Under the pieces are notes generated by a model, which saw only the letters and a program-made list of their open reading frames with translations, was not told the DNA's origin and searched no databases. Positions 1 to 35,237 of a stretch of DNA of 35,237 nt are shown one piece after another (positions within the stretch are counted from its first letter, which is position 1; each line of letters starts with the position of its first letter). This DNA comes from Thermaceae bacterium (lineage in GTDB: Bacteria; Deinococcota; Deinococci; Deinococcales; Marinithermaceae), in assembly GCA_026984675.1 (NCBI GenBank), contig JALSRQ010000134.1, positions 1 to 35,237 on the forward strand. The letters are read 5' to 3'. The position numbers and the translations under genes were made by a program.

Positions 1-783
1 TTCGTCGGCGAGGCCGGCGAGCTCACCGTCGCCCGCACCCTGGTCCTGCTCGACGACCACGCCCGCGCCGCCTACGTCGAGGAGCACCTCTCCCAGGGGG
101 AGGGCGCCTCGGTCCACCTGGGCACCACCGAGCTCATCCTCCGCCCCGGCGCGCGGCTGGTCCACGCCAACGTCCAGACCAAGGGCGGGGACGCCCACCA
201 GATCTACCGCCAGCGGGCCCTCCTGGAGAAGGACGCCAGCCTGAAGGACCTGATGGTCAACCTCGGGGGCCGTTTCGCCCGCGCCGAAGTGGGCTCGGAG
301 CTTCTGGGCCCGGGGGCCGACTCCGAGATGCTGGGGATCTACTTCGCCACCGGCGACCAGCACTTCGACCACCACACCCTGCAGCACCACGTCGCCGAGA
401 GCGCCCGAAGCGACGTCTATTACAAGGGCGTGGCCAAGGACCAGGGAACGATCGTCTACCAGGGGCTGATCAAGCTCGAGCCCGCCGCCCAGAAGACCGA
501 CGCCTACCAGACCAACCGCAACCTCCTGCTCTCCCGGAAAGCCCGGGTCGAGAGCGTGCCCCAGCTCGAGATCGCCGCCAACGACGTGCGCTGCTCTCAC
601 GGCTCCTCAATCGCGCCGATCGACGAGGAGCAGATCTTCTACCTCGAAACCCGCGGCATCCCCCGCTCGAGCGCGGAAAACCTCCTGGTGGCGGCGTTCC
701 TCGAGGACGTCCTGGGGCGCATCGAGCTCAAGAACCTGGCCGCCCACGTGGCCCGGGTGATCGAGGAAAAGGTCCGCCTTTAA
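1..783 (+). CDS. sufD: Fe-S cluster assembly protein SufD (5' partial)
   Basis: The reading frame is open from the first base of the window, so the gene begins upstream and only about 260 C-terminal residues are present. SufD pairs with SufB and SufC in the SufBCD scaffold that builds iron-sulfur clusters in the cytoplasm. The visible part has the parallel beta-helix core of the SufB/SufD family (GGDAHQIYRQRALLEKDASL, DQHFDHHTLQHH, SDVYYKGVAKDQGTIVYQGLI). It also has the conserved C-terminal stretch with NDVRCSHGSSIAPIDEEQIFYLETRGI, then FLEDVLGRI. SufB is a close paralogue. I prefer SufD because the tail ends soon after the FLEDVLGRI helix, but the missing N-terminus leaves some doubt. The stop codon overlaps the convergent MFS gene by 4 bp. 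Confidence 0.87.
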   Translation, partial: FVGEAGELTVARTLVLLDDHARAAYVEEHLSQGEGASVHLGTTELILRPGARLVHANVQTKGGDAHQIYRQRALLEKDASLKDLMVNLGGRFARAEVGSELLGPGADSEMLGIYFATGDQHFDHHTLQHHVAESARSDVYYKGVAKDQGTIVYQGLIKLEPAAQKTDAYQTNRNLLLSRKARVESVPQLEIAANDVRCSHGSSIAPIDEEQIFYLETRGIPRSSAENLLVAAFLEDVLGRIELKNLAAHVARVIEEKVRL

Positions 784-1898
784 GGCGCTTCCTCGCCACG
801 GGGGCGGCGGAGGGCCGCCCCCGCCCCTTTGAGCGGGACGAGGGCGAGCAGGGCAAAGCCCGCCGAAAACCCCAGGAGCACCCGCGCGCCCAGCGGCCTG
901 GCGAAGGCCGCGAACGCCCCCGCGCCCATCATCTGGCCCAGGTTCCCCACCGCCCAGCCCAGCGAGAACGCCCGGGCCAGCACCCGGGGCGAAAGCTCGA
1001 GCTGGAGGGCGGTGTCAAGACCCAGGGTGAAGGCGGCGTTGGCCCCGCCCTTGAGCACCCCCGCCGGGAGATAAACCCCCGCCAAGAGGAGCAGGTCGCC
1101 GGCGGCGTGGGCGAGCGCCCCCGCCCCGGCAAGGCGGAGGGGCCTTGCCAGCGGTACCCGGGTGAAGAGCAGGGTGGTCAAAAGGCCCCCCGCCCCGATC
1201 GCCGAGAGCACGATCCCGTAGTCCTCCCCGCCCCCGGTGAGCACCGGGAGCGCCGCGTTCACCAACCCTCCCCCAAGGGCTACCCAAAAGACCGCGAGGG
1301 CGCCTTTGGCCGCCAGCGGCGCGGCCAGCACCGCCCCCCAGCCCCCGCGGGGCGCCCCCTCCCCCACCCGGCCCAGCGACCGCCCGGGCCAAAGGAGGAG
1401 GGCGGTCCCAAGGAGCAGCCCGGCGAGAAGGAGGACGGCGCGGTAGCCCAAGCGTTCCAGCCCGAGCCCCGCCGCCGCCGGGGCCGCGGCGAAGATTACG
1501 CCCGAGCCGGTCTGCCAAAGGGCGTTCGCCCGCGAAACCCGCTCCATCGGCACGAGCTGGGGGACCGCGGCGGGCACCAGGGCAAAGAGCAGGTAGTCGG
1601 AGAGGGCGTAGGCCGCGCCCAGGAAAAGCCCGCTCGTAAGCGAGGGGGCACCGAGGGCGAAGGCCAGAGCAGGAAGGGGAAGGACCAGGGCGAGGGCGAA
1701 CCCCCGCCCCCGGTCGAGCCGGTCGAGCCAGGGGCCGAGCACGGCCGCCGCCGGGAGCTGCACCCCGTTATAGAGCACGAAGTAGAGCCCGCTCGCGGCC
1801 GCCCCGGCCTCGGCCTCAAGCCGGGTGACCACCGCCAGAAAGGCGAGCCACGAGGCCAGCTCGTAGCTCCAGGCAGCGGCCAAAAAGCGCCCGAGCAT
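780..1898 (-). CDS. MFS-type transporter
   Basis: This 372-aa membrane protein is made of about ten to twelve hydrophobic segments separated by short Arg-rich loops. The loop WLDRLDRGRG after the second helix matches the Major Facilitator Superfamily loop 2-3 signature. The substrate cannot be read from the sequence. I chose the ATG at 1896-1898 because the membrane protein proper starts there (MLGRFLAAAWSYELAS). The longer open frame upstream is Gly/Pro/Arg-rich and overlaps the preceding gene out of frame. It lies 8 nt downstream of the ABM-fold gene on the same strand, with a GGGGG stretch just before the ATG, so the two genes are probably co-transcribed. It converges on sufD with a 4-bp overlap. 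Confidence 0.8.
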   Translation of the reverse strand: MLGRFLAAAWSYELASWLAFLAVVTRLEAEAGAAASGLYFVLYNGVQLPAAAVLGPWLDRLDRGRGFALALVLPLPALAFALGAPSLTSGLFLGAAYALSDYLLFALVPAAVPQLVPMERVSRANALWQTGSGVIFAAAPAAAGLGLERLGYRAVLLLAGLLLGTALLLWPGRSLGRVGEGAPRGGWGAVLAAPLAAKGALAVFWVALGGGLVNAALPVLTGGGEDYGIVLSAIGAGGLLTTLLFTRVPLARPLRLAGAGALAHAAGDLLLLAGVYLPAGVLKGGANAAFTLGLDTALQLELSPRVLARAFSLGWAVGNLGQMMGAGAFAAFARPLGARVLLGFSAGFALLALVPLKGAGAALRRPRGEEAP

Positions 1899-1906
1899 CC
1901 CCCGGG

Positions 1907-2215
1907 CTAGGGGGCGTGGGCCACCACTTGGTAGTGCTCGACGAAGGGCGGGAACGCAAGGAGGAACGCCCGGTCCTCGGGGTAGTACTTGGCCCGCTCG
2001 TATTCCTCCCCGGCGAAGGCGCGGATCGCCTCCAGGTCCCGCCAGAGCGTGAGGGTGGTAAACTCCACCGCCTCCTCGAGGTCCCGCCGGAGCACGTAGA
2101 CCGCGAGGCAACCCGGCACCGAACGGTAGTCGGGCACCGCCCGCTCGGCCAAAAACTTCGCGTAGGCATCGGCCTTTTCCCGGGGCACCCGGCCCCGCCA
2201 GACCCGCACCACCAT
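1907..2215 (-). CDS. Small ABM-fold (monooxygenase-like) protein
   Basis: The product is 102 aa. Its pattern fits the dimeric alpha-beta barrel (antibiotic biosynthesis monooxygenase, ABM) fold: an N-terminal beta strand (MVVRVWRGRVP), a helix (KADAYAKFLAERAVPDY), VPGCLAVYVLRR, then EFTTLTLWRDLEAIRAFAGE and a C-terminal strand (PPFVEHYQVVAHA). Members of this fold include small cofactor-free oxygenases, haem-degrading enzymes and stress proteins, so an exact activity should not be assigned. A TAGAAT hexamer lies 7 nt before the ATG, which points to a leaderless mRNA. The MFS gene follows 8 nt downstream and is probably in the same transcript. Confidence 0.7.
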   Translation of the reverse strand: MVVRVWRGRVPREKADAYAKFLAERAVPDYRSVPGCLAVYVLRRDLEEAVEFTTLTLWRDLEAIRAFAGEEYERAKYYPEDRAFLLAFPPFVEHYQVVAHAP

Positions 2216-2222
2216 GCCCTTG

Positions 2223-2228
2223 ATTCTA
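2223..2228 (-). promoter_or_regulatory. -10 element of a leaderless promoter for the ABM-fold gene
   Basis: TAGAAT on the minus strand is separated by 7 nt from the ATG at 2215, and there is no Shine-Dalgarno sequence between them. No clear -35 was found. Confidence 0.5.
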
Positions 2229-2244
2229 AGGGGATTGTCAGGTG

Positions 2245-2250
2245 TAAACT
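2245..2250 (+). promoter_or_regulatory. Possible -10 element for the Y-family polymerase gene
   Basis: TAAACT lies 15 nt before the ATG at 2266, giving a very short leader. A weak TTGATT at 2220-2225 would be a -35 with a 19-nt spacer. It lies back to back with the leaderless promoter of the ABM-fold gene. No LexA-type operator is recognisable. Confidence 0.35.
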
Positions 2251-2265
2251 ATTCGGGGGCCGACC

Positions 2266-3459
2266 ATGACGATCCGCTACCTCTTCCTCGACATGAACGC
2301 CTACTTCGCCTCGGTGGAGCAGCAGGACGACGAGAACCTCCGAGGGAAACCCGTCTGCGTCGTCCCGGTGGAGGCCGAGACCACCGTCTGCATCGCCGCC
2401 AGCTACGAGGCCCGGCGGTGCGGGGTCAAGACCGGCACCCCGGTCTTTGAGGCCCGGGCCCGCTGCCCTGGAATCGTCCTCCGGAAGGCCCGGCCCCGCC
2501 GCTACGTCGAGGTGCACCAGGCGATCGTGCGGGCGGTCGAGAGCGTCCTCCCCGTCGAGGAGGTCCGCTCCATCGACGAGATGCGCTTTAAACTCCTCGC
2601 AAACGAGCGCGGGCGGGCGGAGGAGATCGCCAGGGAGCTCAAGCGGGCCATCCGCGCCCGGGTGGGCGAGCACCTCCTCGCCTCGGTGGGCGGGGGGCCG
2701 AACCGGTTTCTCGCCAAGGTCGCCACCGAGCTCGAAAAGCCCGACGGCCTGGTGCTGATCCGAAAAGAAGACCTCCCCGAGGTCCTCTGGAAACTCAAAC
2801 TCACCGACCTCTACGGCATCGGCCGCCGGATGGAGCGCCGCCTCAACCAGCTCGGCGTCCTCACCGTCCGCCAGCTCACCGAGGCCCCCCTCTCCCTCCT
2901 CCGCCGGGCCTGGGGGAGCGTCCTCGGCGAGCGGATGTACTGGAACTTAAGGGGCGAGGACCTCCCCGAGGTCGAGACCCACCGCCGCACGTTTGCCCAC
3001 TCCCACGTGCTTTCCCCCGAGCTTCGGGCGCCGGAAAAGGCCCGGATGGTGGCGGTGCGGCTTTTGGTCAAGGCCGCCGCCCGCATGCGCAAGGCGGGCT
3101 ACGCCGCCGGCTCGCTTTTCCTGCACCTCCGCTTCCTCGAGGGCGAGGACCACGCCGCCTTCACCCACCTCACCCCCACCTTCGCTACCCGCACCCTGGT
3201 CTTTGCACTGAGGCGCCTTTGGCCCAAGGGCGAGCGGCGAAAAGTGCTCAAGGCCTCGGTCGTCCTCGGCCACTTGGTGGCCCACCCCGGGCTTTCCCTC
3301 TTTCCCGACGAGCGCAAAAACCAGCTTCTGGCCCAGGCCCTTGACTCCGTCAACCGCCGCTTTGGCCCCGACACCGTCCGCCCCGCCACTTTGGACCTCG
3401 TCGGCGAGGTCGGCGAGTACCGGATCGCCTTCGACAAGCTGCCGGATTTTTCGGTCTAA
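2266..3459 (+). CDS. Y-family DNA polymerase (DinB/Pol IV-like)
   Basis: This 397-aa protein is a translesion DNA polymerase. The catalytic carboxylates are visible as D9 in LDMNAYFASVEQ and D104/E105 in RSIDEM. F14 is the likely steric gate that excludes ribonucleotides, and SYEAR (46-50) is the conserved fingers motif. VGGGPNRFLAKVATELEKPDGL (141-162) and LYGIGRRMERRL belong to the palm and the helix-hairpin-helix thumb. The C-terminal third is the little finger. GLSLFPDE at 342-349 resembles the QLSLF beta-clamp binding peptide. The second residue of the first acidic motif is Asn (DMN), where classical DinB has Asp or His. UmuC-like or ImuB-like assignments are less likely given the intact catalytic triad and DinB length. 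Confidence 0.88.
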   Translation: MTIRYLFLDMNAYFASVEQQDDENLRGKPVCVVPVEAETTVCIAASYEARRCGVKTGTPVFEARARCPGIVLRKARPRRYVEVHQAIVRAVESVLPVEEVRSIDEMRFKLLANERGRAEEIARELKRAIRARVGEHLLASVGGGPNRFLAKVATELEKPDGLVLIRKEDLPEVLWKLKLTDLYGIGRRMERRLNQLGVLTVRQLTEAPLSLLRRAWGSVLGERMYWNLRGEDLPEVETHRRTFAHSHVLSPELRAPEKARMVAVRLLVKAAARMRKAGYAAGSLFLHLRFLEGEDHAAFTHLTPTFATRTLVFALRRLWPKGERRKVLKASVVLGHLVAHPGLSLFPDERKNQLLAQALDSVNRRFGPDTVRPATLDLVGEVGEYRIAFDKLPDFSV

Positions 3460-3501
3460 AGCCCCGGATAGGTGGATACAGCCGTCAGCTCAACGGAAAA
3501 A

Positions 3502-6500
3502 CTATCCCTCAGCACCAGAACCATTCGGACGAAACTCAATACCTACCACCACTTCTGGAAGTTCCGCTTCGGGCATTTCGCCAAGTAGTACACCGTAGGT
3601 TTGAGCGAGTCGTGCCAGTGCCTCCCGAATTAGAGCCAGCGTTTTCGTATTTCCATTTGTCTTAGCGGCACCAAGATCTACCGCTTGCAACTCGCGAAGG
3701 GCGTGGCGGGGTAGCCGCCTGGGTCCTTCCAAATCCCGGATAACCCATCTGGCCAAGCGGATCTCCACGTCAGAGAGTTCGTCTTGGTACTGACGCACAA
3801 GCGTTTTTAAGTTTGCAAGAGCCCGACGCTCAATGGAGTTTGAAGGTAACGGCTCAGGTTCTGTACGCTCTAACCACTTGAGGACCTTTAAATAATGGGA
3901 CCAAAATACCTTGCTCAGCTCGAGCCGGGGGGTCTCCGGCGTCGCCTCAGCCAGGGGAAGGGCTTCGGGAAAACTCAGGTAGCGGATCCCGTCCTTTTCC
4001 TCCGGGGCTTTGCCCGGGTCGACCTCGGCGGCGTAGAACCCCCGGGCCTTGCGCAGGAAGATCAAGATTTTGGGATCCCCGGGCCTGGCCACCTTCACCC
4101 GGTTGGGAAGGTGCTCGATGCGCCGCTCGATGCCGGGATGGCCTGCAAGGATCTCTTCCCACAAAAGCCGCAGCCGGACGTCGAAGCTGACCTCCTCGTG
4201 GGCCTCCGGGTCCTCGGTGAGCCTTTCGTAGATACGCGCGGGCCGGGGCTCCTCGTCGGGGTCCAGGATGCGGGCGTCCTCCCCAAGGGCCTGGTGGATG
4301 AGGTAGAGCTTTTGCGCCGCCACCGCCTTGGGATCGGTGACCGCCTGCCCCTGCTCGGTGGGGAAGAAGTGGAAGATGTAGAGCTCGTCAAAGACCTTGG
4401 CGCCGATGCGGTTGATGCGCCCCACGCGCTGGATGACCCGGGTGGGATTCCAGGGAATGTCGTAGTTGATGACCGCGCCCGCCCGGGCCAGGTTGACGCC
4501 CTCGGAGAGCTTGTCCGAGGTCAGGAGCACGTCGTAGTCGTCGCGCCAGGCTTCTTTGGGAAGCGAAGCATCGAAGTTTTCAAGCACCCTTCGCATCAAG
4601 GCGTCGTCCACGCCCTGGCTCACCTTGAGCACGCGGATCCCGGCGGCCTCCATGACCGAAGCCACATGGTCCACGGTGTCGGTAAACTCGGAGAAGACGA
4701 CCAGCTTGCGCCGGGGCTCCCTGGCGAGGCGTTCCCGGATGAAGCCGGCCAGACGGCGGGCCTTGGGGTCGTGCCCGGGTTCGTCGAGCTTCAGTCTGTC
4801 GACCTCAGACGCCACCTTCTCCAAAAGTTTCAGGTCCGCCTCCAGGTCCTTGAGGAAGCGATTCCGGTCTTTGTCGTTCCAGATGCTCAAGTCGTAAAAC
4901 CGGCTCCGTTTACGCTCCCCCCGCGCGATCGCGGCCTCGTCCTCGGCGGCGAGTTCCTCGAAGAACGCCTCGAGGTCCAGGGGATCCTCCCCGTCTCCGA
5001 GCGTTTCCAGGAGCTTGCGATCGAGCACGAAGCGGTTGGTGCGCTCGACGACCTCGATCGCCTGCCGGTGGGCCTCTGTGATCCGCGCCAGGGTGCGGAC
5101 GAACGCCCCGAACGAGCTTTCAAAGCGCCGGACCAGCAAGCGGCGCATGAAGTTGGCCAGGTTGCGCTGGGATTCCACGGCCAGGGCCAGGCCCGAATCC
5201 CCCTCCACCTCGTCCGTTGGCGCCAGGCCTTCCTTGTAGAACTCCGGCTGGTAGATGGCTCCCCGGAAGGCCCCCTCGGGGCCAAACCAGTCTTTGATCA
5301 CCTGGTCGTAGAACGCGGACTGGTCCTTCGTGAGCTCGTAGAAGATGGGCTCAGGGGGGCGCACCTCGGGAAAGGGCGGGGCGCTCCTCTGGTAGCGGGG
5401 GTCGCGTTTGAGGTCCAGGCGGTTACGCCGCACGGTGACCGGCGCGATGAAGCGCTTGACCTCCCGGGCCACCTCGGCCAGGCCCTCCCGGGCCAGGCGC
5501 CGGACGCTTTCCGGGTTGGTCGGCGGTTCCCCGAAGCATTGCTCGAACAGACGGCGGGCCTTGTTCCTGCGTTTTATCTCCGGGGAAGTGTAAAAGCGAA
5601 GGACGTAGCTACAGTCCTGAAACTTCCCGGTCAGGCGCTTGAAGTGCGCAAGAAGGTCGCTCCCCGGGGCCAGCTTCGAGGCCCCCGGGACATCGAAGAG
5701 CGAGAGCAGGGCGTAGATGTCCATGGGGGTGTTATTGAACGGGGTGGCGGTGAGCAGGATGACCTGCTTGTTCGCGGTGATGGCCCGGAGGAGCGCGTAG
5801 TCGCGGGTGTCGGGGTTGCGAAAGCGGTGGGCCTCGTCGACCACCACCACCTCGATACCGTTTCTAGGGTTTCGGGCGTAGGCCAGGGCATCCTCGAGCT
5901 TGCCGATGGAGAAGACCTCCCAGTCGAAGAGCCCGAAGTCGTCCAGGTACTTGCGCCAGCCGTAGGTGACCGACGCGCCCCGCTCCCCGATCAGCCCTGG
6001 CGGGGCGATGACGATGCCGCGCTTGTTGAGCATGCGCCCGACGAGGGAGGCCACCACGCTCTTGCCGAGACCCACCACGTCGGCGAGGATCACGCCCCCG
6101 TAGGCTTCAAGGATGGCCAGGGCGGCCTTGGCGGCGTCGATTTGGTAGGGGAAGGGCTCGTAGCCGGCGTGCTTGATGATGCCTTCCGGGTTAGCGTGGC
6201 CGTCGGTCCGGTCGAGGAGCTCGAGGTAGCGCTTGATCAGCAGGGCGTAGACCTCAAAGGGCGTGGGCTCGGCGGCCAGCGAGCCGTGCTCGATGATCTC
6301 GCGCAAGCGGGCGACGTCCTCGGGGCGGAGGGGCACGGCCCGCCGCCAGAGTTCGTCGAAGTACGCCTCGGCCTCTTCGAAGCCGTAGTCCCCGATCTCC
6401 ACGTTGAATTCGTGCTGGCCCCTGAGCCCGGCGTGGGTCAGGTTGGAGGAACCGGTGATGAACTTGCCCGGGCTGCCAAGAAGCTTTTGTTGGGGAGTAT

Positions 6501-6930
6501 CGACCTTGAACAGGTAGAGCTTGGCGTGGTTGGGCTCGCGGGTCTTCCTGAGCTCAAGCCGGCCGTCCTCAAGGAGCTGAAGGAAGAAGCGGGCCTGCTC
6601 AGGGAACTCGGGAAGGTCAAGGCGAGTATCGGAAAGCGCCCGGGCGAATTCCTCCGCGAAGGCCTTTGAGATGTCGCTCCGGGTGCCTTTGGACTGACGG
6701 GCGACCTCGAGGAGCTCCCCGGCGTGGCGGTCCACGCTCATGCCCACCAGAATCTTGATCTTGAGATCGGGGTTTTCCTGGGCAGCTTTTTTGAGAGGTT
6801 CGTAGAGTTCTCGCCAGCCAGAGAAGTAAAAGAAACCCACCAGGAACTTGAGCTCCCCGGAGGCCTCGATGAGGTCAGCGAGGCGGGCGGCGAGGTCTTT
6901 GGTGGGGTGGTTGGTGATGAAACGACTCAT
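3502..6930 (-). CDS. PLD-nuclease/SNF2-type helicase fusion of a defence cassette
   Basis: The product is 1142 aa. An N-terminal phospholipase-D-type nuclease domain (about 1-200) carries an HxK motif (H135, K137 in NHAKLYLF) followed by GSSNLTHAGL (160-169) and EFNVEI, so it appears intact. It is followed by a superfamily 2 helicase: DVVGLGKS (Walker A, 284-291), DEAH (365-368), TATPFNN (394-400), SEGVNLARAGAVINYD and QRVGRINRIG (motif VI, 834-843). A helical region and a C-terminal domain of unknown role follow. The ATG overlaps the stop of the Mrr gene as ATGA, with GGAGGG upstream. The last 400 bases of coding sequence are visibly AT-richer than the rest. A PLD nuclease fused to an ATP-driven translocase beside a methyltransferase suggests restriction of unmodified DNA. 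That is inference; the domains are clear. Confidence 0.88.
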   Translation of the reverse strand: MSRFITNHPTKDLAARLADLIEASGELKFLVGFFYFSGWRELYEPLKKAAQENPDLKIKILVGMSVDRHAGELLEVARQSKGTRSDISKAFAEEFARALSDTRLDLPEFPEQARFFLQLLEDGRLELRKTREPNHAKLYLFKVDTPQQKLLGSPGKFITGSSNLTHAGLRGQHEFNVEIGDYGFEEAEAYFDELWRRAVPLRPEDVARLREIIEHGSLAAEPTPFEVYALLIKRYLELLDRTDGHANPEGIIKHAGYEPFPYQIDAAKAALAILEAYGGVILADVVGLGKSVVASLVGRMLNKRGIVIAPPGLIGERGASVTYGWRKYLDDFGLFDWEVFSIGKLEDALAYARNPRNGIEVVVVDEAHRFRNPDTRDYALLRAITANKQVILLTATPFNNTPMDIYALLSLFDVPGASKLAPGSDLLAHFKRLTGKFQDCSYVLRFYTSPEIKRRNKARRLFEQCFGEPPTNPESVRRLAREGLAEVAREVKRFIAPVTVRRNRLDLKRDPRYQRSAPPFPEVRPPEPIFYELTKDQSAFYDQVIKDWFGPEGAFRGAIYQPEFYKEGLAPTDEVEGDSGLALAVESQRNLANFMRRLLVRRFESSFGAFVRTLARITEAHRQAIEVVERTNRFVLDRKLLETLGDGEDPLDLEAFFEELAAEDEAAIARGERKRSRFYDLSIWNDKDRNRFLKDLEADLKLLEKVASEVDRLKLDEPGHDPKARRLAGFIRERLAREPRRKLVVFSEFTDTVDHVASVMEAAGIRVLKVSQGVDDALMRRVLENFDASLPKEAWRDDYDVLLTSDKLSEGVNLARAGAVINYDIPWNPTRVIQRVGRINRIGAKVFDELYIFHFFPTEQGQAVTDPKAVAAQKLYLIHQALGEDARILDPDEEPRPARIYERLTEDPEAHEEVSFDVRLRLLWEEILAGHPGIERRIEHLPNRVKVARPGDPKILIFLRKARGFYAAEVDPGKAPEEKDGIRYLSFPEALPLAEATPETPRLELSKVFWSHYLKVLKWLERTEPEPLPSNSIERRALANLKTLVRQYQDELSDVEIRLARWVIRDLEGPRRLPRHALRELQAVDLGAAKTNGNTKTLALIREALARLAQTYGVLLGEMPEAELPEVVVGIEFRPNGSGAEG

Positions 6931-7430
6931 GCGGGGGATCCCTCCAGTTGCAAGAGGGCGAAGGGCGTCCGACGCACCCCGACCTCATGCTCGATGAGCA
7001 AAGCCACGAGCTGCTCGCCGTCGATCAGGGCGACGGGCGCGGCGTCCGGGCGCCTGGCTTCCTCTTTGGCCCCTTCGCTAACGCCGCTGGTGGTGATGAT
7101 GAGTCCCTGTTCATGGGCGCCGAGGCTCCCCCGGACCTGTTGAACGACCGGGGCATGGATATTCCTTTGCCAGCGCTTGACCTGGGCCGCGATGCGCACC
7201 CGGATCGCCCCCGCCACTACCAGCGGGCCGCGTACGTCGATCCCGCCGTCGCGCCGTTTCGGGGTCATCTCGATCTCCTCAAAGCCCATTTCCCCGAGCA
7301 ACCGGGCGATCAGCTCCTCAAAATCCGCCCAGTCCATGGCGTAGAGGACCTTTTTGAGCGCTTTCTCCACCTTCCGGTTGACGATCGCTTCACGCAACGG
7401 CGGCACGGATTCCATCGCCTGCCTTCCCAT
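6927..7430 (-). CDS. Mrr-type restriction endonuclease
   Basis: This 167-aa protein has the Mrr_cat (restriction endonuclease type IV-like) core. DFEELIARLLGEMGFEEIEMTPKRRDGGIDV supplies the catalytic Asp (D65), and AAQVKRW gives the Q83-x-K85 pair. QQVRGSL..EQGLIITTSGVSEGAKEEA is the conserved C-terminal part of the fold. It lacks the extra N-terminal winged-helix domain of full E. coli Mrr. The listed ATG lies 2 nt after the previous stop. ATG at residue 6 has a better-placed GGAAGG and may be the true start. Its stop overlaps the helicase start (ATGA), so all four cassette genes look translationally coupled. Confidence 0.87.
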   Translation of the reverse strand: MGRQAMESVPPLREAIVNRKVEKALKKVLYAMDWADFEELIARLLGEMGFEEIEMTPKRRDGGIDVRGPLVVAGAIRVRIAAQVKRWQRNIHAPVVQQVRGSLGAHEQGLIITTSGVSEGAKEEARRPDAAPVALIDGEQLVALLIEHEVGVRRTPFALLQLEGSPA

Positions 7431-7432
7431 CC

Positions 7433-8716
7433 TCAGCCTCCGTTGCTGTTGCTCCTGGCCTTCGTCAGCCGGTCCTTCACCAACCGGGCCACGGCCCGGT
7501 AGACCTCGAGGCGCTCTTCATCGGTGAGCCCCAGCACGTCGAAGACCACCCGGTCGAGCTCGAAGCGGTCCGGGGAGGCCTTTTGGACCTGCTCGAGGGT
7601 GAGTTTCTCGGGGTGGACGTGTTCGTAGGGGTGTTCAGGGTGGGGGCAGCGGCGTGTTGCGCATAAGGGGTAGCCGACTTCTTCCAAAAGAGCTTTGGTT
7701 GATTGCTCCCGATAGCGAACAAGCGCTTTCTTCAGATCGACAAGGCGCGAATCACTTATATTCGTCAAATCGAGCGTAAAGAACTTTGCCAAGTCAACGC
7801 CCTCGTTTTTTATCGGACCGCTACCACCACCATATTGCCTGCCTAACAATTCCTTGGATAGAACAGCCAAAGTGGAGACACAGACTGCAGTTAGAGGCCC
7901 CTGAAGGTTTTTATCTTTGGCGATGACCTCAAAAAAGTTATGGTCCAGCTCCGCCTGCTCTGAGTTGTCGTGAACATTGTGCCGATCTGCATGAATCATT
8001 GCCCATGCAACAGCGCCAGTATGGGAATTATCTAAATCCCACCACCTCGGCCTGCTCGCCAGCGTGGAGCGCTCCAGTAGGGCGTCACGTTCAATGCTGT
8101 CCGATCCGTGCCTGGGGCAAACCGGATCCGTGCCCCGGTACCCGCACCCGCGTTTTTGACAGACATAGACCGCGCGTTCTCCCCACTCGATGTAAGCGGC
8201 TGCGTTCGGGTAGCGATCGAGCGGCGGAGGTCCTCCCTCCTCGATGGCCTCGCGCACGTCCTGTGGGGGAATGAAGACCAGGTACCGTAGGTCCTCGAGG
8301 CGAACCCGAACGGTCTTGATCTCACGCGGGCTCTTGAGCACCGGCCGCAACCAGGCGGCCTCGATCTCTCCCTCCCATCCAGCGCCGTTTCGCACCCGCA
8401 CCGGAGCCTTCGGGTCTCGCTCGCTCAGCTCAGCGACTTCCTTGACCGTGAGCTCGAGGGGCTCGAGGTAGAAGAACTCGTTGGCTCCAGTGGTAAAGCC
8501 CCGGCGGACTTCCGCCACGTCCCCCAACCGTACCAGCTTGTCCCCGGCCTTCTCCAGGATGCGGAAGTAAATGTCCGGAGCCCGGAGGTAGAGCCCGCCC
8601 CACTTGCCGCCCACGTACTTTCCTTTGTCGTCTTTGCCTTCTTCAAAGAGCTCGGCGGAGGTGCGAACCACCACCCGCACGTTCTCGTTCTGGCGCACGA
8701 TCTTCGGAGCGTTCAT
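7433..8716 (-). CDS. Specificity/C-terminal half of an Eco57I/TaqI-type DNA methyltransferase
   Basis: The product is 427 aa. It starts with VRQNENVRVVVRTSAELFEEG and then VRLGDVAEVRRGFTTGANEFFYLEPLEL. The FTTGANxFFYL stretch is a hallmark of the TaqI-like C-terminal target-recognition domain of type IIG and related N6-adenine methyltransferases. Two possible metal knuckles are present: C186, C191, C200, H203 and C352, C357, H359, H362. The ATG overlaps the stop of the catalytic half in an ATGA arrangement. Homologous proteins usually carry both halves on one chain, so this is either a natural split or the result of a frameshift. The middle (about 7640-8110) has clearly lower GC than its flanks, as expected if the recognition domain was exchanged separately. 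Confidence 0.78.
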   Translation of the reverse strand: MNAPKIVRQNENVRVVVRTSAELFEEGKDDKGKYVGGKWGGLYLRAPDIYFRILEKAGDKLVRLGDVAEVRRGFTTGANEFFYLEPLELTVKEVAELSERDPKAPVRVRNGAGWEGEIEAAWLRPVLKSPREIKTVRVRLEDLRYLVFIPPQDVREAIEEGGPPPLDRYPNAAAYIEWGERAVYVCQKRGCGYRGTDPVCPRHGSDSIERDALLERSTLASRPRWWDLDNSHTGAVAWAMIHADRHNVHDNSEQAELDHNFFEVIAKDKNLQGPLTAVCVSTLAVLSKELLGRQYGGGSGPIKNEGVDLAKFFTLDLTNISDSRLVDLKKALVRYREQSTKALLEEVGYPLCATRRCPHPEHPYEHVHPEKLTLEQVQKASPDRFELDRVVFDVLGLTDEERLEVYRAVARLVKDRLTKARSNSNGG

Positions 8717-11130
8717 GCGAGGGCCTCCTCAGGCTCAAACCCGACCTCGATCGAAGCCATGAGGGCTTCCTCCAGAAGGTCGACGTCCTCAAAGGGCTTC
8801 CTCACCGCGATAAAAAGCACCGGCCAGTCCTTGGGAAGCCTTTGCTTCCGCAATGCATGGGCCACGGTGATCACCGTGTTCACGTCGGCCTCGAACGAGC
8901 GCTTCACCCGGTTTTCGATCACGTAGCGGAGCGGGGCCGCCTCGAGGAAGACCCGCTGCAGCCAGGCTCCGTACTGCACGTCGAGCCAGGAATTGCTGAC
9001 CACGAAGGCGTGCACCCCCTTCTCGTGGAGCAGGGTGAGGGAGCGGGCGTAGAAGTAGGTGTAGAGGTCGGAACGGCCCGCCGGCTTGGGGGGCGGAAAC
9101 ATCGCGTCGTAGGGGCCAAAGCGTTTGAGATCCTCCTGGACCGCCTCCTGCAGCCTGGCCTTGTAGTCCCTAGGCGAAAAGCGGCCGAGGAGGTCGCGTA
9201 GGTTCTCCTGGCGCAGGTAAGGGGGATTGCCGATCACGATGTCGAAGCCGCCCCTCGGGCCGAGCAGCACCTCGGCGAAGTCGAGAAAGTAGACGAAGGG
9301 GCGCTTCTTCTGAGCCAGGAGGGCGCGGATGCGCTTGAGGTCTTTGTCGAGCTGCTTGCTTGGGTCACGAACACCTTCGAGCAGCGCTTGCTTCTGCCCG
9401 CTACCCATCAGTAGAGCCTCGATATAGCGCTCCAAAAAGACCCGCTCCTTTTCCTCGACTGCCTCGAGGCTCACGCCGCGGTTGTGGAAGTAGTCGTCCT
9501 TAGCGCGGACCAAATCGTCGAAGGCTTGTTTGACCTTAGGTTTTTTGAGGGCCTCGTCATCGGGGGGAAGGCGGATGGGGAGCGGGGTCTTGTCGATCGT
9601 CTGGAGCACACTGTCCCCCTGGCGCACCTTCAGGCCCAGGGAGGGCAAAAGGGGCTCCCTCGAGGTCCGCGCCATGTCGTCGAGCTCCACGAAGTAGGCA
9701 AGCCAGAGCCTTAGCTCGGCCATCCAGACCGCCCAGCCGAGGATGTCGACCCCGTAGAGGTTTTGCATCAGGGCGCGCCTCAGGCTCAGGGTTCGCGGCT
9801 CGCCGAGCCGCTCGAGGGCTTCCTCTAAGACGTGGAGCGCGCCGAGCAAAAACGCCCCCGACCCCACCGCGGGGTCCAGGATCTTCGCCTCCTTGAGGAG
9901 CATGCGGGCCCGGTCCCGGAGCTCCGGGCTAAGGGCCTCCGCCTCGCCCTGCATGAGCCGGTAAGCCCCCTCGAGGGGGATCCCCTGTCGCGCCAGGTAC
10001 TCGGCCAGCGCCAGCCGGGCCATGAGGTCGACCTCGACCCGGGGGGTGTAGTGGGCCCCGAGCTCGGTGGCCCTCCCCCCGACCCCCACGGTGTTGACGA
10101 GTTTTTCCAGGATCAGCCCCAAAAACTCGGGGTTGAGCTCGAGGTCGGCGTCGCTGGCGGTGTTCTCCTCGACGGTGAAGTTGTAGGCGAAGACGAAGTT
10201 GAAGAAGGACTCGATGGCCTGGTCGGTGATGTAGGCTCCCTGGTCGTCCACGCCGGGCTTGGGGTTGAAGAGCTCGCCGTTGAGGTAGGGGGCCTCGAAG
10301 TAGGCGCGGCGAACGTCCTCCGGGAGGTGGTCGAAGCTTCCGGGCTTGCTCCCCGGGGGGCCTTTCAGGGCGGAGAAGAAAAGAGGCTCAAGCCAGTCCT
10401 TGTAAAAGCGGTCGCGCCCACCGCTTTCGCGGTAGCGCGCGTAGAGGTTGGGCAAAAAGCGCTCGTCGTTGCCCAGCCACCCCTTCTTAGCCACGAAGCC
10501 CAAAAAGAGGACCCGGGCCACGAAGGCCAGGGCAAAGTCGCGCACCCGCTCCCGGGGAGTGTAGCCGACGATCCCGGGAACGAGCTTTTCCTCGAAGGCC
10601 TCGGCAAACTCCTTGTAGAAGGCCCGGCTGACCGCCTCGAGACTGAAGACCTCCTTGAGGGCCTCCAGGGTCAGGGGCTTGCCGGAGGCCTCGAGGTCCA
10701 AAAGGCGCTCCATCTGCCGGCGGAAGGTCTTGTTGTAGTAGCCAGGCTCCACCAGCAGGCTGGCCTGGCGGTAATCGGAGTAGCGCGGTTTCCGACGCCC
10801 CCGCCAGGCGGTGACGTGGACCAGGGCCATCCGGTAGGCCCCGCTTTCGTCGTGAAACACGACGAGGGCCGCTTCCAGCAGGCGCTCGCTCAAAAAGCGC
10901 GTAACCTGCTCGAAGGCCGCCCGCTGCTTTCTGCGCGCGTCCCTCACGGAAACCGCAAGGAGCGGGACCTCGAGACCGTCCTCGAGGATCAGCGCGCCCA
11001 GCACCTCGCCCTTGTCGAATCCCCCCGCAAAACCCGAGGCGTCGGGGTCGAAGCCTCCGAGCTCCTCGAAGAACTCGATCAGGGCATTTGGGTCATACGC
11101 TTGGGCAACGCGGTCAATCCTGGCAGGCAT
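8713..11130 (-). CDS. N6-adenine DNA methyltransferase, catalytic subunit (Eco57I-like)
   Basis: The product is 805 aa. The catalytic core shows GAHYTP (358-363, motif X region), ILDPAVGSGAF (417-427, motif I, AdoMet binding), NLYGVDILGWAVWMAELRLWL (motif II region) and DIVIGNPPYLRQ with the NPPY catalytic motif IV at 635-638. The N-terminal 350 residues form a separate domain with LLAVSVRDARRKQRAAFEQVTRFLSERLLEAALVVFHD, reminiscent of regions N-terminal to type IIG methylases; no intact nuclease motif is certain there. I chose the ATG at 11130 because AAAGGAG precedes it at good spacing. A longer frame to 11190 would place that site inside the gene. The specificity part is in the next gene (ATGA overlap). 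It probably modifies host DNA to protect it from the Mrr and PLD-helicase components. Confidence 0.87.
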   Translation of the reverse strand: MPARIDRVAQAYDPNALIEFFEELGGFDPDASGFAGGFDKGEVLGALILEDGLEVPLLAVSVRDARRKQRAAFEQVTRFLSERLLEAALVVFHDESGAYRMALVHVTAWRGRRKPRYSDYRQASLLVEPGYYNKTFRRQMERLLDLEASGKPLTLEALKEVFSLEAVSRAFYKEFAEAFEEKLVPGIVGYTPRERVRDFALAFVARVLFLGFVAKKGWLGNDERFLPNLYARYRESGGRDRFYKDWLEPLFFSALKGPPGSKPGSFDHLPEDVRRAYFEAPYLNGELFNPKPGVDDQGAYITDQAIESFFNFVFAYNFTVEENTASDADLELNPEFLGLILEKLVNTVGVGGRATELGAHYTPRVEVDLMARLALAEYLARQGIPLEGAYRLMQGEAEALSPELRDRARMLLKEAKILDPAVGSGAFLLGALHVLEEALERLGEPRTLSLRRALMQNLYGVDILGWAVWMAELRLWLAYFVELDDMARTSREPLLPSLGLKVRQGDSVLQTIDKTPLPIRLPPDDEALKKPKVKQAFDDLVRAKDDYFHNRGVSLEAVEEKERVFLERYIEALLMGSGQKQALLEGVRDPSKQLDKDLKRIRALLAQKKRPFVYFLDFAEVLLGPRGGFDIVIGNPPYLRQENLRDLLGRFSPRDYKARLQEAVQEDLKRFGPYDAMFPPPKPAGRSDLYTYFYARSLTLLHEKGVHAFVVSNSWLDVQYGAWLQRVFLEAAPLRYVIENRVKRSFEADVNTVITVAHALRKQRLPKDWPVLFIAVRKPFEDVDLLEEALMASIEVGFEPEEALA

Positions 11131-11287
11131 TCTGCTCGACTCCTTTCCAAACCCAGAGCACCCTACGGCCCGGCCCTTTTCCCTTGCCAAACCGGCGCTC
11201 CACCAACCCCTCGGCTAGGCCCTGGGCAGTGGCCACCTGCTGTGACATGCGCTCGACACGGGAGGAAACGCTGAGATTCGCTGGCAT
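11114..11287 (-). CDS. Small unknown protein opening the defence operon
   Basis: This 57-aa ORF starts MPANLSVSSRVERMSQQVATAQGLAEGL and ends 17 bp inside the methyltransferase gene. I do not recognise it. The first half could form two helices like a small helix-turn-helix. The second half is basic (ERRFGKGKGPGRR), followed by VLWVWKG. TATATT stands 7 nt before the ATG, the same leaderless arrangement seen at other genes in this window, which is the main argument that it is real. It could be a transcription controller analogous to C proteins of restriction systems, but that is speculation. An alternative ATG lies 24 nt upstream. Confidence 0.5.
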   Translation of the reverse strand: MPANLSVSSRVERMSQQVATAQGLAEGLVERRFGKGKGPGRRVLWVWKGVEQNACQD

Positions 11288-11294
11288 TGCTTCG

Positions 11295-11300
11295 AATATA
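11295..11300 (-). promoter_or_regulatory. -10 element of a leaderless promoter for the defence operon
   Basis: TATATT lies 7 nt before the ATG at 11287 on the minus strand. It falls in the short gap after the disrupted gene that ends at 11351. No -35 is convincing. Confidence 0.5.
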
Positions 11301-11350
11301 CGTCTGAACATAGCGGATCATGGGGGCACGTAACCAGAGGATATTTGGTT

Positions 11351-12238
11351 CTAACCTGCTCCAGTGTCCCGCTCAAGGCAACGTGCAAGGCCTATAATTC
11401 CTTCACGAAAGCAGGGAAGACTGCCCCTCATGGCCTTTAACGCTTGCAAAAGCCCTTCGAGTGCCTTCCGAATCGGTTTTCCAAGCACTTCTTCAAGAAA
11501 GCCCCCTTTTTCCAGCAACCTGCAAGCTGCTCGGTGGGTCGTGCTGGCATAGGCGTACACGTAGTTACCAAGGAACGGCCTTTCATCCTGAGTGTTCGCC
11601 ATGGCAATGAGCGCGAGCGCAAGCTCTGCCTCGAGGAATAGCTGGTCGGGATCCCGCAATGCACGCCGTGGAAGCACTCCCCGCAAAATTCCCTGTTCCT
11701 TTAAAATGAAGATGTAGCGCGTGCATGGCGAGAGGATCACACCAGTTCTCTTGGTCCGCGAAGTGAAAGAGATCGTGAGACCAAATAGCGAGATCTCGAA
11801 CTTTCGGGACCTGTGGTAACGCCTTTTCATTACGCACGAGCCAAGTGGCGTTTTTAAGAACGCGCAAATAGGCCACGCGCTTATAGGCATGCGCCACAAT
11901 AGCCACCGCGTAATGAAGAAGTACAAGGGGATAGAGGTGAAGTCCTCGGCCTCCTTCGTTCAAAGTGGTATTTATGGGCGGTTCGCCAAAGTCTTCCGCG
12001 AAGGTTTCCAGGAGCTCTTGCAACAGGCTTGCGTAGTTCCCTTTCTCGTCCTGGGCGACAAGCTGAGCCACGGCCTGGATGGCAGGGAGCGTAACTTCCT
12101 CCAGCAGCTCAATCCACCCCTTGGCTTCCTCGGAGGTGGTAGGGCGCGGCGCCCAGGGAATACCGGCGGACTTAACCCTGGATGTTAGCCGATCGAAAGC
12201 CTCATTCAGAGCTTCAGCCACGGGATTCGACGGCCGGC
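11351..12238 (-). pseudogene. Frameshifted, 5'-interrupted gene remnant of unknown function
   Basis: Two minus-strand frames together make one protein-like sequence. From 12238 to about 11725 one frame reads VAEALNEAFDRLTSRVKSAGIPW, then ELLEEVTLPAIQAVAQLVAQDEKGNYASLLQELLETF, then YPLVLLHYAVAIVAHAYKRVAYLRV and DLAIWSHDLFHFADQENWCDPLAMHA. From about 11720 the sense continues in the frame one base on: RYIFILKEQGILRGVLPRRALRDPDQLFLEAELALALIAM, ending near ARCLERDTGAG. A single-base indel at 11715-11730 explains the switch. Upstream the frame runs into an insertion sequence at the CTAG at 12239. Beyond that element there is a stop after about 20 codons, so no N-terminal part is recognisable. I cannot name the family. 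Being helical and in a defence locus, it may be the C-terminal part of another defence protein. Composition is AT-richer than the chromosome average. Confidence 0.6.
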
Positions 12239-12242
12239 CTAG
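12239..12242. repeat. CTAG target copy, left
   Basis: CTAG directly borders the left end of the insertion sequence and is repeated at 13277-13280. IS481-family elements are known to insert into CTAG-containing sites (NCTAGN). Confidence 0.65.
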
Positions 12243-12243
12243 C

Positions 12244-12268
12244 TGTAACCCCCCAACACGTTGTTCAC
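12244..12268 (+). repeat. Left terminal inverted repeat of the IS481 element
   Basis: It begins TGT and ends with CGTTGTTCAC. The inner 10 bp match the right end perfectly at the same distance from the terminus; the 12 bp between are only partly conserved. Confidence 0.75.
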
Positions 12269-13250
12269 GGGAGCCCCATACCCTGGTGCCTGTGAAGGCA
12301 TGGCTTTGGGCACGAGAGGAGGGGCTCCAGTGAACAGCCACAAGAACGCGCGACGCACCTACCAAGGAAGGCGCATCCTTGTGTCCCGCATGATCCACGA
12401 AGGCCTGCCGGTGAGGGAAGCGGCCAGGGCCCAAGGGGTCAGCCCAAGGACCGCTTACAAGGGACTCCGGCGTTACCGCGAGGAGGGTGAAGCGGGCCTT
12501 AGGGATCGCAGTCCAAGACCCAAACGAAGCCCCAGGCGCACGCCGGAGAAGCTTGGGGAGCGGGTGAAAAAGCTTCGCCAAAGGCGCTGGCCCTACCACG
12601 CCATCGCCCATAAGCTTGGGGTTTCCAAAAGCACGGTGGCCCGGATCCTCAAGACCGCGGGCCTTCACCGCCGATCGCTCCTGGAACCTAAGGCGCCACC
12701 CCAGCGCTATGAGGTCGAGGCCCCTGGGGTGCTTTTGCACCTGGACACCAAGAAGCTCGCACGGTTTGAAAGACCGGGACACCGGGTAACCGGGGACCGG
12801 CGCAGGGCTTCTTCCGGAGCAGGCTACGAGGCGGTCTACGCTGCGGTGGACGGCCATAGCCGCCTGGCCTACGTGGAGGTGAAGGCGAACGAGCGGAAGG
12901 AGAGCGCGGTGGCCTTTTTGCTCTCCGCGTTGCTCTACTACCGCAGAACAAGCGTTCGTGTTCAGGCGGTGATGACGGATAATGCCAAAGTCTTCCAGTC
13001 CAAGCGTTTCCAAAGGGCGCTCAGGCAGCTGGGCATCCGGCACAAGACCACGCCGCCCTATACGCCAAGGGTGAACGGGAAGGGGGAGCGGTTCATCCGC
13101 ACGTTGCTGAACGAGTGGGCGTAGGCCCACGCTTATCCTAGCTCCGAGGCCCGGGACGCGTACTTGCCCCAGTGGCTTCATGACTACCACTGGCACCGGC
13201 CGCACACCAGCCTGGGCAACCAGGCCCCCGTCTCACGCTTGGGGCTTAGT

Positions 13251-13275
13251 GTGAACAACGGGGTGAGACTGCACA
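13251..13275 (-). repeat. Right terminal inverted repeat of the IS481 element
   Basis: Read on the minus strand it begins TGT and has CGTTGTTCAC 15 nt in, matching the left end. It overlaps the last codons of the transposase. Confidence 0.75.
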
Positions 13276-13276
13276 T

Positions 13277-13280
13277 CTAG
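13277..13280. repeat. CTAG target copy, right
   Basis: This is the second copy of the CTAG flanking the element. It also supplies the TAG stop codon of the transposase frame. Confidence 0.65.
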
Positions 13281-13310
13281 GTTCCGCACCGACCGCCCAA
13301 GGAGGTGCTG

Positions 13311-13332
13311 CACCGGCCCGAAAGGGCCGGTG
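13311..13332. terminator. Perfect hairpin with GAAA loop, possible weak terminator
   Basis: CACCGGCCC pairs with GGGCCGGTG across a GAAA tetraloop. Only a short T-poor tail (AGGATTTAAG) follows on the plus strand, so termination would be weak. It follows the transposase directly. Confidence 0.45.
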
Positions 13333-13494
13333 AGGATTTAAGCTCGAAGGGCTAAATAAAAATGAAAAGCATCCGGATTGCGCAGGATCGCTCACAGCAA
13401 GGGAAAAGGTGCATAAAGCTCGACGGAGCAGCGATTGGTTCGAGGTTCGGAAATAGTGAGCAAGGTCGCAAGCGGCTAGGGCATATTCATTAGG

Positions 13495-13500
13495 TAAAAT
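13495..13500 (+). promoter_or_regulatory. -10 element of a leaderless promoter for the lipoprotein gene
   Basis: TAAAAT lies 6 nt before the ATG at 13507, and there is no ribosome binding site between. Confidence 0.5.
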
Positions 13501-13506
13501 CCGAAA

Positions 13507-15057
13507 ATGAAGCTATTTGGGAGTTGGCGGATAGCTTGGGCCGCTGGGGCGGTGCTATGGTTGGCCGGTTGCGGGCTCGGGTCGGGAGCGAGGGCTCCCG
13601 GTGTCGAGGTGGCCCTTGGACCGCACGGGCTGGCGGTGCCGCCGGGTCGGGCGGCGGCGATCTGGGCCCGGGTCGAAAACCGGGGCCCCCACGCGGTGCG
13701 GGCCGTGCTCCGCTTGCGGCTTCCAGCCGGAGCCAAACGGGTGAGCGGGCCGGCCACCCGGACGCTCACCCTGGCCCCGGGGGCCCGACGGGTTCTGCGC
13801 TGGGCGATCGCCCCGCACCGACGCGGTCGGGTGCCGATCGGGCTCGAGGCCCGCACCGCGAGCGGGACGCGTGCCACCACGCTGGAACTCGCCGCGGTGC
13901 CCGGCCTCCGGGTGCCCAAGCGGTTCTTGCTGAGTGCGTTTACCCCTCCCTACGCCTGGCGGGACCCGCCGTATCGCGACGCGGACTTCCGTTACTACCG
14001 CGAGGCCGGCTTCCGCCACATGCTCTGGGCCCGCGACGAGGACGCCCTGATCGAAAGAATCCACGCCTTCGGCCTGCGCTACTTCCTGGACGTCGCCGAC
14101 CTGATCGGCGAGGGGGTCTACCTGCGGTCGGATTCCGGCCGGACCGCCCCACCGATCCCGCCGGAGCGCCTGCAGAGGCTCGACGACGCGGTGAGGCGGC
14201 GACGCGAGGACCCTTTTCTGAACGGCTACTACATTGTCGACGAACCGTATCCCGGTGCCTTCGCCAACGTCGGCCAGGTGATCGAGCGCCTCCACCTCGA
14301 GGACCCGGGACGCCCCACCTTCATCGACGCCTTCCCCTACTTCGCACCCGACGAGGGGAGTCCCGCCTACCTTGAATCCCTCCTCACCACCACCGGGGTC
14401 GACTGGCTGTGCACCGACCGTTACGTGCTCTTTAACGACCACGACGAACCCGAAGCCTTCCGTACCGAGCTCGGGCTGATCCGCCGCTTCGCCCGCCGCT
14501 TCGGCGTTCCCTTCTGCGCGATCCTGCAGGCGGTGGGCACCAACGGCACCCGCCGCGCCGACCTCGACTGGCGCACCCCCACCCCCGCCGACCTTCGCTG
14601 GCAGGCCTACACCGCCCTGGCCTACGGAGCGAAGGGGCTGGTGTGGTTCCACTGGGACCTCGACTGGGGGGTAACGGGAAGCCCCGACCGGGAGCGGATC
14701 TACTCCGCCTTGAAGGAGCTCAACCCCAGGCTACGGGCGGTGGGGGAAGCGCTCCTTCCCCTTCGGAACCTCCGGGTCTACCGGGAGGGCGAGGCGGGTC
14801 CCCTGGTCCCCGAAGAGGGGCGCTTCGTGATCGGGCTCTTCGCCGGGCCGGGGAGTTTCTCCTACGCCCTCCTCGCCAACCAGGACCGCAGCCGGGCGGT
14901 CTCGGTGCCGGTGCGGGCGGCGGCGCCGCTGGCGGTTCTCGAGCGCTTCGACCCCGCCAGGGGGAGCTGGCGGGCGGTGCCCTTGGACGCCACCCGGTTC
15001 CGCCTCCGCTTCCCCGCCGGGGGCGCGGCGCTTCTCCGCTACCGCCCCGCCCCCTAG
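13507..15057 (+). CDS. Glycosidase-like lipoprotein
   Basis: This 516-aa protein has a lipoprotein signal peptide with LAGC and acylated C22, so it should be anchored outside the cytoplasmic membrane. Residues about 35-130 look like a beta-sandwich (NEW3/CARDB-like: VPPGRAAAIWARVENRGPHAVRAVLRLRLPAG). Residues about 138-440 look like a TIM barrel of the glycoside-hydrolase type: YYREAGFRHMLWARDED, FLNGYYIVDEP (D245/E246 possible catalytic acid), LCTDRYVLF, WQAYTALAYGAKGLVWFHWDLDW. A C-terminal beta domain follows (SYALLANQDRS..AVPLDATRFRLRFPAGGAALLRYRP). I cannot place it in a numbered GH family, and the substrate is unknown. It is followed after 16 nt by a sugar/polyol-type kinase, which hints at carbohydrate use. 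Confidence 0.72.
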   Translation: MKLFGSWRIAWAAGAVLWLAGCGLGSGARAPGVEVALGPHGLAVPPGRAAAIWARVENRGPHAVRAVLRLRLPAGAKRVSGPATRTLTLAPGARRVLRWAIAPHRRGRVPIGLEARTASGTRATTLELAAVPGLRVPKRFLLSAFTPPYAWRDPPYRDADFRYYREAGFRHMLWARDEDALIERIHAFGLRYFLDVADLIGEGVYLRSDSGRTAPPIPPERLQRLDDAVRRRREDPFLNGYYIVDEPYPGAFANVGQVIERLHLEDPGRPTFIDAFPYFAPDEGSPAYLESLLTTTGVDWLCTDRYVLFNDHDEPEAFRTELGLIRRFARRFGVPFCAILQAVGTNGTRRADLDWRTPTPADLRWQAYTALAYGAKGLVWFHWDLDWGVTGSPDRERIYSALKELNPRLRAVGEALLPLRNLRVYREGEAGPLVPEEGRFVIGLFAGPGSFSYALLANQDRSRAVSVPVRAAAPLAVLERFDPARGSWRAVPLDATRFRLRFPAGGAALLRYRPAP

Positions 15058-15061
15058 GGGG

Positions 15062-15067
15062 TAGGCT
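15062..15067 (+). promoter_or_regulatory. -10-like element before the FGGY kinase
   Basis: TAGGCT lies 6 nt before the GTG at 15074, matching the leaderless spacing seen elsewhere in the window. Confidence 0.4.
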
Positions 15068-15073
15068 GAGGCC

Positions 15074-16474
15074 GTGATCCTCGCCATCGACCAGGGCGGG
15101 CATGCGAGCCGGGCGATCGTCTTCGACGAGCGCGGGGAGGAGATCGCCCGGGCGGTGCGCGAGGTGCGGCCGACCCAGCCCGATCCCGAGCGGCTGGAGT
15201 ACTCCGCCCGCGCCCTCTGGCGCTCGGTGGCCGGGGCGGTGGAGGAGGCGCTGGGGCAGCTGGGGGGCCGGCGGCGCCGGGTGCGGGCCGTCGGCCTGGC
15301 CACCCAGCGTTCCAACGTGGCCTGCTGGGATCGGGAGACCGGCGAGCCCCTGGCCCCGGTGATCGGCTGGCAGGACCGGAGGGGCCAAGACCGGGTGGCG
15401 GCGCTCGCCCCCCACGCCGGGGAGATCCACCGGCGGACCGGCCTCTTCCTCTCGCCCCACTACGGGGCCTCCAAGCTCGCCTGGTGCCTGGAACACCTGC
15501 CCCGGGTGCGAAGCGCCTACCGCCAGAACCGGCTGGCCTACGGCCCCATGGCCGCCTGGCTGGTGCGCCGCCTGGTCGGTCGGGCGGCGGCCGACTGGGC
15601 CAACGCCCAGCGCACCCAGGTCTGGAGCCTGGCGACCCTCGACTGGGACCCCGAGCTCCTGGCCCTCTTCGGCCTGCCGGCCGAGCCCCTGCCGCCGGCG
15701 GTACCGGTGGTCGGGCGGTTCGGGCACCTGAAGGCGGGGCCGCCGCTGGCCGCGGTCACCGGCGACCAGCAGGCCGCCCTCTACGCCTACGGCGAGCTCG
15801 ACGGGGCCACCGCCTACGTCAACGCGGGGACCGGAGCGTTCGTCCTGCGGGCCACCGGGGAACGAAGGGTCCAGGCCCCCCGGCTGCTCACCAGCGTGCT
15901 GGAGGGCGAGCGGGACCCCCGGTTCAGCCTCGAGGGCACGGTGAACGGCGCCGGGGCGGGGCTTAGCTGGTTCGCCCGGGAAGAGGGGATCCCGGAAGAA
16001 GCGCTCTTCGCCCGCCTCCCAACCTGGCTGGCGGCCACCCCGCCGGGGCGGGTGCTCTTTTTAAACGGGGTGGGCGGGCTCGGCTCGCCCTTCTGGCGGG
16101 CCAACTTCCCAAGCCGCTTCCTCGGCCGGGGCAGCCTGGCCGAGCGGGCGGTGGCGGTGGTCGAGAGCGTGGTCTTCCTGATCCAGGCGAACCTCGAGGC
16201 CATGGCCGAGGTCCTCCCGCCCCCCCGACGGATCCGCCTCACCGGCGGGCTGGCCCGCCTCGACGGGCTGGCCGGCCGCCTGGCCGACCTGGCCGGGCTT
16301 CCGGTCGAGCGGCCGCCGGCGCTCGAGGCCACCGCCCGCGGGGTCGCCTACCTGGCCGGCGGCCGGCCCCAGGGCTTCGCCCGGGAACCCGAGCGGACCT
16401 TCGCCCCCCGGGAAAACCCCGCCCTCCGCGCGGCCTACCGCCGCTGGCGGGCGGCGATGCCGGAAGCGGGCTAG
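15074..16474 (+). CDS. FGGY-family carbohydrate kinase (glycerol-kinase-like)
   Basis: This 466-aa kinase would phosphorylate a sugar or polyol with ATP in the cytoplasm. The N-terminal phosphate motif is AIDQGGHASRAIVFDERG. The sugar-site region is VGLATQRSNVACWDRETGEPLAPVIGWQDRRG. GDQQAALYA, NAGTGAFVL and RLTGGLARLDGLAGRLADLAGLPVE are the later FGGY blocks. Glycerol kinase normally has DQGTTSSRAIVFD and QRET. Here the TT is GH, and the Glu after QR is Ser, while WQD and GDQ are kept, so a substrate other than glycerol is possible. The start is GTG; no ATG fits better. The stop overlaps the convergent 163-aa gene by 4 bp. Confidence 0.8.
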   Translation: MILAIDQGGHASRAIVFDERGEEIARAVREVRPTQPDPERLEYSARALWRSVAGAVEEALGQLGGRRRRVRAVGLATQRSNVACWDRETGEPLAPVIGWQDRRGQDRVAALAPHAGEIHRRTGLFLSPHYGASKLAWCLEHLPRVRSAYRQNRLAYGPMAAWLVRRLVGRAAADWANAQRTQVWSLATLDWDPELLALFGLPAEPLPPAVPVVGRFGHLKAGPPLAAVTGDQQAALYAYGELDGATAYVNAGTGAFVLRATGERRVQAPRLLTSVLEGERDPRFSLEGTVNGAGAGLSWFAREEGIPEEALFARLPTWLAATPPGRVLFLNGVGGLGSPFWRANFPSRFLGRGSLAERAVAVVESVVFLIQANLEAMAEVLPPPRRIRLTGGLARLDGLAGRLADLAGLPVERPPALEATARGVAYLAGGRPQGFAREPERTFAPRENPALRAAYRRWRAAMPEAG

Positions 16475-16962
16475 ACCCGGTAGGTCATCGCGAAGACGTC
16501 GGGGAAGGCGAAGAGGTAGCGGTCGCGCTCGGCCTCGGGGCTGTAGCCCAGGCTGGCGTAGCCGGCCGCCGCCAGCCCCTCGAGGACCTCCTCGGCCACC
16601 TTGCGGTCGACCTCGAGCCGGGAGGCGATGAACTGGAGGGCCTCCTCGCGAGGATCCTCGTCGCCCTCGCCGACGAACTCGGCGTACTCCTGGTCGAGCA
16701 TCCGCATCAGCGCCCGGAGCGAGACCGGCTTGGAGGTGAAGACCCAGCGGGGCCGCTCGCCGGGCAGGTGGTGGGCGTAGCCGGTCGCCTCCAGGGCGTC
16801 GGCCAGCTTCACCGCGTCGGCGTGGGCGAGCCCCACCCGGTTGACCAGAAAGGTGACCAGCGCGTCGCGCTCGCCCACCAGCCCCTGGGGAAAGCGCTCG
16901 GCCAGCTTCGCCGCCAGGGCCTCGAAGTCGCCGGCCTCGGCCAGCCTCTTGAGTTCCTCCAT
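16471..16962 (-). CDS. Unknown protein, third gene of a conserved-looking operon
   Basis: This 163-aa acidic, helical protein has no signal peptide or membrane segment. It reads as two winged-helix-like halves: LVTFLVNRVGLAHADAVKLADALEATGYAHHL..RWVF, then LQFIASRLEVDRKVAEEVLEGLAAAGYASLGY..RYLFAFP. I do not recognise the family. The start at 16962 has GGAGG 9 nt upstream. It lies 18 nt downstream of the 662-aa gene and has no promoter of its own visible, so it is almost certainly in the same transcript. Confidence 0.75.
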   Translation of the reverse strand: MEELKRLAEAGDFEALAAKLAERFPQGLVGERDALVTFLVNRVGLAHADAVKLADALEATGYAHHLPGERPRWVFTSKPVSLRALMRMLDQEYAEFVGEGDEDPREEALQFIASRLEVDRKVAEEVLEGLAAAGYASLGYSPEAERDRYLFAFPDVFAMTYRV

Positions 16963-16980
16963 GGCCTCGTCCCTCCTTCC

Positions 16981-18969
16981 CTAGGCTACGACCTCGACCA
17001 GCCCGAGGTCCCCCTCGCCGGGGTTCATCCGATCGGCGACCTCGAGCACCAACAGCCCGGCCTCGTTCACCGCGTTCCGGCCCACGAAGCCGGCCACCCG
17101 GGCGGCCTCCATGGCGTTCGCCCAGGCCTCCGGGGAGAGACCGGAGAGCCGGATCGCCCGCTCGACGTTCCGGGGCAGCACCCGGACCCGCCGCTCCTTG
17201 ACGTAGAGGGTTCCCACCCGACGGAGGGCCCGGAGCAGCCGCACCACCTGCGGGTTGACGGGGTTGCCGAAGCCCTCGGGGACCCCCGCGAGCGCCCGGT
17301 CCAGGAGCTCGCCGGCCTCGGTCTCGACCAGGTTGCCGTCGGGGAGACGGTCGATTAAGTGGCGGGCCTCGAGCTTCTCCAGCGCCCAGCGGATCCGCTC
17401 GCGGTCGAGCCGGTCCTCCAGCGCCCGGTAGAGCGCCTCCTCGGTCATGCCCCGGGCGGGGATCCGGTGGAAGACCATGAGCTCGTAGCGGGAGAGGTGG
17501 GGCAGCCGGCGAACGTGCTCGGCCAGGCGGGCGTAGAGGTAGCCCGAGGCGGTGGGCTCGCCGGTGCCCAGCAGGCCGGCCCGCCGGCCCTCCTCCACCC
17601 AGTCGAGGCCGGGGGCGCCCTCGGCGGTGCGGGTGAGGGTGATCGCCTTCACCGCCACCGAGGGCACGTCGCGGAGGTTCTGGGCCTGGTCGGCCCGCAC
17701 CGCCTCGCCCCAGGGGGTGAGCCGGTAGACCTCGCGGCCGCGGTCGTCCTCGCCGCTTTCAAGGAGCTGGAAGGACTCCAGGCTAAGGAGCGCCTCGCGA
17801 AGGTCGAAGTTCTCGTCGTACCAGCGGGCGAGGTCCTGGGCCTCGGCGAACCTCCGGGCGATCTCCCGGCGCTTTTGGGGCAGCTCGTCGAGCCGGCGGC
17901 CGTACTTCTCCAAAAGGGCCCGGTACTCCTTCACCTTGCGGTCGATCATCTCGCGGCGGAGCCGCTCGAAGGTCGGCACCTCCTCGGGGTTCTCGGCGGC
18001 GCGCTCCCAGAGCTCGGCGATCGTCGCCAGAACGGCGGCCTCCTCGGCCTCGAGGGCGAACGACCAGACCGCCTCGCGGCCGCCGCCGGTGTAGAGCCGG
18101 AGGGCCTCCAGCGCCCACTCGCCGGCGGGGAGCAGCTCGCCGGAGGGGCCCAGGTAGCCGAGCGCCTGCAGAGTGGCGCGCGCGGCCTCGTTGGCCTCCC
18201 CGCCGTCCAGGTAGTCGGCGAGGGCCCAGAGCAGGTCGCTGGTGAGCACGTCGCCGGGGCCGTAGCCCCCCTGGGCCAGGGCCCGTTTTACCGCCTGCCC
18301 CAGGGCGGTAAAGGCGTAGGCGTCGGAGGCGGGCACCGAGTAGGCCACCAGGCGCATGGCCTCGAGCAGGTGCTCCTGGTGGCGTCCGGTGGGAAGCTCG
18401 CTGGCCGGGGCCGGCCCGAGGGGGACCCGGCGAATCACCTCGGCGAGCTCGGCGGAGATCTCCAGGGCCGGCTCGGCGGCCCGGTAGAGCTCGAGCACCC
18501 GGCGGCCGGCGTCGGAGAGGACGGTGCCCTCGGTCTTCCGCTCCCGGTCGCGGACCCGCACCGCAAGCCCCCGTTCCATGAGCGGCCCCTCGGCGCGGGG
18601 GCCGACCCGGCCGGCGCGTTCGGCGGCCTTGAGCATGGCGATCACCTCGCTGCCGATCCAGCGCCAGCCCTCCTTCCAGGCCTCGGGCCGGTCGAGCCCG
18701 CGGCCGGCCAGCACCGTCCCCTCGCCGTCCTGCTCCTCCTTGAGGTCCGGTCCCTGACGGTAGAGCTCGCGGAGCAGAAGGGCCAGCTCGCGCCCGGCGT
18801 AGGTGGGCACCAGCCGCACCGGGGTGGGGTAGCGGACCAGGCCCATGGCCTCGAGCTCGCGGGCGGTGGCCTCGTCGACCTCCTCCAGCGGGGTGTAGGG
18901 CTTGCCCGCCTCCTCGTCGGCGAGCAGGCGTTCCAGGGCGATGGCGTGAAGTTTGGTGATGACCATCAT
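16981..18969 (-). CDS. Large unknown soluble protein (possibly DUF505-like)
   Basis: The product is 662 aa with no signal peptide or membrane span. It is almost entirely helical, with repeated short winged-helix-like units (EEALYRALEDRLDRERIRWALEKLEARHLIDRLPDGNLVETEAGELL; VSEGAHLTL-style beta wings such as RLTPWGEAVRA). A central basic helix pair (MIDRKVKEYRALLEKYGRRLDELPQKRREIARRFAEAQDLARWYDE) may be a coiled coil. It resembles what I remember of DUF505 proteins, but this needs a profile search. The start has two consecutive ATGs (18969 and 18966) after GGGAGGA; the second is better spaced. It sits between two other unknown genes in one operon. The repeated winged helices suggest a DNA- or protein-binding scaffold, as inference only. 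Confidence 0.75.
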   Translation of the reverse strand: MMVITKLHAIALERLLADEEAGKPYTPLEEVDEATARELEAMGLVRYPTPVRLVPTYAGRELALLLRELYRQGPDLKEEQDGEGTVLAGRGLDRPEAWKEGWRWIGSEVIAMLKAAERAGRVGPRAEGPLMERGLAVRVRDRERKTEGTVLSDAGRRVLELYRAAEPALEISAELAEVIRRVPLGPAPASELPTGRHQEHLLEAMRLVAYSVPASDAYAFTALGQAVKRALAQGGYGPGDVLTSDLLWALADYLDGGEANEAARATLQALGYLGPSGELLPAGEWALEALRLYTGGGREAVWSFALEAEEAAVLATIAELWERAAENPEEVPTFERLRREMIDRKVKEYRALLEKYGRRLDELPQKRREIARRFAEAQDLARWYDENFDLREALLSLESFQLLESGEDDRGREVYRLTPWGEAVRADQAQNLRDVPSVAVKAITLTRTAEGAPGLDWVEEGRRAGLLGTGEPTASGYLYARLAEHVRRLPHLSRYELMVFHRIPARGMTEEALYRALEDRLDRERIRWALEKLEARHLIDRLPDGNLVETEAGELLDRALAGVPEGFGNPVNPQVVRLLRALRRVGTLYVKERRVRVLPRNVERAIRLSGLSPEAWANAMEAARVAGFVGRNAVNEAGLLVLEVADRMNPGEGDLGLVEVVA

Positions 18970-18979
18970 CGTTCCTCCC

Positions 18980-19708
18980 TTAGTCGAGCGCGGCCAGGAG
19001 CTTGTCCACGTGCTCGGCCAGCGCCAGGTCGAAGAGCTTGACGGTGGGCAGCAGCCAGCTGGCCCGGTAGCGGTCGTCGCCGTCCTTGTTCTTGCCAAAG
19101 TAGGCGAGGGCGAACCGGCCCACCCCGGCGTGCTTTTTCAGGGTGTCCTGGGCCTCCCGGAGGGCCCGGCGCATCTTGGGCGGCAGGGCATCGAAGGGCA
19201 CCGCCCGGCCCGGCTGCCCCCGGCCCTGGACGAACTCGGTGGTGAGCCCCGACGAGGCGAACGCCTCCAGCAGCTTTCCGAAGCCCCGCTTTTTGAAGAA
19301 GGCGAGCAGGAGCTCGGCGGCCGGCAGGGTGAAGAGCGGGGTGGCGGAGCCGCGAGCGGGCTGGTAGGCGGCCCGCACCACCCCGCGGCGGTCCTCGAGG
19401 TCCACCCGGACCCGGATCCGGGCCCCTTTGGGCAGCTCGCGGACGACCTCGAGGACCTCCATGGCGGCGCCCCCCTCGGTGTAGCGGTCCCCCGCCTTGC
19501 GGCCCGCCGCCTGATCGGCGACGAAGACCGTCTCGACCCCCTCCCGGAGCCCGAAGATCAGGTCGAAGCCCCAGGCCTTGAGGCTCCGGAGGCCGACCTC
19601 GACCTCGTCGGGAATCGGGCCCCAGACCTCGCGAACGTAGGTGTGCCGGGCCTGCTGGTGCTTTTGGGCAAGTTCCTCGGCGGTGTGGCGGTGGGCACGG
19701 GGTTTCAT
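18980..19708 (-). CDS. Unknown protein, first gene of the operon
   Basis: The product is 242 aa. I chose the ATG at 19708 because it is preceded by GAGGAGGAGGA and reads MKPRAHRHTAEELAQKHQQARHTYVREVWGPIPDE. The longer frame to 19759 would overlap the promoter. The protein has alternating helices and strands (AWGFDLIFGLREGVETVFVADQAAG; ARIRVRVDLEDRRGVVRAAYQPA; ELLLAFFKKRGFGKLLEAFASSG; KLFDLALAEHVDKLLAALD) with no motif I can assign. It is followed after 10 nt by the 662-aa gene. A strong promoter and a strong ribosome binding site indicate high expression. Confidence 0.75.
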   Translation of the reverse strand: MKPRAHRHTAEELAQKHQQARHTYVREVWGPIPDEVEVGLRSLKAWGFDLIFGLREGVETVFVADQAAGRKAGDRYTEGGAAMEVLEVVRELPKGARIRVRVDLEDRRGVVRAAYQPARGSATPLFTLPAAELLLAFFKKRGFGKLLEAFASSGLTTEFVQGRGQPGRAVPFDALPPKMRRALREAQDTLKKHAGVGRFALAYFGKNKDGDDRYRASWLLPTVKLFDLALAEHVDKLLAALD

Positions 19709-19729
19709 TCCTCCTCCTCGCTGGGAAGG

Positions 19730-19759
19730 AGTGTAACCTTTTTTAGTTACGAATGTCAA
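19730..19759 (-). promoter_or_regulatory. Near-consensus housekeeping promoter of the unknown three-gene operon
   Basis: TTGACA (19754-19759) and TACACT (19730-19735) on the minus strand are separated by 18 nt. An A-tract lies inside the spacer. The expected transcript starts about 15 nt before the ribosome binding site. It is the best -35/-10 pair in the window. Confidence 0.75.
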
Positions 19760-19771
19760 GAAGGGTGAGCC

Positions 19772-20425
19772 TCAGACTATAAACCGGCCGGCGACCGCCG
19801 CCAGCCAGTCGGGGAGGGCCTCGAGGTCCGGCGCCACCCGGTCGGCCCCGGCGGCGGCCAGCGCCTCGGCCCGGCCCGCCCCCCAGGTCACCGCGTAGGC
19901 GGCGAGGCCGGCGGCCCGGGCGGCGGCCACGTCGTGCACGGTGTCCCCCACCATGGCCACGCCGGCGCCGCCGGCCCCGGCGACCGCCCTTCGCACCACC
20001 TCGGGGTCGGGCTTGGCGGGCATCCCCTCGTCGGTGCCCTGGACGTGGTCGAAAAACCCCAGGAGCCCCACCCGTTCGAGCAGGGTCTTGGCCGGGCCGC
20101 TCCGCTTGGTGGTGGCGACCGCCAGCCCGAACCCGGCGGCCCGGAGCTCGGCGAGGCGTTCGGGGACCCCGGGGTAGGGGCGGGTTCGGTGGCCGAGCCG
20201 GGCCAGGTAGTGGCGGCGGTAGGCGGCCGTCAGCTCCGCCACCGCCTCCGGGGGAGCCAGCCGGGCAAAGGTCTCGGCCAGGGGGAGCCCGATCCAGCTC
20301 CGGAGCCGGGCGTCGTCGGGCACCGGGAGGCCGGCCCCTGTGAGCACGAAGCGGAAGCTCGCCAGGATCTCTTCCAGCGAGTCGACCAGGGTGCCGTCGA
20401 GGTCGAAGACGACGACCGGCCTCAA
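19772..20425 (-). CDS. HAD-superfamily phosphatase (phosphoglycolate phosphatase/PpaX-like)
   Basis: This 217-aa cytoplasmic phosphohydrolase has the nucleophile motif VFDLDGTLVDS (D8, D10), motif II VATTK, the lysine of motif III in AKPDPEVV and motif IV MVGDTVHDV. An alpha-helical cap (SLEEILASFRFVLTGAGLPVPDDARL..) lies between motifs I and II. The natural substrate cannot be read from sequence; phosphoglycolate and pyrophosphate are typical for the subgroup. The start is TTG at 20425, which overlaps the cyclophilin stop as TTGA. No ATG or GTG is available near the start of the domain. Confidence 0.82.
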   Translation of the reverse strand: MRPVVVFDLDGTLVDSLEEILASFRFVLTGAGLPVPDDARLRSWIGLPLAETFARLAPPEAVAELTAAYRRHYLARLGHRTRPYPGVPERLAELRAAGFGLAVATTKRSGPAKTLLERVGLLGFFDHVQGTDEGMPAKPDPEVVRRAVAGAGGAGVAMVGDTVHDVAAARAAGLAAYAVTWGAGRAEALAAAGADRVAPDLEALPDWLAAVAGRFIV

Positions 20426-21003
20426 GGCTTGGGCTTCCGGAGGATGCGGACGGTCTGGATGCGATCCTCCTGGGTCAGCCGCCGGACCGCGTCCATCCCC
20501 TCGAGGACCCGTCCGAAGATCGTGTACCGACCGGTGAGGTGGGGGGCGGCGGCCAGGGTGATGAAGAACTGCGAGGAGTTGGAGTTGGGGTCCTGGGTGC
20601 GGGCCATCCCCACCCAGCCGGGGCCGTCGTAGGCGAGGCGCGGGTCGATCTCCAGGGGAAAGGCGTAGCCGGCGCTGCCGGTTCCGGTGCCGGTGGGGTC
20701 GCCGGTCTGGGCCACGAACCCGGGCACCACCCGGTGCCAGCGGAGGCCGTCGAAGAAACGGTGGAGGGCCAGGAAGACGAAGGAGTTGACGGTGATCGGG
20801 GCGCTCTCCTCCAGCAGGTCGAGGACGATCCGCCCCTTGGTGGTCTCGATCTCGGCCCGGTAGTCGTACTTCTGGGCGTCGATCACGGTCTCGGGCCGGT
20901 CGAAGTGCCGCACCGGCTCCTTGCTCAGGTAGGGCATCGCTTCCATCGTTCCCGCCTTTCCCAGGAGGGCCAGCGCCAAGAGGAGCAAAAGGAAGGGCCG
21001 CAC
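20422..21003 (-). CDS. Secreted cyclophilin-type peptidyl-prolyl isomerase
   Basis: This 193-aa cyclophilin-fold enzyme speeds cis-trans isomerisation of Xaa-Pro bonds. An N-terminal hydrophobic stretch (MRPFLLLLLALALLGKAGT) looks like a signal peptide, so it probably acts outside the cytoplasmic membrane. Core motifs are FFDGLRWHRVVPGFVAQTGDPTGTG, GMARTQDPNSNSSQFFITLAAAPHLTGRYTIFGRVLEGMD. These keep the catalytic Arg and Phe of the family. The start is GTG at 21003, with TAGGCT 6 nt upstream. It lies 14 nt downstream of dcd and overlaps the HAD gene. Confidence 0.88.
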   Translation of the reverse strand: MRPFLLLLLALALLGKAGTMEAMPYLSKEPVRHFDRPETVIDAQKYDYRAEIETTKGRIVLDLLEESAPITVNSFVFLALHRFFDGLRWHRVVPGFVAQTGDPTGTGTGSAGYAFPLEIDPRLAYDGPGWVGMARTQDPNSNSSQFFITLAAAPHLTGRYTIFGRVLEGMDAVRRLTQEDRIQTVRILRKPKP

Positions 21004-21009
21004 GGCCTA

Positions 21010-21015
21010 AGCCTA
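21010..21015 (-). promoter_or_regulatory. -10-like element before the cyclophilin gene
   Basis: TAGGCT lies 6 nt before the GTG at 21003, just after the dcd stop. It may give an additional leaderless transcript inside the operon. Confidence 0.4.
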
Positions 21016-21017
21016 CC

Positions 21018-21566
21018 CTAGACCCGGGGCAGGGTGACCCCGCGCTGGCCCTGGTACTTGCCCCGGCGGTCGGCGTAGGTGACCTCCGGGCGGTCACCCT
21101 CGAAGAAGACGATCTGAACGATCCCCTCCCCGGCGTAGACCTTGGCCGGCAGGGGGGTGGTGTTGGAGATCTCCAGGGTCACGTGCCCCTCCCAGCCGGG
21201 CTCCAGCGGGGTGACGTTGACCACGATGCCGCAGCGGGCGTAGGTCGACTTGCCGAGGGCGATGCCCAGCACGTTCTCGGGCATGCGGAGGTACTCGATC
21301 GAGCGGGTGAGGGCGAAGGAGTTGGGGGGGATCAGGACCTCGTCGGCCTCGATGGTGACGAAGGCCCGCTCGTCGAAGGCCTTGGGGTCCACCACCGCGC
21401 CGTAAACGTCGGTGAAGACCTTCCACTCGGGGGCGGCCCGGAGGTCGTAGCCGAAGGAGGAGAGGCCGTAGCTGATCACCCCCTTCCGGACCAGGCGCTC
21501 CTCGAACGGTTCGATCATGCCCTTTCGGGCCATCTCCCGGATCCAACGGTCGACCTTGATCCCCAT
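21018..21566 (-). CDS. dcd: dCTP deaminase
   Basis: This 182-aa enzyme deaminates dCTP to dUTP for thymidylate synthesis. Visible motifs are [52 protein letters not shown] (with the catalytic Glu and the substrate-binding Arg-Cys-Gly region) and [37 protein letters not shown] at the C-terminus. The length is typical. The start ATG at 21566 is preceded by TATAGT at 7 nt, so the mRNA is probably leaderless. The extra N-terminal open frame upstream overlaps the divergent gene and is not coding. Confidence 0.93.
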
Positions 21567-21573
21567 GCCCCGC

Positions 21574-21579
21574 ACTATA
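21574..21579 (-). promoter_or_regulatory. -10 element of the leaderless dcd promoter
   Basis: TATAGT lies 7 nt before the dcd ATG. It stands back to back with the plus-strand -10 at 21585-21590, only 5 bp apart. Confidence 0.6.
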
Positions 21580-21584
21580 CGCGG

Positions 21585-21590
21585 TAAGAT
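21585..21590 (+). promoter_or_regulatory. -10 element of the leaderless promoter for the zinc-ribbon gene
   Basis: TAAGAT lies 7 nt before the GTG at 21598. It fixes the start, since the in-frame ATG at 21589 would lie inside the hexamer. Confidence 0.55.
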
Positions 21591-21597
21591 GGGGGGC

Positions 21598-22320
21598 GTG
21601 GACGTTTCTGCCGCCCTCCAGGAGCTTTTCCAGCTACAAGAACGGGACCTTGAGCTCGACCGCCTGAGGGCGGAGATCGAACAACTCCCCCCCGAGCTGG
21701 CCGAGCTGCAGGCCAGCTGGGAGCAGAAGATCGACCAGCTCACCGAGCTCAAGGAACAGCTCAAGGCGGTGCGCCGGGACTACGAGAGGAACGACCTGGA
21801 GCTCAAGGACCTCACCCAAAAGAAGACCAAGGCCCAGGCCGAGCAGCTCCAGGCCGAGAGCGCCCGCGAGGCCACCCAGTTCGAAAACCGCATCCAGCAG
21901 CTCTCCACCCGGATCGACGAGCTGACCGAGCTCACCCTCCCCCTGATCGAGGAGATGGAGCGCCTCGAGGCCGCCATCGCCGCCCTGGAGGAGGAGCTCG
22001 CCGGCCTCAAGCCCGAGCTCGACCGGCTGGAGGAGGAGAACCGGGCCCGGGTCGAGGGCCTCGAGGCCCAGTACCAAACCCTCGCCGACGAGCGGGCCAA
22101 GATGGCGGCGGCGATCCCCGCCGCGGTGCTCCGGGAGTACGAGGCGATCCGCCGGGCCCGGCGGGGGATCGGGGTCACCCGGATGGTGCGGGTTGGCGAG
22201 GCCTTCCGCTGCGAGGCCTGCAGCGTGCAGCTCCCCACCCACGTGGCCCAGAAGGTCTACCAGGGCCAGCGGCTGATCCGCTGCCCTTCCTGCGGCCGGA
22301 TCCTGGCCCGGCCGGAATAG
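21598..22320 (+). CDS. Coiled-coil protein with C-terminal C4 zinc ribbon (CT398/CdsZ-like)
   Basis: The product is 240 aa. About residues 10-160 form a long coiled coil (heptad-rich [44 protein letters not shown] and onwards). The end carries a zinc ribbon with C205, C208, C229 and C232 ([19 protein letters not shown]). This architecture matches the bacterial C4-type zinc ribbon family known from Chlamydia CdsZ (CT398), whose general role is unclear; nucleic-acid or protein binding is plausible. I chose GTG at 21598 from the leaderless promoter. rpsA follows 152 nt downstream with its own promoter. Confidence 0.8.
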
Positions 22321-22324
22321 GGCC

Positions 22325-22354
22325 TTGGCAAGGCTCCGCCCCCTGTGATAAGCT
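22325..22354 (+). promoter_or_regulatory. rpsA promoter with extended -10
   Basis: TTGGCA (22325-22330) and TAAGCT (22349-22354) are 18 nt apart. TG-A precedes the -10, making it an extended element. The expected start of transcription near 22361 leaves a leader of about 110 nt, in contrast to the leaderless genes around it. Confidence 0.6.
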
Positions 22355-22414
22355 CTAAGAGTATGCCCGTTGGGCAGCTCGCCGCGAAAAACCGAGCCGC
22401 GTAGGCGGAGCAAG

Positions 22415-22442
22415 CAAGCGGGGGTCGCGCACCGCCCGCTTG
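22415..22442 (+). promoter_or_regulatory. Stable hairpin in the rpsA leader
   Basis: CAAGCGGG (22415-22422) pairs perfectly with CCCGCTTG (22435-22442). GGT/ACC extends the stem inward past one bulged G. It ends about 13 nt before the AAGGAGG ribosome binding site (22456-22462). It could be an autoregulatory site for S1, by analogy with ribosomal-protein leaders. Confidence 0.45.
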
Positions 22443-22472
22443 AATTTCGCGGCCCAAGGAGGATACAGGCGG

Positions 22473-24092
22473 ATGGAAGACCAGAAGACCCAAGCGCCGG
22501 CCGAAACGGCCGGCAACCAGCCGGCGCCCGCCCCCGCCGAGAGCATGGAGGAGGCCCTCCACGAGGCGGAGGCGCGGCTTTCGAAGGAGATCCGTAAAGG
22601 GCAGATCGTCAAAGGCCGCGTGGTGTTCGTGGGGCACGACGGCGTCGCCGTCGACATCGGCACCAAGGTCGAGGGGATCATCCCCTTCGCCCAGCTCACC
22701 GGCCAGGAGCTCCCCGAGGAGGAGCTAAAGAACCTGCTGAAGCCGGGCGACGAGGTCGAGGTCTACGTGCTGCGGGTGGACCCCGACGAGGGGCAGATCA
22801 TCCTCTCCCGGAAGCGGGTCGAGGCCGACCGGGCCTGGAAGAAGATCACCGAGATCTATGAAAAGGGCGAGCCGATCGAGGTCACCCCGACCGAGCGGGT
22901 CAAGGGGGGCCTGGTGGCCTCGGTCGAGGGCCAGCGCGCCTTCCTGCCCGCTTCCCAGGTCGACCTCAAGCGGAACGCCGACCTCGACGCCTTCGTGGGC
23001 CAGACCATTCCGGTCAAGATCATCGAGCTCTCCCGCAAGAAGGGGCGGATCATCCTCTCCCGTCGGGTGCTCCTCGAGGAGGAGGAGAAGAAGAAGCGCC
23101 GGCAGGTCCTGGAGTCGCTGGAGCCCGGGCAGATCGTCGAGGGGAAGGTGGTCGAGGTCACCGACTTCGGCGCCTTCGTCAACCTCGGCCCGGTCGACGG
23201 CCTGGTCCACCGCAGCGAACTCTCCTGGGGCCGCTTCGCCCACCCCCGCGACGTGGTCAAGGAGGGCGACGTCGTCAAGGCCAAGGTGATCTCGGTCGAC
23301 CCCGACCGCGAGCGGGTCAACCTCTCGATCAAGGCGGCCACCCCCAACCCCTGGGAGGTGGTCACCGAGAAGTACCAGGTCGGCGAGAAGGTCAAGGGCA
23401 AGGTCGTCGGCCTCACCCCCTTCGGGGCCTTCGTGGAAGTGGAGCCGGGGCTGGAGGGCCTGGTCCACATCAGCGAGATGAGCTGGACGAAAAGGCCCCG
23501 GCACCCCTCCGAGGTCCTGAAGGAGGGCGAGGAGGTCGAGACCGTGATCCTCAGGATCGAGCCCGAGGCCAAGCGGCTCTCCCTGGGCCTCCGCCAGCTC
23601 CTCCCCGACCCCTGGAAGGAGCTCCCCGAGAAGTACCCGCCCGGCACCGTGATCAAGGGCAAGGTCACCGGGATCACCCCCTTCGGCGTCTTCGTCGAGA
23701 TCGAGCCCGGCATCGAGGGGCTCATCCACATCAGCGAGCTCGACCACGCCCGGGTGGAGAACCCCGCCGCCCTGGTCAAGAAGGGCGACGAGATCGAGGC
23801 GGTGATCCTCCAGATCGACCCCGCCGAGCAACGGATCTCGCTCTCCCGGAAACGCCTTCTGGAACCGCCGGTTCCCACCGAGGGCGAGAAGAAGCCCCGC
23901 CGCAAGAAGGCCGCCGCCAAGGGCCGGGAAAAGCGCCGCGAGCGCCGGCCGCGCCCGGCCGAGGTGGGGGTGGCCGCCGCCTACCAGAACTACGACGCCA
24001 GCGTGGCCAGCCCCTCGACCGCCAGCGTCAAGCTCGGCGACCTCTACGGCGACCTCCTGAAGGAGCTCGAGCTGGAGGAAGCCGAGGGCTAA
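22473..24092 (+). CDS. rpsA: 30S ribosomal protein S1
   Basis: This 539-aa ribosomal protein helps the small subunit bind mRNA. Five S1 RNA-binding domains are visible at about 43-115, 131-199, 218-286, 303-372 and 390-459. Domains 3-5 are the most regular ([65 protein letters not shown]). An acidic, Pro/Ala-rich N-terminal extension and a basic C-terminal tail ([22 protein letters not shown]) flank them. E. coli S1 has six domains; five is usual for Thermus-type S1. The ATG at 22473 is preceded by AAGGAGG at 10 nt. The gene ends in a strong terminator. Confidence 0.93.
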
Positions 24093-24106
24093 CCGAACCA
24101 AAACCC

Positions 24107-24138
24107 AAAGCGGCCGGGCGGCTTGCCCGGCCGCTTTT
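24107..24138. terminator. Bidirectional intrinsic terminator
   Basis: AAAGCGGCCGGGC pairs with GCCCGGCCGCTTT over a 5-nt loop (13-bp stem), followed by T on the plus strand and preceded by A-rich sequence for the minus strand. It ends rpsA transcripts. The stop codon of the convergent minus-strand gene lies within its right arm. Confidence 0.88.
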
Positions 24139-25033
24139 AGTTGAACGGCGCCCGGCGGCCTCCCCCGCGCGAGCGGCCCGGAGCCGCCCCCGAACCGCGC
24201 CGGAGGGCCGCCGGGGCGCCGAGCTCCGGCCGCCCGGCCTCGATCCAGGCGGTGAGGTAGAGGCTACTGAGCCTGCCCCCCGCCCGCCGGATCTGCACCC
24301 GCTCGGTCTTTCCGAAGACGCCGGTCCAGAGCATCCGGTAGTAGCGCCGGTCGAACGCGGAATAGAGCCGTTTGGCCTTCCAGAGCTCCTGGTTCAGGGC
24401 CCGCACCAGGGGGTAGTCCTGGCGGATCACCGCGAAGGCCAGGGCCAGGGGACCCTCGGTCGCCACCCGGGCCGGACGCGGCCGGTACTCGGCCCGCTCG
24501 TCGAAGTAGGCGTCGATCAGGGTCGACTCGAAGAGCGCGTGGATCCCCCCGTTCAGCCACGACTGGCCGTCGAAGTCGAGGGTGGTGTGGAAGGGCTGGT
24601 GGGCGTCGCCGAGGTAGTGGGCGAGGTCGCCGGCGGCCCGGACGATGGCCCTTCGGTCCCGGCTCCGGAAGGCCGCCACCAAGGCGCGGTAGCTCTCCTC
24701 GATCGCCCAGGGGAGGATCCCGCCCTTTTCTAGGGTGGCCTCCCCGAAGCGGGCCCGGGCGGCGGCCAGCCCCATGGGAAAGTCGGGGAACGGCCAGGGT
24801 TCGAAGAGCTCCGCGCTCCAGTAGTGGCGGTAGGCCTCGCCGGGGGTGGTGGCCTTGCGGCGGTCGGGGTCGTTGGCGGCCCGGCGAAGATCCGGCGCCC
24901 AGGCGGAAAAGGCCCGCTTTAGGGGTCCTTGGGGGAGGTTCCAGATCGCGTACTGGGTGATGATCTCGTGGCCCTTGGGCCCCCAGGCGAGGGCGAAGGA
25001 GAGGGCCAGGAGGAGGGCGGAGAGGCGCTTCAC
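24137..25033 (-). CDS. Secreted zinc-dependent S1/P1-type nuclease or phospholipase C
   Basis: The product is 298 aa. The signal peptide ends SFALA, so the mature protein would begin with Trp17, the N-terminal Trp that binds zinc in the phospholipase C/P1 nuclease fold. WGPKGHEII, DLAHYLGDAHQPFHTTLDFDGQSWLNGGIHALFESTLID supply the further His and Asp ligands of the trinuclear zinc site. It probably hydrolyses nucleic acid or phosphoester substrates outside the cell. The start is GTG at 25033, with TAAGCT 6 nt upstream. The Gly/Arg-rich tail runs into the shared terminator. It lies 9 nt after the molybdopterin enzyme gene. Confidence 0.78.
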   Translation of the reverse strand: MKRLSALLLALSFALAWGPKGHEIITQYAIWNLPQGPLKRAFSAWAPDLRRAANDPDRRKATTPGEAYRHYWSAELFEPWPFPDFPMGLAAARARFGEATLEKGGILPWAIEESYRALVAAFRSRDRRAIVRAAGDLAHYLGDAHQPFHTTLDFDGQSWLNGGIHALFESTLIDAYFDERAEYRPRPARVATEGPLALAFAVIRQDYPLVRALNQELWKAKRLYSAFDRRYYRMLWTGVFGKTERVQIRRAGGRLSSLYLTAWIEAGRPELGAPAALRRGSGAAPGRSRGGGRRAPFN

Positions 25034-25039
25034 GACCCT

Positions 25040-25045
25040 AGCTTA
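25040..25045 (-). promoter_or_regulatory. -10-like element before the S1/P1 nuclease gene
   Basis: TAAGCT lies 6 nt before the GTG at 25033 and overlaps the stop codon of the upstream gene. Confidence 0.35.
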
Positions 25046-27064
25046 CGCCGGCACCACCCGGACCCGGGCCCCGTTGAAGCTCGAGCCCTCGCCGAGGTCG
25101 GTGGGGTCGTCGGGGGTGAGGACGTTGGCAGGGAGCCCGTCGGGAGCGTCGAGGCCGCGCCAGGTCTGCTCGTGGACGACGACCCCGGGCTGGGTGGCGG
25201 CGCTCACCCGGACCCGGCGGCGGATCGCCCCCCGGCGGTTTTCCAGCCGCACGTAGCCGCCGTCGGCCACCCCCAGCCGGACGGCGTCCTCGGGGTGGAG
25301 GAGGACGCGGGGCTCGCCCCCCTCGGCGGCCCGGAGGGCGGCGACCCCGCCGAAGCTGGTGTTCAGGAAGTGGTGGGCGGGCGGGGTGAGGAGAACGAAG
25401 GGGTGCTCGGGGTCGGGCTCGGGAAGGAGGGGCTCGATTCCGGCCAGGCGGAGCTTGGTTCCGTCCGGGCGCCCCTCGGCGTAGGGCAAAAAGGGCCGGG
25501 GGAGGTCGAGCTTAACGGAGCCCTCGCGCTTTAGGCGGTCGAGGTCGATCCCCAGGAGGAAGGGGTGGCCGGTGTCGAGGAGCTCCCGGGCCACCGCCTC
25601 GGGGTCCATGGCGAGCTCCGGGAGGTCGAGGCCGAGCCTGCGGGCGAGCTCGGCGAAGATCCAGGTGTTGGGGCGGGCCTCCCCCGGGGGCGCGGCCGCC
25701 GGCTCCGACCAGGAGAGCCAGTAGTGGCCGTAGGAGGTGTAGAGGTCGGCGTGCTCCAGGGGGTGGGTGGCGGGGAGCAGGAAGTCGGCGTAGAGGGCGG
25801 TGTCGCTCATGGCGTTTTCCAGCACCACGGTAAGGAGGTCCTCCCGGGCGAGCCCCCGGCGAACCAACCCGGCGTTGGGGGCGGTGGCGGCGGGGTTGGC
25901 GTTGAAGACGAAGAGGGCCTTGACGGGGGGGTCGGCAAGCTCGGTGAGGGCCCGGCCCAGCTGGATCTGGTTGACGTGGCGGGCGTTGGGGTTGGGGCGG
26001 AGGTAGCCCCGGGGGCGGGGATCCTTCCAGAGGTAGAGGCCCTCCAGCCGGGCCTTGTTCAGGCGGAAACCCCCGCTGGTGGAGAGCAGCGCCCCGCCCC
26101 CCTCCCGCCGCCAGGCCCCCAGCACCACCGGCAGGGCCAGCACCGCCATCATCGCCCGCCCGCCGCCGGGGTGGCGGGTCATCCCGTACCCGACCCGGAA
26201 GAGTTGGGGGGCCCCGGTGCGGAGGGCCTCGGCGAGCTCGCGGATGGCGGCGGGCGATAACCCGGTCGCCTCCGCCGCCCGCTCCGGCGTCCAGGGCCGG
26301 GCCGCCGCCCGGAAGGCCTCCCAGCCCTCGACGTGGCGGGCCAGGTAGCCGAGGTCGGCCCCCCCCTCCTGGAAGAAGATCCGGGCCAGGGCCAGGGCCA
26401 GGGCGACGTCGGTCCCGGGGCGGATCCGGTAGAAGCGGTCGGCGAACCGGGCGGTGCGGTTTTGGTAGACGTCGACCGAAACGATCCTGGCCCCGTTCCG
26501 GCGGGCCTCCTGGAGGAGGGGCACCAGGTGGGTGTTGGTCGAGAGGGCGTTGATCCCCCAGAGCACGACGGTGCGGGCCTTGGGAACGTCCTCGGGGTCG
26601 ACCCCGAGCTTCTGGGGTCCGTAGATCGCCGCCCAGGCGGCCTCGCCGGTGGCCGAGCAGATCGTCTCGTCGAGCTCGCTGGCGCCGATCGCCCGGAAGA
26701 AGACCAGGGGCCGCCGGCCCTGCACCAGCCCCATAGTGCCGGCGTAGTTGTAGCGGAGCACGGCCTCGCCGCCGTAGGCGTCGAGGATCGCCTTGAGCCG
26801 CTCGGCGATGGCGTCGAGGGCCTCGTCCCAGGAGACCCGAGCGAACCGCCCCTCGCCCTTGCCCCCCACCCGCCGGAGGGGGTAAAGCGGGCGGTCCTCG
26901 AGGTAGAGCCGCTCGGGGTAGCGGGCGGTCTTGGCGCAGGCGAAGCCCCGGGTCAGAGGGTGGTCGGGGTCGCCGGTGACCGCCGTCACCCGCCCCCCCT
27001 CCACCGTGACCACAAGCCGGCAGGCGTCGGGGCAGTCCTGGGGGCAGGAAACCAGCCGCTTCAT
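25043..27064 (-). CDS. Molybdopterin oxidoreductase with N-terminal [4Fe-4S] site
   Basis: This 673-aa enzyme belongs to the DMSO-reductase family (bis-MGD cofactor). The iron-sulfur ligands are C7, C11, C15 and C43 (CPQDCPDACRL..GFACAKT). C136 in ETICSATGEAAW is a candidate molybdenum ligand. Later blocks are VVLWGINALSTNTHLVPLLQEARRNGARIVSVDVYQNRTARFAD, FRVGYGMTRHPGGGRAMMAVLALPVVLGAW, ENAMSDTALYADFLLPATHPLEHADLYTSYG and the C-terminal cofactor domain (RVLLHPEDAVRLGVADGGYVRLENRRG). No Tat signal is present, so it is likely cytoplasmic. The substrate is unknown. The ATG overlaps the MFS stop (ATGA). Confidence 0.86.
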   Translation of the reverse strand: MKRLVSCPQDCPDACRLVVTVEGGRVTAVTGDPDHPLTRGFACAKTARYPERLYLEDRPLYPLRRVGGKGEGRFARVSWDEALDAIAERLKAILDAYGGEAVLRYNYAGTMGLVQGRRPLVFFRAIGASELDETICSATGEAAWAAIYGPQKLGVDPEDVPKARTVVLWGINALSTNTHLVPLLQEARRNGARIVSVDVYQNRTARFADRFYRIRPGTDVALALALARIFFQEGGADLGYLARHVEGWEAFRAAARPWTPERAAEATGLSPAAIRELAEALRTGAPQLFRVGYGMTRHPGGGRAMMAVLALPVVLGAWRREGGGALLSTSGGFRLNKARLEGLYLWKDPRPRGYLRPNPNARHVNQIQLGRALTELADPPVKALFVFNANPAATAPNAGLVRRGLAREDLLTVVLENAMSDTALYADFLLPATHPLEHADLYTSYGHYWLSWSEPAAAPPGEARPNTWIFAELARRLGLDLPELAMDPEAVARELLDTGHPFLLGIDLDRLKREGSVKLDLPRPFLPYAEGRPDGTKLRLAGIEPLLPEPDPEHPFVLLTPPAHHFLNTSFGGVAALRAAEGGEPRVLLHPEDAVRLGVADGGYVRLENRRGAIRRRVRVSAATQPGVVVHEQTWRGLDAPDGLPANVLTPDDPTDLGEGSSFNGARVRVVPA

Positions 27065-28059
27065 TTGGCGGGATTGTACCGGAAGCCGAGCAGGATCAAT
27101 GCGAGCGAGAGCCCCACCGCCCAGATCAGGGGGCGGCCGAGGAAGGGGGGGTAGGCGAGCCCCGCCAGCATCCCGCCGAGGTAGTAGCCGCTAATATAGG
27201 CGGCGCTCTCCCCCCGACGGCCGAACCCCTCCCCGAACCGGGCATGGAGCCCGAAGACGCCGGAGAGGAAGAGGAAGAACCCCGGCCCGGCGGCGGGGGT
27301 GAGGAGCATCGTCCCCCCCACCAGGGCCAAAAGGAGCGCCGCCCCCTCCCCCAGCCGCCCGGCCAGGAAGGGGCCGACCAGCCCCCCGAGGTAGGCGAGG
27401 TAGAAGGCGCCGACGCCGGCGAGGCCGACCCCGGCGGCCTCGAGGCGGTAGGGCAGGAGGTTGGCCAGGAAGAGGTTGGCAAAGAGCAGCACCCCGCCCA
27501 CCCCCATCGCCCGCGCCGGTCGCGGCCTTTGGGGGCGGGGGGGCGGGGGGAGCCGGCCCCGGAGGAAAAAGGGGACCAACACGAGGGGCAACCCGCCCAA
27601 CAGCACCAGCGCGCCCGGCACCCCCAGGAGCGCGGCGAGCCCGCCGGCGGCGCTCCGGCCGAGGGTCCCCCCCAGGGCGTTCAGGGCCACGAAGGCGGCC
27701 ACCGCCCGGCGGCCGGGAAACAGCCGGGGGAGGAGGGCAAAGCCGAGGACCGCCACCGCCGAGAGCGCCACCCCGACCAGGAAGCGGAGGAGGACCCAGA
27801 CCCAAAACCCGGGCAGCAGCCCGGCGAAAAGCGAACCCCCGCCCACCCCGAGGAGCCCGAGAAGGAGGGCCGGCCGGGGCGCGAGCCGGGGCAGGAGCCC
27901 CCAGGGCCCGAGCACCAGGCCGAGCATCGGGGCGGCCATCCCCCACCCGGCGGCCCCGGGCGGCGCCCCCAGGGCCCGCTCGATCGCCGGAAGCAGGGGC
28001 TGCGGGGCGTAGAGGGCGGCGTAGGCCAGCGCCCCCGAAAACAGGAGGGCCCAGGGCAC
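27061..28059 (-). CDS. MFS transporter
   Basis: This 332-aa, strongly hydrophobic protein has about ten to eleven membrane helices. Its N-terminus reads ALLFSGALAYAALYAPQPLLPAIERALGAPPGAAGWGMAAPMLGLVLGPWGLL, typical of MFS drug or metabolite exporters. A Pro/Arg-rich loop (LRGRLPPPPRPQRPRPARAM) separates the two halves. GTG at 28059 is the only fitting start, with GGGAGG and TACGAT directly upstream. It is translationally coupled to the molybdopterin enzyme (ATGA), so it may carry that enzyme's substrate or product. Confidence 0.78.
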   Translation of the reverse strand: MPWALLFSGALAYAALYAPQPLLPAIERALGAPPGAAGWGMAAPMLGLVLGPWGLLPRLAPRPALLLGLLGVGGGSLFAGLLPGFWVWVLLRFLVGVALSAVAVLGFALLPRLFPGRRAVAAFVALNALGGTLGRSAAGGLAALLGVPGALVLLGGLPLVLVPFFLRGRLPPPPRPQRPRPARAMGVGGVLLFANLFLANLLPYRLEAAGVGLAGVGAFYLAYLGGLVGPFLAGRLGEGAALLLALVGGTMLLTPAAGPGFFLFLSGVFGLHARFGEGFGRRGESAAYISGYYLGGMLAGLAYPPFLGRPLIWAVGLSLALILLGFRYNPAK

Positions 28060-28065
28060 CCTCCC

Positions 28066-28071
28066 ATCGTA
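28066..28071 (-). promoter_or_regulatory. -10 element for the MFS-molybdoenzyme operon
   Basis: TACGAT lies 6 nt before the GTG at 28059. It overlaps by 2 bp the -10 of the opposite gene. Confidence 0.5.
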
Positions 28072-28075
28072 GCCT
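28070..28075 (+). promoter_or_regulatory. -10 element for the LysM/M23 peptidase gene
   Basis: TAGCCT lies 7 nt before the ATG at 28083. GGAGGGG directly before the ATG is too close for a normal ribosome binding site. Confidence 0.45.
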
Positions 28076-28082
28076 GGAGGGG

Positions 28083-29021
28083 ATGCGGCGCATCCTCGGC
28101 CTCTTCCTCCTCGGGGTGGCGCTGGCCCAGGGCGGGACCTACGTCGTCCGCCCCGGGGACACCCTCTTTTCCATCGCCCGGCGCTTCGGGACCCGGGTGG
28201 AGGTGCTCGCCCGGCTCAATCGCCTCGCCGACCCCGACCGGATCCGGGCGGGGACGGTCCTCAATCTGCCGGACCCGCCCGCCCCGGCGGGCGTGGGGCT
28301 CGACCCCTACCCCCTGGTCCAGGGCCGGCCGGTCTGGGTGCGGCCGCCGGCGGGCACCGCCTGGGTCGCCTTGGACGGGGTCCGGGCCCGGGTCCACCGG
28401 GGCCGGGCGCTGCTGCCGGTGGCGGCCACCGCGGCGGTGGGCCGGCACCCCTTGGTGCTCTCCGGCGGGCGGAAGGCGACGGTCTTCGTCGCCCCCGGCG
28501 GCTACCCCACCCGCGACCTCACCCTCCCTAAGGGCAAGGGCCGGCTCTTCGACCGGGCCACCATCGCCCGGGAGCGCCGGGCGATCCTGGCCGCCTGCCA
28601 GAAGGGCCCGCCGGAGCCGCTTTGGCGCCGCCCCTGGCGCTGGCCCCTGGCCCGCCCGGTGGTGAGCGCCCCCTTCGGCGAGCGAAGGCGCTACGACGGC
28701 CGCCCCGGCGGCTACCACGCCGGGCTCGACCTGGCCGCCCCGGCGGGCACGCCGGTGAGGGCGGCGGCCCCGGGGCGGGTGGCCCTGGTGGCCCGCTTCC
28801 GCGTGCGGGGTAACGCCGTGGTGCTGGTCCACGGGGCCGGGGTCTGCGTCGTCTACCAGCACCTGAAGGGGGCGGCGGTCCGTCCCGGTGCGAGCGTTCG
28901 GCCCGGCGCGCTCTTGGGCTGGGTGGGCACCACCGGGCTCTCCACCGGACCCCACCTGCACCTCGAGGTCCGCCTCCTGGGGCTGCCCCAGGACCCCCGC
29001 TTCTTCCTGGAGGCGCGGTGA
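28083..29021 (+). CDS. LysM and M23 metallopeptidase cell-wall protein
   Basis: The product is 312 aa. A signal peptide (MRRILGLFLLGVALA) is followed by a LysM peptidoglycan-binding domain (YVVRPGDTLFSIARRFGTRVEVLARLNRLADPDRIRAGTVLNLP, 20-63) and an M23 (LytM) peptidase domain from about 195. The zinc ligands are H212 and D216 in YHAGLDLAAPAG and H293 in HLHLE, with H260 in VYQHL and H291 as catalytic helpers. All are present, so it is probably an active endopeptidase for peptidoglycan cross-bridges. The stop overlaps the priA start (GTGA). Confidence 0.9.
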   Translation: MRRILGLFLLGVALAQGGTYVVRPGDTLFSIARRFGTRVEVLARLNRLADPDRIRAGTVLNLPDPPAPAGVGLDPYPLVQGRPVWVRPPAGTAWVALDGVRARVHRGRALLPVAATAAVGRHPLVLSGGRKATVFVAPGGYPTRDLTLPKGKGRLFDRATIARERRAILAACQKGPPEPLWRRPWRWPLARPVVSAPFGERRRYDGRPGGYHAGLDLAAPAGTPVRAAAPGRVALVARFRVRGNAVVLVHGAGVCVVYQHLKGAAVRPGASVRPGALLGWVGTTGLSTGPHLHLEVRLLGLPQDPRFFLEAR

Positions 29022-31174
29022 GGGCGATCCTGGTCGCCCTGCCCCTCAAGCTGGGGCCGCTTTCCTACCTGCCCCCCCACGGCCAGGGGATCCGGCTCGG
29101 GTACCGGGTGGCGGTGCCCTTCCGCAAGGGGGTGCGGGTGGGGCTGGTGGTGGGGGACGAGGCCACCGACCACGGCCACGCCCTGCGCCCGGCGATCGGC
29201 TACCTCGACGACGCCCCCTTCCTCGAGGCCGAGGGGGTGGCCCGCCTTTGGCGGGCGGCCGAGTTCCTCCTCTGCCCCGTGGGCCAGGTGGTCGCCGACT
29301 TCCTGCCCTTTCTGGAACCGCCGCTCTGGCACCGGGTCCGGCTGGTGCCGGGGGCCCGCCCCCAGGGGCTTTCCCCCGAGCTCGCCGGGCGGCTGGCCGA
29401 CTGGACCCCGGCCGGGGAGGTGCCGGCGGAGGTTCTCGAGGCCCTCCGCCGGGGGGAGGTGCTGGAGGAGGCGGTGGCCGAGGCGGTCCCCACCCGGCCG
29501 GTGCTGGTGCCCCGCCGCCGCCCCGACCGGGGCCTCGGCCCCCGGGCCGCCGCCGCCCTGACCACCCTCTGGTCCCTGGGAGAGGCGGCCAGCCAGGCCG
29601 AGCTCGCCCGCAAGGCGGGGGTGGGGACGGGAGCGGTGCGCACCCTGATCGAGCGCGGCTACGTCGAGCGGGTGGAACGCCCGCTCCAGCCCAGCGAGCC
29701 CCCCTTCGAACCCGAGCCCCTGGAACCCCGCCCCCTCGCCGAGCCGCCTTCAAGGATCCACGGCGGCCGCTTTCGGGAACGGATGGCCCTCCTCGCCGGG
29801 CTGATGCAAAGAGGCCCGGTCCTCGCCCTCTTCCCCGAGGCCGCCCTCCTCGCCCGGGCCCGGCCCCACTTCCCCGAGGCGATCGCGTTCTCCGGCGAGG
29901 TGCCGGCGGCCCTCCGCCGGCGGCTCTGGCGGGAGCGGGGGCGGAGCGTGCTGGGCACCGCCCAGGCCCTCTTCTTCCCCGGCCCCTTCGCCCGGGTGGC
30001 GGTGGTCGAGGAGGCCGCCGGCGCCCACAAGCTCCGCTCCGGCAGCCGGGCCTTCCTCCCGGCTCTGGTCGAGGCCCTGGGGATGCGACCGGTCTACCTC
30101 GGGGCCGCCCCCTCGGTGCACGCCCTCTTCCACGCCGGCGAGGACCGGGGCCGCCCGGTCCTCCTTTCCACGCCCCGGATCCGGGGGCTGGTCCTCGACA
30201 AGACCCAGGAGCGCCGGGTCCTGGCCGGCCGCACCCTGGCCCTCGTCGGCCAGGCCTTGGCCCGGGGGCACCAGGTGCTGGTGCTGGCCGCCCGCAAGGG
30301 CTACGCCGCCCGGCTCCACTGCCCGGCCTGCGGCTACGAGCCCGGCTGCCCCCACTGCGCCCTCCCCCTCCGCTACTACCGGCGGGGAAGCGGCGGCGAG
30401 CTGGTCTGCCACCAGTGCGGCCACCGCCAGCCGGCCCCGCCGGTCTGCCCCCAGTGCGGCCACGAGTGGTTGCTGGCCCGGGGGCCCGGCCTCGACTGGC
30501 TGGCCGAGCGGCTGGCCCGGGCCTTCCCCGACCACCCGGTGGGGCGGCTGAGCGCCGACCTCGAGGCCGGCACCGGCTTCGCCGCCGAGGGCCGGCCGGG
30601 GATCCTGGTGGCCACCACCCGGGTGCTCCGCACCCGGCCGCTGGGACGGCTGGCGCTGGTGGTGCTGCCCTGGGTCGAGGGGTTCCTGCCCGAGGCCGAC
30701 TTCACCGCCCCCGAGCGGCTCTTCCAGACGCTCTGGCAGCTCGCCGACCTGGCCCCGGGGCGGAACCCGTTCTTCGTCCTGGAGGCCTACAACCCCGACC
30801 ACCCGCTGATCCAAAGCTTTCTCAAGGCCGACCTGCGGACCTTCCCCGAGACCGAGGCCGCCCTCAGGCAGGCGGTCGGCTACCCGCCCTTTCGCCGCAT
30901 GGTCAAGCTCGAGCTCTCCCACCGGGAGGCGGCCGCCGTCCGGGAGGCGGCCGGCCGGCTGGGGCGGGCCCTGGCCGAACGGGCGGCGCCCGAGGAGTTC
31001 TTGGGCCCGGCCCCGGCCCCGGTGCCCCGGATCCGCGGCCGCTACCTCTGGCACCTGATCCTGAGGGGCCCGACCCACCGCATCGCCGAGCTCGTCTCCG
31101 CCCTCCCCGACCCCGCCCCCGCCCGCCTCCGGCTCGATCCCGACCCGGTGGGGTTCACCGGGCTTTTGGACTAG
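29018..31174 (+). CDS. priA: Primosomal protein N' (PriA), helicase motifs degenerate
   Basis: This 718-aa protein restarts stalled replication forks. The N-terminal 3' DNA-binding and winged-helix regions are present (VAVPFRKGVRVGLVVG; LGEAASQAELARKAGVGTGAVRTLIERGYV). The Zn-binding module is complete, with C435, C438, C444, C447, C464, C467, C477 and C480. The Walker A motif (GVTGSGKTE in E. coli) is missing: the region reads RIHGGRFRERMALLAGLMQRGPVLALFPEAAL. The DEEH motif has become VEEAAGAHK. It therefore cannot be an ordinary ATP-driven helicase, and is likely a structural loader. Loss of these motifs in Deinococcus-type PriA is, as far as I recall, a known trait. The start GTG overlaps the previous stop. 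Confidence 0.88.
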   Translation: MRAILVALPLKLGPLSYLPPHGQGIRLGYRVAVPFRKGVRVGLVVGDEATDHGHALRPAIGYLDDAPFLEAEGVARLWRAAEFLLCPVGQVVADFLPFLEPPLWHRVRLVPGARPQGLSPELAGRLADWTPAGEVPAEVLEALRRGEVLEEAVAEAVPTRPVLVPRRRPDRGLGPRAAAALTTLWSLGEAASQAELARKAGVGTGAVRTLIERGYVERVERPLQPSEPPFEPEPLEPRPLAEPPSRIHGGRFRERMALLAGLMQRGPVLALFPEAALLARARPHFPEAIAFSGEVPAALRRRLWRERGRSVLGTAQALFFPGPFARVAVVEEAAGAHKLRSGSRAFLPALVEALGMRPVYLGAAPSVHALFHAGEDRGRPVLLSTPRIRGLVLDKTQERRVLAGRTLALVGQALARGHQVLVLAARKGYAARLHCPACGYEPGCPHCALPLRYYRRGSGGELVCHQCGHRQPAPPVCPQCGHEWLLARGPGLDWLAERLARAFPDHPVGRLSADLEAGTGFAAEGRPGILVATTRVLRTRPLGRLALVVLPWVEGFLPEADFTAPERLFQTLWQLADLAPGRNPFFVLEAYNPDHPLIQSFLKADLRTFPETEAALRQAVGYPPFRRMVKLELSHREAAAVREAAGRLGRALAERAAPEEFLGPAPAPVPRIRGRYLWHLILRGPTHRIAELVSALPDPAPARLRLDPDPVGFTGLLD

Positions 31175-31187
31175 GGCCGTCTTCGGC

Positions 31188-31193
31188 TAGCCT
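31188..31193 (+). promoter_or_regulatory. -10-like element before the LysE-type gene
   Basis: TAGCCT lies 5 nt before the GTG at 31199, in the short gap after priA. Confidence 0.35.
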
Positions 31194-31198
31194 GAGGC

Positions 31199-31753
31199 GT
31201 GGACGGCTTCCTGCTGGGGTTCGGGATCGGGTTCGCCGCCGGGGTCAGCCCCGGGCCGCTCCTCGCCTTCGTCCTCCGGGAGGCCCTCCGCCACGGCCCC
31301 GGCGCCGGGATGCGGGCGGCGCTCGCCCCCCTCCTCACCGACGGCCCGGTGGTGGCGGCGGCCTGGCTGCTGGCCGGCCGGCTCGACCCCGCCGCCCTCG
31401 CCCCTTTGGGGCTCTTCGGCGGGGCCTACCTGGCCCTGAGCGGGCTCAGGGGCCTCCTCCACCCGCCGCCGTCGGCGGCCCGGGCCGCCAGCCTCCGGGG
31501 CGCCGCCCTCGCCAACCTGGCCAACCCCCAGATGTACCTCTTCTGGTTCGCGGTGGGGGTCCCCCTCCTGGCCCGGCTGGGGGCGGCCGCCCCCCTCTTC
31601 CTGCTGGGGTTCTACCTGGCCCTGGTGGGAAGCAAGGCCGCCCTGGCCCTGGCGGCGGGCCGGGCCGGGGCCAGGGTCGCCGCCCTCGCCCGGCTCGGCG
31701 ACGCCCTGCTCCTGCTCGCCGGGGTCGCGCTGGTTATTCGCTGGTGGCCTTGA
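31199..31753 (+). CDS. LysE-family exporter
   Basis: This 184-aa, six-helix membrane protein matches the LysE/RhtB family of small amino-acid or metabolite exporters: GFGIGFAAGVSPGPLLAFVLREALRHGPGAGMRAALAPLLTDG at the N-terminus is the signature, followed by LGLFGGAYLALSGLRGLL and LANLANPQMYLFWFAVGVPLL. The substrate is unknown. The start is GTG at 31199. The 3' end overlaps the convergent NYN gene by 20 bp. Confidence 0.83.
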   Translation: MDGFLLGFGIGFAAGVSPGPLLAFVLREALRHGPGAGMRAALAPLLTDGPVVAAAWLLAGRLDPAALAPLGLFGGAYLALSGLRGLLHPPPSAARAASLRGAALANLANPQMYLFWFAVGVPLLARLGAAAPLFLLGFYLALVGSKAALALAAGRAGARVAALARLGDALLLLAGVALVIRWWP

Positions 31754-32255
31754 GCTGGTCCCAGGGGAAGTCGTCGAGGGGGTAGAAGCGGTCGGCCTGC
31801 TGGGCCAGGCGGTAGGAGGAGAGGGCGTGGAAGGTGGTGTTCTCGACCTGGAGGCCCATGTCCTGGATCACCCGCACCACCTCGGCGAAGTCGCCGTCGC
31901 CGGAGACCAGGATGGCCACGTCGAAGGCCCGGGCGTAGGCGAGCCGCAGCATGTCGACCGCGATCTGGATGTCGACCCCCTTCTCCACGAAGCCCTCGCC
32001 CCGGCGCTCCAGCCGCCCCAGCCGCACCGAGACGTAGGGCACCCGCCGGAGGTAGTTGAGGAAGCTCTGGTGGGCCTTGGCGGCGGGGTCCTCGGGGGGG
32101 AGGGGGGCGTTGTAGTAGTAGGCCCGGAGGAGCTTGCGCCCGGCCACCAAAAGCTCGATGAACCGCACGAAGTCGAGGCGGTAGTCGTGGGCCACCTCGC
32201 TTACGAGGCCCTTGTATAGGTTGCTGCCGTCGATAAATATCGCGACTTTTTCCAT
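31734..32255 (-). CDS. NYN (LabA/PIN-like) domain protein
   Basis: The product is 173 aa. The NYN domain is a PIN-like putative ribonuclease fold. Acidic motifs are AIFIDGSNLY (D9), KGVDIQIAVDMLRLAYARAFDVAILVSGDGDFAEVVRVIQDMG, with conserved Asp residues for metal binding. It may cut or process RNA, though targets are unknown. I chose ATG at 32255, where the domain begins. The open frame continues upstream to 32318 but reads across the promoter. The 3' end overlaps the convergent LysE gene. Confidence 0.82.
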   Translation of the reverse strand: MEKVAIFIDGSNLYKGLVSEVAHDYRLDFVRFIELLVAGRKLLRAYYYNAPLPPEDPAAKAHQSFLNYLRRVPYVSVRLGRLERRGEGFVEKGVDIQIAVDMLRLAYARAFDVAILVSGDGDFAEVVRVIQDMGLQVENTTFHALSSYRLAQQADRFYPLDDFPWDQLKATSE

Positions 32256-32289
32256 AAATACCCGGCCCCCGGGGGGAACCTCTTTTTTT

Positions 32290-32318
32290 AGCCTACCGGT
32301 TCGACCTTGCTTTAGCAA
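32290..32318 (-). promoter_or_regulatory. Promoter of the NYN gene
   Basis: TTGCTA (32313-32318) and TAGGCT (32290-32295) on the minus strand are separated by 17 nt. The -35 lies in a small inverted repeat (CTTGC-TTTA-GCAAG, 32306-32319). An A-run follows the -10, and the leader would be about 28 nt. Confidence 0.5.
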
Positions 32319-32324
32319 GCTGCC

Positions 32325-33422
32325 CTAAGGGGCCGGGCGTGAAGCCTTGACGACGTAGGGGGCCAGCACCGTGCCGGGGTAGTAGTGGCCGAGGATCGCG
32401 CGGTAGTCGAAGCCGTGGCGGGCGAGCCCCCGCGCCCCCCACTGGGAGAGGCCGACGCCGTGGCCCGAGCCCTGCCCGACGAAGACCCGGGGGCCCTCGA
32501 GGCGGGCCAGGGTCGAGGGCAGGCCGAGGGCCCGGAGGAAGCGGGTGACCTGGGGCACCGCCAGCACCGCCGCGCCCCGCGAGCCCCGCACCTCCAGCCG
32601 CCCGATCCGCCCGCTCTCGGTGCGCCCCAGCACCCGAAAGCCCCGCACCGTCCCGAGGTCGAGCCCGAGCCCCGCCAGGGCCCGGGCGATCCGGTCGGCC
32701 GGGGGGGCGTAGCGCCAGCCCCGGGCCCGGGTGTAGGGGTCGGGCCGGGGGACGAGGTAGGGGAAGACCTTGCCCCAGACCTCGTAGCTGGAGGCGGTCT
32801 CGCCGCCGGAGTCGGCGTGGTAGACCGCCCGCACCGGGCGGCCGCGGTAGGCGAGGATCCGCCCCCGGGTGGCCCGGATCGCCGCCCGCTGGGCGGGGCC
32901 GGCCCGCCCCCGCCCGAGGTAGACCTGGCAGGACGCGCTGGCGCAGAGGTCGTAGGTGGGGTGGCTGCCGAGCCGCTCCAGGGCGTAGGTTCGGGCGATC
33001 ACCGCCTGGGCCTTCAGGGCCTCCAAAGGGAACGAGGCCGGCATCTCGCCGGGGAGGACCCCCTCGAGGTAGGCCTCGAGGTCGACCACGTTGACCGCCA
33101 AAAGCCGCCCCTCGGCGGCGAAGACCCGCAAGAAACCGGGGTAGGACCGGCCGTCGAGGACGAACCCGCCGCCCCCTTGGGGCACGAACGAGGCGCGGTC
33201 GCCGAGGGCCCGGCCCTCCAGCCAGACCCGCCCCCCCTCCAACCGGAGCCGGTAGGTGGCCCCATTCGACCGGGAAAAGAGCGGCCCGGCCGGGCCCCAC
33301 ACCGCGTGGGGGCCGGGGAGGGCGACCTCGAGGACGGGGGCGGTGGCCAGCAGCACCCGGACCTCGAGGGCCCGTCCGGTGCCCAGCAGAAGGAGGAGAA
33401 GCCCGATCAGCGCGGCGCGCAT
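32325..33422 (-). CDS. SpoIID/LytB-domain protein
   Basis: This 365-aa protein has a signal peptide (MRAALIGLLLLLLGTGRA). The SpoIID domain is marked by LEAYLEGVLPGEMPASFPLEALKAQAVIARTYALERLG, CASASCQVYLG, VRAVYHADSGGETASSYEVWG and GHGVGLSQWGARGLARHGFDYRAILGHYYPGTVL. In Bacillus SpoIID is a lytic transglycosylase acting on peptidoglycan during engulfment. In Deinococcota, which do not sporulate, it is more likely a general cell-wall enzyme. It follows the Crp-family gene after 3 nt and is in the same operon. Confidence 0.88.
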   Translation of the reverse strand: MRAALIGLLLLLLGTGRALEVRVLLATAPVLEVALPGPHAVWGPAGPLFSRSNGATYRLRLEGGRVWLEGRALGDRASFVPQGGGGFVLDGRSYPGFLRVFAAEGRLLAVNVVDLEAYLEGVLPGEMPASFPLEALKAQAVIARTYALERLGSHPTYDLCASASCQVYLGRGRAGPAQRAAIRATRGRILAYRGRPVRAVYHADSGGETASSYEVWGKVFPYLVPRPDPYTRARGWRYAPPADRIARALAGLGLDLGTVRGFRVLGRTESGRIGRLEVRGSRGAAVLAVPQVTRFLRALGLPSTLARLEGPRVFVGQGSGHGVGLSQWGARGLARHGFDYRAILGHYYPGTVLAPYVVKASRPAP

Positions 33423-33425
33423 GGC

Positions 33426-34067
33426 CTACTCCGCGTACCCCGCCAGGGCCTCGGGGTCGTGGACGATGACCTTGCGGTAGCCGAGCTCGAGGATCTCCTG
33501 GAGGGCCAGCTCGCCGAGGATCTTGGTCACCGTCTCCCGGGTCGAACCGATCAGGTGGGCGAGGTCCTGGTGGGAGAGCGCCACCTCCAGCCCCCGCTCC
33601 CCCTCCCGCATCAAGGCCAGCAGCATCCGCACCAGCCGGGGCCGCACCTCCTTGTAGCGGAGCTCCTTCATCCGGGCCTGCACCCGCCAGAGCCGCTCGG
33701 TGAGGAGCCGGACCACCAGGGCGTAGACCTCGGGGTGCTGGGCCCCCAGCCGAAGGAGCGCCTCGCCGGAGGCGACGAAGAGGGAGCCGGGGTTCATCAC
33801 CTCGGCGAAGACCCCGTAGCGGCTCTCCGGAAGGAGGGCGGCCTCGCCAAAGAGCTCCCCCGGCCCCACCACCGCCAGGGTCAGCTCCTCGTCCCGGTCG
33901 GTCAGGGCGAAGAGCCGCACCCAGCCGTCCTGGAGGTAGTAGACCTCGGTGGCCTCGTCGTCGGGGTAGAAGAGCACCCGGCCGCGCCGCGCCCGCCGGC
34001 GGGCGAAGAGGCCCTCCACCGCCTCCCGAACCGGGTCCGGCAGGGCCTTGGCGAACCGGGGGACCAT
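33426..34067 (-). CDS. Crp/Fnr-family transcription regulator
   Basis: The product is 213 aa. The N-terminal cyclic-nucleotide-binding-type beta roll includes YYLQDGWVRLFALTDRDEELTLAVVGPGELFGEAALLPESRYG. A dimer helix follows, then a winged helix-turn-helix (SHQDLAHLIGSTRETVTKILGEL, 165-187). The phosphate-binding cassette has ESRYG in place of the cAMP-type R-S/T-A, and no Cys cluster is present, so neither cAMP nor an Fe-S ligand is assured. TAAACT is 6 nt before the ATG. It lies between mqnD and the SpoIID gene. Confidence 0.87.
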   Translation of the reverse strand: MVPRFAKALPDPVREAVEGLFARRRARRGRVLFYPDDEATEVYYLQDGWVRLFALTDRDEELTLAVVGPGELFGEAALLPESRYGVFAEVMNPGSLFVASGEALLRLGAQHPEVYALVVRLLTERLWRVQARMKELRYKEVRPRLVRMLLALMREGERGLEVALSHQDLAHLIGSTRETVTKILGELALQEILELGYRKVIVHDPEALAGYAE

Positions 34068-34073
34068 GCCCCG

Positions 34074-34079
34074 AGTTTA
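34074..34079 (-). promoter_or_regulatory. -10-like element before the Crp-family gene
   Basis: TAAACT lies 6 nt before the ATG at 34067 and overlaps the stop codon of mqnD. It may allow independent leaderless expression. Confidence 0.4.
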
Positions 34080-34901
34080 CCGCTCGGGGGGCAGGAAGGC
34101 CGGTCGATCCGACCGGGGCGCCAGGCCGGCCCGTTCCATCCGGGCGAAGAGCTCGGCGACCGCCCGCCGCCCCTCCTCGCCGAGGTCCTGGGAGAAGTCG
34201 TTGACGTAGGTGCCGACGTGGGCCCGGATGACGTCGTCGGCGAGCTCCTGGGCGTGGGCCCGCAGGTAGGGCCAGACCTCGGCCTCGTGTTCCCGGGCAT
34301 AGGCGAGGCTGGCCCGCACCGCCCGCTCCAGCTCCCGGGCCCGCCCCTCGCCGAGGTCGCGGCGGACCGCGATCAGCCCCAGCGGCAGGGGCAGCCCGGT
34401 GGTCGCCTCCCACCACTCGCCGAGGTCGAGGAGCTTTTTGAGGCCGTGCTCGGGGTAGACGAAGCGCGACTCGTGGATGATCAGCCCGAGGTCCACCTCG
34501 CCCCGCTCCACCGCCGGCATGATCGCGCTGTAGACCATCGGCACCGGGGTAAAGGGGCGCCCGTCCATGAAGAGGCGGAAGAGGGTGTAGGCGGTGGTGG
34601 CCTCGCCGGGGTGGGCGACCCGGGCCCCCTCGAAGGGCCGGTCCTCGCGCGCCACCACCAGGGGGCCCACCCCCCGGCCGAGCGCCCCCCCCGAGGCCAG
34701 CCCGAGGTAGCCCTCCCGCACCCGGGCGAAGGCGGCGTAGCTCAGCTTGGTGGCGGGAAGCCGGCCCTCGAGGGCCCAGGCGTTCAGGGTCTCGACGTCG
34801 GCCAGCACCGGCTCCACCGGCTCGGGAAAGGGCACCCGGCGGTGGACCAGGGCGTAGAGGATGTAGGTGTCGTTGGGGCAGGGGGAGAAACCGAGCTTCA
34901 C
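34077..34901 (-). CDS. mqnD: 1,4-dihydroxy-6-naphthoate synthase (menaquinone, futalosine pathway)
   Basis: This 274-aa enzyme converts cyclic dehypoxanthine futalosine to 1,4-dihydroxy-6-naphthoate. The N-terminal signature GFSPCPNDTYILYAL is characteristic. ETLNAWALEGRLPATKLSYAAFARV, SGGALGRGVGPLVVA, HPGEATTAYTLFRLF and VDLGLIIHESRFVYPEHGLKKLLDLGEWWEATTGLPLPLGLIAVRRDL complete the periplasmic-binding-protein-like fold. The start is GTG at 34901 and overlaps the TetR stop as GTGA. Other mqn genes are not in the window. Confidence 0.92.
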   Translation of the reverse strand: MKLGFSPCPNDTYILYALVHRRVPFPEPVEPVLADVETLNAWALEGRLPATKLSYAAFARVREGYLGLASGGALGRGVGPLVVAREDRPFEGARVAHPGEATTAYTLFRLFMDGRPFTPVPMVYSAIMPAVERGEVDLGLIIHESRFVYPEHGLKKLLDLGEWWEATTGLPLPLGLIAVRRDLGEGRARELERAVRASLAYAREHEAEVWPYLRAHAQELADDVIRAHVGTYVNDFSQDLGEEGRRAVAELFARMERAGLAPRSDRPAFLPPER

Positions 34902-35237
34902 GCCCTCAGGGTACCCCGGAGGAAGACCTCGGCGATCGGCTCGGGGTCGTAGGCGGGGGGTTGGTCGGGCTCGAAGAAGTCGTGCACGGTGACCGAGAAG
35001 AGCAGGTTCAGGAAGAACTCGGCGAGCCGGTGGGGGTCGCCGGGGCGGGCCTCGCCGCTTCGCTGCCCGGCCTCGACCACGGCCGCCACCCGCTTGAGGA
35101 GCCGCTGCTTCTGCCCCCGGAGGTCGGGGTCGCGGAGGAGGCCGGGAAGGCCGGTGGCGGTGTAGAGGGCCCGGAAGAAGCCCTGGTTCTCCTCCTGGAA
35201 GCGCACCCCGGCCCGGGCCAGGGCCCGGATCCGCTCG
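34898..35237 (-). CDS. TetR-family regulator, C-terminal part
   Basis: The frame is open to the right edge of the window, so the N-terminal helix-turn-helix is missing. About 113 residues remain. They form an all-helical ligand domain (RIRALARAGVRFQEENQGFFRALYTATGLPGLL, KQRLLKRVAAVVEAGQRSGEARPGDPHRLAEFFLNLLFSVTVHDFF). The pattern AGQRSGEARP-GDP-xxLAEFFLNLL is typical of TetR/AcrR C-terminal domains. The stop overlaps the mqnD start, so this regulator heads or belongs to the mqnD operon. Confidence 0.75.
   Translation of the reverse strand, partial: ERIRALARAGVRFQEENQGFFRALYTATGLPGLLRDPDLRGQKQRLLKRVAAVVEAGQRSGEARPGDPHRLAEFFLNLLFSVTVHDFFEPDQPPAYDPEPIAEVFLRGTLRA

Follow-up and report, generated by a model that had tools for sequence, protein, structure and literature searches.

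What is encoded by the close-packed minus-strand cassette of the window (the whole 35,237-nucleotide stretch of Thermaceae DNA analysed here), and is the Mrr nuclease gene inside it an integral part? The sequence-only reading had described five abutting or overlapping minus-strand genes and had proposed a new, modification-guided defence architecture; its observations were partly confirmed and its interpretation was partly supported by our analysis. We detected four genes, whose neighbours abut or overlap by 4 bp, and one putative exchange block within them:

3502..6930, minus strand: helicase gene, 1142 aa, with PLDc_2, SNF2-rel_dom and Helicase_C domains (Pfam)
6927..7430, minus strand: Mrr gene in the slot between the specificity gene and the helicase, 167 aa, Mrr_cat (Pfam, E 2.8e-27)
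7433..8716, minus strand: specificity gene (Spec), 427 aa, no Pfam match
8713..11130, minus strand: methyltransferase (MTase) gene, 805 aa from the ATG at 11130, Eco57I (Pfam, E 5.5e-22)
6933..8468, minus strand: exchange block, the Mrr gene and Spec from codon ~83 onwards, from blastn of the window against the closest relative (L002)

The longest MTase ORF covers positions 8713-11190 (825 aa). The ATG at 11130 is most likely the true start, because an AAGGAG ribosome site is kept in a relative with a 79%-identical MTase and because of the alignment with that relative. A 57-aa ORF is present at 11114-11287, and its alignment to the ORF found at the corresponding position of this relative was no better than that of shuffled sequence (47 out of 500 shuffles reached the score); thus, we rejected it as a fifth gene. 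The other four ORFs stood, together with their domains and overlaps.

The helicase was identified, from its motifs and its AlphaFold model (pLDDT 82, best PDB match RapA), as a RapA-like Swi2/Snf2 translocase with a fused HKD (PLD-like) nuclease. The HKD residues are H135 and K137, followed by GSSN at 160-163; at these positions, as well as at those of GLGK, DEAH and QRVGRINR, conservation across 84 relatives was 97% or more. The MTase showed the motifs DPAVGSG (at 419) and NPPY (at 635) and matched Eco57I and not DUF1156 in Pfam, which identifies it as the predicted catalytic subunit of a gamma-class (Eco57I-like) adenine DNA methyltransferase. The Pfam domains and the intact motifs agree with the earlier description, in which a single translocase carries a nuclease in cis and is accompanied by a single methylase, and the residues read from the sequence (H135/K137, and D65 and QxK of Mrr) were correct.

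Neither Spec nor Mrr had a match when the PDB was searched by sequence. The AlphaFold model of Spec (mean pLDDT 84), for which, as in all our structure-prediction alignments, plasmid-derived rows were left out, resembled CamA, M.BseCI, BpuSI and MmeI (E 2e-7 to 9e-4), all of them TRD-bearing MTases. By its predicted fold, Spec is a gamma-class MTase TRD that has a gene of its own, and the specificity part recognised in the initial reading was borne out. In the Spec profile, the first ~100 aa and the C-terminus were conserved and the centre was hypervariable: compared with the closest relative, identity fell to 12–34% in the lowest 50-aa bins of the TRD centre, against 79% for the MTase and 75% for the helicase.

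Judging from gene content, the core of the cassette comprises three parts, namely a gamma-class adenine MTase, a TRD and a RapA-like helicase with an invariant HKD nuclease. This core recurs in many phyla, with MTase and TRD mostly fused in relatives. An MTase/TRD gene was present at 62 out of 83 helicase loci, many of the remaining loci being short contigs, while none of the other families was found at more than 7 of the 83. The MTase gene came first at 30 loci and the helicase gene at another 30, with frequent 4-bp overlaps. Within the order, the MTase and the helicase have their orthologues in the same 8 genomes. A distant core pair is also present on Synechocystis pSYSX, and we found no paper tying its MTase to a motif. 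The copies of PADLOC and NCBIfam that we searched held no closely matching model for the core, and in open-access papers we found the family named as a system nowhere beyond a 2018 plasmid paper (PMC6098607). The core is a widespread, little-studied ATP-dependent restriction system that stands between Type ISP, DISARM and BREX-related systems. The claim of a new architecture did not hold, since the pair of MTase/TRD and HKD-Snf2 helicase is widespread and had been noted by 2018; as regards the core, though not as regards Mrr, the homologues are members of a system described before.

The Mrr gene product, with GGID at 62-65 (including D65) and QVK at 83-85, is by its motifs an Mrr-type PD-(D/Q)xK nuclease reduced to the catalytic domain. 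Only ~28 residues precede Mrr_cat, whereas the nearest homologues (261–285 aa) have ~100 extra N-terminal residues, and Mrr_cat stands alone, lacking the N-terminal winged-helix reader of Mrr (Type IV). It is the sole Mrr_cat match in the genome. A profile search of 898 neighbouring ORFs recovered an Mrr-family protein near 1 out of 83 helicase loci elsewhere, with the MTase lying between it and the helicase; thus, Mrr was rejected as a core component, contrary to its earlier placement as an integral part. By the comparison of loci, its gene occupies a slot of variable content, flanked by the specificity gene on one side and the helicase on the other. The recruitment of Mrr in trans by the helicase is a conjecture of the earlier reading.

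Across Thermales, this slot holds unrelated proteins: Mrr in the window and ORFs with PD-(D/E)XK-type motifs elsewhere. It is empty in two relatives (G017 and T. oshimai), so the slot nuclease is dispensable. The slot proteins other than Mrr are 255–282 aa long, mostly orphan, and had no convincing match in Pfam, PADLOC or PDB; a PDB sequence search with a slot-protein profile gave no match, and plasmid searches returned no homologue, the one match of the 273-aa slot ORF being the A. silvanus record that contains it. The strict motif D-x(n)-hh-[EQ]-h-K was detected in 6 out of 6 Thermales slot ORFs vs 22 out of 331 background ORFs, and DxD and ExK were invariant in four remote homologues. This short motif and the conservation in four sequences make them candidate nucleases.

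We then focused on the DNA around the slot. Between the window and L002, the block at 6933..8468 had no DNA similarity, while both flanks were 76–79% identical. Three Thermus genomes were 94–97% identical at the DNA level up to Spec codon ~135–139, shared no DNA across the TRD and the slot gene, and regained 94–97% identity at the helicase start codon; their MTases were 96–99%, their helicases 94–97% and their TRDs 32–39% identical, and their slot genes differed. Because DNA identity in Thermus is lost and regained at those borders, the recognition domain and the accessory nuclease have evidently been swapped as one block; no report of such an exchange was found in open-access papers. In one genome (G016) similarity stops at the 3' end of dinB, and the right flank was not found in the genus, so that no empty chromosomal site could be delimited. 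Tentatively, these blocks may be interchangeable, each TRD travelling with its own structurally unrelated PD-(D/E)XK nuclease, so that recombination between the conserved Spec N-terminus and the helicase start would swap both and leave MTase and motor fixed. If so, specificity and a second effector would change together on constant modification and motor machinery.

Drawing on the gene content, the integrity of the motifs, the predicted TRD fold, the co-conservation of MTase/TRD and helicase and the block exchange, we regard the cassette as probably a Type ISP-like restriction-modification system that depends on ATP, is split over separate genes and has an accessory nuclease tied to its specificity. 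Its mode of action would be that of a Type ISP or a half-Type I enzyme: MTase and Spec would bind a short sequence, recognised by the TRD, and methylate an adenine there, thereby protecting host DNA, while at an unmethylated site their complex would load or activate the Swi2/Snf2 translocase, which would move along the DNA until the HKD nuclease cuts. With one HKD motif per chain, we propose that cutting involves dimerisation or the collision of two motors. It is established that Type ISP enzymes cleave by translocation and collision (PMC3874165) and that SauUSI translocates and cuts with its PLD nuclease (PMC7913695). The slot would be an accessory place for a second nuclease (in the window, the catalytic domain of Mrr), which moves along with the TRD on recombination, and its action is therefore probably matched to the TRD or its target. 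Modification-guided defence, as first proposed, is the most likely function.

The slot could instead be a general-purpose site that receives unrelated accessory or anti-phage genes, with Mrr as a passenger that has no functional link to the TRD. Outside Thermales the same position is often taken by non-nuclease families (AbiE-type, Schlafen-like and AAA_14/DUF4143 genes) and also by DUF4268 genes, and L002, at 75–79% identity, has no Mrr in its slot. We regard this as unlikely, as PD-(D/E)XK-like motifs are present in all the occupied Thermales slots (6 out of 6), whose proteins represent three or more unrelated families, and the exchange block in every case spans from the TRD to the helicase start. 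Somewhat less probable still are two stacked systems, in which MTase, Spec and the slot protein, as a cognate sequence-specific endonuclease, would form a Type II-like restriction-modification system, and the HKD-Snf2 protein would be a second ATP-dependent effector that tells self by the same methylation. Small, mostly orphan, PD-(D/E)XK-like slot proteins co-exchanged with the TRD are what one would expect of cognate Type II nucleases, and M.BseCI, a single-TRD gamma MTase, is among the top structural matches of Spec; such MTases act on palindromes. However, the Mrr of the window has no visible DNA-recognition region, its gene is coupled to the helicase start by a 4-bp overlap, empty slots exist, and in most phyla the slot is without a nuclease. 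It is very improbable that the cassette is the remnant, or a minimal form, of a DISARM or BREX-related locus after loss of drmA/drmB or DUF499: the helicase and the MTase have weak scores with the DrmD and DrmMI models, but the NCBIfam DrmD score is 134 bits vs a cut-off of 610, DUF499 (PF04465) has no match in the whole genome (92.9% complete), its only MZB/DUF1998 match is a 752-aa ORF on another contig, and the core is kept across phyla without drmA/drmB or DUF499.

For the preferred reading, a split Type ISP-like system, the three near-identical Thermus systems offer a natural experiment on the matching of TRD and slot nuclease: if the two are functionally matched, methylomes would reveal which target pairs with which nuclease. 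The exchange bears on how evolution keeps cognate recognition and cleavage modules together, and the thermophilic split subunits are suited to structural work on the loading of a Swi2/Snf2 motor by a methyltransferase.

Among known systems, ARMADA (PMC12458937) shares a RapA/BrxHII-like helicase adjoining an adenine MTase, but its operon has a YprA-like helicase, and none was found among the cassette ORFs. DISARM class 1 likewise has an SNF2 helicase (DrmD-like), a type-IIG-like adenine MTase and a PLD nuclease, whereas here PLD is fused to the helicase and drmA and drmB (DUF1998) are absent from the cassette; together with the low DrmD equivalog score this led us to reject DISARM, and the earlier exclusion of DISARM and classical Type I was borne out. 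BREX-related (BR) type-2 systems combine a RapA-like HKD-Swi2/Snf2 helicase effector with an N6-MTase, a DUF499 ATPase and DUF3780 (PMC12839542). The window also has HKD N-terminal to a Swi2/Snf2 helicase, but its MTase is Eco57I-type rather than DUF1156-type, DUF3780 had no match among the cassette proteins, and BR type 2 was rejected for the missing DUF499 match. SauUSI has the same fusion of a PLD nuclease to a translocating SF2 ATPase, and its dimer cuts both strands (PMC7913695); it is, however, a single modification-dependent (Type IV) protein without an MTase. Type ISP enzymes (LlaGI, LlaBIII), which translocate and cleave between head-to-head sites, contain an Mrr-like PD-QxK nuclease, an SF2 translocase, a gamma MTase and a single TRD, all found here too, but they are one polypeptide with Mrr as its nuclease (PMC3874165), whereas the cassette has four, with HKD on the helicase and Mrr optional. 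Finally, Lactococcus plasmid pLd8 carries a PLD-SNF2 helicase and a 'type IIG' N6A MTase (orf33/orf34; PMC6098607), which we compared by description, the sequence comparison being made with pLLUC147A, where a similar pair is annotated and the helicase is homologous to that of the window (23% identity in the family alignment). The pLd8 MTase and TRD are fused, its helicase gene comes first and it has no slot nuclease; as in the window, a PLD-SNF2-Helicase_C protein lies beside an Eco57I-type gamma MTase with a recognition domain, with no other obligatory gene.

The cassette comprises four genes on the minus strand, beginning with MTase (Eco57I-like adenine methyltransferase) and continuing with Spec (a separate specificity protein with a target-recognition domain, TRD), Mrr (nuclease) and helicase (an HKD, PLD-like nuclease fused to a RapA-like Swi2/Snf2 translocase), flanked as follows:

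2266-3459, plus strand, dinB, one flank of the cassette
12261-13124, plus strand, IS481 element (transposase), other flank of the cassette

Overlaps of 4 bp occur at the MTase-Spec and Mrr-helicase junctions, and a 2-bp gap separates Spec from Mrr. The sequence-only reading had counted a fifth gene, but that 57-aa ORF (11114-11287) was without conservation. MTase likely starts at ATG 11130, judging from an AAGGAG ahead of it that is conserved in the closest relative. The host, a Thermales bacterium, has a draft genome of 2.08 Mb in 160 contigs, and its nearest named relative among the matches listed was Thermaceae bacterium S141_69. Similarity to a cassette-less genome of the same genus stops at the dinB 3' end (window 3461; position 4848 of L148, G016:C64), which suggests an island boundary there. 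A remnant of a gene like the PADLOC candidate PDC-S65 (11351-13205, minus strand; E 7e-8, match to residues 325-488 of 592) directly adjoins the IS481 transposase and, because its 5' part is missing, looks like a defence gene disrupted by the insertion. We also found a 705-aa DUF505 protein (16981-19098, minus strand; E 2e-208) near a carbohydrate kinase.

MTase matched the Eco57I family and contains the DPAVGSG and NPPY motifs. In the helicase, a PLD-like domain at the N-terminus bears one HKD-type motif only (H135, K137, GSSN160-163) and is followed by Swi2/Snf2 motifs; the predicted structure of the protein most strongly resembled RapA. Across 84 helicases, conservation of H135, K137, GSSN and the helicase motifs was 97% or more. 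The window Mrr is a catalytic domain alone, with D65 and Q83-x-K85, and lacks about 100 N-terminal residues present in its nearest homologues. All the catalytic residues named earlier for these two proteins were found. Spec had no match in Pfam or by PDB sequence search, while its AlphaFold model (built from 18 relatives; pLDDT 84) matched MmeI, the Type IIG enzyme BpuSI and two adenine methyltransferases, CamA and M.BseCI, across some 365-390 alignment columns. Spec is conserved in its first ~100 and its last ~50 residues and variable in the centre, as expected of a specificity subunit; against the closest relative, MTase and helicase were 79% and 75% identical, and the lowest 50-residue Spec bins 16-18%.

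The scan for helicase relatives covered 84,980 species genomes and found at least 576 loci, and we compared the neighbourhoods of the best 80 plus three plasmid loci, the non-Thermales ones having been picked by likeness to the window helicase and not at random. An MTase/TRD gene was present in the retrieved stretch of 62 of these 83 loci (many of the remainder are short contigs), 30 times upstream and 30 times downstream of the helicase, and every other gene family in at most seven. MTase and TRD are mostly fused (1,040-1,270 aa), the split form being typical of Thermales, where MTase and helicase orthologues co-occur in the same eight genomes. From this co-occurrence and the motif conservation, we define the system as MTase, TRD and HKD-Snf2 helicase; Mrr, previously read as an integral part, is additional.

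In many loci, extra genes separate the helicase from the gene for the TRD or the MTase/TRD fusion; they include AbiE-type, Schlafen-like, AAA_14/DUF4143 and DUF4268/PDC-S11 families. The PADLOC candidate PDC-S11 (DUF4268 C-terminus) occupies this slot in loci L022 (9039-9974) and L026 (9019-9990); an N-terminal stretch of the protein, D...VVIENQ, looks similar to nucleases of the NucS type, with a weak match to NucS_C (E 0.07). All available Thermales loci, a small set of eight or nine in which G053 and G057 are near-duplicates, had the following slot contents:

Window: Mrr
G045 (Thermus altitudinis): 259-aa protein with APDLYCEYAGKRFWVEVK
G057 and G053: one common protein, of 255 aa in G057 and truncated by the end of the contig in G053; TDVD...VE(V/I)K
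G069 (Thermus): 270-aa protein; TDVD...VE(V/I)K
G022 (Allomeiothermus silvanus) and G039: 273-282-aa ORFs; NDIDA...LELKKP
G017 (closest relative of the window cassette) and T. oshimai: empty

On A. silvanus pMESIL02 (L111, 11180-11998), a 273-aa DID...ELKKP ORF between Spec gene and helicase is unannotated in the record. Alignment scores gave no clear relationship among Mrr, the 259-aa family and the remaining family; the G057/G053, G069, G022 and G039 proteins are remote homologues, with DxD, ExK and then W-x-P invariant in four sequences. A strict PD-(D/E)XK-type pattern was found in 6 of 6 Thermales slot ORFs (3 of 3 if homologous ORFs are counted once) against 22 of 331 same-loci ORFs of 150-330 aa, a comparison that is indicative only, as the pattern was drawn up after viewing the slot sequences.

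In the Thermus genomes G045, G057 and G069, MTase (96-99%) and helicase (94-97%) are nearly identical. DNA identity in each pair was 94-97% until Spec codon 135-139, similarity was undetectable over the rest of Spec and the slot gene (~1.4-1.6 kb), and 94-97% identity was restored from the helicase start. The window and G017 show a like pattern with older divergence: 76% until Spec codon 83, none over 6933-8468, and 79% from the helicase start. G017 and T. oshimai, which have a common TRD type (63% in the centre) and empty slots, aligned unbroken across the junction. Judged from these alignments, TRD and slot gene are swapped as a single unit, because similarity is lost across both while the flanks are conserved. 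We found no earlier report of such a block exchange in the open-access literature, which is weak evidence of novelty.

Mrr is best seen as the current occupant of an exchangeable slot. It may move with the TRD as an effector docking on it, a reading slightly favoured by the window Mrr having no reader domain, which points to dependence on a partner. Alternatively, Mrr may be a cognate nuclease that recognises the target sequence of the TRD, or it may simply travel with the TRD, the recombination points lying outside both.

The core of the cassette is already described: Lactococcus plasmid pLd8 carries a PLD-SNF2 protein with a type IIG-like MTase, called a putative type II system in 2018 and compared with DISARM class I (PMC6098607), and a second plasmid that we inspected has a similar annotated pair. 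DISARM genes are absent, as the sequence-only reading had stated for drmA and drmB. A similar HKD-Swi2/Snf2 effector is found in BREX-related type-2 systems, which in addition contain DUF499 and DUF3780 (PMC12839542); no DUF499 was found in the draft host genome. The anatomy of the cassette agrees with that expected of an ATP-dependent restriction-modification system. MTase and TRD would mark self by methylation and, at unmarked sites, would activate the translocase, which would then translocate and cut with its own HKD nuclease. The mark-self and activate-translocase logic is shared with Type ISP enzymes (PMC3874165), and the translocase and nuclease chemistry with SauUSI (PMC7913695); in its gene set the cassette differs from both.
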